A DNA stretch of 64,000 nt from Flexilinea flocculi (GTDB taxonomy: Bacteria > Chloroflexota > Anaerolineae > Anaerolineales > Anaerolineaceae). Where the stretch lies: NCBI RefSeq assembly GCF_001192795.1, contig NZ_DF968180.1, forward strand, positions 248,001 through 312,000, written 5' to 3'. Made by a program: the position numbers and the translations under genes. Positions 1 through 64,000 of the stretch are shown here, piece after piece. Under the pieces are notes generated by a model. The model searched no databases and was not told the DNA's origin. It was given only the letters and a program-made list of their open reading frames with translations. Within the stretch, counting starts at the first letter, position 1. Every line of letters starts with the position of its first letter.

Positions 1-1155
1 TGGATTGGCGGTTTTGGTATATTGAATCTGCTGGCGATCGGGATTCATCCGTATTTGTTCGTCATGGTATTTGTCATTTTTTGTGCTGCTTTTCTCAGCC
101 TTCTAATCGATCACTCTGAAGGAAACTGCATCCGCAAAAAGATTTGCTTTTCTTTTCTTCTTATTCTGCTGATCACCTTTGCCTCCGGATCTGCCATTGG
201 TCTGTTCGAAAACGATCAGGTCAAACCTGCAGGAGGATTCGGTTTTTATTCATTGAATCTGAATCAAATTTACAATCCAACTGCCAAAGGGATGGAACAA
301 TGGTCAGCGCTGCTGCCGAAACAACCTCAGGAAGAGGGACAGGAAGATGGTTTGTATTATCTGGGAGCAGGAATCCTTCTGTTCTCCATGATTCTGTTTC
401 TCCGCGTGATCAGTCTTGCGGCTTTTTCACCGCATCAACGAGCAGCCCTTTGGCAAAAAGCAAAAATTCTGACAAGCAAGTATTTTATACTCTTAATAAC
501 TTGCCTGTTGTTATTATTATTTGCCCTGAGTAACCGAATCACCTGGAATCAAACTGTCATTGCAGCCTACCCGCTTCCTGATCGTGTCGTTTCAATGTTC
601 AATATATTTCGCTCCAGTGGCCGTTTTTTCACGGTCGTCTATTATCTTTGGTTCTTAACAGTAATCATCGGAGTTTTCAGATTCTTCAAAAAGCGGAAAA
701 ATATCGTTCTGTTTGTTTTGCTGATTATTCAAATTTGCGATATGGCACCGGCATTGAAAGAAAAATATACGTATTTCCATCAACGCTATGAAAAGCCGTA
801 TATCGCAGAAATTTGGACGCACATTGCTCAGAATTATTCGAAAGTCATCGTTATCGGCGAAAACCGCGATCTGCAACTGGCAGGATGGATAGGCGATCAC
901 CATTTGAAAACCAATATGATGTTCTCCGCTCCCGTACATCTCAACCGTTTCTGGGAAAAAACAAAAGAAGAGCGTGATGAACTGCTGGAGCGAATCATAC
1001 GTGGAGAAGAATTGGAGAAAGACGCAGTCTATTTATTTGACTCAGAAGCGATATTACCGGAAATTTCTGCCGGATTGAATTCCGCTTATGAAATTATCCG
1101 AACAGATAATTACTACCACGTTTACTACATCATCCTCCCCAGGGAAAGCGGATAA
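1..1155 (+). CDS. Multi-pass membrane protein, 5'-truncated (DUF6311/YfhO-like)
   Basis: The reading frame is open to base 1, so the true start lies upstream; a TTG at 22 is only an internal codon. The visible 384 residues hold about five hydrophobic segments near residues 20-40, 50-65, 120-140, 160-175 and 210-245. A soluble C-terminal part of about 120 residues follows. The LxxRVVSMFNIFRSSGRFF stretch after the fourth segment resembles the conserved loop of DUF6311/GT-C-like bacterial membrane proteins of unknown function, which are suspected to act in surface glycan or polymer metabolism. That family link is inferred from memory. The gene reads toward the URO-D gene but is separated from it by 310 bp containing a palindromic repeat. 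Confidence 0.7.
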   Translation, partial: WIGGFGILNLLAIGIHPYLFVMVFVIFCAAFLSLLIDHSEGNCIRKKICFSFLLILLITFASGSAIGLFENDQVKPAGGFGFYSLNLNQIYNPTAKGMEQWSALLPKQPQEEGQEDGLYYLGAGILLFSMILFLRVISLAAFSPHQRAALWQKAKILTSKYFILLITCLLLLLFALSNRITWNQTVIAAYPLPDRVVSMFNIFRSSGRFFTVVYYLWFLTVIIGVFRFFKKRKNIVLFVLLIIQICDMAPALKEKYTYFHQRYEKPYIAEIWTHIAQNYSKVIVIGENRDLQLAGWIGDHHLKTNMMFSAPVHLNRFWEKTKEERDELLERIIRGEELEKDAVYLFDSEAILPEISAGLNSAYEIIRTDNYYHVYYIILPRESG

Positions 1156-1200
1156 CAGTCATTCGAAATTTGATAAAGCCTTATGAAAAAAAGAGAAAGC

Positions 1201-1249
1201 TTGTTGTAGTGTTGTTTTTACGCTTCGCGCAAAAACAACACTACAACAA
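1201..1249. repeat. Nested palindrome family, copy 1
   Basis: Perfect 19-bp inverted repeat (1201-1219 with 1231-1249) around the loop ACGCTTCGCGC. Arms start TTGTTGTAG and end CTACAACAA. Outer box relatives lie at 1160-1172 (ATTCGAAATTTG-like), 1256-1271 (TTTTCATATTTCGAAC) and 1350-1362 (ATCGATTCGAAAT). The hairpin could also slow or end transcription from the upstream gene. The rest of the 1156-1465 gap shows no gene. Confidence 0.9.
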
Positions 1250-1465
1250 TGAATTCTTTTCATATTTCGAACAGCCGATGAAAGAAATTACACATCCGAT
1301 CATGAAAATTGAATTCTATTTTCATAGGAATTGCTGAGCGGATAAAGACCATCGATTCGAAATTGTGATTGGATTTATAAAATACTGGCAGACAAAAATC
1401 AGCATTTTGGTTGATGCAAGAATCAGAATTACAATTGATTGCAGGATGGAAAAGTGAGGCAAACA

Positions 1466-2734
1466 ATGAACTCGAGGGAAAGAATCTCCATAGCATTGAG
1501 ACATCAGGAAGCTGACCGGATTCCGCTTGATTTGGGCGGATGCGGGCAGACAGGCATGCAGGTATCAACCGTTTATGCATTGCGACAGGCATTAAAACTC
1601 GATCCTCCCGGTACACCGGTAAAAGTGATTGAACCTTTCCAGATGCTGGGCGAAATTAAGCCAGATCTGCAGGAATTGTTGGGAGTTGACTGTATCAGCG
1701 TCGGCGGATCGACCAATTTTTTTGGTTTTCGAAACGAAGGCTGGAAACCATGGACCACTTTTGACGGTACACCTGTGCTGGTTCCGGAATTGTTTAACAC
1801 AGAACCCGATCAGACGGAAAAGATTTATCAATATCCGCAGGGAGATCGATCTGCGCCACCTTGTGCCGTAATGCCCAAAGGCGGTTATTATTTTGATTCT
1901 GTTGTCCGACAAAATCCATTGGTTGAAGAACTACTGGATCCGGCAGATAACACGGAAGAATTTCAGCTGATACCTGAAGATGAACTGGCTTACCTCAAAA
2001 AAGCTGCTGAAGATGCTTACAAAAATACCGACAAAGCACTGGTGCTGGGGTTGGGGGGAATGGCATTCGGTGATATCGCACTGGTTCCCGGTCCGACACT
2101 GAAACATCCCAAAGGGATCCGTGATATGGAAGAATGGTACATCAGCACGGTTACCCGAAAAGAATATGTATATGCCGTTTTTGAACGTCAGTGTGAAATT
2201 GCGCTGGAAAATCTGCCGAAAATATTTGCAGCAGTTGGAAATCTGCCGTCCGTTGCATGGGTCAGCGGAACTGATTTTGGAGCACAAAACAATTGCTTTA
2301 TCTCTCCAAAAGCTTTTCGTTCCATGTACAAACCTTTCATGATTGAAATTAATCATTGGATTCACACCCATACCACCTGGAAAACATTTATCCATACCTG
2401 CGGATCAATCATGCCATTGATACCTGACATTATTGAAGCCGGATTTGATATCCTCAACCCCGTCCAGATTTCTGCGGTAAATATGGATCCTCAGGAATTG
2501 AAAAACCGTTTTGGTGATCAAATTACTTTTTGGGGCGGTGGAATCGACACACAGCGGGTACTGCCTTTTGGAACGGCAGAAGAAGTGAGGCAGCAGGTTC
2601 AAAGAAATATCGAGATCTTTGGTAAAGGCGGCGGATATGTGTTTAATCCGATTCATAATGTCCAATCAAAGGTACCGGTTGAAAACCTGCTGGCGATGTA
2701 TGAAACCGTAAAAAAATTTGGGAGATATCTTTAA
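1466..2734 (+). CDS. URO-D superfamily protein (MtaA/CmuA-like)
   Basis: The 422-residue product starts NSRERISIALRHQEADRIP, the usual opening of URO-D-superfamily proteins (RERxxxAlxhxxpDRvP). The superfamily includes uroporphyrinogen decarboxylase and the zinc methyltransferases MtaA/CmuA. Near residue 308 an HTCG motif supplies the His-x-Cys of the MtaA zinc site. The third ligand position, in the C-terminal GGGYVFNPIHNVQ stretch, is His rather than Cys. I chose ATG 1466 because GAGG lies seven bases upstream and the family motif starts there; the frame is open back to 1439. No corrinoid protein is adjacent, so substrate and reaction are unknown. It is transcribed divergently from nothing close and faces the minus-strand URO-D genes end to end. 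Confidence 0.85.
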   Translation: MNSRERISIALRHQEADRIPLDLGGCGQTGMQVSTVYALRQALKLDPPGTPVKVIEPFQMLGEIKPDLQELLGVDCISVGGSTNFFGFRNEGWKPWTTFDGTPVLVPELFNTEPDQTEKIYQYPQGDRSAPPCAVMPKGGYYFDSVVRQNPLVEELLDPADNTEEFQLIPEDELAYLKKAAEDAYKNTDKALVLGLGGMAFGDIALVPGPTLKHPKGIRDMEEWYISTVTRKEYVYAVFERQCEIALENLPKIFAAVGNLPSVAWVSGTDFGAQNNCFISPKAFRSMYKPFMIEINHWIHTHTTWKTFIHTCGSIMPLIPDIIEAGFDILNPVQISAVNMDPQELKNRFGDQITFWGGGIDTQRVLPFGTAEEVRQQVQRNIEIFGKGGGYVFNPIHNVQSKVPVENLLAMYETVKKFGRYL

Positions 2735-2821
2735 CAGATAACTTGTCGGATTTGGCATAAATGAAAACGTAGTTGTATTCCTATTGAAAGAAATTGAAAT
2801 ACAGCTACGTTTATTGATAAT

Positions 2822-3919
2822 TCAGCTTCCTTGGAGATCTGAATAGCGAGTCTGTTGAATTGTGTTGACAAGCGCCCAAAAATTTTCGAGAGGAGTATCC
2901 AACTGGACATGGTGGGTCGGTCCAATGATTAATCCCCCTCCTTTCCCGAGCGTCTGCAGGCGCTGCAGTACTTCGTCGCGGACTTCCTCCGGCGAACCGA
3001 ATGGCAATGTATACTGTTCATCGATGGATCCCCAAAAACAGAGGTGATCTCCAAACTCTTTCTTCAGTTTTTCCGGATCAATACTTTTCGGTTGAACAGG
3101 ATTTAAAACATCTACACCGATTTCGATTAATTCCGGAATGATCGGAACAATATTTCCATCCGAATGATATGCCACTTTCACCTGTGGGTTGATGACTTTT
3201 AATTCGGAAATGAAATTCGCCATGCGGTCCTTGAAAAAACGTCTCCACATGCGGGGTGAAATCATCATGCTGTGCTGTGTCCCCATATCGTCACCAGTCC
3301 AGATCATGTCGACACCCATGCGAGTTAGTTGCTTCGCCGCTGTTAAGTGATATTGATAGGGTATATCCAAAATCAGATCTGCCAAATCCGGATTCTGTAC
3401 AAAATCCGAAAGCAGTCTTTCCAGTCCGCGCAGCGCCCAGGCTGTCTCGAAAATCGTTGTCACGGTGACACCTACGATGTAATAATCCGTTTGGAAAGAC
3501 TTCAGCAATTCTGATGCCCCTGCATACAATTCAGGCCGATTTGGATCCGGCGGCTGATAGGTGAAAATCGCATCATCTTCTGCAAGCGGGTGCCCGACAA
3601 TTTCCGTATAAACCCCGGAACCAAATGGTGTGTGATACTTTGTGCCATGCCATCCGACACCCCATTCGTCTACATAGTTTTCTGCGCCCTGATAATAAGA
3701 ATTTGCCCATCCGACCGAGGTCAGCAGCAAATCTTCTCCGATCATTCGTTCCAGTTTGTAAGTATTTCCTCCGCCATGCGGATTATGTATTTTCCCGTCT
3801 TCAAGGTCCAGCTCTTTTTCCAGACGTTCAGCAAATTCCGGCGTAAAGGAAATCTGCATCGGGCAGCGGTCGGGTATTTCATGATGTAGCGCTGTAAGCA
3901 CTCGGTCGCGTGGTTTCAT
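2822..3919 (-). CDS. URO-D superfamily protein, HxDG type
   Basis: About 366 residues opening KPRDRVLTALHHEIPDRCP, the URO-D-superfamily signature. The position of the MtaA zinc His-x-Cys carries YHSDGN (near residue 252), so Cys is replaced by Asp. The C-terminal ligand region reads GPTHHVQLDTP. This resembles the poorly characterised 'uroporphyrinogen decarboxylase-like' groups rather than HemE. The start is uncertain: ATG 3919 fits the family motif but has no good Shine-Dalgarno; TTG 3937 is six codons longer and equally weak. It lies downstream of the 4061-5230 gene on the same strand but is separated from it by a palindromic repeat at 3971-4023. Confidence 0.82.
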   Translation of the reverse strand: MKPRDRVLTALHHEIPDRCPMQISFTPEFAERLEKELDLEDGKIHNPHGGGNTYKLERMIGEDLLLTSVGWANSYYQGAENYVDEWGVGWHGTKYHTPFGSGVYTEIVGHPLAEDDAIFTYQPPDPNRPELYAGASELLKSFQTDYYIVGVTVTTIFETAWALRGLERLLSDFVQNPDLADLILDIPYQYHLTAAKQLTRMGVDMIWTGDDMGTQHSMMISPRMWRRFFKDRMANFISELKVINPQVKVAYHSDGNIVPIIPELIEIGVDVLNPVQPKSIDPEKLKKEFGDHLCFWGSIDEQYTLPFGSPEEVRDEVLQRLQTLGKGGGLIIGPTHHVQLDTPLENFWALVNTIQQTRYSDLQGS

Positions 3920-3970
3920 ATTTTTTAATTGATTCAAAATTTGAAAAATCTTTTTGAGTTACAGGAGAAA

Positions 3971-4023
3971 ATTTGTTGTTGTATTGTTTTTGTGCTTCGC
4001 ACAAAAACAATACAACAACAAAT
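3971..4023. repeat. Nested palindrome family, copy 2
   Basis: Perfect 25-bp inverted repeat (3971-3995 with 3999-4023) around a TTC loop, with a stem top GTGC/GCAC. The outer boxes are AATTTGAAAAAT-like at about 3938-3952 and ATTATTCGAATCGC at 4034-4047. It sits between two same-strand URO-D genes. Confidence 0.92.
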
Positions 4024-4060
4024 AATTTCTCTCATTATTCGAATCGCAAGATCAATGCGA

Positions 4061-5230
4061 TTAAAGTTCCATGTCTGCACGGAGCTTCAGCAAATGGTTT
4101 TTCCGTAACTCCATTCGTCTTGACCGAATCCTGTCAATATCGATCGGAAATTGCCCATGTTGATGCACTGTCTGATACATGATTGTTGCATTCTCAACCG
4201 GAATTGCATCATGGACCTCACTCGATGAACCGATCAGAATTGCAGCATCCGGGCCTATTTTTTCAATCAGCTCGAGTGTCTCATCCTCCACATCGCCCGG
4301 TGTCCCATGCGGCAGCGTATGCATACAGCAGACATTACCAAAAAGCAGCGTGTGCGGATAATCCCGATGGATTTCGAAAATATCATTACAATCATTCCGT
4401 TCAATCGGATTCAGTCCATCCGCGCCCAGCTCATTCAGAATGAGCGGAAGAAATTTGCCATATCTGCCATCTGTATGAAAAAGAAATTTCATCCCCTTTT
4501 CGCGGATCGGATCCAGAATCCATCGCCAGCGCGGAAGCCCTTCCTCTCTGACAAACTGAGGATTGAATATCGGTCCGTTTTTACTGGCGATGTCTTCTCC
4601 CATAAATAAAAGCGGTACTTGCGTTACTTCCGAAAAGGCACGGGCAATGTAGGCAGAAAAAAGACCGGTGCAGTCCATTATGTGCGAAACCAGTTCCGGA
4701 GCATCATAAATCGCCAGCGAAAACAATTCCATATCCATATAGGTATATGCGTCTGTTATCGGACCTTCCACACAACCGATATAGGCTACATCAAACTGCG
4801 CATAAACCTCCTGGACAAAACGAACATGGGGTTGAAACCAGTCACGGACTTCTTCATAAACCGGTTTTTTCGGCATATTTTTTTCAAGCTCAGAGAGCGT
4901 CTGAAAGGGACGTTTTGAAATCCAGGCAGTATTTCCGCCCTGTGTGACCGCCCAATCATCCGGGTTGACACCAAAAAAACGAATCCAGTTTGTGATTTTT
5001 CCGCCCATCCAATGATTAACCGGATCGTGGATGGAGCGAGTCACATCCACGCCGATATGATGCCAGGCTTTCGCGTTTAATTCAACCAGTTCCTCAAAGG
5101 AATATGACTTCGAATCATCGTAACCGCCAAATGTCCGCAGAATTGCAGTGCTATCCAGATAATCATAGGTCAGGATCCGATCAACTGGTTCCCATTGAAT
5201 TACTTTGCGGAATCGTTCCAGGTTATCCAT
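4061..5230 (-). CDS. URO-D superfamily protein encoded with a sugar ABC importer
   Basis: 389 residues, opening DNLERFRKVIQWEPVDRIL, with URO-D-superfamily spacing throughout. The metal-site position carries LFHTDGR (near residue 252), so His-x-Asp rather than His-x-Cys, and the C-terminal site reads GSSSEVHDAIPVEN. It ends the transcription unit ATPase-permease-this gene, with 36 bp to the permease and a GGGAG ribosome site nine bases before ATG. Operon membership suggests that it acts on the compound the importer brings in, or on a methyl or carboxyl group derived from it. That is inference; no biochemical family member with this motif set is known to me. Confidence 0.85.
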   Translation of the reverse strand: MDNLERFRKVIQWEPVDRILTYDYLDSTAILRTFGGYDDSKSYSFEELVELNAKAWHHIGVDVTRSIHDPVNHWMGGKITNWIRFFGVNPDDWAVTQGGNTAWISKRPFQTLSELEKNMPKKPVYEEVRDWFQPHVRFVQEVYAQFDVAYIGCVEGPITDAYTYMDMELFSLAIYDAPELVSHIMDCTGLFSAYIARAFSEVTQVPLLFMGEDIASKNGPIFNPQFVREEGLPRWRWILDPIREKGMKFLFHTDGRYGKFLPLILNELGADGLNPIERNDCNDIFEIHRDYPHTLLFGNVCCMHTLPHGTPGDVEDETLELIEKIGPDAAILIGSSSEVHDAIPVENATIMYQTVHQHGQFPIDIDRIRSRRMELRKNHLLKLRADMEL

Positions 5231-5266
5231 GGGCGTACTCCCTTGAAGAATATCTCGTCTGACTGT

Positions 5267-6385
5267 TTATTTGCGTGCTTTTTCAGCCTGTGACTGTCGG
5301 AATTGACTGATTGCCACGGCTGCAATCAATAGCAAACCCAAAGCAACTTTCTGAGCAAAGGTATTGAATCCAAGCAGATTCATCCCGTTATTGAGTGTTC
5401 CGACCATGATTACCGCTAAAAAGGTGCCAAAAATTGTTCCTTTACCACCACTGGTGGATGCGCCTCCCAGATAAACAGCAGTAATTGCCTGCAGTTCCAG
5501 GTTCTGTCCGTTAATGGGATTGCCTGAAGTGGTACGCGCAGCCAGTAAAACACCCGCCAAACCTGCAATTGAACCGGAAATCATGAACATCCCGATTTTT
5601 ACTCGGGATACATTGATACCGGCCAGTCTTGCTGCTGTCGCATTGCCGCCTATGGCATAAATCGCACGACCAAAATCCGTATAGCGCATGACAATATGCA
5701 TGATAATTGTCACAAAAACTAAAATTACGGTCAGGACAGGAATTCCGGTCCACTTGGAACCGTTTAATGCAGGAATTGACATATTCTGAAGCAGACGTCC
5801 CTGAGCCAGCCAGGTGAAACCGGGTTGTGTAACCACACCGATCGGTTTCCCATCCGGCGCCAGCAGAAAAGCAATTCCTGCAAAAGCTGCCAGGGCGCCG
5901 AGTGTTGCAATGGTTGCATTGACATGCAGTTTCGTAACCACCAGACCATTCAACAATCCGGCGATCATGCCGGCCAGCATTCCGGCGAGGATGGCAACCA
6001 GTGTATTGCCAGTCGGGAAAATGTGCAGTGAGCCCACTGTGCCGATACCGACAAGTACCGATGCGGCGACTACTGATCCGCAGGACGCAACAGAACCGAC
6101 GGAAATATCCAATCCTCCCGCCACAATGACAACCGTTTCACCGACAGCTAATAGTCCAACAATTACAACTGCCTGAGCCAGACTGTTCATCAGATTCTGC
6201 CAGGTAAAGAATTTCGATCCTCCCGAAAGTCCAAACCATGTACTGACAACACTGATCAGAAAGACCAGAACAATCCAGGCAAGAAATAATGTTAAATTAT
6301 CCGTACCAATAAAATTAATAACGCGATTTAGAAAACCTTTTTTCTCTAAAGAATTTTTATCATATGTTTGTACATGGGTAATCAT
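5267..6385 (-). CDS. CUT2 sugar ABC transporter permease (RbsC/AraH family)
   Basis: 372-residue BPD_transp_2 permease with eight to ten hydrophobic segments. Family landmarks are VIVAGGLDISVGSV near residue 125 and AVYLGGASTSGGKGT near residue 305. It would form the membrane channel for the ATPase encoded just upstream, whose stop overlaps this start by 4 bp (ATGA), with GGAGG inside the ATPase end. In the cell membrane it would move a pentose- or hexose-like substrate delivered by the 8203-9198 binding protein. The substrate cannot be told from the permease. The family assignment is firm. Confidence 0.93.
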   Translation of the reverse strand: MITHVQTYDKNSLEKKGFLNRVINFIGTDNLTLFLAWIVLVFLISVVSTWFGLSGGSKFFTWQNLMNSLAQAVVIVGLLAVGETVVIVAGGLDISVGSVASCGSVVAASVLVGIGTVGSLHIFPTGNTLVAILAGMLAGMIAGLLNGLVVTKLHVNATIATLGALAAFAGIAFLLAPDGKPIGVVTQPGFTWLAQGRLLQNMSIPALNGSKWTGIPVLTVILVFVTIIMHIVMRYTDFGRAIYAIGGNATAARLAGINVSRVKIGMFMISGSIAGLAGVLLAARTTSGNPINGQNLELQAITAVYLGGASTSGGKGTIFGTFLAVIMVGTLNNGMNLLGFNTFAQKVALGLLLIAAVAISQFRQSQAEKARK

Positions 6386-7989
6386 AGGGGAGATTCCTCC
6401 TGTGGAGTCGTTGAAGGATTTGTATTTTTTTCATCAGACATCTGATCTGCCATTGCCAATTCCAGAATGGATTCTTCAGTCGCTTCCTTTCCGATTAGTT
6501 CACCGGTGATTTTACCGTTTTGCATCACATAAATACGGTCAGAAAGACCAAGGATTTCGGGAAGCTCAGAGCTGATAAACATGATTCCCAGCCCTTGATT
6601 TGCGAGGTCATCAATCAAATGGTAAATTTCTGCTTTTGCTCCGACATCAATTCCGCGGGTTGGTTCATCTAATATCAGCAATTTCGGCTTTGCCGCCAGC
6701 CAGCGGGCGAGGACAACTTTCTGCTGGTTTCCACCGGAAAGTTTTCCGACTTCCTGCTTGAGAGAAGGGGTACGAACATTCAATTTTTCTATAAAATCCA
6801 TTGCAATAGATCGTTCTTTTTTACGGTTGACAAAATGCATCCGAGTGAGCTGTTTGATGATCGCCATTGAGGCATTCTCCAGAACACTTCGCATTAAAAT
6901 CAGTCCTTCGCGCTTGCGATCTTCCGGTGCCAGACCGATCCCTTTAGAAATTGCGTCATTCGCATTACGGATCGATACTTCTTTTCCTTCAATCAGGACT
7001 CTCCCGCTGTTTTTCTTCAGATCACCGAAAATGACCTTTGCTAATTCCGTTCGGCCTGCTCCAACGAGGCCGGCAAAACCGACAACTTCTCCTGCCTGAA
7101 TGTGAAAATTGATATTCTGGTGCCAGTTGCTGTACAGATTTTCAACGCGCAAAACTTCCTGCGCACCCATTGCCGGATTGCGTTTAAAAACATCTGAAAG
7201 ATCGCGTCCCACCATCAAATGAACGATATCGCGGTCTGTCAGTTCTTCTGCCGGTCGAACAGCGACTAATTCTCCATCGCGAAGAATAGCTACCCGGTCA
7301 CACAGGCGTAAGATCTCCTTAATGCGATGGGAAACGTAAATAATTGCAATACCATCATCGCGAAATTTGCGAACGAGGGTAAACAGTCGATCTACTTCTT
7401 CATCGGAAAGGGAAGATGTGGGTTCGTCGAGCGCTAAAACTTTTACGCCAGTTTTTAATATCCGCATAATTTCAACAATCTGGCGCTGAGCGGCTGAAAG
7501 CTGGTCTCCCATCAGATGAATCGGCAAAACATTCGAGAAACCATATTCAGCCAGACTTTTTTCAACTTGTTCATTTAATTTTTTTCGATCGAGGAATCCA
7601 AATCTTTTTGGTAATTCGCCTACCCAGATATTCTCCGCTACATCCACACCCGGGATGATTTCCGGCTCTTGATAGATAACGCGAACACCGGCTTTGTGTG
7701 CTTCCAGCGGATTTGCGAATGAAAGCTGCTGTCCATCCATTGAAATCGTGCCGGAATCCGGTTGATAGTCTCCATTCAGGATTTTCAGCAAGGTGGATTT
7801 TCCAGCGCCATTTTCTCCGACAAAAGCCAGCACTTCTCCTGGACGGATGTCTAAAGAAACGTTCTTTAATGCAATAACGTTCGGAAATGCTTTACAGATA
7901 TTGCGAATTTCAAGGGTTCCGGGTGGTTTTTGATTTTCTGAGAGCTTGGCTGATACTTGATTTAGGTCTGAGTTTGTCACATAAGTCAT
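6382..7989 (-). CDS. CUT2 sugar ABC transporter ATP-binding protein (RbsA/AraG family)
   Basis: 535 residues with two tandem ABC domains. The first has Walker A GENGAGKST (near residue 57), a degenerate signature LSAAQRQ, and LALDEPTSSL. The second lacks a normal Walker A (GLVGAGRTE) but has LSGGNQQK and LILDEPTRGID. This asymmetry is typical of RbsA/MglA/AraG. It energises the permease encoded directly downstream. The first about 25 residues form a polar extension before the first domain. The ribosome site is AGGA upstream of ATG 7989. A palindromic repeat and about 210 bp separate it from the binding-protein gene upstream. Confidence 0.95.
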   Translation of the reverse strand: MTYVTNSDLNQVSAKLSENQKPPGTLEIRNICKAFPNVIALKNVSLDIRPGEVLAFVGENGAGKSTLLKILNGDYQPDSGTISMDGQQLSFANPLEAHKAGVRVIYQEPEIIPGVDVAENIWVGELPKRFGFLDRKKLNEQVEKSLAEYGFSNVLPIHLMGDQLSAAQRQIVEIMRILKTGVKVLALDEPTSSLSDEEVDRLFTLVRKFRDDGIAIIYVSHRIKEILRLCDRVAILRDGELVAVRPAEELTDRDIVHLMVGRDLSDVFKRNPAMGAQEVLRVENLYSNWHQNINFHIQAGEVVGFAGLVGAGRTELAKVIFGDLKKNSGRVLIEGKEVSIRNANDAISKGIGLAPEDRKREGLILMRSVLENASMAIIKQLTRMHFVNRKKERSIAMDFIEKLNVRTPSLKQEVGKLSGGNQQKVVLARWLAAKPKLLILDEPTRGIDVGAKAEIYHLIDDLANQGLGIMFISSELPEILGLSDRIYVMQNGKITGELIGKEATEESILELAMADQMSDEKNTNPSTTPQEESPL

Positions 7990-8048
7990 AACACTTGTCC
8001 TGTAAGCGATTCGAAATATAAGAAGAATTTTATGTTATTGTATTGATA

Positions 8049-8063
8049 TTGCGCTCAGCGCAA
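8049..8063. repeat. Nested palindrome family, degenerate copy 3
   Basis: Only the stem top TTGCGCT/AGCGCAA (8049-8055 with 8057-8063) still pairs perfectly. The outer arm TGTTATTG/ACACATGG is decayed. Outer boxes remain: GCGATTCGAAATATAAG at about 8008 and CAAATTACAAAT at about 8109. It lies between the ATPase and binding-protein genes of one importer. Confidence 0.65.
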
Positions 8064-8157
8064 ATTAACACATGGTCATTTTCTCTCTTTTTTTCCAAAA
8101 GGCTTTTCCAAATTACAAATAACTGTTGTCTACTGCGGATTAGTCCGTAAACAAATT

Positions 8158-8189
8158 TTCAGGCGGACAGCTTACGCTATCCGCCTGAA
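8158..8189 (-). terminator. Hairpin after the AraF-like binding-protein gene
   Basis: TTCAGGCGGA pairs with TCCGCCTGAA around a 12-base loop, immediately downstream of the 8203-9198 stop, followed on the minus strand by AATTTGTTT. It probably ends most transcripts of the binding-protein gene and lets fewer continue into the ATPase gene, the usual way to make binding protein in excess. Confidence 0.7.
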
Positions 8190-8202
8190 TATAATCATTA
8201 AA

Positions 8203-9198
8203 TTATTTCGAGCAGTTGCCCACGGAAATGGCATCCATTAAATCTTTATAATTTGTTGGATCTACAATGGAGGTTGGAGCAAAGGATTTTTCCGGCGGAA
8301 CAACGCCATTGACGACTGCATCATGCAGTACCTGTGCTGCAGTATTGCCGACATCCAATCCGGAGATGAACAGACTGGCTTTCCAGCCGCTCGGTTGTCC
8401 GGCAGCCCATGGTTTACAGGCTTCATAAGCGCCCAATCCGACACCGATTATGTCGTCCGGTTTTGCGCCGGCAGTTGCCAAAGCGTTCAATGTACCCAGA
8501 ACACCTTCATCATTGCAGCCGAAGACTACCCAGTTCGTAATCTCGGGATGAGCGGTAATGATCGGTCCTGCTGCATCTTGTGAGGAGAGCGTTTCACCAG
8601 TGTAGGGAACTGAGAAAATCTGATCGTCGGTAACGCCAACCAATTTAATTTGTTCCTTCTCATTGTCTGTTCGGTCATTACATACGGATAGTGTTTGAAC
8701 TTCAACGGATAAAACACCCACTTTCTTGGCTGAATCATTCAGCCAGCCAGCTTCTGTCAACAGCTTACCAGCGGCTTCACCGACTTTCTTGCCCATGTCC
8801 TTGCCGTCGAATCCGACGAAAGGAACCGGTGCGCCGGCTTCATCCACGATACTATCATCGGTGGCAATCAGAACGACACCCGCATCTTTTGCGGCTTTGG
8901 CAATTGCCGGTCCAATAGTCTGATCCGGGACTGTAATTGCAATTCCTTTTGCTCCGGCTGAAATGGCATCATCGATCAGGGATACACCGAGCGCAGGATC
9001 CAATTTCGCATCGAACTTCTTTGCAGTTCCACCTAACTCCTCGGTTTTTGCTACAAAAGCGTTCTGCAAATCGATAAAGTACTGCTGATCAGCACTTTTG
9101 TTGATGACAACGTATAACGGCGCATCAGCGGCAATTACAGTTGCTGACAATGTGAGGAATACGATGGTCACCATAAAAACAGCAAATAATTTTTTCAT
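8203..9198 (-). CDS. Sugar ABC transporter substrate-binding protein (AraF-like)
   Basis: 331 residues with a Sec signal peptide (about 23 residues, cleavage after VIA-A) and no lipobox Cys. The mature part follows the E. coli L-arabinose-binding protein closely in layout: an SAGAKGIAITVPDQTIGPAIAKAAKDAG-type block near residue 80-105, VPFVGFDGKDMGKKVGE near residue 125, and PEITNWVVFGCNDEGVLG near residue 220. L-arabinose or a similar pentose is therefore the best guess. The gene is first of a unit continuing to the ATPase, permease and a URO-D-like protein. It has a strong AAGGAG site seven bases before ATG and a LacI-type operator about 76 bp upstream. The substrate is inferred; the CUT2 binding-protein assignment is firm. 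Confidence 0.9.
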   Translation of the reverse strand: MKKLFAVFMVTIVFLTLSATVIAADAPLYVVINKSADQQYFIDLQNAFVAKTEELGGTAKKFDAKLDPALGVSLIDDAISAGAKGIAITVPDQTIGPAIAKAAKDAGVVLIATDDSIVDEAGAPVPFVGFDGKDMGKKVGEAAGKLLTEAGWLNDSAKKVGVLSVEVQTLSVCNDRTDNEKEQIKLVGVTDDQIFSVPYTGETLSSQDAAGPIITAHPEITNWVVFGCNDEGVLGTLNALATAGAKPDDIIGVGLGAYEACKPWAAGQPSGWKASLFISGLDVGNTAAQVLHDAVVNGVVPPEKSFAPTSIVDPTNYKDLMDAISVGNCSK

Positions 9199-9273
9199 CT
9201 TTTTTACTCCTTGTTAATGACAAAAAAGTTATCTTTCTGTGTTTTGAATTCTAAATGAATCCAAACAGAAAGC

Positions 9274-9287
9274 TGAAACCGTTTAAA
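9274..9287. promoter_or_regulatory. LacI-family-type operator
   Basis: TGAAACCGTTTAAA matches the TGNAANCGNTTNCA pattern of LacI/CcpA-type operators at all but one fixed base. It lies 76 bp upstream of the 8203-9198 start, a usual place for repression. No LacI-family gene is in the window, so the regulator would be encoded elsewhere. A single match in AT-rich DNA may be chance. Confidence 0.4.
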
Positions 9288-9434
9288 AAACTTTTCTGAG
9301 ACATAAAGAATCCTGGAAATTAATATTTTTCGCGTGCGGAAAATACTGTTATTTTCAATCAATGAAATTTAAATTGTATGAATTTAATTATAGTTGATCG
9401 AATTGATTCCTGTCAATCAGCGATTTATAAAAGC

Positions 9435-9520
9435 AGCGATTCGAAATATGAAAAAAAAGAATTGTTATAGCGGAATTTTCTTTCTCTATTCAAAAAGATG
9501 GCCCATAGTTCGAATTGCAG
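9435..9520. repeat. Nested palindrome family, outer boxes only
   Basis: CAGCGATTCGAAATATG (9435-9451) and CATAGTTCGAATTGCAG (9504-9520) are inverted copies of the family's outer box, but the inner hairpin is gone. The whole 9199-9746 gap holds the divergent promoters of two transport operons. A further ATTTGAATCGCAG box lies near 9540. No gene is seen here. Confidence 0.6.
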
Positions 9521-9746
9521 TTTTTCCCTTGATTATGGAAATTTGAATCGCAGACCCATATCAACAACTAATTGGGGTTTTTCCAGTTTCTTAGTATAAT
9601 TTGATTTGTTGCTTCACAAAGGCGATCAAATTAAGTAGACCAATATTGTTATTTATAGTACAGCGCTTCTTTAGGAATTTTGCGAAATGTGGAATATCTT
9701 CAACTGATTCCATATCAATTATTGAAATCTTCGAAGGAGAATAAAT

Positions 9747-10790
9747 ATGAAGAAATCGTTTGTATTGCTATTGTGCGTATTGGTATGCACAATGTTATTG
9801 ACCAGCATTGCCTCTGCTGCGGATGACGTTAAAAAAGTCGCCATCATTCTGGATCCAGTCGGCGTCAATCCATTCCTGACCCAGGTTGTGGACAAATTTG
9901 CTGAAGTTAAAGCAGCCGGAACCTACCCGATGGATTATTCTGTCATCGAATGTGCGGATGACACTGCATGGGCAGAAAACATTCGCGCCTCTGTCGAAGA
10001 AGGTTATGATCTGATTCTCGTCGTTGGCTGGCAAGGTGCGGATCCTTTGAATGAAGTTGCGACACAATTCCCGGACAAAGCACAATACGTTATCATCGAT
10101 ACAGTCTGCGATAACCCGAACGTCAAATCCTACATTTTCAAGCCACAGGAAGCAGCCTATTTGATCGGTATCGTTGCCGCCATGGTCAGCGCGGATGCCG
10201 GCAAACCGGAAGGTCCTTTCGGCGGTGTACATGCGAATCCCGGACAGGGCTCCTTTGAATGGCGTTATGGTTACATGGAAGGAATCAAATCGATTAATCC
10301 GAAAGTAACCAACGATGATTTCATTTTTAACTATACTAAATCCTATACCGATGCCCCGACTGCCAAAGAACTGGCGTTGCAGCAAGCTGCCCAGGGTTGT
10401 GTCTTTATCAATGCCGCTTCTGCAGTAGCTGATTTCGGTACCTTTGAAGCAGCGCTTGAAAAAGGCTTCTACACATCCGGACAGGATTTTGATCGCACAT
10501 CCCCCGACAATCCGAACATCATCACCACCCAGGTGAAATACACCGGAATTGTTGCGGGTATGATTATTGATGAATTCTTTGCAACCGGTATTCAGCCTGG
10601 TGTCGTTTCCCTCGGGCTGAAAGAGGGTGTGGTTGGCGCGACCTATATCACCGATGACGGTGTCAATCCTCGCAACACTGCAGTTCTGACCGATGCCATT
10701 GTTGCAAAAGCACGTGAAGCAGCAGATGCCATCATTTCCGGAAAACTGGTCATTGAAGTTCCGCTCGAAGAAGAGTACATGAAACAATAA
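9747..10790 (+). CDS. BMP-family ABC transporter substrate-binding protein (nucleoside-type)
   Basis: 347 residues with a signal peptide (about 24 residues, cleavage ASA-A) and no lipobox. The mature protein is of the basic-membrane-protein/PnrA family. It has the early KKVAIILDPVGVNPF strand, VGWQGADPLNEVATQFPDKAQYVIID near residue 95, a GGVHANPGQGSFEWRYGY segment near residue 155, and late IITTQVKYTG. Known family members bind purine nucleosides. Genes for a matching ATPase and two permeases follow, then nucleoside-cleaving enzymes, which supports a nucleoside or 5'-modified nucleoside ligand. AAGGAG lies eight bases before ATG. The signal is extracellular or periplasmic. Confidence 0.9.
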   Translation: MKKSFVLLLCVLVCTMLLTSIASAADDVKKVAIILDPVGVNPFLTQVVDKFAEVKAAGTYPMDYSVIECADDTAWAENIRASVEEGYDLILVVGWQGADPLNEVATQFPDKAQYVIIDTVCDNPNVKSYIFKPQEAAYLIGIVAAMVSADAGKPEGPFGGVHANPGQGSFEWRYGYMEGIKSINPKVTNDDFIFNYTKSYTDAPTAKELALQQAAQGCVFINAASAVADFGTFEAALEKGFYTSGQDFDRTSPDNPNIITTQVKYTGIVAGMIIDEFFATGIQPGVVSLGLKEGVVGATYITDDGVNPRNTAVLTDAIVAKAREAADAIISGKLVIEVPLEEEYMKQ

Positions 10791-10801
10791 GAGGTTCTTA
10801 T

Positions 10802-10835
10802 AACAGGGGATGACCGGAAACAGTTGTCCCCTGTT
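10802..10835 (+). terminator. Attenuating hairpin after the BMP binding-protein gene
   Basis: AACAGGGGA pairs perfectly with TCCCCTGTT around a 16-base loop, 11 bp after the stop. The T tract is short (TTTC), so partial termination is likely. That would give more binding protein than channel subunits. Confidence 0.6.
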
Positions 10836-10837
10836 TC

Positions 10838-10926
10838 AAATATGAAAATAATTACCGCTGTTTACGAGAAAAAGAAATCTGGAAAAAGGATGCTCTTTTT
10901 CGCAGACAGCGATAATTTCATATTTC
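10838..10926. repeat. Long variant of the nested palindrome family
   Basis: AAATATGAAA (10838-10847) pairs with TTTCATATTT (10917-10926). The inner arms CGCTGTTTACGAGAAAAAG and CTTTTTCGCAGACAGCG pair with few mismatches around an 18-base loop. The outer box CATATTTCGA is shared with the other copies. It lies between the binding-protein and ATPase genes. Confidence 0.75.
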
Positions 10927-10973
10927 GATCCTTCTTTACTATCCAAGAAATAACAACCGGAGCCTAATACTAC

Positions 10974-12497
10974 ATGCGAAATCAATCCAATGATGTCATT
11001 CTACGCATGGAAAATATCGTCAAATGTTATGGCAGTCTCATAGCCAATGACAACGTCAGTTTGCATCTGAACCGGGGTGAAATTCTTGCCGTCATCGGAG
11101 AAAATGGCGCGGGCAAAACCACACTGATGAAAGTTCTCTATGGGCTGGAACATCCGGACAAAGGCGATATTTACCTCAATGAGAAAAAAATTCAAATTCA
11201 CAACGCCGCACAAGCTATCGCTAATGGAATCGGCATGGTTCAGCAGCACTTTATGCTGTTTGATCCCTTTACCGTGACCGAAAATATTGTGTATGGCAAA
11301 GAGCCAAAAAAAGGATTGTTTTTTGATCTAAAAAAAGCGAATCAGACTATTTCAGAGCTCTCTCGTAAATTTGACTTGCCGTTAAATCCGACCACAAAAA
11401 TTCAAGGCATGCCGGTCGGATTGCGGCAGCGAGTAGAAATCCTAAAAGTGCTTTATCAAAATGCAGATATTATCGTTTTTGATGAACCGACAGCCGTCTT
11501 AACACCGCAAGAAGTACATGAACTGTTAAATACCATGAAACGACTGGCGGAAGCGGGCAAGAGCATCATTATCGTCACACACAAACTGAATGAAGTCATG
11601 GAGGTTGCTGATCGCGCCATGGTGATGCGCCTGGGAAAACACGTCGCATATCGGAATATTGCGGATACCAGTATCGAAGAACTCTCCTTTCTGATGGTCG
11701 GACGCCATCTGGTTGAGACAGAAATTCCCGAAATTTCCCCTGGTAAAGACATTTTACGCATCACCGACTTGTGCCTGACCAGAGATGGGGCTGTCCCGAT
11801 CCTGGATCACATTTCCATTCACGTAAACGCCGGCGAAATTGTCGGCATTGCCGGTGTTTCCGGTAACGGACAGTCCGATCTGGTACAATGCATTTTTGGC
11901 CTCCAAAAAGCGGACAGCGGGCAGATTCTGGTTAATGGTAAAAATGTATTCAACTGTCCGGTCAAAGAAGTACGCCATTCTGGAATGGCGATGATCCCCG
12001 AAGACCGCTTTATTTGGGGATCGGCAGCACAGGCAAGCATAGCTGAAACTGCGATCATGGGACATTATGAGAAACCGTCGTTTTCAAAAAAAGGATTCCT
12101 CAATATCCGGACGATTCGGGAATTCGCCGGTAAACTCGTTAAAGAATTCAGTGTCAAAGCGGACAGCATTGCACAGAAAACCAGTTCGCTTTCCGGAGGA
12201 AATGCACAGAAACTGATCGTCGCCAGAGAGATTCGTCAAAATACGCCGATCCTGATAGCCTGTGAACCAACGCGCGGCATCGACATCGGCGCAATCCAGT
12301 TTGTCCACGACTGCCTGGTTGAAAAACGATCCGAAGGTGCGGCTGTGTTGCTGGTTTCCAGCGAATTATCTGAAATCCTGAAACTTTCCGACCGTATCTA
12401 TGTGATCTATGAAGGAAAGATTAACGGCGAATTTAAACGCGGCAATGTGAGCGAAGAAGAGCTTGGATTGCTGATGGTGGGGAGCAAAAAATTATGA
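10974..12497 (+). CDS. Nucleoside-type ABC transporter ATP-binding protein (NupO/YufO-like)
   Basis: 507 residues with two ABC domains. Walker A of the first is GENGAGKTT (near residue 44), with the QHFMLF Q-loop region that is typical of BMP-linked ATPases, PVGLRQRVEI as signature and IIVFDEPTAVLTP. The second half has GVSGNGQSDL in place of a normal Walker A, LSGGNAQKLIVAREI and the PEDR motif. This arrangement is that of the YufO/NupO group, which works with two different permeases. The stop overlaps the next start by 4 bp (ATGA), so the subunits are translationally coupled. A GGAG lies 11 bases before ATG, rather far, so the start is slightly uncertain. Confidence 0.92.
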   Translation: MRNQSNDVILRMENIVKCYGSLIANDNVSLHLNRGEILAVIGENGAGKTTLMKVLYGLEHPDKGDIYLNEKKIQIHNAAQAIANGIGMVQQHFMLFDPFTVTENIVYGKEPKKGLFFDLKKANQTISELSRKFDLPLNPTTKIQGMPVGLRQRVEILKVLYQNADIIVFDEPTAVLTPQEVHELLNTMKRLAEAGKSIIIVTHKLNEVMEVADRAMVMRLGKHVAYRNIADTSIEELSFLMVGRHLVETEIPEISPGKDILRITDLCLTRDGAVPILDHISIHVNAGEIVGIAGVSGNGQSDLVQCIFGLQKADSGQILVNGKNVFNCPVKEVRHSGMAMIPEDRFIWGSAAQASIAETAIMGHYEKPSFSKKGFLNIRTIREFAGKLVKEFSVKADSIAQKTSSLSGGNAQKLIVAREIRQNTPILIACEPTRGIDIGAIQFVHDCLVEKRSEGAAVLLVSSELSEILKLSDRIYVIYEGKINGEFKRGNVSEEELGLLMVGSKKL

Positions 12498-13627
12498 ACT
12501 CCGGCACACTTAGAAAAATATCTCATTTCCTGGCTCCGATCAGTCAACCTTTCATTGCTATATTTCTGGCGTTGGTTGTCGGGGCGATTGCAATTATTGT
12601 CACGGGAGAGTCTCCGTTCAATATCTATAAGATTATGGTCAAAGGCGCATTTGGCAGTGAATATTATCTGTTGACAACACTGACGCGCGCCACGCCGATT
12701 ATTATCACCGGTCTCGGTGCGGCCATCTGCTGGAGCTCGAACTACATGGGTATCGGAGGCGAAGGGCAGATGATTATGGGCGGTTTTCTGTGCGCGGTAA
12801 TCGGATTCCACTTCCCTGGTCCGCAGTGGCTCAAATTGACCTGCGCCATCATTTTTTCACTGATCGGCAGCGGTCTGTACTCCCTGTTCTCAGCCTGGCT
12901 GCTGGACAAATTCAAGATGTCCCTCGCCATCTCCACGCTGATGCTGAATTATGCCGGAGCCTATATTGCAATGCACTTTGTACAGAATGTTTTCCTGGAT
13001 ACGACAGGCGACGCAAAACTGGTTCAGACACAGATGATTGATGAAAGTATTCGTTTGCCTCGAATCGTGGAAGGGCAGAAGCTGCATTGGGGCTTTGGCA
13101 TTGCCGTTTTGCTTGTTATTCTCGTCTGGTTCATGATGAACCGGACCGTATTCGGTTATGAATCCAGAATGAGTGGATTCAACATTCATTTCTGCGATTA
13201 CGGCGGAATCAACAGCAAAAAAATCATGTACGGAATGCTGACACTCAGTGGAGTCATCTGTGGCCTGGCTGGAGTCATCGAAGTGCTGGGAGTCAATTAT
13301 CGTTACACACATAACACCTATGTCTCAGCAAGCTACGCATGGATCGGGCTGAATGCAGCGCTCATCTCTGGATACAATCCGATTGGCATCTTCTTCACGA
13401 GCATCATCCTGGCCGGCATCTCGACTGGCGGCGCCGCGATTGCCCGCGCCACTTCGGTACCGCTGGAAATCTCGACCATCATCCAGGGCTGCATCACTCT
13501 GTTCATTTCAGCCCGCATTGCCATTCAGTTCCGGCGCCGAAGCAGAAAGCTTGCCTCCCCCGCAAAAGATGGGGGTTCATCCGGTGATATATTGATCCCT
13601 GAAACCAAAGGAGAGATCCTTCGATGA
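12494..13627 (+). CDS. Nucleoside-type ABC transporter permease 1 (NupP/YufP-like)
   Basis: 377-residue BPD_transp_2 permease with about ten membrane segments. YufP-type marks are SSNYMGIGGEGQMIMGGF near residue 77 and the late GLNAALISGYNPIGIFFTS stretch. It pairs with the second permease encoded next to form the channel of the BMP importer. The start overlaps the ATPase stop (ATGA) and its own stop overlaps the next ATG in the same way. The C-terminus is a polar tail of about 35 residues. The assignment rests on the family pattern plus operon order binding protein-ATPase-permease-permease. Confidence 0.9.
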   Translation: MNSGTLRKISHFLAPISQPFIAIFLALVVGAIAIIVTGESPFNIYKIMVKGAFGSEYYLLTTLTRATPIIITGLGAAICWSSNYMGIGGEGQMIMGGFLCAVIGFHFPGPQWLKLTCAIIFSLIGSGLYSLFSAWLLDKFKMSLAISTLMLNYAGAYIAMHFVQNVFLDTTGDAKLVQTQMIDESIRLPRIVEGQKLHWGFGIAVLLVILVWFMMNRTVFGYESRMSGFNIHFCDYGGINSKKIMYGMLTLSGVICGLAGVIEVLGVNYRYTHNTYVSASYAWIGLNAALISGYNPIGIFFTSIILAGISTGGAAIARATSVPLEISTIIQGCITLFISARIAIQFRRRSRKLASPAKDGGSSGDILIPETKGEILR

Positions 13628-14532
13628 ACATCAACGCAAATTACCTCGCAGTCGTTTTCAACTCGACTATCCGAATGATGACTCCGATTCTTTTTGTCGG
13701 ACTGGGATCCGCACTCTGCAATCGGGTCTTCATCTTCAACATCGGACTGGAAGGCACCATGCTGACAGGCGCTTTTGCTGCCATTGTGGCTAATTATTAC
13801 ACTGGCAGTATCTTTATCTCCCTCTTAGCTGCGATGATTTCTGCAATGATCGTCTCCTGGATCGCCGGTATTTTCATGGTGAAGTTCAAAGGAGCGATGC
13901 TGGTGGTCGGCGTCTCCATCAATATGCTGATCTCCGGATTGACGACGTTTCTGATGCAGATCATCTTTGGGGTCAAAGGAGCCTACGTCAGTACTGACCT
14001 CGTCCCGCTGCATAAAATTGACGTCAGCATGCTCAAGCAATGGCCGATTCTGCAGACCATGTTCGGTTCACTGACGTATCTGGACTTTTTCGCATTTATT
14101 CTGGCGATTATTCTGTACTTTTTCCTTTTCAGAACTGTCACCGGATTCCGCATGCGCTCTGTTGGCATCAACAAAGTTGCCGCCCAAAGTCTTGGCATCA
14201 ACGCCGATCGGCTGCAAATCGGAACAGTTGCCTTCTCTGGACTGCTTTCCGGTATCGGCGGCTGCTTGCTGACCATGGGCGGCGTGACCATGTTTGCACA
14301 GAATATCACCGCTGGCCGCGGATATATTGCCATGGCAGCAGCGACGTTAGGTGCAGCGCATCCGTTGGGTGTGGTCGCTGGCAGCGCCTTTTTCGGATTT
14401 GCACAGTCCATGGCGAACATGCTGCAGAACTCATCGATCAGCAGCCAATTAACCATGGCGCTGCCATACCTGGCGACCATTCTTGCCCTTGCCATTTACA
14501 ATTTTGCACAAATCCGTCGTCATGCCCTATGA
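13624..14532 (+). CDS. Nucleoside-type ABC transporter permease 2 (NupQ/YufQ-like)
   Basis: 302 residues, about eight to nine membrane segments, with VFIFNIGLEGTMLTGAF near residue 37 and YIAMAAATLGAAHPLGVV near residue 235. Both are characteristic of the shorter YufQ-type partner permease. It is translationally coupled to the gene upstream by an ATGA overlap. It completes the importer. After its stop a palindromic repeat separates it from the purine-nucleoside phosphorylase gene on the same strand. Confidence 0.9.
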   Translation: MNINANYLAVVFNSTIRMMTPILFVGLGSALCNRVFIFNIGLEGTMLTGAFAAIVANYYTGSIFISLLAAMISAMIVSWIAGIFMVKFKGAMLVVGVSINMLISGLTTFLMQIIFGVKGAYVSTDLVPLHKIDVSMLKQWPILQTMFGSLTYLDFFAFILAIILYFFLFRTVTGFRMRSVGINKVAAQSLGINADRLQIGTVAFSGLLSGIGGCLLTMGGVTMFAQNITAGRGYIAMAAATLGAAHPLGVVAGSAFFGFAQSMANMLQNSSISSQLTMALPYLATILALAIYNFAQIRRHAL

Positions 14533-14557
14533 CTTGAATTAATGAGAGAATTCTTCG

Positions 14558-14600
14558 TTGTTATGTTGGCTTTATACATCGCACAAACCCGACATAACAA
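14558..14600. repeat. Nested palindrome family, copy 4
   Basis: TTGTTATGTTGG (from 14558) pairs with the arm ending GACATAACAA (to 14600) with about one wobble pair. GAGAGAATTC before it and GAATTTTCTC after it extend the symmetry outward. It lies between the permease and phosphorylase genes. Confidence 0.85.
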
Positions 14601-14681
14601 TGAATTTTCTCTATTGTTTTAAATCACTACAATATTCTGAATTGCGGTTTGACACAGCAATTCGCTGAAACGGAGATTCAC

Positions 14682-15503
14682 ATGGAACACGACTTTGCAT
14701 ACTATCAAAAGAGCGCTGATTACGTCAAAAGCAAAATTGACTTTCAGCCGGAACTTGCCATTATTTTGGGTACCGCACTGGGTGGACTGGCTGACGAGAT
14801 TGAAAATCCGGTCATCATCCCTTACGCCGAGATCCCGAACTTTCTGGTGTCGACGGCGCCTTCGCATGCAGGAAAACTGATTCTGGGCAGACTGGCCGGT
14901 AAAAACGTAATCTGCATGTCAGGCAGATTTCACTACTATGAGGGATATTCGTTTGAACAGCTTTCCGTACCGGTTCGTCTCTTTAAAAATCTCGGTGTCC
15001 AGCATTTGATCCTGACGAATGCAGCCGGCGCAGTCAACAAATCGTATCACCCGGGTGATATCATGATCATTACGGATCATATCAACCTGATGGGCGCTTC
15101 CCCGATGCGCGGGAAGAATCTGCCCGAATTTGGAAATCGTTTTTTTGACGTCAGCAGTATGTACGATCCTGCGCTGCGCAAAATCGCCTGGGATTGCGCA
15201 ACAGGCAGCGGACTGACCATCCATGAAGGCGTTTACTATTATTTCAGCGGTCCACAGTTCGAAACACCAGCCGAAATCCGCGCTGTGCGTGTGTTGGGTG
15301 CGGATGCCGTCGGCATGTCTACTGTCACTGAATCCTTAACCGCCGCACACTGCGGAATTCCGGTGCTGGCATTTTCAGTCCTGACCAACATGGCAGCCGG
15401 CGTGCTGGATAAACCGGTCGGTGGTGATGAGGTGGAAGAAACTGCTCAGAAAGTGGCTGTTCTCTTCCGTGCTTATATCAAAAGAATCGTTCAAAGCATC
15501 TAA
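14682..15503 (+). CDS. punA: Purine-nucleoside phosphorylase (PunA / MTAP family)
   Basis: 273 residues of the trimeric PNP/MTAP family. Landmarks in order are ILGTALGGLADEI (near residue 28), the phosphate-site PSHAGKLILG (near 60), SGRFHYYEGY, LTNAAGAVN (near 115), and the purine-site GPQFETPAEIRA (near 190) with DAVGMSTVTE. It splits purine nucleosides with phosphate into base and (deoxy)ribose 1-phosphate. FETPAE and MST with a non-hydrophobic surround suggest an inosine/guanosine PNP rather than a dedicated MTAP, but 5'-methylthioinosine use is possible. The start at 14682 is set by CGGAG seven bases upstream. It is followed after 9 bp by the deaminase gene, so they are co-transcribed. 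Confidence 0.9.
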   Translation: MEHDFAYYQKSADYVKSKIDFQPELAIILGTALGGLADEIENPVIIPYAEIPNFLVSTAPSHAGKLILGRLAGKNVICMSGRFHYYEGYSFEQLSVPVRLFKNLGVQHLILTNAAGAVNKSYHPGDIMIITDHINLMGASPMRGKNLPEFGNRFFDVSSMYDPALRKIAWDCATGSGLTIHEGVYYYFSGPQFETPAEIRAVRVLGADAVGMSTVTESLTAAHCGIPVLAFSVLTNMAAGVLDKPVGGDEVEETAQKVAVLFRAYIKRIVQSI

Positions 15504-15512
15504 GGAGACCAT

Positions 15513-16601
15513 TTGAAACGCTTACTGCAACATGCTGATATTCTGTGCGGCGGCAATGACTGGACGCCTCTGAAAAATGCGTATCTGGCTATTGAAAATG
15601 ACCGCATTCTTTCCATCGGGCTCGAACGTCCGCAAGGTGAATTCGATCAGATCATGGATATGAGCGGCTGTCTGCTGCTGCCGGGTTTGTATAACATGCA
15701 CACCCATACACCCATGTCACTGCTGAGAGGACTGGGCAGCGGACTTCCGCTGGACAAATGGCTGTTTGAAAAAATGCTGCCGATTGAAAGCCGTATGACC
15801 AAAGCGGATGCCAGCGTGGGGGCGCGCATCGCTATGATGGAAATGCTTGCTTCCGGTGTCGTCAGTTTCTCGGACATGTATCACCACCCTTCCAACTATG
15901 CCGATGACGTTCTGTCATCCGGTATGAAAGCGAATCTCGGATATCCGATTATGGCTGTACCCGGGGAGGATCAAAGTGTACATGAAGCCAAAGTACAGGA
16001 ATCCTTTGATTTCTTTGACCGTTACAATAACGCCGGATCCGGACGATTGCTCGCCAATTTTGCTATCCATGCCGAGTACACTTCAACCGTGGATAGCGTT
16101 AAGGAGTTCAGCCAGATCTGCAAGGATCATCATACGCAGATGCAAATTCACCTGTCCGAGACGATCAAAGAACATGAGGAATGCAAACAGCGCCACGGGA
16201 AGACGCCGGCGCGCTTCTTCTATGATCTGGGCGTTTTTGACAATCCCACCATCGCCGCACATTGTGTGGTGGTGGAAGCCGAAGATATGGACCTGTTGAA
16301 AGAAAAAGATGTCACTGTCGTGCACAATCCTTCCAGCAATATGAAACTCGGTAGCGGATTTATGCCGATGAAAGCCATGCTGGAACGCGGTATCCGTGTC
16401 ACACTGGGTACCGATGGCGACGCCAGCAACAACAATCAGAACCTGTTAGAGGAAATGCATCTGGCAGCGCTGATTCACTGTGGTTATACAAAAGATCCGA
16501 CATTACTGCGCACCAGCGACCTCCTGTCCATGGCTACCTGCAACGGCGCAGCCGGACAAGGCCGTCCGGACTGCGGCAGTCTGGCAGCCGGTATGAAATG
16601 A
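15513..16601 (+). CDS. mtaD: MTA/SAH-type deaminase, main part (frameshifted gene)
   Basis: 362 residues of the TRZ/ATZ-MtaD amidohydrolase family, which deaminate 5'-methylthioadenosine, S-adenosylhomocysteine or related adenosines. All metal and catalytic residues are here: NMHTHTPMSLLRG (His pair, near residue 63), HLSETIKE (His/Glu, near 213), AHCVVVE (near 249) and LGTDGDASNNN (Asp, near 300). The frame stops at 16599-16601 because ATGAA occurs twice in a row (16593-16597 and 16598-16602). One copy would continue smoothly as AAGMKADLIAIN into the next frame. The C-terminal part is given as a separate entry. Whether this fragment folds alone is unknown. Confidence 0.85.
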   Translation: MKRLLQHADILCGGNDWTPLKNAYLAIENDRILSIGLERPQGEFDQIMDMSGCLLLPGLYNMHTHTPMSLLRGLGSGLPLDKWLFEKMLPIESRMTKADASVGARIAMMEMLASGVVSFSDMYHHPSNYADDVLSSGMKANLGYPIMAVPGEDQSVHEAKVQESFDFFDRYNNAGSGRLLANFAIHAEYTSTVDSVKEFSQICKDHHTQMQIHLSETIKEHEECKQRHGKTPARFFYDLGVFDNPTIAAHCVVVEAEDMDLLKEKDVTVVHNPSSNMKLGSGFMPMKAMLERGIRVTLGTDGDASNNNQNLLEEMHLAALIHCGYTKDPTLLRTSDLLSMATCNGAAGQGRPDCGSLAAGMK

Positions 16602-16810
16602 AAGCGGATCTGATCGCCATCAACCTGGACGCGCCGCATCTGATGCCCGATCACGATTCTGCCTCCCTGCTGGTCTATGCAGCGCAAGCCTCCGACGTTG
16701 TGATGACGATGGTGGACGGCTGCGTGTTGTATGATCATGGTGAGTTCCTGACCATCGACCGGGAACGCGTGCGCTATGACCTGCAGCAAACGCTGGGCAG
16801 TCTTTTTTAA
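16598..16810 (+). CDS. mtaD: MTA/SAH-type deaminase, C-terminal part
   Basis: 70 residues starting MKADLIAINLDAPHLMP, the standard end of MtaD-like amidohydrolases (two strands of the small beta domain plus a final helix). It restores a normal total length of about 430 residues. Its ATG overlaps the stop of the upstream frame as ATGA, created by the 5-bp duplication. Ribosomes could therefore restart here and give a two-piece enzyme, or the gene is simply broken. A sequencing or assembly error at a short duplication is the third possibility. Confidence 0.75.
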   Translation: MKADLIAINLDAPHLMPDHDSASLLVYAAQASDVVMTMVDGCVLYDHGEFLTIDRERVRYDLQQTLGSLF

Positions 16811-16844
16811 CTTGAAATCAAACCGCATTTAAAGGGGAAAAAAC

Positions 16845-17909
16845 ATGGAAAGAGCCGATCAGGATCTGGCTTTCATGCTGCGTTATGAGAATGTGGCGTG
16901 GTATGAAAACGGACAAGTCCGCATTTTAGACCGCCGGATTTATCCGACCAGAGTGGAATTTGTCGTTTGTAAGAATCATATAGAAGTGACCAAAGCCATC
17001 ACTGACATGGTCACGCAAAGCGCCGGACCATATACCGCGGCAGCCATGGGGATGGCGCTGGCAGCGTATGAATGCCGGGACAAAAACGAAGCAGAACAGA
17101 AGCGCTACCTGCTGCAGGCTGCGGAAACCATCGCGCATGCCCGTCCGACCACGGTGGATCGCATGAATGCGATTGTCAAAGGCTGTTACCGTGCTGCAGA
17201 AACAGCGCTGGCTGCCGGAGAAAACGTCAGCGACGCCATCGTACGCTACACGATTGAAACCAATAACGCGCGCTATAACAAAATCGGGATCATCGCAAAA
17301 TATCTCGTTGACATGTTCCCGCACAATGGGAAAATCCTGACGCAGTGCTTTGGTGAGACGATCGTCGGACAGATGCTGAAAGAAGCCCGCAAACGCGGCA
17401 ATGAACTGCGTATCTTCTGCGCGGAAACACGCCCGTATTTCCAGGGCGCCCGGCTGACTGCCAGTGTGGCGAAAGATATGGGATTCGATGTGACAGTCAT
17501 CACCGACAATATGCCGGCCTTTGTGATGCAGAATGAGAAAATCGATGTGTTCACTTCCGCTGCGGACGTGATTTGCCAGGATGGCTATATCACCAACAAA
17601 ATCGGGACGTTCCAGATTGCAATCGTCGCCAAATATATGGGCATCCCCTATTTTGTGACCGGATCACCGGACTATGGTCATCCCGATGTCAGCACGGTCA
17701 AGATCGAGATGCGCGACCCGGAATTCGTGCTGCAGGCAATGGGAGTACGCACGGCGATGGCTGGCGTCAAAGGGTATTACCCGTCCTTTGATATTACACC
17801 GCCCAGTTTGATCAGCGGTGTCGTGACCGATTGTGGCATTTTCTCGCCATATGATCTGAAGCGCTATTATCAGAGCGGCAACAGCGGAGAATTCGAAATC
17901 GTTGTCTGA
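16845..17909 (+). CDS. MtnA/eIF2B-related aldose-phosphate isomerase
   Basis: 354 residues of the methylthioribose-1-phosphate isomerase/ribose-1,5-bisphosphate isomerase/eIF2B superfamily. ARPTTVDRMN (near residue 99), ILTQCFGE (Cys168), CAETRPYFQGARLTA (near 192), AADVICQDGYITNKIGT (Asp241) and VRTAMAGVKGYYPSFDITPP (near 301) follow MtnA order. Cys168 and Asp241 line up with the catalytic Cys160/Asp240 pair of B. subtilis MtnA as I recall it. It would convert the sugar 1-phosphate from the phosphorylase (methylthioribose, deoxyribose or ribose type) to a ketose phosphate. AAGGGGA precedes ATG. It ends the operon, with a strong terminator 35 bp on. Confidence 0.85.
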   Translation: MERADQDLAFMLRYENVAWYENGQVRILDRRIYPTRVEFVVCKNHIEVTKAITDMVTQSAGPYTAAAMGMALAAYECRDKNEAEQKRYLLQAAETIAHARPTTVDRMNAIVKGCYRAAETALAAGENVSDAIVRYTIETNNARYNKIGIIAKYLVDMFPHNGKILTQCFGETIVGQMLKEARKRGNELRIFCAETRPYFQGARLTASVAKDMGFDVTVITDNMPAFVMQNEKIDVFTSAADVICQDGYITNKIGTFQIAIVAKYMGIPYFVTGSPDYGHPDVSTVKIEMRDPEFVLQAMGVRTAMAGVKGYYPSFDITPPSLISGVVTDCGIFSPYDLKRYYQSGNSGEFEIVV

Positions 17910-17944
17910 GTTAATGGTTGGAAGTTATCCTTTAAAGTATAAGA

Positions 17945-17987
17945 CAGGCTGGTTGCCCGGAAAAGCAACCAGCCTGTTGTTTTTTTA
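17945..17987 (+). terminator. Rho-independent terminator of the nucleoside operon
   Basis: CAGGCTGGTTGC (17945-17956) pairs perfectly with GCAACCAGCCTG (17965-17976) around an 8-base loop and is followed by TTGTTTTTTT. This is the clearest terminator in the window. The 17988-18118 gap holds one weak AT-rich hairpin (about 18085-18115) and nothing else. Confidence 0.93.
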
Positions 17988-18118
17988 CTGGAGAAGGTGG
18001 TGAATTGTATATTTTCGGATGAAAGGAAAGAATGGCCAAATGATGATGTTCCAAGTGTCACACGTTCGTGTCGCTATTTGCTCATTTTTTTCATTTTCAT
18101 AAAGTTGAAAATGAATGG

Positions 18119-18769
18119 TTATTGAATCACATATTTGGTAATTTCACCAGTTTCTGCGTTCTTTATACTAGTAAAACGAAAAACTTTGTCACAAGGGTCC
18201 AGTTCAATTGGTTCGTAAATGGCAGAGCCATAATCATAGGATGTTCCAAGTTTAGCTCGTGGAGCGATATGGATTTCCCAGTTTACTAAAATCGGATTGA
18301 CTCGGTAAACAAGAAGAATATCCTCTATACGAAGAGGTGGCAGATACGACCACTCATTATGATCTGGAGAATACCAAACATAGGTTTCATAGTCTCCAAA
18401 ATCGTATGGTTCCATAATTTCTGGTATATACGTTAAAGTACGATCTCGAACATAACCTGCCAATTGAAAACTTTTCGGATCCAATCCTTTATAAATTGTA
18501 GGTGTAAGGTTTCGAATCTGCAGACGTATCTGTAATAAACGTTCGCCTTTTTCAGCTTTTGCATGAATTTCAGTAAGATTAAAGATTTTATACAGATCGC
18601 GGGAAATCATACTAACGGTAGATGGTTCAAATGGAAATGAAATTTCAAAAGAACTACCGCACAAATAATTCTCACCTGGTTTTACGGTGACGGAATCATT
18701 TTCTGCGAATACGGGAATCGCTATCAGATTCAGTGCCAATAACACAAGAATCATGCTTTTTAATTTCAT
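18119..18769 (-). CDS. Secreted protein of unknown function (DUF4352-like), last of six-gene operon
   Basis: 216 residues with a signal peptide (cleavage near VFA-E, residue 22). Mature protein: a beta-rich domain with GENYLCGSSFEISFPF, a middle block RLLQIRLQIRNLTPTIYKGLDPKSF, and a late NWEIHIAP. This order (structured strand, 'independent variable must be reported as a natural-length vector' style DUF4352 core, then W-x-x-x-x-P) recurs in the genes at 18784 and 20447. DUF4352-like domains are immunoglobulin-like and common on bacterial surface proteins. The link is by pattern only. GAGGT lies five bases before ATG; 14 bp separate it from the gene upstream. Function unknown. Confidence 0.8.
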   Translation of the reverse strand: MKLKSMILVLLALNLIAIPVFAENDSVTVKPGENYLCGSSFEISFPFEPSTVSMISRDLYKIFNLTEIHAKAEKGERLLQIRLQIRNLTPTIYKGLDPKSFQLAGYVRDRTLTYIPEIMEPYDFGDYETYVWYSPDHNEWSYLPPLRIEDILLVYRVNPILVNWEIHIAPRAKLGTSYDYGSAIYEPIELDPCDKVFRFTSIKNAETGEITKYVIQ

Positions 18770-18783
18770 AAGACCTCGATTAA

Positions 18784-19362
18784 TTATTGTTTCAGTGCTT
18801 TTGGCAATAAAAATTTTACATTTTCAGAAGATGTTTCACCCGTGAATGTCGAAGGCGAAAAAGTGATAATCCAGTTTTCTGCTTCCGGGAATATTTCGAA
18901 TACTAAAACAGTGGAAAGCATTTTCCCAGGTTCGATACTAGAAAAGAATGGCGGAAGATTAAACCCAGATGATGCTTTGGCACTCATAATATAATCTAAA
19001 TGATAGGTACCATATGCATGATTTAAGTAAGTTTCTTGAGCAGTAAATGAATTGGGCGCAAGCCATTTTTTAGTTTGATCACTGGTGTTGGAAATTCCAA
19101 TACGCACAATTAGATATTTCAAATCTAAATCTGCAATGATCGAATTGCTTGATTTTGTTACGACAGGTTGCCCCATAATCTGTATTTGATAATCACCACA
19201 CTCCAGAATTGATCCGACATTTAAAATCTCCGGAAAATTGGAAATGACCTCGTTCGAAGAAATATTACTTCTATTTGGAGAACCTTGTACTGAGATGATT
19301 CCCTGATAAAGCAACAGAACCATACTGGCAGACCAAAATGCAAGAAATGATTTAATTTTCAT
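18784..19362 (-). CDS. Secreted protein of unknown function (DUF4352-like)
   Basis: 192 residues with an N-terminal signal or anchor (hydrophobic residues 5-24). The mature part has VGSILECGDYQIQIMGQPVV, then LDLKYLIVRIGISNTSDQTKKWLAPNSFTA, and ends VLVFEIFPEAENWIITFSPSTF. The latter half aligns by eye with the 20447-20971 product (W...L...SF..., then VFD.VP....W.L.F.P), so the two are paralogues. It lies 5 bp downstream of 19368-20432 and 14 bp upstream of the last gene, so all are one transcript. It is visibly AT-richer than the flanking catabolic genes. Function not known. Confidence 0.78.
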   Translation of the reverse strand: MKIKSFLAFWSASMVLLLYQGIISVQGSPNRSNISSNEVISNFPEILNVGSILECGDYQIQIMGQPVVTKSSNSIIADLDLKYLIVRIGISNTSDQTKKWLAPNSFTAQETYLNHAYGTYHLDYIMSAKASSGFNLPPFFSSIEPGKMLSTVLVFEIFPEAENWIITFSPSTFTGETSSENVKFLLPKALKQ

Positions 19363-19367
19363 ATTCT

Positions 19368-20432
19368 TTAATCCTCTCGCTGTCCGGTGCCATATACAAC
19401 AAAATTACCAATCGAACAGGTAACTGTTAATCCGCCTTTGGATAAAATTGGGCCATAACTCCAGGATACTTTATCCGGAATTGTAATGCCCTCCTTGGTT
19501 GTTAGTATCTTATCTTCAAATGATTTAACGAGGATGCCATTGATATATATGTCAACGTTTCCGCTTAATCGAATGATTTCGACACGATAAACCTTTACTG
19601 ATGAGTCACTATGGATTGTTGGATCTGTTTGCATGGATTCCCAATCAGAATAAAATTGGTTATCTATATCCACTGCAGGAAATAAATTATTTCCAATTGA
19701 TTTGAATTCCAAATCAGAAACTTCACTTTTGCCAAATTCAACTCGTTTAATAGGGCCTTTAGTTTGACTTACTCCTTTGCCAGTTTTAGAGAGTCTCACT
19801 ATTTTTTCTACTTCATCAAAGCGATACATCAGTTCTAAATTGTGTCTTTCATGTCCTATGAGATAAAAATCACGAAAGGAATCCCTGGGTCCAATTTTGT
19901 AATCATTTATTGCTTTATAAATGCCGTCTTGAGGATCTATAAATACTCCATAACTCGTATCATATCCTATTAACATAGAATCAGAATAATAAAAGAAACA
20001 ACTACCTGTATTTTCTGGATAATTATCGCTGACAAACAAATCCGCATACAAGTAAAAATCTCTCAAATATCCTGCTCCTTGTCCCAATTCCGAGCCATGA
20101 ATGATTTTTCTTTTAGCAGGTTGATCTGAATATATCATTTGCTTGAATGTCTTCCCATCTTTACAACGACCCAACAGCGCCCAGTTGTCTGTATCCATTG
20201 TTTCATAAGGAAAATAAGATAGCCCCAATGGATCAAAATACCATATTTCTGCCGGGAAACGATAGTATTTATTAGTCATTTTTTGTGAGAATTGATCTTT
20301 AATTTTTAATACAGGGAATTGCTCTGTCATTGTAAGCTCTTTTTTTATATTGTCTTCATTTGCAAGGGCTGAAGTCATAGGAAAAAAATTAATCAAAAAG
20401 AGAATTATAAAAACCATAATGTTTCTATTCAT
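19368..20432 (-). CDS. Secreted protein with C-terminal jelly-roll-like domain
   Basis: 354 residues with a signal peptide (cleavage near ALA-N, residue 24). The middle region has GSCFFYYSDSMLIGYD. The C-terminal 70 residues read IIRLSGNVDIYINGILVKSF and end YGPILSKGGLTVTCSIGNFVVYG. The same C-terminal plan, RL(S/T)G...NG/DD.....Y.D....G...GG....C..(G/D)(N/D)..V, occurs in the 20986 and 21729 products. It resembles the concanavalin-like 'DUF1080/LamG' type seen in secreted proteins that bind glycans. That fold guess is inference. 14 bp separate it from the upstream gene; AGG lies six bases before ATG. Confidence 0.78.
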   Translation of the reverse strand: MNRNIMVFIILFLINFFPMTSALANEDNIKKELTMTEQFPVLKIKDQFSQKMTNKYYRFPAEIWYFDPLGLSYFPYETMDTDNWALLGRCKDGKTFKQMIYSDQPAKRKIIHGSELGQGAGYLRDFYLYADLFVSDNYPENTGSCFFYYSDSMLIGYDTSYGVFIDPQDGIYKAINDYKIGPRDSFRDFYLIGHERHNLELMYRFDEVEKIVRLSKTGKGVSQTKGPIKRVEFGKSEVSDLEFKSIGNNLFPAVDIDNQFYSDWESMQTDPTIHSDSSVKVYRVEIIRLSGNVDIYINGILVKSFEDKILTTKEGITIPDKVSWSYGPILSKGGLTVTCSIGNFVVYGTGQRED

Positions 20433-20446
20433 GTTATACCTGTCTT

Positions 20447-20971
20447 CTATTTGACTACCAATGGAATTTCAACTTCGCAATATGGTGAATCATTGCCTCG
20501 CTCTGTTGGAAGAAATAAAAGCGTCCATCCTTTTTTCGCTGTTGGGACTACATCAAAAACAAGATTGATCGTAGAAAGGGATGTAAAAAACAATGGATCG
20601 GATAATGTGTTCCAACCGTTTTTGAGATTCGTCAACATCGTTACGGCATAATCTAATGGATAGAATTCTTCTTTTCCGTTCTCATCAATATTTTTTATTG
20701 AAAAACTTTTTTTATCAAGTCCAGTCCATTTTCTATCGGCAAGGAACAGAATTTCTGTTTTGAAATACAAATAGTTTTCTACAGCGGTTCGGCCGCTGGT
20801 GGATTTTCCAATAGTCGGTTTTTCCATCAATTCGATGAAAATATCATTATTACATCCAAAAACATTGTCGTTTGGCTCATCCAACAAAATTGGATCTACA
20901 TTCGCAAGGCATGGAATAACAGAAACTAGCAGAGCAACTAATAGTATTACTAAAATGATTTTTCCCTTCAT
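20447..20971 (-). CDS. Secreted protein of unknown function (DUF4352-like)
   Basis: 174 residues with a clear signal peptide (cleavage near CLA-N, residue 23). Mature part: NDNVFGCNNDIFIELMEKPTI, then FKTEILFLADRKWTGLDKKSF, YPLDYAVTML, and NLVFDVVPTAKKGWTLLFLP. It is a paralogue of 18784-19362 by shared order of these blocks. It is the shortest of the six secreted proteins and lies 14 bp from each neighbour. GGCAGG precedes ATG. No enzymatic motif is visible; a surface or periplasmic binding role is only a guess. Confidence 0.78.
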   Translation of the reverse strand: MKGKIILVILLVALLVSVIPCLANVDPILLDEPNDNVFGCNNDIFIELMEKPTIGKSTSGRTAVENYLYFKTEILFLADRKWTGLDKKSFSIKNIDENGKEEFYPLDYAVTMLTNLKNGWNTLSDPLFFTSLSTINLVFDVVPTAKKGWTLLFLPTERGNDSPYCEVEIPLVVK

Positions 20972-20985
20972 AATGTGCCTGCCTT

Positions 20986-21726
20986 TTATTTGATTCGCAT
21001 TGTGAAATCGTCATAATCACAACGGATTCGGTTCCCACCTTCAGACAATTCAGAACCAGATTCAAAGGAAACAGTTTCCTTAATTTTGTCTTCATAGCTG
21101 AAAAGAAACTCACCATTTCCATAAACATACACGGTCCCGCTTAACCGGAAAAAATCAAATTTGTTCTTTTTTTCTGGATTCAAATTGGACAAATCCGCGA
21201 TTTTCTCATAAGTGATTTCACTATCAACAGGTGTAAAAAAATAAGCATTTTCACCAGGGTATAGAATTACACCGCTTTCGCGACCTTTGCCCATTAAAAC
21301 GACATTACTGTATCGTATCCAGCATTTCCCACCAGTTTTGGCAGGTATATTTTCCTTTTGCTGAACAGAATACGTGACATGGAATTCATCTTTTCTGACT
21401 TGTTCAAAAGTTAAACGTTTGTTACTTGTCTTAATACTTATTTCAGAGGGAAGCATAGACATTAGCACATCAGTTCCCTTCCCATCATAAATATAGTATT
21501 GATGAATTGTATCCGTATTGATCATTTCATTAACATAACCCTGTTCTTCTGAAAAATTCTGTCCAAAAGCGTCGCGGATAAATATTTCCCTATCAGCAAT
21601 ATTTAATAAGTTTTTGGGGCCGATGGGTTCTGTTGTTTTATCCTCTACGACATAAAAAGAAGCTGAGACTGCAAAAAGAATTGTGATAAAAACGAAAAGC
21701 ACAATGAGAATCCGGTTCTTTTTCAT
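20986..21726 (-). CDS. Membrane-anchored protein with C-terminal jelly-roll-like domain
   Basis: 246 residues. Residues 5-25 are a hydrophobic anchor or uncleaved signal (no obvious cleavage site before VVEDKTTEP). The ectodomain contains TGGKCWIRYSNVVLMGKG near residue 130 and ends FFRLSGTVYVYGNGEFLFSY...SELSEGGNRIRCDYDDFTMR. It shares this C-terminal plan with the proteins at 19368 and 21729. Two bases separate it from the 21729 stop, so the two are tightly coupled. Function unknown. Confidence 0.78.
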   Translation of the reverse strand: MKKNRILIVLFVFITILFAVSASFYVVEDKTTEPIGPKNLLNIADREIFIRDAFGQNFSEEQGYVNEMINTDTIHQYYIYDGKGTDVLMSMLPSEISIKTSNKRLTFEQVRKDEFHVTYSVQQKENIPAKTGGKCWIRYSNVVLMGKGRESGVILYPGENAYFFTPVDSEITYEKIADLSNLNPEKKNKFDFFRLSGTVYVYGNGEFLFSYEDKIKETVSFESGSELSEGGNRIRCDYDDFTMRIK

Positions 21727-21728
21727 AA

Positions 21729-23099
21729 TTATTTAACTACCTTTCGAACAATTAAATTGTCAAAGGAACAGCTTGTTGTCTCTCCATTCGCAAAAACAGT
21801 TGTACCATACACAAGTTGGAAAGGACCGTTTTTTCCATCATGGTATTGACTGACAAATACATCATCAACAAAGAAAAAAGTTTGCCCAGTTAGACGTACA
21901 ATTGTCATTTTTTTCTGATTTCTTTGAGTAGAAAACGTATCTAATTGCATTTGTATTCCAGCATCAGCAGTTTTCTCTTTGACATCAAGAATAACAGCCG
22001 AATCACTAAGCAATAATCCAATGGTTGAAACAGATTCTTCTGTCCCGTTAATACTGATGGGTTCATTAACATATCCGATGAAGCAACCGCCTTGATTGCC
22101 GGGGAAAACATCATTAACTTGAATATCCATTGAGAGATAGAAGTTTTGCAGGTTCCCAGCATTAAGTTTTGTCACAGCTCTGTAATCATGCACAGAATCA
22201 GAATTAGTAAACATCACTATGTTGCGATATCCATCCTGATTGCTTGTTTGAATTGCAGTAGCAGATCCAACATCAGAATAAGTGGCGACCATCGGATTCG
22301 AGAAAAAATCCTCCATAACTTTTATGGGAAAAAGGTTGTCGAGATTCTTAATCAACACCTTAATCATAGAATCATTCACAACAATAGAATTTTCAAGATT
22401 GTTTCGATTTTGTAAAACAATCTCGTAATTTTCCGCTCCATAAACAGCTTCTTCGTGTGTGAAACCTTCAAATTCCAATTGTCGGATCAAATCATCCCGA
22501 GAAAAGCTCATGGATTCGATATAGGATTTAGCTTTTTTTGCTGCTTGTTCATTCCAATCAACATTGACAATTTCCACAGCAGCAACAGCATTTTCATGGG
22601 GGAAACCTTCATATTCTAATTGTTTAATCAAGCCATCTCTCGAAAAAGCGATGTTTTTAAGATACGACTCAGCTTTTTTTTGTGCTTGCAAATTGGTATC
22701 AGAATAAATCTGATTAACGCCAAACAAAGCTTCTTCATTTGAAAAACCGTCATATTCTAATTGGTCAATTAAACCATCTTTTGAGAAAGCCATAATTTCG
22801 AGATAGGAGTTCGCTTTTTTTACAGCTTGTTCAAACCAATCAGCGTTACAATTGTCAACGCCATAGACCGCTGCAGAATGTGAAAAGCCTTCATATTCGA
22901 GTTGTTTTATTAAACCGTCCCGAGAAAAGCTCATTATACTTAAATAACTTTTTGCTTTGGACGTCGCCTGAGAATTTTCATTCGACAATGCGAACTTATT
23001 TACAAAGGACATAGTTGAGTTGGCTGCGATAGCATTTGCACTAAATCCGAAGAGATGAATTGCAACCATAGTTAAAATAAAGAGAATTTTCTTTGTCAT
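21729..23099 (-). CDS. Secreted protein with four Ltp repeats and a C-terminal jelly-roll-like domain
   Basis: 456 residues with a signal peptide (cleavage near AIA-A, residue 25; no lipobox). Residues 46-225 are four repeats of about 46 residues with the core AxSYLxxxxFSRDGLIxQLEYEGF, the Ltp ('host cell surface-exposed lipoprotein', PF07553) pattern. That repeat is known from the phage TP-J34 lipoprotein that blocks DNA injection by other phages, and from many Gram-positive surface proteins of unknown role. The remainder ends IVRLTGQTFFFVDDVFVSQY...NGETTSCSFDNLIVRK, like the 19368 and 20986 products. First gene of the operon; GGGGA lies seven bases before ATG and a TATAAT (23183-23178, minus) about 80 bp upstream. 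Confidence 0.85.
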   Translation of the reverse strand: MTKKILFILTMVAIHLFGFSANAIAANSTMSFVNKFALSNENSQATSKAKSYLSIMSFSRDGLIKQLEYEGFSHSAAVYGVDNCNADWFEQAVKKANSYLEIMAFSKDGLIDQLEYDGFSNEEALFGVNQIYSDTNLQAQKKAESYLKNIAFSRDGLIKQLEYEGFPHENAVAAVEIVNVDWNEQAAKKAKSYIESMSFSRDDLIRQLEFEGFTHEEAVYGAENYEIVLQNRNNLENSIVVNDSMIKVLIKNLDNLFPIKVMEDFFSNPMVATYSDVGSATAIQTSNQDGYRNIVMFTNSDSVHDYRAVTKLNAGNLQNFYLSMDIQVNDVFPGNQGGCFIGYVNEPISINGTEESVSTIGLLLSDSAVILDVKEKTADAGIQMQLDTFSTQRNQKKMTIVRLTGQTFFFVDDVFVSQYHDGKNGPFQLVYGTTVFANGETTSCSFDNLIVRKVVK

Positions 23100-23641
23100 A
23101 TTAATTCCCCAAATAGAAATCGACGTAAACCAAATAATTTGTTTTATAAATAATTATTATTATTGTTCTAAAATAATATTATAAATCAAAAAAATTTTCC
23201 TTTTAGGCCTTTAATGAACTGATCGGTAATAATTCATCATAATATGCAATATATTTGCACAAACAAGATGGAGCGATAGTATTATCTCGCAACCCATCCC
23301 GAAAATATTTTTGATCATCATATGTATCTGTAAATTTCTTTTTGAAATTTTTCAAGTTCCAAATACTTTTTGGTCAAAAAACTCATATTGTCAAGCTCGC
23401 ATCGAGTTCTCTATGGTTCGATTCTGTCCAAATCGATGAACACAAAATCATCCTGAGGGACTGTCCTATTGCGAAGTGAGATGCTAATTTCCAATTACAA
23501 CTTTCGAATCAACGTGAACAAATATTTTTACAAGACGAATCATCTTTGAGTAACTGTTCAGCGAGTTCGCGTTGAAGAACTAACGATCTTTTCATCCAAA
23601 AAGGATTTGCACGAAGTACGTCATTGAAGAATACAAAAGAT
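23100..23641. other. Gene-less AT-rich intergenic region
   Basis: The first 120 bp hold the promoter region of the secreted-protein operon (minus-strand TATAAT at 23183-23178, no good -35). The rest shows no convincing coding sequence on either strand. It does contain a decayed copy (23393-23470) of the unit that is duplicated beside tRNA-Ser. Confidence 0.6.
23393..23470. repeat. Degenerate copy of the tRNA-Ser-side repeat unit
   Basis: AGCTCGCATCGAG, GGTTCGATTC, CCAAATCG, and TCCTGAGGGAC occur in the same order and spacing as AGCTCGCATCAAG, GGTTCGAATC, TCAAATCG and TCCTGGTGGAC in the unit at 30120-30195. Identity is roughly two thirds by eye. It is probably an old copy of the same repeat. 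Confidence 0.5.
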
Positions 23642-23746
23642 ATGGGTATTGAACCTTTCGAATTCATTGAAACGCCGTCTTTACCAAAATTGGTAACTGA
23701 GTTAATGTCCGATGAATTAATCAAGGAATTGACAAATGAAGAATGA
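23642..23746 (+). pseudogene. Remnant of a RelE/HigB-type toxin gene
   Basis: The frame gives EFIETPSLPKLVTELMSDEL, which matches the usual opening of RelE/HigB-like toxins paired with XRE antitoxins (xFIETPxFTKLxxxLLSDEEYxxLQ). It stops after 34 codons at 23744-23746 inside the antitoxin start, so the catalytic remainder (about 80 residues) is missing. This is a deletion remnant, not a working toxin. Confidence 0.6.
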
Positions 23747-23939
23747 ACTTTTTGAAGGATTATGCGAAAGTTTGAATCAGGCGATAGCCATTGAAAAAGG
23801 AACTGCCAAACCATCGCGTAAATTCACCTATGAACCGATTGACATCCGAAAAATCCGGGAAAAGCATGACTTGTCACAGAAACAGTTTGCCAATAAACTC
23901 GGAATCAGTCCGAGTACGCTGCGCAATTGGGAACAAGGA
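23736..23939 (+). pseudogene. Truncated XRE-family antitoxin (HigA/NadS type)
   Basis: 68 codons opening MKNELFEGLCESLNQAIAI, then PSRKFTYEPIDIRKIREKHDLSQKQFANKLGISPSTLRNWEQG. This is the standard antitoxin layout: a short N-terminal helix, a linker, then a helix-turn-helix. The match stops at NWEQG (23939), where the sequence switches to an IS transposase remnant in another frame. The open frame runs on to 23993 with unrelated residues. The DNA-binding part is complete, so a short repressor could still be made. Toxin and antitoxin are both damaged. Confidence 0.7.
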
Positions 23940-23941
23940 AG

Positions 23942-24287
23942 CGTCTACCGGAACACGAAAAGCAATATGCGAAGTACTTTGATTTCAGAATAACTCCGAA
24001 GCATGGAGCAAAGGTGGTGATCAAGGAATAAGCCGGTGAACAGAACGCTCGTTTCATCGGAGCAGAGCCTTAATGGGAAACTGTTTGTACAGATCATCGC
24101 ATTGATGTTTTTGTCATACATAAAAATGCAGATGCAAATAACTGAACTGATGAAGGATTATACGATTGGCTCGCTATTGGATAAACTCGATGTTCCTGAA
24201 TGCTTCGAAGAACCTGATCGAAGTCTGAGGGTTGGTGAGGAATTGGAGAAGCAAAAGGATATCTGCACAAAACTTGATATCCAGTAA
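23942..24287 (+). pseudogene. Fragmented IS1634/IS4-like transposase remnant
   Basis: From 23942 one frame gives YAKYFDFRITPKHGAKVVIKE before a stop at 24029. From 24036 another frame gives NRTLVSSEQSLNGKLFVQII and ALMFLSYIKMQM, then LLDKLDVPECFEEPDRSLRVGE. Both match the late part of IS1634-family DDE transposases (YxKYFxxxxTPxxGxKV..., then RTLVSSExSLxGKLFVxFIALIYLSYIKK, LLDELDVIECFE). About 60 residues between them are deleted and the whole N-terminal half is absent. Its left edge abuts the truncated antitoxin, so insertion or deletion through this element probably broke the toxin-antitoxin pair. Confidence 0.65.
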
Positions 24288-24504
24288 CTTTCTCGTTATG
24301 AGTTGGCGTGAATCCAGGTTATAGCGTAACCGAACGTAGGTTTGAACCGGCACTTTGTGATCCCTTTTTGTAATATATATCGCGTAGTAATGTGAATCTT
24401 GCCATTTCAATCGATCAGTATTGTATCGATTGCTATCAAGAATATATCATTGAAACGTTCCCTCAAGTGGGAATGTTTATCTGGTATGACCCGAGTAATC
24501 CTCG

Positions 24505-24534
24505 TTGAATTTTATAAGTTATATCTGATATAAT
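24505..24534 (+). promoter_or_regulatory. Extended -10 promoter of the AAA ATPase gene
   Basis: TTGAAT (24505-24510), 18-bp spacer, TATAAT (24529-24534) with TG one base before it. It lies 57 bp before the ATG at 24591. The sequence match is good; activity is inferred. Confidence 0.6.
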
Positions 24535-24590
24535 CATTGATTAGAAGACATTTCTCTGTTATAACTAACAAAATATGGGCGAGGGAATCA

Positions 24591-25799
24591 ATGATCAAGC
24601 GAACATCTTACCTGCAGAAAATCCATCCGTTCATCGGGCTTGATTTAGTTAAAGTGCTTACCGGGATCAGGCGCAGCGGAAAATCAGTGATGTTCTCATT
24701 GATCATGGATGAACTCCGCGAACAGGGTATTCCGCAGGAACATATAATCAGCCTGAATTTTGAAAATTTTGAGAACAATCATCTCTGTACTGCCGAAAAA
24801 CTTCACACATATGTTTCTGACATGATTGTCGATTCCAAAGACAAGTATTATTTATTCTTCGATGAAATCCAGGAAGTAGAAAGATGGGAAAAATGCGTTA
24901 ACTCCCTGCGTGTGAAGTATGATTGCGATATCTATATTACCGGGTCAAATGCGAAATTGTTATCCGGTGAATTAGCTACCTACCTGGCTGGCAGGTATGT
25001 GGAAATCACGATCTATCCTTTTTCATTCGCGGAATTCTGTGATTTGTATTTGGAAAGGAACCCGCAGGCTTCAACACCAGAAATCTTCAATCAGTATATT
25101 CGATTTGGCGGAATGCCGTTTTTAACAAATCTGAATTTTTTACCGGACCCTTCAAAACAATACCTTCAGGATGTTTTTAACTCGGTAGTTCTGAAGGATG
25201 TTGTCAGCCGTAACAATATTCGGGATACTGCTTTGCTTGATAAAATCATCACCTATGTTATGGCAAACATCGGGCGGACGTTTTCCGCGACAGGCATATC
25301 AAAGTATTTCAAAAATGAAAATCAGATCGTGTCGCCGGAGACAATTCTAAACTATCTGCAAGCTTGCGAAGATGCATTTCTTCTCTTCAGTTTTCATCGT
25401 CAAGATCTGATAGGAAAGAAAATTCTCACTGTAAACGACAAGTACTACATGGCAGATCATGGCATCCGTGAAGCTGTATATGGAAAAAATGAACGGGATA
25501 TCAACCAGGTACTGGAAAACATTGTAGCCATTGAATTATTGCGACGCGGGTGGAAGGTAACGATCGGAAAAATTGATTCGCTTGAGATTGATTTTGTCTG
25601 TGAAAAACAAGAAATGAAACAATATATCCAGGTTGCTTATTTGCTGGCATCTCAGGAAACAATTGACAGAGAATTCGGTAGTCTGGAAAAGATCCCGGAT
25701 AATTACCCCAAATATGTGATTTCGATGGACGAATTTGACATGAGCCGGAATGGAATTACGCATATGAATCTACGAAATTTTCTGCTTCAATCGGAATGA
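24591..25799 (+). CDS. AAA_14/DUF4143 family ATP-binding protein
   Basis: 402 residues. Walker A is GIRRSGKS (near residue 25), Walker B YYLFFDEIQEV (near 88), and sensor YITGSNAKLL (near 123), followed by the DUF4143 C-terminal domain (winged helix and nuclease-like fold, ELLRRGWKVTIGKI near 322). This family is widespread and mobile in bacteria and archaea, with no settled function. ATG 24591 is chosen for the GAGGGA site; an upstream TTG at 24537 would add 18 residues. It stands alone between mobile-element debris and a gene-poor region, which fits a transferred gene. Confidence 0.88.
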   Translation: MIKRTSYLQKIHPFIGLDLVKVLTGIRRSGKSVMFSLIMDELREQGIPQEHIISLNFENFENNHLCTAEKLHTYVSDMIVDSKDKYYLFFDEIQEVERWEKCVNSLRVKYDCDIYITGSNAKLLSGELATYLAGRYVEITIYPFSFAEFCDLYLERNPQASTPEIFNQYIRFGGMPFLTNLNFLPDPSKQYLQDVFNSVVLKDVVSRNNIRDTALLDKIITYVMANIGRTFSATGISKYFKNENQIVSPETILNYLQACEDAFLLFSFHRQDLIGKKILTVNDKYYMADHGIREAVYGKNERDINQVLENIVAIELLRRGWKVTIGKIDSLEIDFVCEKQEMKQYIQVAYLLASQETIDREFGSLEKIPDNYPKYVISMDEFDMSRNGITHMNLRNFLLQSE

Positions 25800-26140
25800 A
25801 TAATGACATTTCATCTTGGGATGATTCCCGCTTTCTATCTGATAAAGCGTTAATCCACTTAGCAGGCAGTCCCGTTCAATTACCCTTGTACATTCACGAT
25901 TCAGACGTTCAGGTTATACCTTATTTCTAAATTCGCTTCGAATCTTTCTCCTGCGAATCTCTCGACCAAAACAGTGAAACAGTAAATCCAAATCTCTTCT
26001 CATTTTATCTGTGAATTGAAAAATAAATGTAATTTATGAAGATGAAAGCGGAAAAAAACAGGTTGCATTTACTTTTTCAATTTATGCCTTCTCTTCTCCT
26101 TTTGGTTTTTTTTATTCTACTCAGAGTGTTTTATTGGGGT

Positions 26141-26180
26141 GGTATCCGTTCAAACGATCACTTGGTACCCTTTCAAACGA
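26141..26180 (+). repeat. Pair of 17-bp direct repeats, 23-bp period
   Basis: GGTATCCGTTCAAACGA and GGTACCCTTTCAAACGA differ at two positions and start 23 bp apart, about two helical turns. Such spacing is common for protein-binding repeats and for the subterminal repeats of some IS ends. Origin unknown. Confidence 0.6.
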
Positions 26181-26189
26181 GCGTTTACA

Positions 26190-26217
26190 ATATTATTAAC
26201 ACGCGTGTTAATAATAT
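26190..26217. repeat. 28-bp perfect palindrome
   Basis: ATATTATTAACACG is followed directly by its exact reverse complement with no loop (centre ACACGCGTGT). It begins 10 bp after the direct repeats. It could be a dimeric regulator site or a cruciform; no adjacent promoter is evident. Confidence 0.85.
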
Positions 26218-26328
26218 GCTATAGACATAATAATTTTTTTTCACACTTCAAAAATGTAGATCATTGTGAGCAAATAGTCTGAAATTAAGGTTATGAATTT
26301 ATAAAGTCTTGGATTTTCCCAGTTTGCT

Positions 26329-26366
26329 AAAAAAATTCAGCCGATCTGACTGAAGACCGGCTGAAT
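26329..26366 (-). terminator. Terminator of the hydroxyacid dehydrogenase operon
   Basis: On the minus strand ATTCAGCCG (26366-26358) pairs with CGGCTGAAT (26343-26335) around a 14-base loop and is followed by a run of T (26335-26329). It lies 19 bp after the 26385 stop. Confidence 0.88.
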
Positions 26367-26384
26367 CATGTGTCGGAAAACAAA

Positions 26385-27353
26385 TTATTGGTTGACTACA
26401 TTGACCGGCGTACCAGCCAAAAACTGCCTGAGATTATCTACGGCAGCATCCATCAGCCGCTGCCGGCTTTCTTTGGGCGCCCAACTGATATGCGGCGTGA
26501 TAAAGCAATTCTTTGCCTGAAGCAGCGGGTTGTCATTTTTGATAGGTTCCGAAGAAACAACATCCAAACCGGCTGCCGCGACTTTCCCGGAGTTCAATGC
26601 ATCTGCCAAATCTTTTTCTACGATTAACGGTCCGCGGGAGTTGTTCAGAATGATCACACCATCCTTCATCTTGCTGATGGAATCTTTGTTGATGATCCCT
26701 TCAGTGGACGGAAAGAGCGGACAATGGAGCGCGATGACATCCGAAGTTTTCAGCAGCGTATCCAGATCGACATAATCTGCGACTGCTTTGCCGGCATCGC
26801 TTGGATGCTCATCATAAGCGATGACTTTCATGCCCAGCGCCTTTGCGATGGCAGCAGTCCGCTGACCGATGCGTCCGAGCCCGATGATCCCCATGGTTTT
26901 TCCTTCCAGTTCGATCAAAGGATAATCCCAGAAACACCAGTCCGCGCTATTTGCCCACTTGCCGTTATGCACAGCATTGCTGTGATGACCAATATTATGG
27001 CAGATCTCCAGCAGCAGCGCAATTGCAAATTGCGCAACTGCAGCCGTTCCATAGGTAGGAATGTTGCAGACGGGGATCCCTTTTTCTTTTGCGGCGGCTA
27101 CATCAACGACGTTATAACCGGTGGCAAGCATGCTGATGAAGCGTATTCCCGGACAGGCATCTAAAACAGCTTTGCGGATCGGAGTCTTATTCGTATATAC
27201 ATATGCAGCATCTCCAATCCGCGAAATAATTTCATCATCATCGGTGCAGGATGTGCGATCGTATACTTGTAATTCTCCAAGCTTTGCCAGCTCATCCCAG
27301 GAGAGGTCACCGGGATTTTCCGCATATCCATCCAATACGACAATTTTTGCCAT
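26385..27353 (-). CDS. D-isomer-specific 2-hydroxyacid dehydrogenase (glycerate/hydroxypyruvate type)
   Basis: 322 residues. NAD site GIIGLGRIGQRT (near residue 155), LATGYNVVDVAAAKEKGI in the substrate domain, and the catalytic triad Arg in NNSRGPLI (near 238), Glu in VVSSEP (near 267) and His in ITPHISW (near 286). This matches glycerate dehydrogenase/hydroxypyruvate reductase enzymes, which interconvert hydroxypyruvate (or glyoxylate) and D-glycerate (or glycolate). GGAGGAG precedes ATG. It is last of a three-gene set with a TIM-barrel isomerase and glycerate 2-kinase, so feeding D-glycerate into glycolysis is the likely job. Confidence 0.92.
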   Translation of the reverse strand: MAKIVVLDGYAENPGDLSWDELAKLGELQVYDRTSCTDDDEIISRIGDAAYVYTNKTPIRKAVLDACPGIRFISMLATGYNVVDVAAAKEKGIPVCNIPTYGTAAVAQFAIALLLEICHNIGHHSNAVHNGKWANSADWCFWDYPLIELEGKTMGIIGLGRIGQRTAAIAKALGMKVIAYDEHPSDAGKAVADYVDLDTLLKTSDVIALHCPLFPSTEGIINKDSISKMKDGVIILNNSRGPLIVEKDLADALNSGKVAAAGLDVVSSEPIKNDNPLLQAKNCFITPHISWAPKESRQRLMDAAVDNLRQFLAGTPVNVVNQ

Positions 27354-27379
27354 GATCTCCTCCGTATTATGAAATTGAC

Positions 27380-28282
27380 TCAGTCCTGTACCAATGCCCA
27401 GGCACGGTTCAGGACACGTTTGGTATTAGCGAGAATGATATCTGCATCCTCACCGTTGAATGGTGTGACTTCCATGGAAAGGACATATGGATCATCTGCA
27501 TGGAAGAAACCTTCCTCTTTGATCACAGTCAGGTAATCGACAAGTTCCATGGTATCGTTGGCGCTCTTTGGAAAACCGAAACGCGGGTGTTTATCGCCAT
27601 AGGCATCAAAGCCTTTTTGTACCACAGCATTTCCGAAGTGGAAATGATTGATATACGGACGCAATGTGCGAATAACAAAATTCGAGGTCTCAAAGGTGGT
27701 TGGGAAATGGGAAAGATCGACCATCAAACCAAAATTAGCACATTCGCGGCGCATTTCAGCCGCAAATTTGGCCGCATACGGAGCAGGACCGATCAATGCA
27801 GCTTTATCCATGTCATAATCAAAGACTTCCAGATTGATGGTCATGTTTTTTTGAGCGGCATGGGCGCAGACGTTTTTCGTGGTTTTTAACAGCTGTGCAA
27901 AAGCCTGATCTTTCGTCTGTATTTCCCATTTTCCTGCCAGAAAAGCCACACTTTTTGCGCCAAGATACGCTGCCTCATCCACGGCATTCATCAGCGTTTT
28001 TTCCGCTTTTTCGCGTTCTGTTTCATCAATGGCATTGGGATTCAATTTTGGTCCAAGCAGGCAGGGCTGCGCCCCATAACAGACTTTCAGATGTGACTGG
28101 TCAAGTATCTTTTTGGCTTTATCACGAGTCTCATCATCGCTGAAATGTGTGATCTCGACTGCGTCGAAATAGTCATCGCAGGCGATAATCTTCAAAGAAT
28201 CCAGAACTGAATAGGCCAAAGCCGGATGTGACATCCATTGAATCGTGCCGACTTGGAAATATTTATGGATCGAGTCTCTCAT
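27380..28282 (-). CDS. Sugar phosphate isomerase/epimerase-like TIM barrel protein
   Basis: 300 residues of the AP-endonuclease-2 TIM-barrel superfamily (IolE, hydroxypyruvate isomerase and epimerases). Metal-ligand positions are visible: INLEVFDYDMDK (Glu, near residue 148), LMVDLSHFP (Asp/His, near 186), HFHFGNAV (His, near 212) and LSMEVTPF (Glu, near 273). Substrate is not determinable from sequence. With a hydroxypyruvate reductase-like enzyme and glycerate kinase beside it, a hydroxypyruvate isomerase-like or 3-keto-acid sugar role is plausible. GGAGGG lies five bases before ATG, and 26 bp separate it from the dehydrogenase gene. Confidence 0.85.
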   Translation of the reverse strand: MRDSIHKYFQVGTIQWMSHPALAYSVLDSLKIIACDDYFDAVEITHFSDDETRDKAKKILDQSHLKVCYGAQPCLLGPKLNPNAIDETEREKAEKTLMNAVDEAAYLGAKSVAFLAGKWEIQTKDQAFAQLLKTTKNVCAHAAQKNMTINLEVFDYDMDKAALIGPAPYAAKFAAEMRRECANFGLMVDLSHFPTTFETSNFVIRTLRPYINHFHFGNAVVQKGFDAYGDKHPRFGFPKSANDTMELVDYLTVIKEEGFFHADDPYVLSMEVTPFNGEDADIILANTKRVLNRAWALVQD

Positions 28283-28457
28283 TTTTGCCCTCCATTGCAG
28301 ATGATGGATCGCTGTAATTTGAAAAATAGGAAGAATTCAATATTATGGTGCGGTTTTTGCATTTGAATCGCAGGGCGAATTAATCATTTGAACTATTGAT
28401 ACGGATCGAAATCCATGTATGTTTCGTAAAATCGCCACATCGGGGCAGACTGCTGGT

Positions 28458-29777
28458 TTAGAAAGCAAATAAAAATGTCAAATCATTGACATTGGTGCCG
28501 CTGGGACCGGTTTTCAACAGGTCGTTCAGGGCTTCAAAATAATGATAGGCATCATTGCGATTGAGGAAATCCTCCGGCTTGAGACCGTGAGCCAGTCCTT
28601 TCTGCAGCGTTTCATCGCTTACGAAAGCGCCGGCTGCATCGGTTGGACCATCTTCTCCATCTGTGGCAAGTGTCACGAGGGCAGAACCTTTCATGTCCGA
28701 CATGGGACGCACGGCAGCCAAGGCAAGCTCCTGGTTCCGTCCGCCCAGTCCATTCCCATGGATATGAACCGTTGTTTCTCCGCCGAAGATCATCAGCGCC
28801 GGGCGGTGAATCCAGGAACCAGGACGATCAATTTCAGAGAGGAATGCAGGCAGCATGGCTCCGACTGCAGCAGCTTCTCCAGTAAGCATTGTGCTGAGGA
28901 TAACGGAGTTGAAACCAAGTTGGCGCCCTTTTTCGGCTGCTGCAACCGCAGCAATACGATTGTCTGCAGCCAGACAGTTGATGATTTTTTTGCAGCAGGG
29001 ATCGTCATTCTTCAGCGTCTCAGGGATCAGACCCATCTGTCCATCCTGCAACACTTTCAGGATCGAGGCTGGAACGCTTCCCCGCAATTGATATTTGTCC
29101 AGAATACGGATTGCGTCATCGAACGTGGATGGATCGGGTACGGTAGGACCGGATGCGATGGTACTCAGATTGCTGCCCACGACGTCAGACAGGATGATCG
29201 ATACACATAAAGCCGGAGCTGCCTGTAATGCAAGGCCGCCGCCTTTGACCAGATCCAGATGCTTGCGCATGGTGTTGAATTCATTGATATCCGCCCCGCA
29301 GGCAAGGATCTGTGCGCTGAAATCCTGCATGTCCTTCAGGCTCACGCCAGGACGCGGACAGGTCAGCAGTGCTGAGCCGCCGCCGGAAATCAGGAATATT
29401 ACCAGGTCATCCGCCAGCGTTTTTCCGAGCATGGCGAGGATAGCATTTGCCCCTTGCACGCTTCCGTCATCCGGAACCGGATGACCGCCTTTGAAGATAC
29501 GGTATTTTTCCGAAAATTGAAAAGAATCATCGATATGTTTGGTGAGAATGATTCCTTCTGTGACCGCATCGTGCAATACGGAATCCACTGCTGCAGCCAT
29601 GCTCAGCCCGGCTTTCCCGATTGCGACAAGGTAGATATGTTTGAATTGTTTCCATTCAAATGTTTTCCCTGCGATGATCAGTTGGTCCTGTTCTCTTTGC
29701 AGCACTTTTGGAATGAAAACTTTCGGATTTACTGCTTGAAATGCTGCCGAAATAATGCTTTGAATCTCATTGTTCAT
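28458..29777 (-). CDS. Glycerate 2-kinase (MOFRL family)
   Basis: 439 residues with an N-terminal DUF4147 domain and a C-terminal MOFRL domain. Landmarks: VAIGKAGLSMA (near residue 50), GGHPVPDDGSV (near 95), FLISGGGSALL (near 128), IFGGETTVHIHGNGLGGRNQELAL (near 330) and LATDGEDGPTDAAGAFV (near 370). This class (GK-II) phosphorylates D-glycerate to 2-phosphoglycerate. It is first of the set running to 26385. The 175-bp gap to the isomerase contains a decayed outer box of the palindrome family (about 28315-28400). The N-terminal start is supported by GGGAAG about 10 bases upstream. Confidence 0.92.
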   Translation of the reverse strand: MNNEIQSIISAAFQAVNPKVFIPKVLQREQDQLIIAGKTFEWKQFKHIYLVAIGKAGLSMAAAVDSVLHDAVTEGIILTKHIDDSFQFSEKYRIFKGGHPVPDDGSVQGANAILAMLGKTLADDLVIFLISGGGSALLTCPRPGVSLKDMQDFSAQILACGADINEFNTMRKHLDLVKGGGLALQAAPALCVSIILSDVVGSNLSTIASGPTVPDPSTFDDAIRILDKYQLRGSVPASILKVLQDGQMGLIPETLKNDDPCCKKIINCLAADNRIAAVAAAEKGRQLGFNSVILSTMLTGEAAAVGAMLPAFLSEIDRPGSWIHRPALMIFGGETTVHIHGNGLGGRNQELALAAVRPMSDMKGSALVTLATDGEDGPTDAAGAFVSDETLQKGLAHGLKPEDFLNRNDAYHYFEALNDLLKTGPSGTNVNDLTFLFAF

Positions 29778-29958
29778 AATACATGATCTTCCCTGATAAT
29801 TTGAAACCGGATGATGTTATTATACCGAAAGGTTTGTATCCATCATATTCGCCAAAAAAGTATACCATCATTGAGATCCGATAATTCGGAGTAAATCGAA
29901 ACCAGCAATATCAAATTTGGAAAGAATTATTTGTTATTGTGATATTTTTACGCACAGC

Positions 29959-30213
29959 CCTCGATGCTCGCCAGTTCGCATCAAGCCCTCCCGGGTTCGA
30001 ATCCCCTCAAATCGGTTAACAAAAAAACCGTCCTGGTGGACGGTTCTGCGGAGAGAGAGGGATTCGCGTTTTGCTGCGCAAAACTTACCCTTCGCTGCGC
30101 TTGGTCCTCGATGCTCGCCAGCTCGCATCAAGCCCTCCCGGGTTCGAATCCCCTCAAATCGGTTAGCAAAAAAACCGTCCTGGTGGACGGTTCTGCGGAG
30201 AGAGAGGGATTCG
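29959..30213. repeat. Tandem duplication of the tRNA-Ser 3' end and terminator
   Basis: 29959-30066 and 30106-30213 are 108-bp direct repeats with only two differences seen, offset by 147 bp. Each carries a T-arm-like GGGTTCGAATCCC, a terminator hairpin and the last 17 bases of tRNA-Ser (copy at 30050-30066; the real gene end at 30197-30213). A half copy of the palindrome family (arm ATTTGTTATTGTGATATTTTTACGC, about 29930-29953) is cut off just before it. Confidence 0.88.
30168..30192 (-). terminator. Terminator of tRNA-Ser
   Basis: On the minus strand AACCGTCC pairs with GGACGGTT around ACCA and is followed by a T run, five bases after the tRNA end. An identical hairpin is present in the duplicated unit at about 30022-30045. 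Confidence 0.88.
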
Positions 30214-30281
30214 AACCCACGATGAGATTTCCCCATACCTGTTTTCAAGACAGGCGCCTTAAACCACTCGGCCATCTCTCC
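30197..30281 (-). tRNA. tRNA-Ser (anticodon TGA)
   Basis: 85 nt. The acceptor GGAGAGA pairs with TCTCTCC, the D arm contains GCCGAGTGGTTTAAGGC, the anticodon stem CTGTC/... surrounds TGA (CTGTCTTGAAAACAG), a short variable arm follows, and the T arm contains GGGTTCGAATCCC. The large D loop with AGTGG and the extra arm are class II features of tRNA-Ser. The CCA end is not encoded. A terminator follows. Confidence 0.95.
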
Positions 30282-30417
30282 CAATACGCAAACGATTTTA
30301 TCATGATTCTGAAGACACAACAAGAAAAAGTATCATTGCTCAATTCGAAATCCAGCATTTTTTCGAACCGTTGTACTCCATTACGGAAATATCCGCAAAA
30401 ATTCAGCGATCCACCGT

Positions 30418-31326
30418 CTAGAAGCCGCATTCCGCATAGTTAGGGAAACTTTTTTGGGCGCCGCGCTTCTGTACGCTCAATGCGGCGGCATGACTGGCTT
30501 TTTTCATTGCCTCTTCCACCGGAATTCCAGATGCAATGAAATATGCGACTGTACCGATAAACGCATCTCCTGCACCGGTTGTGTCGACTGCAGTCACTTT
30601 CTCTGTTTCCACTAGTACTGTTTTTCCCTCTGACATCAATAGACTGCCCTTGCTCCCCAGCGTGATGATGACATTTTTTACACCCCGGGAGAGGAAATCT
30701 TTGCCAGCTCGTTTCACATCTTCGATTGTCTTCACCGGGAATCCGACGATATGAGCAGCTTCCGATTCGTTCGGACAAAAATAATCACATAATCGGTAGA
30801 TTTCATCCGGGAAGTCTTCTGCCGGAGCAGGATTGAAGATCGTCGGAACACCATACATTCTGGCAATTTGCAGAAAACGCAGTGTGGCATTCAAGTTGAT
30901 CTCATTCTGGCAGACCAGTACATCGGCTTTACCTATTGCAGCGGCTGCTTTCTCAATTTCCTCTTCGCTAAAGGAGAGGTTGGCGCCACCTACTACAATG
31001 ATGGCATTTTGCCCGTTTTCCTGAACAGTGATGGCTGCGATACCGGTCGATGCTTCTTTCGTTGTATACACACAACTGGTATTCAGACCACAGGCAGTGA
31101 AGTTTTTCATATAATCTTTTCCGAAAGTATCTTCACCGATTTTCGCAATCATCCATACTTCACCACCCAGTTTTGCCGCCATTACAGCCTGATTAGCACC
31201 TTTGCCTCCGAAATAGGTCTGAAATGCATTTCCATGAATGGTTTCACCTGCCATCGGCATTCGCTGAACGGTAGTGACAAGATCCATATTCGCTGATCCG
31301 GCAACACAGATAACTGGTTTTTTCAT
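30418..31326 (-). CDS. rbsK: Ribokinase
   Basis: 302 residues of the PfkB family. The start region CVAGSANMDLVTTVQRMP and GGKGANQAVMAAKLGG (near residue 41) form the substrate site. The late VTAVDTTGAGDAFIGTVAYF (near 240, catalytic Asp in GAGD) forms the anion hole. This is close to the RbsK pattern, so ribose to ribose 5-phosphate is the expected reaction. RbsD and a CUT2 importer lie upstream on the same strand. ATG 31326 is chosen over the longer frame because AGGAG lies five bases before it. The gap to rbsD carries a terminator-like hairpin and a palindromic repeat, so it may have its own promoter. Confidence 0.92.
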   Translation of the reverse strand: MKKPVICVAGSANMDLVTTVQRMPMAGETIHGNAFQTYFGGKGANQAVMAAKLGGEVWMIAKIGEDTFGKDYMKNFTACGLNTSCVYTTKEASTGIAAITVQENGQNAIIVVGGANLSFSEEEIEKAAAAIGKADVLVCQNEINLNATLRFLQIARMYGVPTIFNPAPAEDFPDEIYRLCDYFCPNESEAAHIVGFPVKTIEDVKRAGKDFLSRGVKNVIITLGSKGSLLMSEGKTVLVETEKVTAVDTTGAGDAFIGTVAYFIASGIPVEEAMKKASHAAALSVQKRGAQKSFPNYAECGF

Positions 31327-31499
31327 AACGACTCCTGAATGATTAGAAAATGATTGCGGCAAAAAAAGATTGCGCTCTGCGCCAAGCAGCCTGCTATCGC
31401 TTTTTTACCGTATGCCATTATTGTAGCTCAAATCAACTCTTCCGTAAAACAAACAGCGATTCGAACTATGGATAAGCTTTACGAATTAATTAAGAAGAT

Positions 31500-31548
31500 T
31501 TGTTATTCACATGGTGTTGCACTCTGCGTAATACCATGTGAATAACAA
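31500..31548. repeat. Nested palindrome family, copy 5
   Basis: Perfect 16-bp inverted repeat (31500-31515 with 31533-31548): TTGTTATTCACATGGT and its complement. Apart from the TTGTT/AACAA base the arm is unlike those of the other copies. Outer boxes are CAGCGATTCGAACTATG at 31454-31470 and CATATTTCGAATTATTG at 31560-31576. Confidence 0.92.
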
Positions 31549-31581
31549 TGCATTCTTTTCATATTTCGAATTATTGTGAAA

Positions 31582-31615
31582 CAAACAGTAAGTCGACATA
31601 TTGACTTACTGTTTG
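31582..31615 (-). terminator. Hairpin after rbsD
   Basis: CAAACAGTAAGTC pairs perfectly with GACTTACTGTTTG around 8 bases. On the minus strand only a short T run (TTTC) follows, while on the plus strand an A run follows. It is a likely terminator for the rbsD unit but imperfect. Confidence 0.6.
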
Positions 31616-31682
31616 AAAAAAAATTCTTTATTGTTCTATTCTTTTAACACAAAGCGCACTAACACGAGAACGACTGATATTC

Positions 31683-32081
31683 TCAGAACGTCACGCCGCC
31701 TTCCAGGATCACATTGCAATAAGGTGTGCATTCTCCGGTCCGGATATGTACTTTTGCTATGCGGGACATGGCTTTAATCGCTTCATGCGGTTTGGCTTCC
31801 ACCGGAAAATCATCGCCGATCATCTGCAGCAGACGCTGATAAGCCGGTGTGCTTTTTTCGGCCATTTCGCTGCTGATGTAAGCCTTCTGTACTTTCAACT
31901 CTGACAAGACTGTTGTTAAAACATCAAAGAAACCCGGAATACCGGCACAAACTGCCAGGTCGACGAAAGGCACTCCCGGCTGGCAAGGCATGCCTGCATC
32001 ACCAATCAGTATGGTGTCAAAATGTTCCAGCTCCGCCACGATTTTTGAAATTTCACCGTGATAGATACCACTTTTCTTCAT
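31683..32081 (-). CDS. rbsD: D-ribose pyranase RbsD
   Basis: 132 residues, normal for RbsD. The product opens KKSGIYHGEISKIVAELEHFD with the conserved His (residue 8 region), then LIGDAGMPCQPGVPFVDLAV (near 27), and ends IRTGECTPYCNVILEGGVTF, the RbsD/FucU C-terminal loop. It interconverts the beta-pyranose and furanose forms of ribose or a like sugar before kinase action. The start at 32081 has GGAG six bases upstream; a frame 19 codons longer is not favoured. It is transcribed between a FucI-type isomerase and ribokinase genes. Confidence 0.93.
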   Translation of the reverse strand: MKKSGIYHGEISKIVAELEHFDTILIGDAGMPCQPGVPFVDLAVCAGIPGFFDVLTTVLSELKVQKAYISSEMAEKSTPAYQRLLQMIGDDFPVEAKPHEAIKAMSRIAKVHIRTGECTPYCNVILEGGVTF

Positions 32082-32100
32082 TTTTTTCTCCAACATAAAA

Positions 32101-32206
32101 ATGCAGGTTTGCCTTAGTAATTTGAAATAAAGACACATTTTTCGAATAAGCCGAAAAACTTATTCCATATTTCAAATCACTGGATCTGTCTGTTGCAAAC
32201 CTGCAT
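32101..32206. repeat. Three-level nested palindrome between isomerase and rbsD genes
   Basis: Outermost arms ATGCAGGTTTGC (32101-32112) and GCAAACCTGCAT (32195-32206) are perfect complements. Inside, AGTAATTTGAAATA (32116-32129) nearly matches TATTTCAAATCACT (32168-32181). At the centre TTTTTCG pairs with CGAAAAA. The middle level is the outer box of the dispersed family, so the family element seems to have inserted within, or grown, an existing hairpin. Confidence 0.8.
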
Positions 32207-32227
32207 CGTAATTTTTACCTCTTGAAT

Positions 32228-33634
32228 CTAACTGTGCAGATAAGTCTCCCAGCCAAGATAGCCTTCGAAGGCTTCGGTGATGATCTCCGCAAGGTTTTCC
32301 TTTGCAACGGCAACGTGATGTTCGAATCCATTCAAACAGATGAAACGCATCAGATCCTGAAGATCCGGAATTTCAACAACGGCGCGGGCGCCGAATGTCT
32401 TCAACTCATCGTCCACAAATTTTCCTTCGCCGGTGTAAGCCCGGATCACCCCATTGACCTCATCCGTGGTAACACGCGCATACGTTAATTTTCCGCTCGG
32501 AATTCTGCCCTCTACCGTTCCCATGGTATTTTCTGTCCCCATCGTGGTCGCCAGAATTTTTGCATTGCTCATACAGCAACCCGGCACAAAACTCTTGGCG
32601 AAATTGCCACAGTGGAAAAGGACACAGTGATTTTTATCGCTGCCATAGTTATTATTCCAATCGACCAGAATGGCAGGTGCTGCACCGGCAAGCTGTAAAG
32701 CGTACATGGATACAAGACCTGTAATATCTGTCTCACACGCTGAGGGCATCAGATTTTCACTCATCATGCTCATCAGAGTGCAGACATTTACGCCGTAATT
32801 CTGTTGAATCGAATTCCAGCATTGAATGGCAGTTGCGTCGATTTCATTATCCGCGATCCATTGATCCAGGATACCCTTGAATTTAGCCATGCGGAGCAGA
32901 GCGTCCTGCGGAATGCCATCATGCGGCATATAACTGTCAATTTTTTCCAATGCCGATTTCACAATGCGGTCATCATCGCTTAACCGGGATGCCGGACCGA
33001 TCAGTTCGGAAAGATCCGCTGTAATGACAGAAATTCCGACATTTTCGAGCATTTTTTCACTGTAACGAACTGTATTAAACGCTGTTGGTCGGGCACCGAC
33101 TGCACCGAGTCGTGCGTTGTGCATCTTGTTGACAATGCGGCAGACACCTGCGAATTTCCGCAGGTCTGCTTTAAAACTCTCCTCAGCTGGGAAGACACAG
33201 TGATCCGTTGTGACCGAGAAGTTATAACCGTACTGCCGGAGGTTGTTACAAACCGAGATTTTGCCGCAGAAAGAATCACGGCGGTTTGCCACATCCAGTT
33301 TCTCCAGATCATCTGGGAAAGCTTGTACCAGAATCGGTTTCCGCAAACCGGAAAGCTTGATTGTATCCGCAATTCCGCGCTCATCACCAAAATTTGGCAG
33401 ACTGATGAGGATACCGTCGATCTCATCAGCATGGCGTTTGAACAATTCGGCACATTCCTTTGCATGTGCATATGTCGTGACAGCGCCGTGTACACCCGTG
33501 TTTTCATCCAACGTTATATAATCGATTCCCAATTCTTCCAATACGGCAAACATTTGTTTTCGGGCATCGAAAACAAGACTGGCAGGGAAAAATTCTCTCG
33601 ATCCAAATAAGACAGCCAATGTGATTTTTTTCAT
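32228..33634 (-). CDS. L-fucose/L-arabinose isomerase family protein, substrate unknown
   Basis: 468 residues with the FucI/AraA three-domain plan. The N-terminal Rossmann-like part has LFGSREFFPASLVFDAR and GILISLPNFGDERG (near residue 95). A middle domain follows, and a C-terminal metal domain has CETDITGLVSMYALQLAG (Glu, near 296), DWNNNYGSDKNHCVLFHCGN (Asp, near 318) and HHVAVAKENL (His, near 440). These are the metal-ligand positions of the family, so aldose-ketose isomerisation is likely. It is shorter than FucI (about 590) and differs from AraA. Context (importer, DUF2291, FGGY kinase, transketolase) points to an uncommon sugar. AGGAG precedes ATG. Confidence 0.85.
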   Translation of the reverse strand: MKKITLAVLFGSREFFPASLVFDARKQMFAVLEELGIDYITLDENTGVHGAVTTYAHAKECAELFKRHADEIDGILISLPNFGDERGIADTIKLSGLRKPILVQAFPDDLEKLDVANRRDSFCGKISVCNNLRQYGYNFSVTTDHCVFPAEESFKADLRKFAGVCRIVNKMHNARLGAVGARPTAFNTVRYSEKMLENVGISVITADLSELIGPASRLSDDDRIVKSALEKIDSYMPHDGIPQDALLRMAKFKGILDQWIADNEIDATAIQCWNSIQQNYGVNVCTLMSMMSENLMPSACETDITGLVSMYALQLAGAAPAILVDWNNNYGSDKNHCVLFHCGNFAKSFVPGCCMSNAKILATTMGTENTMGTVEGRIPSGKLTYARVTTDEVNGVIRAYTGEGKFVDDELKTFGARAVVEIPDLQDLMRFICLNGFEHHVAVAKENLAEIITEAFEGYLGWETYLHS

Positions 33635-33816
33635 ACGATCTCCTGATATCGTTCTGATAAATTGAATGGATGGTTTCCAAAAACCCGGACCATTCTCTAA
33701 TACGTCAGAGAACGTTGTTTTGCAGAAAATGGTCCTGTATCATCCGATGCTTTCAATACAAACTGCGGATTAACTGTACAACAATGCTATTCGTGTACAA
33801 CTGTCCGCCATATTTC

Positions 33817-33894
33817 TTTTCCAGCAAAGAAATATAACGTCAGGATTTCCTTGCTGGAAAAGAAATGAAGGAACGGAAATGAATCCGTTCCTTC
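33817..33894 (-). terminator. Two tandem hairpins after the RbsB-like gene
   Basis: GAAGGAACGGA (33867-33877) pairs perfectly with TCCGTTCCTTC (33884-33894). Further on, TTTTCCAGCAA (33817-33827) pairs with TTGCTGGAAAA (33851-33861). Both follow the 33914 stop on the minus strand and likely stop or slow transcription into the isomerase gene. Confidence 0.65.
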
Positions 33895-33913
33895 TTGAAA
33901 GCTAAAAAATCGA

Positions 33914-34891
<978 letters not shown>

Positions 34892-34956
34892 TTACAGAGA
34901 TTGAAAATTTTATTTTTACGAATTAGAAATTCGTAATACACAGTATTAGAGGAGAA

Positions 34957-36015
34957 CTACCTATTCTCTTTTTCCTCAACTTGCTGCGAGAGGGAAACAC
35001 GTTCCTGAAGTCTGCGCTGCACCTGGTCGATGATGACCGCAAAAACGATGACGATACCCTTGGCAACCTGCTGCCAGAATGACGAGACGCCAGCCATAAC
35101 CAGACCATCTGAAAGAATACCGATCACAAATGCACCGATGACCGTTCCGCCAATGCTGCCAATTCCACCGGAGAGGGATGCACCTCCCAAAACCACAGCA
35201 GCAATCGCTGTCATTTCATAGGAATCACCTGTCATTGGGTGCGATGCAACCAACTGTGACGCGATAATCAATCCAACTACTGAAGAACAGAAACCGGAAA
35301 TTGCATAGACACCGATTTTTGTCTTGTCAATGGCTACGCCAGACATACGGGCTGCCTTCTCATTACCGCCTATGGCATAAACATGGCGACCGAAGGGCAG
35401 TTTCCGTGTGACGAAAATTGCTACGAGCATAAAAACCAGCATGATCCAGATGCTGTAGCTGATACCCAGAAAAGAGCCGGCACCCAATTGCGGGAAACCG
35501 GTGTTCCCCAGTTCAGCGCGTCCGACTAAATTTGGAAAAGTCAAGCCGTTCGAACGGATCTGGGCAAAACCACGTGCGACATACCACATACCCAAGGTCG
35601 CAATAAAAGCTGCAACATTAAATTTCGCAATAATAAAGCCATTAATAATTCCGCAAAAAGTACCGATCGCCATAGTCAGAATCAGGACCATCGGTATTGA
35701 AGGGTAATAGGTATTTGTACCGATCGTAATCCCCTCATTGATAAATCCACCAGCCATCATTGCACATAATCCGGCTATAGAACCGACCGAAAGGTCGATA
35801 CCTCCTGTCAGAATCACAAAGGTCATTCCAATCGCCAGGGTAGCATAAATCGCTACATGTTTGGTCATTACAACCAGATTGGTTGAATTCACAAAGTTTG
35901 GAACGATGATTGTGAAGATGATCAGTACAAAAATCAACGCAATAAATGCACGGCCTTTCATTAAAAATGATTCAATCTTCAGCCAGTTCGCTTTTTTTCC
36001 TTTTAATTCAGGCAT
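34957..36015 (-). CDS. CUT2 sugar ABC transporter permease
   Basis: 352 residues, BPD_transp_2 family. Key blocks are VILTGGIDLSVGSIAGLCAMMAGG (near residue 68) and AIAAVVLGGASLSGGIGSIGGT (near 270), with eight to ten membrane segments. The first 15-20 residues are polar and cytoplasmic. The start overlaps the ATPase stop by 8 bp with GGAG in the ATPase end, so translation is coupled. The channel partner of the 36008 ATPase and 33914 binding protein. Confidence 0.93.
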   Translation of the reverse strand: MPELKGKKANWLKIESFLMKGRAFIALIFVLIIFTIIVPNFVNSTNLVVMTKHVAIYATLAIGMTFVILTGGIDLSVGSIAGLCAMMAGGFINEGITIGTNTYYPSIPMVLILTMAIGTFCGIINGFIIAKFNVAAFIATLGMWYVARGFAQIRSNGLTFPNLVGRAELGNTGFPQLGAGSFLGISYSIWIMLVFMLVAIFVTRKLPFGRHVYAIGGNEKAARMSGVAIDKTKIGVYAISGFCSSVVGLIIASQLVASHPMTGDSYEMTAIAAVVLGGASLSGGIGSIGGTVIGAFVIGILSDGLVMAGVSSFWQQVAKGIVIVFAVIIDQVQRRLQERVSLSQQVEEKENR

Positions 36016-37591
36016 TCTTCACTCCTTCAAGTTCATGACCGATGGCGGATGCAGTGACAAGCGCTTCTTCGGTTGCTTCTTCCCGTGTAAATTCTCCGGT
36101 GATTTTTCCTTTTGACATAACCAGAATTCGATCTGATACGGAAATCACCTCTTTTAACTCTGTTGACACAAAAATAATCCCATACCCTTTGGATGCCAGT
36201 TCGTTGACAAGCTGGAATATTTCAGCCTTTGCTCCGACATCAATGCCCCGCGTTGGTTCGTCTAACAGTAAAATCGTCGGATTTGTCAGCAATGCGCGGG
36301 ATACGACCACTTTTTGCTGATTGCCGCCGCTGAGCGAGGTGATCAGATTGTTGGTATCCGGCACTTTAATGTGGATTTCTTCGACTTTTTTATTGATCGC
36401 TTTTTTCTCTTCTTTGGCGGAAATCCAGAATCCTTTCATCAAATTCTTCAAGCTGGAAAGAACAACATTCCCGCCGACTGACATCGTCTGTACCAGCCCG
36501 TCAACCTGACGATTTTCCGGGACAAGGATGATTCCGTCAGATATTCTTTCATCAATGTGTCTGCTTTTGATTTCTTTGTTCTGAATAAAGATTTTTCCAG
36601 AAGCGTCTTTGGCATACCCGCACAGACATTCAAATAACTCCGATCGTCCGGCGCCAACCAGACCATACAATCCGAGCACTTCACCTTTATGAACTGTAAA
36701 ATTGACATGATCCACTGAAAAACCACCGCCGATGCGTGGCAGGGTAATATTCTCCACACGCATCAATTCTTCGCCAATTTGACGAGTCTGATGATAAGAT
36801 TTCATCGTGTGCTTTTCACCCACCATCCAGCGGATGATCCAGGGAAGATTGATATCTTTTACTTTGGCGGATGCCATTTTATTACCATCACGCAGCACTG
36901 TAATGTAATCGCCGATCTGTAGCAATTCTTCCAGTTTGTGTGAAATGTAAATGATGGTTACACCGCTTATGAGCAATTCTCGCATCAATTTGAATAAAAC
37001 TTTGACTTCATCATTGGAAAGCGCCGATGTCGGTTCATCCATGATCAAGATTTTCCGCTTTTCTGAGACAGCACGTGCAATTTCAATAATCTGCTGCTGA
37101 CCGACCCGCAGTTCTCCTACCAGTTGATCCGGATTGATATTCTGTTCCATCTTTTTCAGGATTTTTACGGTTTCTGCTCGTTGTTCTTTGTAGGACACGA
37201 TACCATTGACCCGTTTTTCACGACCAGTGAAAATATTCTCAGTTACTGTGAGATTCGGAAAAACCATCATTTCCTGAAAAATGATGCCGATCCCGTTTCT
37301 TCCGGCTTCTTTGATGGAGCCGTTGCTGATTTCCTTCCCCTCCAGATACAGTTTTCCGGAAGTAGGCTGCTCCACACCCGCCAATATTTTCATCAGGGTG
37401 GATTTTCCAGCTCCATTTTCACCGACCAACACATTCACTTTACCGCGATAGGCATCAAAATCGACATTGTTCAGCGCCGTCGTTCCGGGATAAACCTTGG
37501 TAATCTTTTCTGCATGCAGAATGATATCATCCGGATTTTCAGCGCGATTTTCGAGAGTCCCGGTTTTCTCAGGGAATTGTGTTTCAGACAT
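36008..37591 (-). CDS. CUT2 sugar ABC transporter ATP-binding protein
   Basis: About 527 residues with two ABC domains. First: GENGAGKSTLMK (near residue 55), ELRVGQQQIIEIARAV signature, LIMDEPTSAL. Second: degenerate Walker A GLVGAGRSE, VPENRQVDGLV, LSGGNQQKVVVSRALL and LLLDEPTRGID. This is the standard RbsA-like asymmetry. I chose ATG 37591 with GAGGG eight bases upstream; it lies just beyond the DUF2291 stop. The frame extends seven codons further into that gene. It is part of the long unit from the transketolase genes to the binding protein. Confidence 0.93.
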   Translation of the reverse strand: MSETQFPEKTGTLENRAENPDDIILHAEKITKVYPGTTALNNVDFDAYRGKVNVLVGENGAGKSTLMKILAGVEQPTSGKLYLEGKEISNGSIKEAGRNGIGIIFQEMMVFPNLTVTENIFTGREKRVNGIVSYKEQRAETVKILKKMEQNINPDQLVGELRVGQQQIIEIARAVSEKRKILIMDEPTSALSNDEVKVLFKLMRELLISGVTIIYISHKLEELLQIGDYITVLRDGNKMASAKVKDINLPWIIRWMVGEKHTMKSYHQTRQIGEELMRVENITLPRIGGGFSVDHVNFTVHKGEVLGLYGLVGAGRSELFECLCGYAKDASGKIFIQNKEIKSRHIDERISDGIILVPENRQVDGLVQTMSVGGNVVLSSLKNLMKGFWISAKEEKKAINKKVEEIHIKVPDTNNLITSLSGGNQQKVVVSRALLTNPTILLLDEPTRGIDVGAKAEIFQLVNELASKGYGIIFVSTELKEVISVSDRILVMSKGKITGEFTREEATEEALVTASAIGHELEGVKNA

Positions 37592-37592
37592 A

Positions 37593-38255
37593 TCAATCAC
37601 CCTCTTCGACATAGACCGGACTGATTGTGACCGTATCCAGGTTTATTTTTGTCTGATTCGTCGTTAATATGGTAAACATTCCACCAAAACTGATCTTCTT
37701 ACCGATCATATTTGCCCAGTCAAATTTCTCAAAAATCTCGGTTCCGACACGTTTGTTGATTTCCTTGGATACCTGACCGTATTCCGTCTGATCTTTAAAA
37801 TTTCCAAACTCAATGAATCCAGCGCCATCCCGGATGGATTCGCCACTGATTTTTGGACCAATATTCAGAAAAACCTGAATATTACCATTGTAACCATCAA
37901 GACGGATCGTTGCTTTGCCGTCCTTTTTTGAAAGGTCAACCGCTTCAACTGTTCCAACTCCGCGTACGCGATAATTGTAAGCGCCGCTGACGGAAATCTT
38001 TGCAAATTCCGCCGAGCTTTCCAGATCCTTTGCAATTGCGTCCAGAACAATCGGCAGTTCTTTTGAATCCTCACGCACAGCAGGAAGCAGCTTGCTTTCC
38101 CAGATTGCATCCACATAAGCAACCCTGTCAAACTTTTCAGATTCCAACACAGCGGTTTGTTCTTGCGTATTGACAACAGTAAACTGCTTTGAACCCCAAA
38201 CGAGAAAAGCAGCAATTAAAACCAGCCAGACGATCCATTTAATTTTCTTTTTCAT
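37593..38255 (-). CDS. DUF2291 family protein linked to sugar ABC importers
   Basis: 220 residues. A single N-terminal hydrophobic stretch (residues 6-24) anchors a beta-rich ectodomain with VGTVEAVDLSKKDGKATIRLDGY (near residue 100) and GPKISGESIRDGAGFIEFGNF (near 130). This is the DUF2291 pattern, found almost only beside CUT2 importers with FGGY kinases; its role is not established. ATG 38255 has GGAG nine bases upstream; a TTG three codons earlier lies too close to it. It sits between the kinase and ATPase genes, 19 bp after the kinase stop. Confidence 0.85.
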   Translation of the reverse strand: MKKKIKWIVWLVLIAAFLVWGSKQFTVVNTQEQTAVLESEKFDRVAYVDAIWESKLLPAVREDSKELPIVLDAIAKDLESSAEFAKISVSGAYNYRVRGVGTVEAVDLSKKDGKATIRLDGYNGNIQVFLNIGPKISGESIRDGAGFIEFGNFKDQTEYGQVSKEINKRVGTEIFEKFDWANMIGKKISFGGMFTILTTNQTKINLDTVTISPVYVEEGD

Positions 38256-38274
38256 TAAAAGCAACTCCTTCTGT

Positions 38275-39756
38275 TTATAAAAGGACTTTTTGTACAGAAT
38301 GATTCCAGCCCGAAAAAATATTCTTTACATCTTCAGCGGCCATTGCGGGAAGATATCGCCGTACCGCCATGTCGATCTGTTGCAGCGTCTGAAGATTCGC
38401 ATAAAATCCGCAAGCCAGCCCACCTGAAAAAACAGCTCCCAAAGCCGAGAGCTCCGGCAGAGATGATGCGATCAATTCACGTTGATTGATATCTGCTACA
38501 AACTGCATTAAAAACTGATTTCGTACTGCTCCGCCATCCGCGCATAATTGCAGTAGCGGAATATCCGCATCCTTTCCCATAATGCGCAATACATCGGTTA
38601 CCGTAAAACCAATTCCTTCCAACGCAGCTCGAATAATATGTTCTTTTTTGACACCGGGAGTCAGTCCAAAAATTGCACCACGAGCATCCGCCTTCCAATA
38701 CGGTGCGCCCATACCGACAAAAGACGGGACAAAGTACACACCGCCATTATCCGGCACAGAAGAAGCCTGAATCTCTGTATCAGCCACATTATCAATCAGA
38801 CCAAGCTGATCTTTCAACCAGGCAATGACAGCTCCGGTGAAGTTGGTAATCCCTTCAAAGGCATACGTCGGTTTTCGGTTTAAAACCCAGGCGATAGCCG
38901 TTACGATACCGTTCTCTGAGTATTTTTTCTCATGACCAATGTTCAACAGAATCGAGGAACCAGTTCCAAAAGTGACTTTTGCCATACCGGGTTCGAAACA
39001 TCGTTCCGCAAATAAAGCTGCCTGAGAATCTCCCATCACACCGGCAATCGTCAATGATTTATCCAGAATTCCTTCAAAATCAGTCTGCCCAAAGCAGGAA
39101 GCGCTTTCGCGGATTTCCGGCAACTCGGCGATCGACAGATCAAAAACGCTCAAAAGACTACGATCCCAATGCAGTGTGTCAATATCGTAAAACAACGTCC
39201 GGCTGGCATTCGTATGGTCTGTTGCGTACACTTTCCCATGCGTCAGCCGATAAATCAAATAGGTATCAATCGTCCCGATCAATGCCGTTCCTTGAACGAG
39301 TCTTTTATTCAGATCGGGCAGGTTGTTTTTTATCCAGGTTAATTTACTGGCAGGGAAATAAGTATCCACCAATAGTCCGGTCTTTTTCTGCACGATCTGC
39401 GCCAGTGCGGTATTTCGCAGAGAAGAACAAAAATCTTCCCCTCGCCGATCCTGCCAGACAATTGCGTGATGCAGTGGTTTCCCGCTTTCGCGGTCAAAGA
39501 CAACGATTGTTTCACGCTGATTGGTCAGACTGAACCAGGCTGCCTGATCAAGTGCCGCCGGATTCTTTTCTTTGAGGCTGCGGACAGCCATCAGCACATT
39601 TTGATAAATTTCTTCCGCATCATGTTCTACCCAACCCGGTTTCGGAAAATACTGTTGATGGGTGACACTGACTTGATCGAGCAAGTCAGCTTTTTCATTA
39701 AACAGCATCGCTTTGGTTGCGGATGTACTTTGATCAATCGCAAGAATCAACGTCAC
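38275..39756 (-). CDS. FGGY-family carbohydrate kinase (glycerol kinase-like)
   Basis: 493 residues. Glycerol-kinase-like blocks in order: LAIDQSTSATKAMLF, FPKPGWVEHDAEEIYQ (near residue 42), SLTNQRETIVVFDRESGKPL (near 76) with IVWQDRRGEDF, GTIDTYLIYRLTHGKVYATD (near 160), GTGSSILLNIG (near 262), YFVPSFVGMGAPYWKADARG (near 335) and LQLCADGGAVRNQFLMQFVAD (near 400). GTG at 39756 is the start, with AAGGAG eight bases upstream. Substrate in this locus need not be glycerol: it lies between split transketolase and importer genes, the arrangement known for apulose or related ketose kinases. That is inference from memory of the apiose work. Confidence 0.88.
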   Translation of the reverse strand: MTLILAIDQSTSATKAMLFNEKADLLDQVSVTHQQYFPKPGWVEHDAEEIYQNVLMAVRSLKEKNPAALDQAAWFSLTNQRETIVVFDRESGKPLHHAIVWQDRRGEDFCSSLRNTALAQIVQKKTGLLVDTYFPASKLTWIKNNLPDLNKRLVQGTALIGTIDTYLIYRLTHGKVYATDHTNASRTLFYDIDTLHWDRSLLSVFDLSIAELPEIRESASCFGQTDFEGILDKSLTIAGVMGDSQAALFAERCFEPGMAKVTFGTGSSILLNIGHEKKYSENGIVTAIAWVLNRKPTYAFEGITNFTGAVIAWLKDQLGLIDNVADTEIQASSVPDNGGVYFVPSFVGMGAPYWKADARGAIFGLTPGVKKEHIIRAALEGIGFTVTDVLRIMGKDADIPLLQLCADGGAVRNQFLMQFVADINQRELIASSLPELSALGAVFSGGLACGFYANLQTLQQIDMAVRRYLPAMAAEDVKNIFSGWNHSVQKVLL

Positions 39757-39767
39757 GTTCCTGCTCC

Positions 39768-40715
39768 TTATCGTAATAGTTCTGCTGCTGCGGCGGTTAT
39801 ACCGGAAGCAGAAATACCATAATGGTCGAAAAGATCCGTTTGACTGCCAGTGACCAGATCTTCATTCGGAAAGGCAAGTATTTTAATTGGCCGGAAAAGG
39901 CGGCGCTCCATCAATAAACTAGCCACAATGCTGCCCAGACCGCCATAAATGGAGTGTTCTTCCAAAGTAATCACAGCTTTGGCGGAAGCAGCCATATCCA
40001 GAATCGTTGTTTTATCGAATGGGCGTAATGAATGCAGACTGATCAGTCCGGCGCTGATCCCTTCAGCTTCCAAAGCTGCCGCACCCTCATATGCCGGCTG
40101 TAATGCTTCACCGCAAGCAATAATCAAAATGTCAGATCCCTGATGCAGAATGCCAGCTTTCCCAAATGTAACTTCATTGGCAGATGAGTAAAAAAGCGGC
40201 ATTGTTTTCTTACCGAATCGGATATACATCGGCCGGGGATACTGTAAATAGGATTCCAGAACAGTCTCTGTTTCAAAATTATCCGCAGGTATACATAAAT
40301 CCAGGTTTGGTACAGCCATTAAAGCGGCTATATCGTGAATCGAATGATGGGTCGCGCCCAGTCCACCATAACTGACGCCGGAACTGATACCCAGCAGTGC
40401 GACCGGATTATTAGAATAAGCCACATCGTTTTTCACCTGTTCAAATGAACGTGCCGATAAAAAGCTTCCCGGTGAAATCGTGAACACTTTTTTCCCGCAG
40501 GAAGCCAATCCAGCAGAAATGCCCACAGAGTTCTGCTCAGCAATGCCCACTTCGATGAGTTGTTGGGGGAATTGCTCACTGAATCCAGTAACACGTCCTG
40601 AGCCGCGTGAATCACTGGTTACGATCATCAGATTCGGATCATCTTTTGCTCGATTGATCAGAATCTGTGCCATGTATTCCAAATTGGGTAATCCTTTTTT
40701 TAATGGAGGCAGCAT
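39768..40715 (-). CDS. Transketolase C-terminal subunit (AptB-like)
   Basis: 315 residues, the PYR and C-terminal domains of a split transketolase. Visible: MAQILINRAKDDPNLMIVTSD, the FPQQLIEVGIAEQNSVGISAGLA Glu-containing ThDP activation stretch (near residue 48), ATHHSIHDIAALMAVPNL (near 120) and VITLEEHSIYGGLGSIVASLL (near 245). It needs the N-terminal subunit encoded just upstream (one-base gap). The pair would transfer a two-carbon unit between ketose and aldose phosphates. ATG 40715 is set by domain start and upstream GAGAGG; the long frame extending further is not real coding. Confidence 0.9.
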   Translation of the reverse strand: MLPPLKKGLPNLEYMAQILINRAKDDPNLMIVTSDSRGSGRVTGFSEQFPQQLIEVGIAEQNSVGISAGLASCGKKVFTISPGSFLSARSFEQVKNDVAYSNNPVALLGISSGVSYGGLGATHHSIHDIAALMAVPNLDLCIPADNFETETVLESYLQYPRPMYIRFGKKTMPLFYSSANEVTFGKAGILHQGSDILIIACGEALQPAYEGAAALEAEGISAGLISLHSLRPFDKTTILDMAASAKAVITLEEHSIYGGLGSIVASLLMERRLFRPIKILAFPNEDLVTGSQTDLFDHYGISASGITAAAAELLR

Positions 40716-40716
40716 G

Positions 40717-41541
40717 TCAAAGAGCCTCTCTTTCAGCTTTAAATTCGCGCAACGCCTGCTGTAATTGATCTTCTGAAGGTACGCCATGATGCCATTTCGC
40801 CTGATTTTCCATGTAGCTGATCCCTTTTCCTTTAATCGTATTGGCAAGGACCAGGCTCGGTTTTCCCTTTTCAAAAGGAACTGCCTGAAAAACAGCCAGC
40901 AGTGCATCCGTATCATTCCCGTCAACTTCCCGCACCGAGAAACCGAACGCTTCGAATTTTTCTTTTAGAGGTTCCAGGCTCATCACATCTTCCGTGGAAC
41001 CGGAAATTTGAAGCCGATTTCGGTCGACGATAGCAATGAGATTATCCAGTTGATAATGGGCAGCCGCCATAGAAGCTTCCCAGATCGAACCTTCAGCCAA
41101 TTCGCCGTCGCCCATCAGGCAAAAAACGCGGTAGTTCCTGTTATCCAACTTGCCGGCAATGGCCATCCCGACAGCAATAGACAAACCATGACCCAACGCG
41201 CCAGTGCTCTGTTCAACGCCAGCAATTTTACGGGTGGGATGACCGGCAACAGGAGAAAGGTACAATCCAACTCGCTCGCTCCATGATTCTGGCATAAAAC
41301 CGCGTTCGGTTAAAATTGCATAGAGTGCTTCCGCAGCGTGACCTTTGGACTGAACATAACGGTCACGGTTCGGATCATTCATACGATCCGGTGCGACATT
41401 CAGAATCCGGTTATATAGCACATTCAGAATATCAATGCAGGAAAGATCACCACCTGTATGACCGGCATTTGCTGCTGTGATAATTTTCAGAGTTAATTCT
41501 CTATAAAAGATTGATTTTTCTTTTAGTTCCTGATCACTCAT
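40717..41541 (-). CDS. Transketolase N-terminal subunit (AptA-like)
   Basis: 274 residues, the thiamine-diphosphate PP domain. ANAGHTGGDLSCIDILNVLY (near residue 23), SKGHAAEALYAILTERGF (near 62), GALGHGLSIAVGMAIAGK (near 110) and the ThDP motif CLMGDGELAEGSIWEASMAAAHYQLDNLIAIVDRN (GDG...N, near 142). First gene of the long unit running to the importer. The start at 41541 has AGG six bases upstream and matches the normal N-terminus. The frame extends 45 codons upstream without support. Two operator-like palindromes lie upstream, shared with the divergent SorC-family regulator. Confidence 0.9.
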   Translation of the reverse strand: MSDQELKEKSIFYRELTLKIITAANAGHTGGDLSCIDILNVLYNRILNVAPDRMNDPNRDRYVQSKGHAAEALYAILTERGFMPESWSERVGLYLSPVAGHPTRKIAGVEQSTGALGHGLSIAVGMAIAGKLDNRNYRVFCLMGDGELAEGSIWEASMAAAHYQLDNLIAIVDRNRLQISGSTEDVMSLEPLKEKFEAFGFSVREVDGNDTDALLAVFQAVPFEKGKPSLVLANTIKGKGISYMENQAKWHHGVPSEDQLQQALREFKAEREAL

Positions 41542-41654
41542 TTTCAACCTATCGTCAGTAAATCGAAAGTTGGAAAGGCCTTTTTCGAAACGAGAGGAAA
41601 TTCGTTGTCCTGCTATTTTTTCAATATTTCGATTCGTTGACCTATTGTGGTACA

Positions 41655-41758
41655 CTATAATTGAATAATTATTCAATTATAGATATTCATGCTTTTTTAT
41701 TTTTACTAATCATACCCGAAATTTTTGAATATATTATCAAATATGAATAATTATTCAT
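41655..41758. promoter_or_regulatory. Two operators for the SorC-family regulator
   Basis: A perfect 28-bp palindrome (41655-41682, half CTATAATTGAATAA) and a second palindrome (41743-41758, ATGAATAATTATTCAT) share the core TGAATAATTATTCA. Their centres are 82 bp apart, close to eight turns, which would allow looping. They lie in the divergent region between transketolase and regulator genes. The first contains TATAAT on both strands. Confidence 0.75.
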
Positions 41759-41822
41759 TTATGTGACAAAATCGTGACGAAAGTCATTGATTGTCATACC
41801 ACTGACGTTCAAGGGGGACAAA

Positions 41823-42782
41823 ATGGGGAGAAAAGAAGATCCACGGCTCATTGCTCGCGTTGCGAGGTTATATTATGAATCCCGTGTGCGCCAAAACGAA
41901 ATTGCTGAACAATTAGGACTTTCTCAGGCGGCTGTTTCGCGTCTGTTGACGCTGGGTGAAAAAGAAGGCATTGTCAAAATTGTCGTCAATATTCCACGCG
42001 GTGTTTATACCGAGATGGAGGAAAACCTGGTCGCAAAGTACGGGTTAAAGGATGTGGTAATTGCTGACTGCGCCTCCGAAGAGGAAGGTCCCGGCATGAT
42101 TCGAGAAATCGGAGCGTGCGCTGCGAGTTACCTGGAGAATACCATTCGCCCCAATGACATCATTGGATTGTCCTCCTGGAGTTCGATGCTGATCTCCACG
42201 GTCAACGCAATGACACCTGTTCCGCGAAAAAACGGCATACAGGTCGTTCAGATTCTGGGAGGACTCGGGAATGCCAGCTCACAGAATCAATCTGCCTACC
42301 TCGCCAGCCACCTGGCTTCACTTGTCAATGGTACTGCTTACTTTTTACCGTTGCCGGCGGTCATTAAAACTGATGAAGTTTATCAGACGATTATTCAGGA
42401 CAAATCGGTCAGTGATGTCCTTTCACTCTTTCCTTTCGTGAACACAGCACTGGTCGGAATCGGTGCGCTGAATCCATCCAGTCTGCTGGCAGCCAGCGGT
42501 AATGCGCTTTCCGAGAAAGATATTCGCATTTTGGAGAGTAATGGCGCTGTGGGTGACATCCTGCTGCGGTTTTTTGATCAGAATGGCAATGAGATGGATC
42601 AAAGTCTGCTGACAAGCCATGTGATTTCCATGGAAATTGCGCAATTAAAAAAAGTGGAAAGGGCTATCGGGATTGCCGGTGGACGGCGCAAATATCGTGC
42701 GATCCGTGGTTCTTTGCGCGGCAGATTGATCAACATTTTGATCACCGATCAATTTACGGCACAGCGGTTGCTGGAAGAATGA
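41823..42782 (+). CDS. SorC/DeoR-type sugar-binding transcriptional regulator
   Basis: 319 residues. The N-terminal helix-turn-helix reads LIARVARLYYESRVRQNEIA, then EQLGLSQAAVSRLLTLGEKEG (residues about 7-50), followed by the PF04198 sugar-binding domain with IIGLSSWSSMLISTVNAM (near 115), VVQILGGLGN, and late ERAIGIAGGRRKYRAIRGSLRGRLINILITDQFTAQRLL, typical of SorC-family ends. Such regulators bind a phosphorylated sugar and usually control the adjacent divergent operon. Here that is the transketolase-kinase-importer unit. GGGGGA lies five bases before ATG 41823. Two palindromic sites lie in the shared intergenic DNA. Confidence 0.92.
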   Translation: MGRKEDPRLIARVARLYYESRVRQNEIAEQLGLSQAAVSRLLTLGEKEGIVKIVVNIPRGVYTEMEENLVAKYGLKDVVIADCASEEEGPGMIREIGACAASYLENTIRPNDIIGLSSWSSMLISTVNAMTPVPRKNGIQVVQILGGLGNASSQNQSAYLASHLASLVNGTAYFLPLPAVIKTDEVYQTIIQDKSVSDVLSLFPFVNTALVGIGALNPSSLLAASGNALSEKDIRILESNGAVGDILLRFFDQNGNEMDQSLLTSHVISMEIAQLKKVERAIGIAGGRRKYRAIRGSLRGRLINILITDQFTAQRLLEE

Positions 42783-42814
42783 AAGCGCTTTTCTCTACCC
42801 CCTATCAGGAGAGT

Positions 42815-45007
42815 TCAGGCATCGATTTTTCGACGGCGAAAAAGGAGGATCAGAATCAGTGTGATTAAGCTGACTCCCTCTGAAATGCGCTGCACAAGCG
42901 TTTTGGCATACCACACAAAAAGGGTTCCACTTTTTACATCCGGATCGATCTGTACACTAGTCAATCCGTGTGGCCCCTGAAATACTTTTTGCTCTGATGG
43001 ATCGTTGCTGTTTTGTTCCAGTCGCGCTCGATATCCGGTGTAATACAGCAAAGGGATTTCCACCAATACGGGATCCGCAGGTTCGCTGTTGATTTCGAAA
43101 TCCACGGAAAAAGTAAGACCTTTCCGTCGAAAGGATTTGGTCACATAATCCGAGACGGATGCCAGCACCGTATTTCCATTCTTATCAATGAACTCACTGT
43201 CAGCATTTATTGGCAGCCATTCAGCTCCGGAAATGCGGTTGCTTTCAAGCTGAAAATCTTCTCCATGGTACATCTTTTGATTCATGAGATGAGAAAAGAA
43301 CGGGATCACGCCGATCAGGCAAACAGTCAGTGTTCCCAGAATTACCCATGCATGTTTTTTAGAAAAAAGAGTTTTCCAAATCAGACCACCAAGTGCGGCG
43401 AAACAACACACAGGAATCATCAGTGTCCGCCAAGGGAATTGAATCCGGTTATAAAACCATGCAAAGTGTAACCACGGAAAACGATTGGTACTGGCCGCCA
43501 GAAAGAGCAAACCTGTCAGGAATAGCGGAAGCGAAAATCGGAACAAGTTATTCTGTTGGCGTATTTTTTTTGCAGCAAATAAAAAGATCAATGGAATCAG
43601 AATCAATGGATAACCAAAATAAAGCCGCTGGTAAATATTGTTATACTCAGTAAAAAAAGAAAAAATTTCGCGCAGAGTTAGCAGATAACTGCTATTGATT
43701 TGATCCGCCTGATTGGAAAACAGAAAATTGGCTTTAATCGGATTGGTCAGAATTTGTTCTAACATCGGACCCCAGAAAAAAGCCGTGACCAATACGGTTA
43801 CGATAAAAGCTTTTCCTATAGCGATTGGAATTCGGCGATCTTTAACGATCCGATCAAGATAAAAAAGCAGGATGAACATGGTCATGACCCCGCTGATCGC
43901 CAACCCAATCAGATGGGACAACAGCAATCCTGCGAAACCGGCAGCAAAAACCAGCCAATGGTCTGGTCGGTTATTTAGAATATCGAACAATCCCCACAAA
44001 ACAAGCGGAAGAAAGATAAAAACCTGCATCTCTCCCAACGCTCCGCGGAAGTAAATCACTGCCAGCCTGTAGACTGCCAAACTGTAAAAAATTGCTGCAA
44101 CCAGGCCAGCAAAGCGCGACTTAGCGATGCGGCTGATAAAAAGATACATGCTCAGCATTGAAAAGAAGTTGCACAAAAATGTAAAAATTTTATATGCGGT
44201 GAGAATATGGAAACCCAACAGCCGCAGAATTGCCGGAAAATACAGGAAGAGATCCGGATAAAACAAGCCCGAGCCGTACCCGTAACCATTCAATGTGTAT
44301 TCATAAATTCTTGCCGGCAGATAACCAGAAACAAGACTCTCTTTGATGCCTTCGATGCGCATCAGATGAAAAATCAGATCCGTCGACTGCGGAAAACCGC
44401 TGTTGAGTAAGGGAGCAGAGACTATGAGGGATACCAGAAAAATAAAAAGACTGGTTTTCTCGGTGAGCGGTTCGGCAAATCTGCCCATCCGTTTTCGGTA
44501 TTGCGCCGTAGCGAATACTCGGAAATATAGCAAGATCAAAAATGCCAGCAATACAAGCGAACTAAACAGGTGTCGGATGATGTTCTCTTTTAAAATGACG
44601 AAATCGGATATGATCTTGATGTGTTCAATACGAAAAGCACCAGAAGACTGACTGTAATAGACCCCGATTTGCATATCTGCGGCGGATGTTTCAATTGAAA
44701 AAGGGATCACATCATCGATCGTTCCGACATCAAAGGTATCCGTTTTGACCAGCTCTCCATTCAGATATAGATTGTAGCCGTTGTACTTATTCTCATTGAC
44801 ACCGGACAGAACTGCCCGGTAGGATCCCTGAGACAATCGGATGCGCTGTGTCACAGGTTGATTGCCTCTGGTATCGGAATCGGGATAGAAGGATCTGCGA
44901 ACAGGAATGACTTGTTCAAAATGAAACATGTCCATATTGACAAGAATCAGAATGATTGTGCAAAGGATGAACCATGCAGTGATATTTTTATATTGATGTT
45001 TCTTCAT
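42815..45007 (-). CDS. Membrane glycosyltransferase-like protein (PTPS-related family)
   Basis: 730 residues. After an N-terminal anchor (residues 11-25), a soluble beta-rich domain of about 100 residues is seen. About ten membrane segments follow, starting near residue 170. The loop TDLIFHLMRIEGIKESLVSGYLPARI plus GYGYGSGLFYPDLFLYFP (near 225-275) is the mark of the '6-pyruvoyl-tetrahydropterin synthase-related' membrane family, thought to be GT-C-like. The C-terminal 130 residues are soluble except for a last membrane helix (near 705-725). It is likely to act in surface polysaccharide assembly. The gene converges with the SorC regulator, whose stop is 32 bp away. Confidence 0.82.
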   Translation of the reverse strand: MKKHQYKNITAWFILCTIILILVNMDMFHFEQVIPVRRSFYPDSDTRGNQPVTQRIRLSQGSYRAVLSGVNENKYNGYNLYLNGELVKTDTFDVGTIDDVIPFSIETSAADMQIGVYYSQSSGAFRIEHIKIISDFVILKENIIRHLFSSLVLLAFLILLYFRVFATAQYRKRMGRFAEPLTEKTSLFIFLVSLIVSAPLLNSGFPQSTDLIFHLMRIEGIKESLVSGYLPARIYEYTLNGYGYGSGLFYPDLFLYFPAILRLLGFHILTAYKIFTFLCNFFSMLSMYLFISRIAKSRFAGLVAAIFYSLAVYRLAVIYFRGALGEMQVFIFLPLVLWGLFDILNNRPDHWLVFAAGFAGLLLSHLIGLAISGVMTMFILLFYLDRIVKDRRIPIAIGKAFIVTVLVTAFFWGPMLEQILTNPIKANFLFSNQADQINSSYLLTLREIFSFFTEYNNIYQRLYFGYPLILIPLIFLFAAKKIRQQNNLFRFSLPLFLTGLLFLAASTNRFPWLHFAWFYNRIQFPWRTLMIPVCCFAALGGLIWKTLFSKKHAWVILGTLTVCLIGVIPFFSHLMNQKMYHGEDFQLESNRISGAEWLPINADSEFIDKNGNTVLASVSDYVTKSFRRKGLTFSVDFEINSEPADPVLVEIPLLYYTGYRARLEQNSNDPSEQKVFQGPHGLTSVQIDPDVKSGTLFVWYAKTLVQRISEGVSLITLILILLFRRRKIDA

Positions 45008-45173
45008 CTTTCCATGTAAGTCCGGATTCTGATTAATGATTTTACGTCTATAGTAAAAATTTCTTTGATAATATGTCGAATCAATGGTTGTACTGAAGAA
45101 TTCGAATTTCCCGTCTGCTTTTCAATTTTCCATAGTCAAGGAAAAACAGCAATTCAAACTATGATGGCGTGTC

Positions 45174-45219
45174 TTGTAGTTCATTTATCCGTGTGCGAAG
45201 CACATAAATAGATCGACAA
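45174..45219. repeat. Nested palindrome family, copy 6 (degenerate)
   Basis: TTGTAGTTCATTTAT...GTGTGC (from 45174) pairs with GCACATAAATAGATCGACAA (to 45219) with a few mismatches. The loop GAA and stem top GTGC/GCAC match copy 2. Outer boxes CAGCAATTCAAACTATG (about 45147) and CTATTCGAAATTCG (about 45250) flank it. The 45008-45331 gap shows no gene. Confidence 0.75.
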
Positions 45220-45331
45220 TGGAAATTTGCAATAGATATTAATTCTCAACTATTCGAAATTCGAATTTATTTGAATCAATCGTGTAAAATGCATTTATTT
45301 TAACGATTCATCCAAAGGTATTGAGTTTTTT

Positions 45332-47677
45332 TCATTCCTTTCCATAACCTTCTGGCCAGATTGCATCGGTCGGTCCTTGATTGACGACAGCGGACAAATC
45401 AATCTGATCCAGGAGTGCTTTGACTGCCTGTAAATTGAAATGGCTGCTTTTCTTGAAAATCCAGACTGGTGGATGATCATAGACGCTGAATGCTTCCTCC
45501 GCAGACCAGATGCTCAAATTTTTAATCGGCAGCTGCGGCTGCTGATTCCAGGATACTGTGCCGGCCAGGTCGGAGATAACCAGCGGACCGATGCGAAACG
45601 GACGCTGAAACGCTGCCACTAGTTCAAAGCCGAGATTGCCGTCAAACAGCGCCTCATAATACGCTATGGTCATCGGGTACGTCAATGGAATTCTGCAGAC
45701 ACTCCACATGCCCCGCTGGCTGGGCAAGATCAAGTAATCGGATTTATCGAGTGTATCCAGCAGCATTTTCTTTTTTTCTTCGTTGTCGCTCCAGCGCACC
45801 TGGTTGGTTATTCCGTTATACAATTGGCCGAAAGGATCGTATCCATCCAGAGGAAACGGCAAACCTTCATCCCAATTTTCATTGGCGATCACGTTTCTCC
45901 GCAGCATGAGTTCCGATCCTGAACGCAGGTTCACCCGAATGGAATAACGCTCCCCTTTTTTTAAATAGGTCGAATTCAGTGGGATATCCACCGAACCGTC
46001 CTCCAGTTTTTTGGGAAGCGCTGCAATCGAATCCGATATCACTTGCTGATAAGGATCGATGATCTGAACTTCCAGCATTCGTGTTTCTTCTGATTGAGAA
46101 ACGGAGCGGACATGCGGCATGCTCAATTGGAAGATCCGGATATCGCGGGCGGGAATGAATGTCTGCTCAAAGGTGGTTTGTATGGAAAGCGGCACGACAC
46201 TGTCGGCGTTGACCGGGATACTGATGGGGTTCTCTCCGCTTTCATCCGTACCGGCAAGTTGAAAGACGGCTGGGATGTTCTCGTAGATCCAGCGCACCGC
46301 TTCGACACGGGAGTGTTCCTGCCCATAAATGGTATTTACGAATACCGCTGCCCAGATAATAGCGCCGGAAAGGACGAAACAGGTTGCTGCAGCTGGAAAT
46401 GCTTTTTTCCAGCCATTTGCTCGCTTCCAGAATGCTGTCAGTCCCCAGGCTGCCAACAGACAAAACGTCGGGTAGACCGGCAGCATGTAGCGGATACACT
46501 TAACAAAGCGTGTCCCCATAAACAGAAAGAAGAAGAAGGACCAAACGACCGGAATCAGCAGGGCTTTCCATTCGCTGTTTGTTGAACGGATAATGCGCAG
46601 AATTGCGTATAGTCCGGCGATCCAGACGGCAATTCCCAGTGGGACGCCCATGCCGTAAAAAATCATATTGATCAGCGGAAAGAGCACTGGAATACGGTGT
46701 GCCCATTGTTCAGATGGCGGACCTCCGCCGATTCCACTGGATTCAGCGGCAGCCACTTGCATACTATCCCACCAGTCTCGATTGATATGCCAGGTCAACA
46801 AGGACGTATTTCCGGTAGGAGCGCGAAAACTCATCGGCTGAAAAAGGCGGAAGGATAAGACCATCATGATGGCGCTGAACAGGCACATTCCAAGTGCCAG
46901 CAGGATAATGCGCCTGAGTTCTTTTTTTGAGCTCAGCTTTTGCTCTGCGATGGCAATGAATGCTGCAACAACGACCATCATGCCCAGTACGGCATGGTTG
47001 ATTTTACAGCTGATCGCCATTCCCAGAAAAATGCCGAAAAGGCCGAACCATAGCCATGCTCGGCTGGTGATCTGCCAGATGCCACGTGTGTCTTTTCGGA
47101 TTATATCGGATTGGGAAATTTTTACAGCTGCCAGCAGCGTCAGCATGCAAAAAAAGACAGCAAAGGTGTCGACAGTCATAAAATGGGACTGCTGTATCTG
47201 CATCACTGCCATACTGCTTAATGCGGTACTCAATAATGCCATGGTGACACTATGGAACAGCATCCAGGTCATTAGAAAAAGCAGGATCAGCGTGCCGGTA
47301 TCAATTATCGCTGAAACATACCGACCTGTGCGCCGCAATTCGGTATAGCCGGTCGTGTCGACGGCTTCTGCCGTCAGGCGGATAATCAGCATCGGAAGCT
47401 GTCCCCAGCGCATTCGGTTATCTGGACCATCGACGGTTTTTTGACCGTTCAGGTCGTATTGGTTGTAGGGACTGAGTGTTGATTCACGCGTATTAAAATA
47501 ATTGCTGATGGATCGTGGAATGGAAAGTCGTGTCAGTGTATTGGTCAGTCCATATTCATCTGGATGCAACAGTGCACCGGAATCCCAGTCCATGTTGGTA
47601 AAGCGGAAACATATACCGGTAAAAATGATGCACAACAAAAAGAAATTAAAGAGCGTCTGATATCGATTCTTGTTCAT
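45332..47677 (-). CDS. GT39-like membrane glycosyltransferase
   Basis: 781 residues, with an N-terminal half of about ten membrane helices. The first periplasmic loop has LLHPDEYGLTNTLTRLSIP (the HPDE position of GT39/PMT-like acceptor loops, near residue 38). SHFMTVDTFAVFFCMLTLLA (near 164) and TRFVKCIRYMLPVYPTFCLLAAW (near 390) are further family marks. The last 330 residues are a large extracytoplasmic domain. The family uses lipid-linked sugars to modify proteins or glycans. The start overlaps the upstream GNAT stop by 32 bp, so the two genes are probably coupled. Confidence 0.85.
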   Translation of the reverse strand: MNKNRYQTLFNFFLLCIIFTGICFRFTNMDWDSGALLHPDEYGLTNTLTRLSIPRSISNYFNTRESTLSPYNQYDLNGQKTVDGPDNRMRWGQLPMLIIRLTAEAVDTTGYTELRRTGRYVSAIIDTGTLILLFLMTWMLFHSVTMALLSTALSSMAVMQIQQSHFMTVDTFAVFFCMLTLLAAVKISQSDIIRKDTRGIWQITSRAWLWFGLFGIFLGMAISCKINHAVLGMMVVVAAFIAIAEQKLSSKKELRRIILLALGMCLFSAIMMVLSFRLFQPMSFRAPTGNTSLLTWHINRDWWDSMQVAAAESSGIGGGPPSEQWAHRIPVLFPLINMIFYGMGVPLGIAVWIAGLYAILRIIRSTNSEWKALLIPVVWSFFFFLFMGTRFVKCIRYMLPVYPTFCLLAAWGLTAFWKRANGWKKAFPAAATCFVLSGAIIWAAVFVNTIYGQEHSRVEAVRWIYENIPAVFQLAGTDESGENPISIPVNADSVVPLSIQTTFEQTFIPARDIRIFQLSMPHVRSVSQSEETRMLEVQIIDPYQQVISDSIAALPKKLEDGSVDIPLNSTYLKKGERYSIRVNLRSGSELMLRRNVIANENWDEGLPFPLDGYDPFGQLYNGITNQVRWSDNEEKKKMLLDTLDKSDYLILPSQRGMWSVCRIPLTYPMTIAYYEALFDGNLGFELVAAFQRPFRIGPLVISDLAGTVSWNQQPQLPIKNLSIWSAEEAFSVYDHPPVWIFKKSSHFNLQAVKALLDQIDLSAVVNQGPTDAIWPEGYGKE

Positions 47678-48116
47678 TTTTTTCCATCACAATGGCATCG
47701 CAATGATCGGCATAATAAGATGGCCAGATCCCGACCTCGCGGTAGCCAATATTTTTATAGAGATGAATTGCTTCATGGTTCTTCGTGCTGACGCATAAAC
47801 GAATTTTAAGCGGCAACAAGGCTTTTTCGCATGCTTTCAGTAGAGCCGATCCAATTCCTTGTTTACGGTATTGCGGAAAAACCCCCAAGGTGATGATCCA
47901 GCCGGTTTGTTCGGATTTGCGGATTTCAGCCGCGGCAAATCCAGCCAGTTCTTCGCCATAGGCGGCTTTATAACGGATGATGTCTGAGGCGATCAGTGTG
48001 CCGGCTACGTCCAGAAATGTCCAGGCATCTTTAGTAAAGCAAACCTGCTCCAGTTTGAGAATTGCATTTAGATCACGCAGCGAAGCTTTGGTAATGATAA
48101 AACCCATATTCATCAT
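47646..48116 (-). CDS. GNAT-family N-acetyltransferase (RimI-like)
   Basis: 156 residues. The acetyl-CoA loop is VFPQYRKQGIGSALLKACEKA (Q/RxxGxG/A, near residue 80), preceded by the strand TGWIITLGV and followed by LCVSTKNHEAIHLYKNIGYREVGIWPSYY, the usual beta-5/alpha-4 end of RimI-type enzymes. It would acetylate a protein N-terminus or a small amine; the substrate cannot be told. The start ATGATG at 48116 is followed by a third Met, so the exact start may shift by three codons. It overlaps the GT39 gene downstream. Confidence 0.85.
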   Translation of the reverse strand: MMNMGFIITKASLRDLNAILKLEQVCFTKDAWTFLDVAGTLIASDIIRYKAAYGEELAGFAAAEIRKSEQTGWIITLGVFPQYRKQGIGSALLKACEKALLPLKIRLCVSTKNHEAIHLYKNIGYREVGIWPSYYADHCDAIVMEKNEQESISDAL

Positions 48117-48187
48117 TTTATCTCATTCTTCCGCGATGTCATTAATTCGAAATATGAAACAGAAAATCCAAATTTGGAAAGATTTAC

Positions 48188-48236
48188 TTGTTGTTGTGAT
48201 GTCTTTGAGTGAAACTCAAAAACATCACAACAACAA
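48188..48236. repeat. Nested palindrome family, copy 7
   Basis: 23-bp arms (48188-48210 with 48214-48236) around GAA, with one C:A mismatch; arm TTGTTGTTGTGATGTCTTTG. Outer boxes TTAATTCGAAATATGAAAC (48141) and ATATTTCGAATCGCTG (48267) flank it. Confidence 0.92.
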
Positions 48237-48322
48237 ACTTTCTCAATTTATTTGAAAAGGATGTCAATATTTCGAATCGCTGCCGCGATGTATTTCATTG
48301 TGAGCCTTGTAATGGAAAACCT

Positions 48323-48430
48323 GTCATTGCGAGCCCCGCAGGTGGTGTGGCAATTTTCTTGCTCCATCAAGTAAAGGGGGCTGTACGAATAGAGATTGCT
48401 TCGTCGGGCGGATACCCTCCTCGCAATAGC
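48323..48430. repeat. Solitary REP-like element
   Basis: GTCATTGCGAGCCCC at the left and CCTCCTCGCAATAGC at the right form the outer arms, with GGCAATTTTC and GAGATTGCTTCGTCGGGC inside. It is a diverged single copy of the unit that is amplified at 52446-53643. The remaining part of the 48117-48629 gap shows no gene. Confidence 0.85.
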
Positions 48431-48616
48431 AGAATACTGTCTAAACTCCGCAGATGCGAAGAAATATATTGGTAAAACACATATTCACCATTCTATCTTA
48501 TTCTTCCTGTCATTGAAAATTTTCTCTCTAAATCTGGCGATATACCAACAGCTTCAATCAATATTTCTTTAAAAATTCACCCTCATGTAAGTTTTTTGAA
48601 TTTCCATCTCCTCAGT

Positions 48617-48622
48617 TATAAT
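48617..48622 (+). promoter_or_regulatory. -10 box placing a near-leaderless transcript start
   Basis: TATAAT ends eight bases before the ATG at 48630, so transcription should begin at or within a base or two of the start codon. No Shine-Dalgarno is present. The -35 region is a weak T run. Confidence 0.45.
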
Positions 48623-48629
48623 CATTCGA

Positions 48630-49403
48630 ATGATTCGAACAACTCACATTGATGATTTTTTTACGATTGCGCAGGCAGATTTTTTTCCCAATGAAAAGTT
48701 ACAGGTTAACAGTGCCATTCTGAAAGGCAGGGATTATTGTGTTGTCTGGGATACATTTTCCTATCCCAGGAATATGATGGAATTCTCTCAACATCTTGAG
48801 AAAAAAACTGCGATGGCTGTGTATAGTCATGCTGACTGGGATCACTGCTGGGGCACTTGTGGATATCCTTTTGAGCATGTGGTTGCACATACCAATTCAT
48901 TGGACCGTTTTGAAAATGAACTCCCATCCACATTGAAGAAGATGCGGAACGAGCATGCGAATGGCTGGAAGGGTGTCAAACTGATCACACCGGACGTCAC
49001 TTTTGATGAAAAATTGACAATTGACATGGGCTATTATTCCCTGGAGCTTTATCAGTTTCGCGGGCATACTTCGGATAGCATCGTTGGTTTCATCCCGGAG
49101 TGGGGTGTTTTACTGGGCGGGGATTCGTTTGAGGCGGTGCCTGTGATCAATGATCCGGCTGAGGTCCCGCTCTGGCTTCACAACCTGGAATCCTGGATTA
49201 AACGCAGCGATGTGAAAAAAGTTTTCCCGGGGCACGGCAGTTTGACCGATAAAACCATTATGGTAAAGAATTATGAATATTTGCAGGGATTGTCAGAGAA
49301 AAAGATGCTGCCAGCTCCTGTGGATAGTAAATTTTACCAGCAAGTTCACACGGATAATCTGAAAAAGATGGGAGTTGTACTTGGAAAACAGTCAAAATCT
49401 TGA
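48630..49403 (+). CDS. MBL-fold metallo-hydrolase
   Basis: 257 residues. The metal motif reads SHADWDHCWG (near residue 66), that is HxDxDH where the classic motif is HxHxDH. Other ligands are QFRGHTSDS (His, near 145), VLLGGDSFEA (Asp, near 161) and KKVFPGHGSL (His, near 205). This fits the broad glyoxalase II/MBL group; substrate unknown. The start lacks a ribosome site and sits right after a -10 box, so it may be leaderless. The 3' end overlaps the exporter gene by 23 bp. Confidence 0.85.
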   Translation: MIRTTHIDDFFTIAQADFFPNEKLQVNSAILKGRDYCVVWDTFSYPRNMMEFSQHLEKKTAMAVYSHADWDHCWGTCGYPFEHVVAHTNSLDRFENELPSTLKKMRNEHANGWKGVKLITPDVTFDEKLTIDMGYYSLELYQFRGHTSDSIVGFIPEWGVLLGGDSFEAVPVINDPAEVPLWLHNLESWIKRSDVKKVFPGHGSLTDKTIMVKNYEYLQGLSEKKMLPAPVDSKFYQQVHTDNLKKMGVVLGKQSKS

Positions 49404-50316
49404 GAATGTAAAAACAAAGCAATTCATTTCCGAAGGGATGCTGCTGACGACAGCAATTATTTGGGGCAGCGGATTTATTCCTCAGAAAATTGGCGCGGAT
49501 AATTTATCCGCTTTTGCATTTAATGGCATTCGTTATTTACTTGCAGCTCTTTTCATTCTTATTTTGGCTAAGTTTCAACTTCCTTTTTTCAAGGAAGGCG
49601 GACTGCTGACGTTTTTCTCAGGATGTATACTATTTATTGCAGCGGCGCTTCAGCAGTATGGTATGAAACAGACGACAATCGGTAATGCCAGCTTTATCAC
49701 AACCATCTATGTAGCACTGGTCCCTTTTCTCTCATTTCTTTTTTTCCGACAGAAAATTAAACGTAGCGCTTTTATCGCGGCAATTTTTGCAATCACTGGA
49801 TTGTACTTTTTAAGTACGGCAGGCAAACCGCTGGATCATTTTGCCATTGGTGATGCAATTGTTTTTATCGGTTCCAATTTTTGGGCACTGCATATCATAA
49901 TTGTCGGTAAAGCATCCAGAAAGACGGATCCGATTCAATTTTCAGCCGGGCAATTTCTGGTTTGCGCTACTTTAAACTTACTGTGTTGGGGAATTTTTGA
50001 ACAGGGCGACACAAACGGCAAATTGGCTTTCACCTTTCCGTTTATTCTTTATTCCGGAATTTTGGTCATCGGCGGGGGGTTTACGCTGCAGGCAATCGGT
50101 CAGAAATATGCCAAGCCGTCCAAGGCTGCTATTATTCTTGGACTTGAATCGGTTTTCGGATCCATTTTCGGAATGATTTTCATGCATGAGACATTTACGG
50201 GAATTCAAATCTTTGGCGCTGTGTTGATCTTTATCAGCGTGCTGGTGGCTGTTCAGGATGATCGTGCGTGGAAGGATACTTTATTGTTCCGGATTTTAAA
50301 CAGTTTGAAGACTTAA
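49381..50316 (+). CDS. EamA/DMT-family transporter
   Basis: About 311 residues with ten hydrophobic segments in two EamA halves. TTAIIWGSGFIPQK opens the first, and AALQQYGMKQTTIGNASFITTIYVALVPFLSFLFF (near 85-120) and KYAKPSKAAIILGLESVFGSIFGMIFMHE (near 245) are family marks of each half. It probably exports a metabolite or amino acid across the cell membrane. Start: TTG 49381, six bases after GGAG, is preferred; TTG 49375 touches the GGAG and ATG 49438 would cut into the first helix approach. Overlap with the MBL gene suggests coupled expression. Confidence 0.88.
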   Translation: MENSQNLENVKTKQFISEGMLLTTAIIWGSGFIPQKIGADNLSAFAFNGIRYLLAALFILILAKFQLPFFKEGGLLTFFSGCILFIAAALQQYGMKQTTIGNASFITTIYVALVPFLSFLFFRQKIKRSAFIAAIFAITGLYFLSTAGKPLDHFAIGDAIVFIGSNFWALHIIIVGKASRKTDPIQFSAGQFLVCATLNLLCWGIFEQGDTNGKLAFTFPFILYSGILVIGGGFTLQAIGQKYAKPSKAAIILGLESVFGSIFGMIFMHETFTGIQIFGAVLIFISVLVAVQDDRAWKDTLLFRILNSLKT

Positions 50317-50409
50317 TTTCAAGTCTGAATTTTACATCATTCAACGATGTATATGAGCTTTTTCAAAATCCAGCGATTCAAAAAGTAAGTTAATAATTCC
50401 ATTTCCTGG

Positions 50410-51087
50410 CTACAGATTCATTCTTTTACGAATTTCTTTTTTTAATTTATCGCGTCCGAAGATGAATAAACCGCAGATCAATAAGACGGCGAACATCATC
50501 GCAGTGTAGCTCGGCCAGAGCACATCGATAACACCGAACGCAATCAGAATCAGCGGGTAAAAACCGATCACAGCCATGATAACTGCAGTGATCAGGTAAT
50601 CATGCCAGGCGATACGATAGATGATCACAAATAAAACAATAACGATGGCAACTGCGACATATAGCAGCGGATAGACATAATTAAGAGACCAGCCTTTATT
50701 GCCGAAAATCCGATCGATCAGATACAGGTAAATCTGAACACCGATCATCTGGTCAATCAGCATAAAATTCAGATTCATTGTCTTCAACAGCGGCAGACCT
50801 ACCAGCAGCCAGGAAATGATGATCCCGCCAGCGACGACCAGTGACCAGGGCAGACCGTTCCACGTGAGCACATTCACAAAAAAACAGATCAATGAAGCTG
50901 CAATCGAAATAAAGAAGAAAATTTTCGCAAGAAAATTCATCTTTCTTTTCCCGTGTCTGTTTTTGGAATAAGATGGGTACAAAAGGGTGGTTTCGGACTG
51001 TCCCAATTGATTCAATCCAACACCGCATAAGGGACAGCGGATGGCATTGGTGTTCACCCAGACATTACATTCAAGGCATTTTTTCAT
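50410..51087 (-). CDS. DUF6320 family membrane protein with zinc ribbon
   Basis: 225 residues. The N-terminus has CLECNVWVNTNAIRCPLCG, a four-Cys zinc ribbon (two CxxC knuckles), then about six membrane helices from residue 55. This is the DUF6320 pattern. It follows the acyltransferase gene after 3 bp, and the pairing of DUF6320 with such alcohol/amide acetyltransferase-like proteins is common. GAAGG in the end of that gene serves as ribosome site. Function unknown; the pair may act on a membrane lipid or secreted compound. Confidence 0.82.
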   Translation of the reverse strand: MKKCLECNVWVNTNAIRCPLCGVGLNQLGQSETTLLYPSYSKNRHGKRKMNFLAKIFFFISIAASLICFFVNVLTWNGLPWSLVVAGGIIISWLLVGLPLLKTMNLNFMLIDQMIGVQIYLYLIDRIFGNKGWSLNYVYPLLYVAVAIVIVLFVIIYRIAWHDYLITAVIMAVIGFYPLILIAFGVIDVLWPSYTAMMFAVLLICGLFIFGRDKLKKEIRKRMNL

Positions 51088-51090
51088 CTA

Positions 51091-52359
51091 TTAACCTTCA
51101 CTGGTTTCAATCGTGACTTGCAGCCCATCTTTTGCTAAAAAGCGGAAGAATTCTTTTTCCAGTGTTGTCTCTTTAATGGAGGACGAAAAAGTAATTGAAA
51201 CAATCCCTTTATATGAGCAAACGCTGCAATTCACCGGAATTTTATCCGAAGTGCTGAGCCCAAAATCAAAGCGAGCGATGAAAGGCCGCATGGAATCTGG
51301 AATCCCGATCACACCGATATTGGAAAGACTGCAGGTGAAAAGGTCTTCGCCGATCATCTGGTGAACTTGTCGGATGACCGCCAGTTTCACATCCAACGGC
51401 ACCGCGCGGATGGCAGCATTTTTTTCGAAGGAGACGTTAGGATTCATTCTGGCAAGGATTTTTTCTCTTTGAAGCTGCTCCTTCATCTGTTCCGATACTT
51501 TTCTTAAAAGTGATTCAAAGCGATCATCTTTTTGCTGATATTTCTCACCGATGTTCATATAAAAAGAGAAATTACGAACAGTCCGGCTTGGAAAAATTGC
51601 ACGCAGGTTAATCGGAACCGATATTTTTACAATATCTTCCGACTTAATCAGGGATTCTGAGGCGTTGAAATAAGCTTTAATTAAAACTGCTGTCAAGTAT
51701 TCGGTCACAGTTGCATGATATGCATGAACTTTGTCCAGCAGATCTTCTGTGGATATCAATCCGTGGATCAGACGCGAATGTTGAAACGGGAGACTGCTTC
51801 CGGAATAATGAAATGCTTTTTCCTCAGCACGGCTAGTCACGATTTTTGGATCATAATAGCGGACAAAACTGTTTTCAGTTTCTTCAGGATCAATTTTTGT
51901 CTCTAAAGTCCGTATCAGACCCTGTGTAGCGACAACTTTTCCCTGAAGACTGAGATAATAGAATACCAGGGTCTTCAAGAACTCAATTCCTCCCGTAGCA
52001 TCCGCGATTACATGGAAAATCTCCAAATTGATCCGTTTGCCAAACCAGGTCACTTGAAAGAGAAAGTCGTTGTTTTTGGATGCGTCCAGCATCTGGCAGG
52101 GGTAAGCGGTTTCTTCACTGACTGTTGGATGGTTGGTGTTCGGTTCAAAATAATTCCAGAATACACCCCGTTTCAATCGGACATTGAATGAAGGATAGCG
52201 CTGAATCGTGACATACAATGCGGTTTGCAGCATTTCCGGATCCACTGGATCGGTCAAAGTACAGCTAAGCCGAAAAACACTTGCTTGTTTAGGAGACATT
52301 ATCGCAGGGTATAGTTTTGCTGCCGTATCTAATTCAAACCACGTATCTTCTTTTTTCAT
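51091..52359 (-). CDS. Condensation/alcohol acetyltransferase-like protein
   Basis: About 422 residues of the condensation-domain/WES-PapA-like acyltransferase superfamily. FHVIADATGGIEFLKTLVFYY (near residue 117) corresponds to the HHxxxDG active site in the form HxxxDxTGG. The DFLFQVTWFGKRINLEIFHV strand before it and VPINLRAIFPSRTVRNFSFYMNIG (near 245) are also typical. Acyl transfer to an alcohol or amine is expected. ATG 52359 has GAG six bases upstream; a TTG two codons earlier is less likely. Co-transcribed with DUF6320. The repeat array begins about 90 bp upstream of its start. Confidence 0.82.
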   Translation of the reverse strand: MKKEDTWFELDTAAKLYPAIMSPKQASVFRLSCTLTDPVDPEMLQTALYVTIQRYPSFNVRLKRGVFWNYFEPNTNHPTVSEETAYPCQMLDASKNNDFLFQVTWFGKRINLEIFHVIADATGGIEFLKTLVFYYLSLQGKVVATQGLIRTLETKIDPEETENSFVRYYDPKIVTSRAEEKAFHYSGSSLPFQHSRLIHGLISTEDLLDKVHAYHATVTEYLTAVLIKAYFNASESLIKSEDIVKISVPINLRAIFPSRTVRNFSFYMNIGEKYQQKDDRFESLLRKVSEQMKEQLQREKILARMNPNVSFEKNAAIRAVPLDVKLAVIRQVHQMIGEDLFTCSLSNIGVIGIPDSMRPFIARFDFGLSTSDKIPVNCSVCSYKGIVSITFSSSIKETTLEKEFFRFLAKDGLQVTIETSEG

Positions 52360-52445
52360 TCCCAACTCTGATTATAAAAAGTCTTAATCCGTTTTGTGCA
52401 ATTTATTGTACATCTCAATTATCTGTTTTCTTATTTAATAATAAA

Positions 52446-53643
52446 GATTGCTTCGTCGGGCTTATGCCCTCCTCGTAATGACAGGTCGTGACGGGAGTCA
52501 CACAGAGGCGATATTTGTCATAGCGAGCCCCGTAAGGGCGTGGCAATCTCCTGCCATAGTTGAAAAGATTGCTTCGTCGGGCTTAATCCCTCCTCGCAAT
52601 GACAGGTCGTGACGGGAGTTACACAGAGGCGATATTTGTCATTGCGAGCCCCGTAAGGGCGTGGCAATCTCCTACCAAAGTTGAAAAGATTGCTTCGTCG
52701 GGCTTAATCCCTCCTCGCAATGACAGGTCGTGACGCGAGTCACACAGAGGCGATATTTGTCATTGCGAGCCCCGTAAGGGCGTGGCAATCTCCTGCCATA
52801 GTTGAAAAGATTGCTTCGTCGGGCTTATGCCCTCCTCGCAATGACAGGTAGTGACGGGAGTCACACAGAGGCGATATTTGTCATAGCGAGCCCCGTAAGG
52901 GCGTGGCAATCTCCTGCCATAGTTGAAAAGATTGCTTCGTCGGGCTTAATCCCTCCTCGCAATGACAGGTCGTGACGGGAGTTACACAGAGGCGATATTT
53001 GTCATTGCGAGCCCCGTAAGGGCGTGGCAATCTCCTGCCATAGTTGAAAAGATTGCTTCGTCGGGCTTAATCCCTCCTCGCAATGACAGGTCGTGACGGG
53101 AGTTACACAGAGGCGATATTTGTCATTGCGAGCCCCGTAAGGGCGTGGCAATCTCCTGCCATAGTTGAGAAGATTGCTTCGTCGGGCTAATGCCCTCCTC
53201 GCAATGACAGGTCGTGACGGGAGTCACACAGAAGCGATATTTGTCATAGCGAGCCCCGTAAGGGCGTGGCAATCTCCTGCCATAGTTGAGAAGATTGCTT
53301 CGTCGGGCTAATGCCCTCCTCGCAATGACAGGTCGTGACGGGAGTCACACAGAGGCGATATTTGTCATTGCGAGCCCCGTAAGGGCGTGGCAATCTCCTG
53401 CCATAGTTGAGAAGATTGCTTCGTCGGGCTTAATCCCTCCTCGCAATGACAGGTCGTGACGGGAGTTACACAGAGGCGATATTTGTCATTGCGAGCCCCG
53501 TAAGGGCGTGGCAATCTCCTGCCATAGTTGAAAAGATTGCTTCGTCGGGCTTAATCCCTCCTCGCAATGACAGGTCGTGACGGGAGTCACACAGAGGCGA
53601 TATTTGTCATAGCGAGCCCCGTAAGGGCGTGGCAATCTCCTGC
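52446..53643. repeat. Tandem array of ten 121-bp REP-like units
   Basis: GATTGCTTCGTCGGGC begins at 52446 and recurs every 121 bp exactly up to 53535, ten units, the last incomplete by about 12 bp. Each unit carries GTCATTGCGAG, GGCAATCTCCTGCC, GATTGCTTCGTC and CTCGCAATGAC, the arms of a widely distributed REP-like palindrome. Units differ at few sites. GTCATAGCGAG replaces GTCATTGCGAG in units 1, 4, 7 and 10 only, a period of three units (363 bp). No gene lies within. Confidence 0.97.
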
Positions 53644-53655
53644 CCCATGAGAATT

Positions 53656-53690
53656 AAAAAGAGTCTGGCAAATGCAGCCAGACTCTTTTT
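53656..53690 (-). terminator. Terminator of the third sugar importer operon
   Basis: AAAAAGAGTCTGGC (53656-53669) pairs perfectly with GCCAGACTCTTTTT (53677-53690) around a 7-base loop. A T run follows in either direction, so it works for the minus-strand gene ending at 53707. Confidence 0.92.
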
Positions 53691-53706
53691 TGATTGTTCT
53701 TCCGGA

Positions 53707-54654
53707 TTATTTGATATCCTTCAGGTTTTCTTTTGTGGCAACAGTAACACCAGTGTCGACAACAAAAGCTTCTTCGTCAGCAATTTTTTCGCCATTGATC
53801 AGCTTCCAAGCTGCCTTGACGCCTTCGTTACCCATTACCCACGGATTCTGAACCATGGTTGCTTGAATTACGCCGCGTTCCACCAGATCTTTAACCTCAT
53901 CGGAGAAATCGAAACCGACCACTTTAATGGTGCCGGCTTTTCCAGCCTGATCGACTGCATTGCCAGTGCCGACGGTGGATCCTTCGTTGCAGGCATAGAA
54001 GCCAGCCAGGTCAGGAGTCTGCATCATGAAGTCTTCAGCATAGTTGAGGGCTTTCTGTTTATCGCCATCGCAGTACTGCACACCGACGATTTCGATATCG
54101 GGGAATGCTTTTGCCATTTCATCGCGGAAGTCGCCTTCGCGGGTCATGGTTGTCTGGGAACCAGCCTGGGCATTGATGATGGCAATTTTGCCTTTCCCGC
54201 CCAGCAGTTTACCAAGTTCCTGAGCAGCAGTGCGAGCAGCAGCGCCATTGTCGGTCTGGTAAATCACCTGGAATTTCTTCGTATTGGCGAGTGTATCGAT
54301 CAAAATCATCGGAATTCCGGCATCATAAACGGCTTCGATGGCAGGAGCAAGCGCTTCTGCATCCATCGGGGCGACCATGATTGCATCCGCTTTATTGGTG
54401 ATCTGATTTTCAACCATGCTTGCCTGTACCACGGAGTCAACTTTTGTGGAAGGTGCATCGAAGACCAGTTTTACATCATTTCCTGCAGCGACTAACTCAG
54501 CTACTGCTTCTTCAGCGCCAGCTTTTACCTTCAGCCAGTGCTGGTCCATGGAATCCATCGTGATCAATGCAATGGTGTAGCTATCTGCAGCTATTGCGGT
54601 GGTGCAAATGGAAAGCAGCATAGCTAATACTAAGAACAACAACGCTTTTTTCAT
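53707..54654 (-). CDS. Sugar ABC transporter substrate-binding protein (CUT2 type)
   Basis: 315 residues with a Sec signal peptide (cleavage near AIA-A, residue 22; no lipobox). Mature part: YTIALITMDSMDQHWLKVKAG, the ITNKADAIMVAPMDAEALAPAI block near residue 88, GKIAIINAQAGSQTTMTREGDF (near 160), FYACNEGSTVGTGNAVDQAG (near 215) and IKVVGFDFSDEV (near 240), the Peripla_BP_4 layout. The MDxxHWxxVxxG start recalls binding proteins for inositol- or xylose-like ligands, but the ligand is not determinable. Last gene of ATPase-permease-binding protein; AAGGAGAT lies six bases before ATG. Confidence 0.9.
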   Translation of the reverse strand: MKKALLFLVLAMLLSICTTAIAADSYTIALITMDSMDQHWLKVKAGAEEAVAELVAAGNDVKLVFDAPSTKVDSVVQASMVENQITNKADAIMVAPMDAEALAPAIEAVYDAGIPMILIDTLANTKKFQVIYQTDNGAAARTAAQELGKLLGGKGKIAIINAQAGSQTTMTREGDFRDEMAKAFPDIEIVGVQYCDGDKQKALNYAEDFMMQTPDLAGFYACNEGSTVGTGNAVDQAGKAGTIKVVGFDFSDEVKDLVERGVIQATMVQNPWVMGNEGVKAAWKLINGEKIADEEAFVVDTGVTVATKENLKDIK

Positions 54655-54709
54655 TTCCTATCTCCTTTAGACTATTACTCAAACTGCCCACGGCAGTTTT
54701 ATTCACCAA

Positions 54710-55687
54710 TTAATCATTGCGGCGGAACCGATCAATGAAAACCGCTCCGATGATCACAATACCAATAATCATTTTTTGAATAAATGGGGATGCACCGGAT
54801 AAGTTTAATCCGTTGCGCAGTGTTGCTATGACAAGCGCTCCTAATACAGTCCCGGGGACGATTCCCTCGCCTCCCAGTGTGCTGGCGCCGCCGATAACAG
54901 ACGATGCGACTGCATCCAGCTCATAGCCATCTCCTGCTGTGGGAGCGGCAGAAATGACATTGGCTGTCATGATCATGCCCGCCCAGGCTGCCAAAAATGC
55001 GCTGATGGTATAGACGATTATCAATGTCTGATTCACATTGACGCCGGACAGACGAGTGGCTTCATAATTGGATCCCATCGCGTAGGTGTATCGTCCGACT
55101 TTTGTTTTTGCCAGTACAAAGCCAAAAATCACCGCCAGAATGAACATAATCCAAACTTGATTTGGAACATTAAACAGCCAATTTCGCTGTGTACCAATTT
55201 GTGTAAAGGATTTTGGCAGGCTTCCGATCGGAATTCCTTGCGTCAGGAACAGAGCCAGACCGCGAATCGTGGTCATCGTTCCCATTGTCGCGATAAATGC
55301 AGGAAGCTTGCCGTAAACGATCAAAACACCATTCAATACACCGACACCTGCGCCAAACAGCAATCCTGCAATCATCGAAAGCCAGACTGGCCATCCTGCA
55401 CGCATACAAATTGCAGCGACGATACCGGAACATGCGATTACGGAACCGATGGAAAGATCAATACCGGAGGTAATCAACACAAAGGTCTGTCCGATAGCAA
55501 TGATGATAATCGGTGTCGCCTGTTTGAGAATATTTAAAATATTCATTGATGAGATAAAATTCGGATTGGCAATTGTAAATACAATTGCCAAAACAAGGAG
55601 TGCACCTGCTGTACTGACGATTTGTCTCGTTTGTCGGGAAATCTTTCTTCTTTTATTCATGGTTGGTTTTGCTGCAGCTTGATTCAT
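54710..55687 (-). CDS. CUT2 sugar ABC transporter permease
   Basis: 325 residues, BPD_transp_2. TFVLITSGIDLSIGSVIACSG (near residue 65) and ASSVIGGASTLGGEGIVPGTVLG (near 260) are the family blocks, with eight to nine membrane helices after a polar, Arg/Lys-rich N-terminus. It works with the 55699 ATPase, 11 bp upstream. GAGGA lies four to five bases before ATG. Confidence 0.93.
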   Translation of the reverse strand: MNQAAAKPTMNKRRKISRQTRQIVSTAGALLVLAIVFTIANPNFISSMNILNILKQATPIIIIAIGQTFVLITSGIDLSIGSVIACSGIVAAICMRAGWPVWLSMIAGLLFGAGVGVLNGVLIVYGKLPAFIATMGTMTTIRGLALFLTQGIPIGSLPKSFTQIGTQRNWLFNVPNQVWIMFILAVIFGFVLAKTKVGRYTYAMGSNYEATRLSGVNVNQTLIIVYTISAFLAAWAGMIMTANVISAAPTAGDGYELDAVASSVIGGASTLGGEGIVPGTVLGALVIATLRNGLNLSGASPFIQKMIIGIVIIGAVFIDRFRRND

Positions 55688-55698
55688 AGGATCCTCGT

Positions 55699-57186
55699 TT
55701 ACATGTATTGTGTTGCGTACTGCATAATCAATTCCTGGCTTGCTTCGGATGCGTCTAATTCCGCTGTGACCCGTCCTTCACACATGACGACAATACGGTC
55801 AGCCATTCCCAATATTTCTGGAAGTTCTGAAGAAACAAAAGCAACACCGATCCCTTTTTTCTTCAGATCATTCATCAGATTGTAAATATCCACTTTGGCG
55901 CCGACATCGATACCCCGCGTTGGTTCATCAAACAGGATGACGTGAGCCGGTTTCACCAGCCATTTCCCGACAACCACTTTTTGTTGATTTCCGCCACTGA
56001 GGTTTTTCACGGTCTGGCTGACGGTCGGAGTTTTAATGGTTAATTCATTAATCATCTCTTCGGCAATAGCGATTTCTTTTCGGGTGTTCACAATACCATT
56101 TACTGTAACTTTTTCCATGTTGGGAAGGGTGGCATTTTGGTATACCGGCATGGAGATGCATAAACCGTCTCGCTTTCGATCCTCAGGGACACAGAAAACT
56201 CCGGCTTCAATTGCTTCCAGCGGTTTATGGATGTGGATCTCTTTCCCGTGCAGAAATAGCTGTCCGCTTTCTTTTTTATCTGCGCCAAATATTGCCCGTA
56301 CCGTTTCAGTTCTTCCGGCGCCCATTAATCCGGCAATTCCAAGGATCTCACCTTCCCGTACCTGGAAACTCACATTTTTGACTGCTTTTCTGGCAGTAAG
56401 GTTTTTCACTTCAAAGATGATTTCACCGGCTTGCGTTTTGATCCGCGGGAATTTCTCTTTCAATTCACGTCCGACCATATAGCGGATAATCTTTTCCTGT
56501 GTTGTATCCTTATAATCCATAGTGATAATATGTTGTCCATCACGGATCACAGTCACTCTATCAGCGATGGAAGCCAGTTCATCCAATCGATGAGAAATAT
56601 AGATAATGCCATGGCCTTCCTGTTTCAGTACATGAATGATCTTAAATAATTCGTCGATCTCTTTGATCGTAAGCGCCGATGTCGGCTCATCCATGATAAT
56701 AATCTTCGCATTCGTTGAAATTGCTTTACCAATTTCAACCATCTGTTGTTTCGATACTGTCAATTCACTGACTCTGGTTGTCGGATCCAGATCGACATCC
56801 AATCGTTTCAGTATTTTTCGTGTATCTTCAATCTGTTTTCTTTGATTGACAAAGAGACCCTGGTAGGGTTCTCTTCCTAAATAAATGTTTTCCGCGATGG
56901 ATAAGTGACGGCAAAGGTTTAATTCCTGATGAATGATACAGATGCCCATATCCTGGGCAGCTCTTGGGTTTTGAAATTCTACTTCCTGCCCGTTGACGAT
57001 GATTTTTCCTTCGTCTTTTGTATATACGCCGGAAAGGATTTTCATCAAAGTAGATTTGCCTGAACCATTTTCACCCACCAGAGCATGTACTTCACCTGGT
57101 TTCAGATCGAAGTTCACATGGTCTAATGCTTTGACTCCGGGGAATGATTTCGAGATATCAATCAGCTCGGCTAAAAGATCTCCCAT
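55699..57186 (-). CDS. CUT2 sugar ABC transporter ATP-binding protein
   Basis: 495 residues, two ABC domains. First: GENGSGKSTLMK (near residue 38), ELTVSKQQMVEIGKAIS, IIMDEPTSALT. Second: GLMGAGRTETVRAIFGADK, VPEDRKRDGL, NLSGGNQQKVVVGKWL and ILFDEPTRGID. First gene of its unit. A LacI-type operator lies about 87 bp upstream. The C-terminus ends normally. It powers the permease at 54710. Confidence 0.94.
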   Translation of the reverse strand: MGDLLAELIDISKSFPGVKALDHVNFDLKPGEVHALVGENGSGKSTLMKILSGVYTKDEGKIIVNGQEVEFQNPRAAQDMGICIIHQELNLCRHLSIAENIYLGREPYQGLFVNQRKQIEDTRKILKRLDVDLDPTTRVSELTVSKQQMVEIGKAISTNAKIIIMDEPTSALTIKEIDELFKIIHVLKQEGHGIIYISHRLDELASIADRVTVIRDGQHIITMDYKDTTQEKIIRYMVGRELKEKFPRIKTQAGEIIFEVKNLTARKAVKNVSFQVREGEILGIAGLMGAGRTETVRAIFGADKKESGQLFLHGKEIHIHKPLEAIEAGVFCVPEDRKRDGLCISMPVYQNATLPNMEKVTVNGIVNTRKEIAIAEEMINELTIKTPTVSQTVKNLSGGNQQKVVVGKWLVKPAHVILFDEPTRGIDVGAKVDIYNLMNDLKKKGIGVAFVSSELPEILGMADRIVVMCEGRVTAELDASEASQELIMQYATQYM

Positions 57187-57272
57187 AATAAAATTCCGCC
57201 TTTCCTATTTTTTTGAATTCTTTTTCGAAAACCAGTTTGAAAATGCAAAGAATTTATCGTGTTCATCGTTTT

Positions 57273-57284
57273 GTAAACGTTTAC
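57273..57284. promoter_or_regulatory. LacI-family-type operator
   Basis: GTAAACGTTTAC is a perfect 12-bp palindrome with the central CG and inverted halves typical of LacI-family sites; TGTAAACGTTTACT fits TGNAANCGNTTNCA at all but one base. It lies 87 bp upstream of the ATPase start. No LacI-family gene is in the window. Confidence 0.6.
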
Positions 57285-57378
57285 TTCCGGTCAAAAAAAA
57301 AGATGATTCGTTATTGAGCATTTTTTCTGTCTTTTGATGAATAAGCAGCGTGGCGATTCAAATTGTGATTGGGATGTG

Positions 57379-57398
57379 TTGTTTTTGCGCAAAAACAA
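57379..57398. repeat. Nested palindrome family, copy 8
   Basis: TTGTTTTTGC is followed directly by GCAAAAACAA, a perfect 20-bp palindrome. GGCGATTCAAATTGTG (57352) and TTCAAATTATGAATTG (about 57438) are the outer boxes. The right flank AACAACAAATTTTCTC resembles copy 2. The 57187-57974 gap holds this, the next copy and the operator, and no gene is seen. Confidence 0.8.
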
Positions 57399-57829
57399 CG
57401 TAACAACAAATTTTCTCTTTTTTCTTATCGGGCTTTTTCAAATTATGAATTGCTTTAAACAGAGACAGGTCCTTGATTATTTCGATAAATTTCCGCAAGA
57501 TCAATTTATTCTGTAAAAAATATAAACAGATTTTAAAAAGTATATACCATTTTCTATTTTTGAATAATCGCCATTCTGCGGTAAAAGATGTTTGTCATGT
57601 TTTTTGATGATTTAATTCGCAGTACTTGTGCTCTAAAAATACACAAAATAATAACTGATTTTCCCATGATCATCCTTCTTTTGCAAATAAATCATTTGAT
57701 ATCTGGATTTGTCATTGTTTTCTGTTCGCTTGAATATCTATCCTCCCTCAGCAATTCGGAATTCAAAAAGTAAAATTGCTATTGAGAAGTATTTGTATAT
57801 CATGTAGAGATAACTTAAAAGTAAAATTT

Positions 57830-57874
57830 ATTGTTCTTCTGGTTTTACGCTATGTGTAAAACCAGAAGAACAAT
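57830..57874. repeat. Nested palindrome family, copy 9
   Basis: Perfect 19-bp arms ATTGTTCTTCTGGTTTTAC (57830-57848) and complement (57856-57874) around GCTATGT. The right flank TTCTTTTCATATTTCGAATTATT (in part) matches those of copies 1 and 5. Middle arm sequence is unique to this copy. Confidence 0.92.
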
Positions 57875-57974
57875 ACTGAATTCTTTTCATATTTCGAATT
57901 ATTTGCTTCTTTATAGGAATAGTTGTTTGTTGTTTCGAGTTTCTGATGGTTTCGAATCCAATAACTTGTTACCA

Positions 57975-58913
57975 TTAGAACTGGTTCAATAAATAGCCAT
58001 ACCCTTCTGCTTCCATTTCGTCTTTGGGGATGAAACGCAGCGCTGCGCTGTTGATGCAATAGCGCAACCCTCCAAGTTCTTGCGGTCCATCCGGAAAGAG
58101 GTGCCCTAAATGCGAATCACCGCTGCGGCTGCGGACTTCAATTCTGGACATGTTGTACCGGTTGTCTTGTTCATAGGTTATCACTTCTTCCGCAATTGGT
58201 TTAGAAAAACTTGGCCAACCACAGTCGGAGGCAAATTTGTCTTTTGATATAAAAAGCGGTTCTCCGGTTACGATATCCACATAAATCCCTTCTTCAAAAG
58301 TATTCCAATACGAATTGGTGAATGGACCTTCCGTTCCGCTGTTCTGTGTTACATCCAATTGTATGGGTGTTAAACGCTTTTCTAATGTGCTTTCGTCCGG
58401 TTTGGGATATAGATCAGGATTAATCAGAGGTTTTTTTGCAAGATCCAGATCGATATGGCAATATCCGCCGGGATTCTTTTCGAGATAATCCTGATGATAT
58501 TCTTCTGCAGGGTCAAATCGGATCAGCGGCATCACTTCCACAGCGATTTTCTTTTTATATCTTGTTTGAATGCGAGCGATTTCGGCATCAATGACCGCTT
58601 TGTCCGCTTCGTTGACATAGTAAATGCCGGTTCGATATTGAGATCCAATGTCATTTCCCTGTCGATTGACGCTGGTTGGATCAATAATTCGAAAATAATG
58701 CTGCAGGATTGCGCTCAGGCTGATAATTTGCGGATCATATTCAAGTTTGACCGTTTCCGCATGGCCAGAATCGTTGTAGAGCAGATCCTCATAACTCGGA
58801 TTCTCGGTTTTCCCATTCGCATAACCGACAGTTATATCGACAATTCCATCAATTTGGGCAAAATACGCTTCAACTCCCCAAAAACATCCACCAGCAAGAA
58901 ATATGATTTCCAT
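57975..58913 (-). CDS. msrAB: Fused peptide methionine sulfoxide reductase MsrA/MsrB
   Basis: 312 residues. The MsrA domain comes first, [14 protein letters not shown] (catalytic Cys near residue 10) with YSYEDLL-like [18 protein letters not shown] and [10 protein letters not shown] (near 90). The MsrB domain follows from about residue 180, [31 protein letters not shown] (near 229) and [16 protein letters not shown] (catalytic Cys near 286). The zinc CxxC pairs found in many MsrB are not visible. The enzyme repairs both methionine sulfoxide epimers. AAGGAGGATCC gives a strong ribosome site. It stands alone between palindromic repeats. Confidence 0.95.
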
Positions 58914-59041
58914 GGATCCTCCTTAAGAAATAACTTCGGGGTACTCTTTTTCACTATTTCGTTTCCTCAATAAAATCATAACAATAAATTCTGCGAATAT
59001 CACAAATCGTTTCAGTAATTGGAAAGATAAGAGGATTATTT

Positions 59042-59086
59042 GTAGTTGTGATATTTTTGCGCTTCGCGTAAAAATATCACAACTAC
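59042..59086. repeat. Nested palindrome family, copy 10 with an extra half
   Basis: GTAGTTGTGATATTTTT (59042-59058) pairs perfectly with its complement (59070-59086); the top is GCGCTTCGCGT. A further right-arm-like piece, GCGCAAAAACATTACACCAACAAAG then CATATTTCAAATAGCTG (in parts, 59143-59192), follows, so the site seems to be a double or rearranged element. Confidence 0.9.
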
Positions 59087-59228
59087 TTTTTTCCCCCGAT
59101 TGATTTAAATAGCAAAGTTGATGTTTTGAATTACTGATATCGCGCAAAAACATTACACCAACAAAGAATCATTCCCATATTTCAAATAGCTGGAAAACTG
59201 GTTTCTATGTTGAATTCTTTACTTTATG

Positions 59229-59234
59229 TATAAT
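59229..59234 (+). promoter_or_regulatory. -10 box before the MFS pair
   Basis: TATAAT 25 bp before the ATG at 59259. It overlaps an in-frame ATG at 59226, which argues against that earlier start. No good -35 is seen. Confidence 0.4.
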
Positions 59235-59258
59235 AATGTGGAAGGATTACCCGAAACT

Positions 59259-60461
59259 ATGATTCAAAACTGGACTGCGAAAAAAAAAGAACTGGCAAAA
59301 AATCGGAAATTCTATGCCTTTATCTATTTACTTAGTTTCCTGACGATTGGACTGGAGTCCGCCGCACTGGGGCCGACGATGAAACTGCTTGCAGTATCAA
59401 CCGATAGCACGCTCGCTGCGGTCACCGTCTTTGTGACCATTAAATCGTTTGGTTATATGACCGGTTCCTTTATCGGTGCAAAATTTTTTGACCGTTTTCG
59501 CGGTCATCAGGTGTTGATTCTTAGTATTGCAACGATGACGGCCATCATGTTGTTTATCCCGTTTGCCGGCAGTTTCATTGCAGCCGTTATTCCGATGTTC
59601 CTTCTGGGTTTTGCCGAAGGAATTACGGATATCGGAGGCAATCTGATGATCATTTGGGTTTTTCAGGATAATCTGGCGCCCTATATGAACGCTTTGCATT
59701 TTATGTTCGGTTTCGGATCTCTATTAGCACCAATGATCACGGCGAGTTTTCTTTCATTTGAAAACAGTCTGCTGTTAACCTATTGGGTGATTGCACTGCT
59801 TTATCTCCCTTCCATGATCGGATTATCTCTGCTGCCGAGTCCGGAACGGATTGAGAGTACAACGCTGAAAGAAGAAAAAAACCGGCAGACTCGCTTGATC
59901 ATCCTCTTCTCATTAATATTTTTTGCTTATGTGGGTGTGGAAATCACCTTTGGAAACTGGATTTTTACCTATGCCAGTGAATCCAGACTGGCAACGGATC
60001 TTCAGGCCGCTTTCCTGAATTCAACGTTCTGGGGCTCATTTACAGCAGGCAGACTGATCGGTATCTTCCTGTCGAAAAAGGTCAAACCGAAAACTATGCT
60101 ACTGATAAACTTTACCGGAACGGTTTTCTGCCTTCTATTGTTGGTTCTGTTCAGGGGTAGTGTCACAATTTTATGGACAGCTTCGATGTTGCTGGGTCTT
60201 TTCCTGGCTACTTCCTATCCGACACTGATGGTTTTTGCCGGCAGTCTGTTTACAATTACCGGATCGATCACACGCTGGTTTATGGCTGGATCTGGTCTGG
60301 GTGTGTTGTTGATCCCATTTGTTATGACCTATCTTTTCGATAAATTGGGAATTCGTGTTGTACCAATTGTATTATTTATTGTCAGCCTGGTTGGATTGAT
60401 GAATTTGATGGTTATGCTGTTTTTCGCTGATAAAACGATACAAAAAACGGTGAAAAACTGA
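59259..60461 (+). CDS. MFS transporter, first of a tandem pair
   Basis: 400 residues and twelve membrane helices. It opens MIQNWTAKKKELAKNRKFYAFI and has GLESAALGPTMKLLA (near residue 33), SFGYMTGSFIGAKFFDRFRGH (near 65, the MFS loop 2-3 motif GxxxDRxxGH), GFAEGITDIGGNLMIIW (near 118) and GLFLATSYPTLMVFAGSLF (near 315). It resembles FucP-like sugar permeases of the FHS group. Start 59259 gives exactly the same N-terminal length as the paralogue, and the -10 box makes 59226 unlikely. One-base overlap with the next gene. Confidence 0.9.
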   Translation: MIQNWTAKKKELAKNRKFYAFIYLLSFLTIGLESAALGPTMKLLAVSTDSTLAAVTVFVTIKSFGYMTGSFIGAKFFDRFRGHQVLILSIATMTAIMLFIPFAGSFIAAVIPMFLLGFAEGITDIGGNLMIIWVFQDNLAPYMNALHFMFGFGSLLAPMITASFLSFENSLLLTYWVIALLYLPSMIGLSLLPSPERIESTTLKEEKNRQTRLIILFSLIFFAYVGVEITFGNWIFTYASESRLATDLQAAFLNSTFWGSFTAGRLIGIFLSKKVKPKTMLLINFTGTVFCLLLLVLFRGSVTILWTASMLLGLFLATSYPTLMVFAGSLFTITGSITRWFMAGSGLGVLLIPFVMTYLFDKLGIRVVPIVLFIVSLVGLMNLMVMLFFADKTIQKTVKN

Positions 60462-61675
60462 TGATCCACACTCCGACCTTATTTGAATCCAGACTTCAAA
60501 AACATCGAATTTTTTATGCCATTATCTATCTGCTTAGTTTTTTGGCGATTGGACTCGAATCAGCCACGTTAGGTCCAACCCTGAAACAACTTTCCATTGC
60601 AACAGGCAGTTCGCTGGCTGCGGTTACGACCTTTATCGCGATCAAAGCACTGGGATATACGGCGGGTACTATTATCGGATCGAAATTATTCGACCGATAT
60701 CAAGGGCATAGGATCATGGTGATCAGCATCGCATTGATGTCTTTTGGAATGCTGATGATCCCTTTTGCTCGAAATTTTGTGGTGGCGGTTTCATTGATCA
60801 CAGTTTTAGGATTTGTCGAAGGTGTGATTGATATCGGTGGCAATCTCCTGATTATGCGAGTATTTCAAGACAATCTGCCTCCCTATATGAATGCCCTGCA
60901 TTCTATGTTTGGGGTTGGCTGCCTGTTTGCGCCGCTTATTACCGCACATTTTATGACTGCCGGAAACAGTCTGCAAATGACTTATTGGGTAATTGCTTCC
61001 TTCTTTATCCCTTCAATGGTTGGATTTTTGCTGCTTCCAAGCCCGCCAGTGATCTCAGCCGTCAAAATGGAAGAAAGCGGACGAAAACTGCATGATCAGG
61101 TTGTCGTCTTATTCGCAATGTTGTTTTTTGCATATGTAGGGGTTGCAATCACTTTTTCAAATTGGATTTTTACTTATGCCAGCGAATCGAAAATGATGTC
61201 AGATATTTCTGCTGCGTATCTGAATTCACTTTATTGGGGTTCATTCACGTTGGGTAGATTGATTGCAGTTTTCCTTTCCCGTAAAATTGAACCGAAAAAG
61301 CTGCTGATCTGTGATTATATCGGATCCGCTTTAACGTTAGGTTTCATGATGATTTTCAGAGGGAATTCTGCAGCGTTATGGATCGGCACAGTGTTCCTCG
61401 GTTTATTCCTGGCAACCGTTTATCCGACAATGATGGTCTTCGCCGGTTCGCTTTTCCCGGTTACTGGTTCGGTCGCAAGCCGCTTTATGACCGGTTCTGG
61501 AATGGGTGTGCTGACTATTCCATTCCTGATGACCTACCTGTTCAATCGCATCGGAATTTCTATTGTACCGGTTGTCTTATTCATAGTCGGTTTGATTGGC
61601 TTGATCCTGTTCTTGTTGACGTTGCTCCTGATTGAAAAGAAAAAAGTCCGAAATAATCCATTTCCCGAAATTTAA
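60461..61675 (+). CDS. MFS transporter, second of a tandem pair
   Basis: 404 residues with twelve helices and matching landmarks: GLESATLGPTLKQLS, GYTAGTIIGSKLFDRYQGH, GFVEGVIDIGGNLLIMRVF, GLFLATVYPTMMVFAGSLF. It is clearly a duplicate of the upstream gene, diverged along its whole length. ATG shares its first base with the TGA stop of the first gene, so translation is coupled. The two may have different substrates or work together; unusual for MFS is coupled expression of two close paralogues. Substrate unknown, sugar-type by resemblance. Confidence 0.9.
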   Translation: MIHTPTLFESRLQKHRIFYAIIYLLSFLAIGLESATLGPTLKQLSIATGSSLAAVTTFIAIKALGYTAGTIIGSKLFDRYQGHRIMVISIALMSFGMLMIPFARNFVVAVSLITVLGFVEGVIDIGGNLLIMRVFQDNLPPYMNALHSMFGVGCLFAPLITAHFMTAGNSLQMTYWVIASFFIPSMVGFLLLPSPPVISAVKMEESGRKLHDQVVVLFAMLFFAYVGVAITFSNWIFTYASESKMMSDISAAYLNSLYWGSFTLGRLIAVFLSRKIEPKKLLICDYIGSALTLGFMMIFRGNSAALWIGTVFLGLFLATVYPTMMVFAGSLFPVTGSVASRFMTGSGMGVLTIPFLMTYLFNRIGISIVPVVLFIVGLIGLILFLLTLLLIEKKKVRNNPFPEI

Positions 61676-61700
61676 TAAAACTCTTTTGTGATAATAGCGA

Positions 61701-61757
61701 AAATATGTTGTTACATGATGTTTGTGTAGAGCACAGACATGGTACAACAACATATTT
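61701..61757. repeat. Nested palindrome family, copy 11
   Basis: AAATATGTTGTT (61701-61712) pairs with AACAACATATTT (61746-61757), and further in TTTGTG pairs with CACAGA; about 21 of 26 positions match. CCCATATTTCGAGTTATTG (61767-) is the outer box. The 61676-61924 gap holds no gene. Confidence 0.8.
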
Positions 61758-61924
61758 AACCGCCCATATTTCGAGTTATTGGGTATACCGATTCAGCAGT
61801 TTTATCAATGATTTGATTCTGTCATTGAATTTTATAAATACTTCTCAATCAATATTGACTTTTTAGGATGTGAGTTGTATATTTACATATTGAAAATATT
61901 CTATATGAAAAGGATGACAGAAAC

Positions 61925-63358
61925 ATGGCATCGGAGACTTCCTTGAAGTATTTCAATGATAATGCACCTGATTGGGACAATATGCGGACTGCTTTTTTCA
62001 GCGAATCAGTTCGCGAGGCATCGATTGCAAAGGCATGGCTGCGCCCCGAAATGGCTGCTGCGGACATTGGCGGCGGGACGGGTTTTATAACTGCCGGGAT
62101 AGCTCCATTAGTTCGTGAAGTTCATCTGGTTGACCAATCGTCGTCTATGATTGAAATCGCTCAACAGAAACTCTCTTCTTTCACAAATATTCGTTATCAT
62201 GAGGCGGATGGAAGACAAATTCCGCTTCCGGATGGTGCTGTGGATGTAGTTTTTGCGAACATGTACTTGCATCATTGCACGGATCCTTTGCTTTCAATTC
62301 AGGAAATGGTTCGTATTCTGAAACCGGGTGGCAGAATCATTATTACGGATATGGATGTCCATCCGTTTACCTGGTTGAAAGATGAAATGTCGGATGTCTG
62401 GATGGGATTTCAACGCACACAGATTTATGACTGGTTTAAAGCAGCTGATCTTGTCAATATCATAATCGATTGTACCGGACAGGATTGCTGCGCTCAATCT
62501 CACTGTGAAGTAATAGGGGAATCGGATCGAAATGCAAAGATCAGTATTTTTATTGCAACCGGAACACGAAGACAAATCAGACAGAAAGAAGTGAAGAATA
62601 CTTATCGTGTCATTGCTGAAACACCAACGGGTTGTTGTGATTCGATTTCCTCAAATCAATGCTGTTGTACAGCGCATTCGGATATCTTTCAATCCCCTGT
62701 GAATTTTTCTACCGGTTATGACCAGGAAGAAAAAGCTGCAATTCCAAGAGAATCAGAAGCGCTATCCCTGGGATGCGGAAATCCGACGGCGATGGCATCG
62801 TTGAAACCCGGTGAAGTTGTTTTGGATATCGGATCAGGCGGAGGTGTCGACTCCTTCCTGGCTGCCCGAAAAGTTGGTCCGTCAGGAACGGTGATTGGTG
62901 TTGATATGACACCAGCCATGCTGGAGAGAGCCAGAGCATCTGCTCAGAAAAATGGATATTCCAATGTTGAATTTCGATTCGGCCAGGCAGAATCACTGCC
63001 GGTTATTGCCAATTCTGTCGATGTAATTATTTCGAATTGTGTTATCAATTTATGCGAAGATAAAGGACAGGTTTTTCAAGAGGCCTTTCGAGTTATAAAA
63101 CCAAATGGACGGCTGGAAGTCAGTGACATGGTCAGCAGTAAGGCGCTGCCGGCACATATTCAGGCAGCGAATTGGTCCGGTTGTGTATCCGGCGCATTGC
63201 CGGAAGGTGAATACCTGGATTTAATTCGGCAAGCTGGTTTCATAGATATCAAAACTAATCGAAGTACCAGCGCGGGTTTCATAGAGGATGTGGATGTATA
63301 TTCCGTGATTGTTTCGGCAGTAAAACCGGTGAATCAGGAAAATTGCTGCTGTCAGTAA
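61925..63358 (+). CDS. arsM: Double-methyltransferase fusion: SAM methyltransferase plus ArsM-like arsenite methyltransferase
   Basis: 477 residues. The N-terminal SAM domain (residues about 1-215) has [15 protein letters not shown] (near 47), [13 protein letters not shown] and the FANMYLHHC motif. A Cys-rich linker ([12 protein letters not shown] near 183-194, GCCDS and QCCCTAHSD near 237-252) follows. The C-terminal domain is ArsM-like: [21 protein letters not shown] (Cys284), [26 protein letters not shown] (Cys372) and [10 protein letters not shown] (Cys420), the Cys set of ArsM, ending NCCCQ. It would methylate trivalent arsenic with SAM; the N-terminal domain role is open. ATG 61925 has AGGA nine bases upstream. 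The arsenical permease gene follows after 24 bp. Confidence 0.9.
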
Positions 63359-63382
63359 AAAAAATATTGTTGAGGTGGTCTT

Positions 63383-64000
63383 ATGGAAATTACTACGTTT
63401 TTATTGAAATTGCTTCAGGGAGGGCTGGGAAACCTTGCTTCTTACCTGGCAGCACACGTATTGCTATGCCTGGTTCCGGCATTTTTTATTGCCGGCGCTA
63501 TGACTGCACTGATCCCGAAAGAGAGCGTAACACGCTTCTTAGGCCGCAATACGCCAAAATTTATATCTTATCCAGCTGCTGCGCTGGCTGGATCGGTTCT
63601 GGCAGTTTGTTCCTGCACAATTGTGCCCCTGTTTGCCGGTATTTATAAGAAAGGAGCTGGACTTGGTCCTGCCATTACTTTCCTGTTTTTTGCTCCGGCT
63701 GCGAACATATTGGCTTTGGTGTATACCGGCGGCGTGATTGGTCCGGATCTGGCTTTTGCCCGACTTTTCCTCTCACTCGCATTTGGAATAGGAATCGGGT
63801 TGATCATGGCACTAATCTTCAGCCGTTCCGACGTTGCGCATGACAAAGCTGCGGATGAGGGATTTGCTGGAAAACAAAATCAAGGTATGCGAAAAATTGT
63901 GGCGGCATTTTTGCTGATTTTAGTAGCTTTATTGCTTGCTGGAACGCTTAAAGTCAATCTGTTAACGGATTCTTATGCTCAGATCACGCTGCCAGTATCC
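63383..64000 (+). CDS. ArsP-like permease (PF03773), 3'-truncated by window end
   Basis: 206 residues visible, frame open to the end. It opens MEITTFLLKLLQGGLGNLAS, with a helix-rich body containing IAGAMTALIPKESVTRFLG (near residue 38), GSVLAVCSCTIVPLFAGIYKK (near 72-92) and FLFFAPAANILALVYTGG (near 100). The CSCTxxPLF and FxFAPAANI motifs are the marks of the DUF318/ArsP permease family, some members of which export organoarsenicals. It lies 24 bp after the ArsM fusion, with GAGGTGG seven bases before ATG. Together they suggest arsenic methylation and export. The late part after residue 150 begins a second helix bundle. Confidence 0.9.
   Translation, partial: MEITTFLLKLLQGGLGNLASYLAAHVLLCLVPAFFIAGAMTALIPKESVTRFLGRNTPKFISYPAAALAGSVLAVCSCTIVPLFAGIYKKGAGLGPAITFLFFAPAANILALVYTGGVIGPDLAFARLFLSLAFGIGIGLIMALIFSRSDVAHDKAADEGFAGKQNQGMRKIVAAFLLILVALLLAGTLKVNLLTDSYAQITLPVS

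Follow-up and report, generated by a model that had tools for sequence, protein, structure and literature searches.

Why should an arsenite methyltransferase (ArsM) carry a second, complete methyltransferase domain in the same polypeptide? This question is raised by a gene of Flexilinea flocculi (Anaerolineae, Chloroflexota) located in the window analysed here (the whole stretch of 64,000 nucleotides, G000:C2:248001-312000, of a 3.5-Mb genome in three contigs). A first-pass annotation had described an ArsM fused to an extra S-adenosylmethionine (SAM) domain, and had proposed that the fusion could carry out successive methylations or hand arsenic from cysteine clusters to the active site.

The two-domain protein

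The open reading frame (61925-63358, + strand, ATG start) encodes a protein of 477 aa in which three parts can be distinguished: (i) an N-terminal companion methyltransferase domain (residues 1-215; 61925..62569, +), with the SAM motif D47-G49-G51-G53, an LHH motif at residues 115-117 and, inside the domain, a second CC pair, Cys188-Cys189; (ii) a Cys-rich stretch (62570..62710, +), with CC at 237-238 and CCC at 246-248; and (iii) a C-terminal ArsM domain, stop codon included (62711..63358, +), with C284, C372 and C420 and a variable tail, NCCCQ. In a domain-model search, Methyltransf_11 and Methyltransf_31 each match the protein in two separate stretches, the former best at residues 47-140 and the latter at residues 294-417. 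The protein has two complete SAM-binding domains, and the observation made in the first-pass annotation is confirmed.

An intact two-domain protein is present in 18 of 101 related genomes (the window's own included), and the other 17 proteins share 53-91% identity with that of the window, the closest being from the same genus (G010, 91% identity). The same 101 genomes also contain one frame-shifted fusion (G022) and two ArsMs with a degenerate N domain (G030 and G046), all of which were left out of the 18-row alignment of intact fusions; short matches at contig ends (such as G049) were not counted among the resolved fusions. The search for the same domain architecture, which had been suggested as a check, was positive, and a lone oddity or a mis-assembly was rejected, since the fusion is kept in many genomes.

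The SAM motifs of both domains are invariant in the 18 intact aligned fusions. Between the window gene and that of the sister species (one pair only, 91% identical), dN/dS is 0.139 for the N domain and 0.134 for the C-terminal half. AlphaFold models obtained from three-row and five-row alignments (pLDDT 64 and 62, respectively) are of too low quality to locate Cys188 or the interface between the domains. For the model with pLDDT 64, the best fold matches are the tandem phosphoethanolamine methyltransferases 5wp5 and 5wp4 (16-19% identity), a likeness which, because of the weakness of that model, is taken as one of architecture only.

The ArsM half

The whole protein matches model NF008823 with 334.3 bits in two stretches, the best of which aligns residues 220-450 to model positions 8-234. 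By itself, the C-terminal half reaches 289.8 bits (cut-off 263), and its best solved relatives are ArsM structures. Its residues C284, C372 and C420 align with cysteines in 5evj and 4kw7, are equivalent to C72, C174 and C224 of CmArsM, and are invariant in all 18 aligned fusions. Judging from these motifs, the C-terminal half, in which none of the three arsenic-binding cysteines is missing, can be considered a normal ArsM. In general terms, a single-domain ArsM (NF008823 / PRK11873) corresponds to this half, with its SAM motif, its three arsenic-binding cysteines and its Cys-rich N-terminal stretch, whereas the window protein has an extra complete methyltransferase ahead of it in the same chain.

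The CC and CCC clusters had been interpreted as part of a linker between the two domains. The clusters are indeed there, but the linker is not a special one, since the NF008823 match begins at residue 220 and covers it: the stretch is the usual N-terminus of a prokaryotic ArsM, and the single-domain ArsMs L067 and L068 have a Cys-rich N-terminal stretch of the same kind. Within it, C246 and C248 are invariant (18/18 aligned fusions). Similarly, the window protein does end in NCCCQ, but this ending is not conserved: after residue 468, two or more cysteines are found in 11 of the 18 aligned fusions, one in a single fusion, and none in six. A role as a special arsenic relay was rejected both for the linker, because this stretch lies inside the ArsM model and occurs in single-domain ArsMs, and for the tail, because it is absent or short in 7/18 aligned fusions. 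The idea of a hand-off between cysteine clusters is thus left with no special basis.

The N-terminal domain

Profile alignment with hhalign relates the N domain to the ArsM half with 99.9% probability. In this alignment, M113 and F162 of the N domain sit at the positions of ArsM C372 and C420, and no counterpart of C284 is found within the aligned part; the set of three arsenic-binding cysteines is not present. The N-terminal half scores 46.5 bits with NF008823 (cut-off 263), and none of the best 25 NCBIfam models listed for the N domain is over its cut-off. A tandem duplication of ArsM was rejected in view of the other residues at two of the Cys positions, the score far below the cut-off and the existence of relatives of its own.

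These relatives conserve D47-G49-G51-G53, D70, A111-N112-M113, L115-H116-H117, H146, W159-x-G161-F162 and C188. Conservation was counted by column in 27 fused and 28 other rows, leaving out L155, L142 and the truncated rows L148 (with an apparent frame shift close to the end of its contig) and L150 (at a contig end). Among the fused N rows, D47, G49 and G53 are each present in 27/27 and G51 in 26/27; H116 and H117 are each found in 26/27 fused rows and in 28/28 of the others. C188 is present in 25/27 fused and 25/28 other rows: the two fused rows without it are degenerate N domains, and the three other rows have a TGA codon there. As for the rows left out, the distant L155 and L142 lack C188, L148 has it, and L150 ends before that position. 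By its motifs, the N domain is no second ArsM; it belongs to a small methyltransferase family of its own, with a near-invariant Cys188. The domain is degenerate in four of 30 fused loci (G030, G046, G115 and G178), and in the truncated row G387 the SAM motif is lost as well; it appears, then, to be dispensable somewhere.

Cys188 and in-frame TGA codons

Three genomes (G351, G392 and G400) encode a deep-branching protein of the N family with a TGA exactly at the position of C188, the homology running on to the end of the protein (L134, near 2018-2641; L135, near 7954-8571; and L136, near 8006-8629). A search of 14 genomes of their family yielded these three TGA forms and no others. A tRNA-Sec is over cut-off in the three genomes and SelB in two of them (the G351 assembly is 88% complete); in the genome of the window, neither tRNA-Sec nor SelB is over cut-off, and its protein has Cys188. 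A hairpin 3' of the TGA, a putative SECIS element, is the same in the three loci, which are near-identical, and no more stable than shuffled sequences (z -1.5, -1.2 and -0.6). Selenocysteine at the C188 position is likely in these three genomes, though not proven, which makes the TGA-bearing N-family methyltransferase a candidate new selenoprotein.

The TGA-bearing genes of L134 and L135 adjoin, by eye, genes resembling DsrE, MBL-rhodanese and FAD sulfide-quinone reductase proteins, and that of L136 is followed, also by eye, by a similar set of genes. Since the cluster of these relatives looks sulphur-related, the N family does not seem to be only about arsenic, and the substrate may vary across the wider family.

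Separately, three ArsM-like sequences (L069:352-915, L071:8003-8548 and L072:7545-8210) have an in-frame TGA at or near the ArsM C420 position, in the context WTG*IAGAL (NWFA*IAGA in L072); they correspond to the known selenoprotein-ArsM kind.

Distribution, gene arrangements and joining history

A class-wide search yielded an N-domain match at E<=1e-20 in 33 of 396 genomes, and in ten of these 33 (the window's own included) the N domain is followed by ArsM in one frame. In a sample of the phylum, a match was found in 9/400 genomes, again including the window's own. In one of these nine genomes, G562, the order is reversed: a single frame of 565 aa (L139:6944-8635) begins with ArsM and ends with the N domain. 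This frame is flanked by ArsR matches on both sides, and ACR3 is matched downstream of it. No relatives were found in sequence scans of a viral contig collection.

The N-family loci not fused to ArsM (n=34) were defined as N matches with E under 1e-12 and no ArsM in the same frame, excluding two fragments of L059, whose fusion is frame-shifted, and one match in L053 to a generic methyltransferase; three of the 34 are pieces of one genome (G062), and the neighbourhoods of the distant phylum matches G698, G780 and G790 fall outside the count. The following groups can be differentiated: (i) 14 loci whose fetched stretch, of up to 16.6 kb, also contains an ArsM; (ii) three fused to ArsR, one of them close to the window's N domain (L137, 48% identity) and two distant (L142 and L155, about 30%); (iii) six with an ArsR gene but no ArsM; and (iv) 11 with neither, several of which lie on short contigs. 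Regarding the loci fused to ArsM, an ArsR gene lies less than 200 bp upstream in 24/30, a count which is partly circular for 12 of them, as the ArsR profile was made from 12 upstream ORFs picked by eye plus the ArsR of the window. In the remaining fused loci, ArsR is found some 5 kb downstream (window and sister species), a match lies about 5 kb off (one locus), or there is none (three loci). The arrangements of the N domain in ars contexts are, in short, four: as a separate gene in the same stretch as arsM, ahead of ArsM in one chain, behind ArsM in one chain, and joined to ArsR. In addition, distant N-like domains (29-34% identity) were seen at the C-terminus of proteins resembling ECF sigma factors (L114, L115 and L116).

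In the ArsM tree, a single branch (83/93; 81% of bootstrap trees) separates the 30 fused ArsM domains from all the others. In the N tree, 25 of the 27 fused N domains form one clade (100/97), along with two truncated rows, and the other two (G207 and G123) are placed together with an N domain that is fused to ArsR (100/99); L155 entered this tree as a stand-alone domain, its frame having an ArsR match too. The reverse fusion of G562 falls outside the fused groups in both trees. Since the fused N domains are split in their tree and G562 lies outside, the N domain and ArsM have been joined at least twice, perhaps three times. The history of the fusion perhaps also included one swap of the N domain.

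The ars cluster around the fusion

The gene that begins 24 bp after the methyltransferase ORF encodes an ArsP-family permease (PF03773; 63383..64000, +), of which the window holds the first 206 of 493 aa (complete at L009:11384-12865). Its match to PF03773 reaches 219.6 bits (cut-off 32.3), and the models of SaoE and of the SO_0444 Cu/Zn exporter match it as well, with scores that do not reach the respective cut-offs. The first-pass annotation had assigned it to a family that exports organoarsenicals. The family holds, and the permease does lie in an arsenic cluster, but organoarsenical export can be predicted at family level only, PF03773 being broad and the SaoE and SO_0444 models matching as well.

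Past the permease, the genes of L009 encode, in this order, a thioredoxin of the MTH895/ArsE family (84 aa, over cut-off), a second protein that resembles thioredoxins (161 aa), a DsbD_TM/CcdA-like protein (225 aa) and the arsenite exporter ACR3 (352 aa; 438.9 bits against a cut-off of 282.8). They are followed, on the opposite strand, by a 99-aa ArsR with an ELCAC motif. The sister species has the same downstream gene order. The permease, the ArsE-type thioredoxin, the CcdA-like protein, ACR3 and ArsR together identify the surroundings as an ars cluster.

Upstream of the fusion gene (61676..61924, +), the last ~70 bp are near-identical in the sister species and include ATATTTACATATTGAAAATAT (6-bp arms), a possible operator or promoter. 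Another palindrome, TCATGATCAAGTGATCGTTGATCATGA (10-bp arms), is located upstream of arsR (L009:17089-17336); it is largely kept in the sister species and might be an operator. Just upstream of the fusion gene, at 59226-61675, there are two similar MFS transporters in tandem, also found in the sister species, which match the TsgA transporter model below its cut-off. Further upstream, the - strand (57975-58913) encodes a protein of 312 aa that resembles, by eye, a fused MsrA-MsrB methionine sulfoxide reductase.

Proposed function and alternative explanations

ArsM binds As(III) through three thiols, while MAs(III) needs two and DMAs(III) only one. Having one near-invariant Cys, often with a second beside it, and two near-invariant His, the N domain would suit these later substrates. 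The reading that we favour, giving it about an even chance, is that the two domains form one enzyme of the arsenic methylation pathway, whose N domain probably further methylates the arsenicals made by ArsM. The ArsM half, with its motifs intact, would take As(III) on its three cysteine thiols and methylate it. The N half would act as a companion SAM methyltransferase with another active site (it lacks the ArsM cysteines, and has LHH and a Cys188 that is probably Sec in three relatives), taking MAs(III) or DMAs(III) from the ArsM half and adding another methyl group. With both domains in a single chain, toxic MAs(III) would stay free for less time; whatever escaped would leave the cell through the ArsP-family permease, and inorganic arsenite through ACR3. 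From sequence comparison we infer the catalysis of the N domain, its arsenical substrate and the methylation step. The successive methylation put forward in the first-pass annotation is plausible, given that the SAM motif is kept in most fusions, that the unfused family is often ars-linked and that the best fold matches, albeit of a low-confidence model, are tandem methyltransferases.

The fusions to ArsR in three loci, that of L137 being close, bring in a different explanation: the N domain could bind SAM/SAH as a sensor or serve as a structural module, tuning ArsM or a neighbouring ArsR with no methylation of its own. The degenerate N domains that remain attached in four fused loci would fit this explanation, as would the reported binding of TtArsM to the regulator TtSmtB (PMC8649762) and the existence of distant relatives that are ArsR-methyltransferases, encoded on alphaproteobacterial plasmids beside metF (about 27-33% identity to the N domain; of the two examined, both adjoin metF and one also metH). 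Nevertheless, we consider it unlikely: the ars-linked branch has LHH and Cys188, both absent from the two met-linked, ArsR-fused proteins aligned; the change from Cys to probable Sec in three genomes suggests a reactive residue; and the N domain is as constrained as ArsM in the one species pair compared.

A similarly low probability is given to the N domain being a working methyltransferase for a non-arsenic acceptor (a thiol, a persulfide, Se, Te or Sb) under metalloid stress. The sulphur-type neighbours of the TGA-bearing relatives, as identified by eye, and the 11 of 34 non-ArsM-fused loci in which neither ArsM nor ArsR was detected speak for it, but the domain has been joined to ArsM at least two separate times, in both orders, and 14/34 of these loci have ArsM in the same stretch. 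Least likely, and in our opinion very improbable, is a vestigial fusion in which adjoining arsR, methyltransferase and arsM genes ran together with no functional consequence: these genes adjoin in many examined genomes, so that a lost stop codon could join them, and the N domain is degenerate in some fused loci, but the equal dN/dS of both halves (one species pair), the intact SAM motif of most fused rows and the repeated joining in different orders argue against it.

More tentatively, at somewhat less than even confidence, it is proposed that the N domain founds a new family of ArsM-companion methyltransferases, which would carry out one of the later methylations by means of a single ligand, Cys or Sec, and would have been incorporated into ars systems on several occasions.

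Relation to known systems

Two reported proteins show that arsenic can also be a substrate for methyltransferases that are not of the canonical ArsM type. TtArsM of Thermus thermophilus HB27 (TTC0109), with an ArsR-like and a methyltransferase domain, is described as producing MMA and DMA in vitro and as having a single Cys, the catalytic C77, and two histidines (PMC8649762). Compared by description only, it resembles the N domain in that it is a methyltransferase but no canonical ArsM, in its link to ArsR/SmtB and in its few cysteines; the spacing from GxGxG to D also agrees (G114..D135 in the published account of TtArsM, G49..D70 in the N domain), which is a weak match. However, TtArsM has an ArsR-like N-terminal part, and no ArsR model is among the matches listed for the window protein. 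The second protein, ArsRM of Brevundimonas sp. M20, is reported, on the basis of a kit assay, to methylate As(III) (PMC10190100); it lies in a met operon, a context of the same kind as that of the alphaproteobacterial relatives.

The plant phosphoethanolamine N-methyltransferases 5wp5 and 5wp4 have, as the window protein does, two class I methyltransferase domains per chain, but their substrate is unrelated to the arsenic pathway. The domains of these enzymes share successive methylations. The selenoprotein fusions NF041536, NF041537 and NF047649 also join an ArsM-type domain to another domain and contain selenocysteine, but, according to the model names, their partners are DUF2284, AhpD or UXPK-star and no methyltransferase; the window protein is far below the cut-offs of the three models.

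As to the literature, the excerpted text of a survey of 343 ArsM orthologues names one fusion, that of arsM with SelD in Naegleria (PMC5552862), and that of a review of ars genes mentions ArsR-ArsC and AqpS-ArsC fusions (PMC6205960). Selenoprotein forms are on record for ArsM and for another methyltransferase, MduS, with the motif CxxU (as outlined in PMC13188914). At the level of titles and abstract openings, no published description of a fusion between ArsM and a companion methyltransferase was found. The window protein may, in consequence, be considered a known ArsM with an apparently undescribed companion domain, and the N family may deserve a name of its own.

Implications for arsenic methylation

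According to the excerpted text of PMC5552862, ArsM activity needs no other protein, and toxic MMAs(III) is indicated as the main ArsM product of anaerobes (PMC11653729, in summary). The fact that some relatives carry the N unit as a separate gene adjoining an arsenic gene suggests that arsenic detoxification has in this second unit a new functional component. The change from Cys to probable Sec in relatives points to a precise residue for mutation. If a dedicated second enzyme does carry out the later steps, the proportions in which anoxic soils and sludges yield mono-, di- and trimethylarsenic would vary according to whether arsM has this companion, which is readable from genomes.
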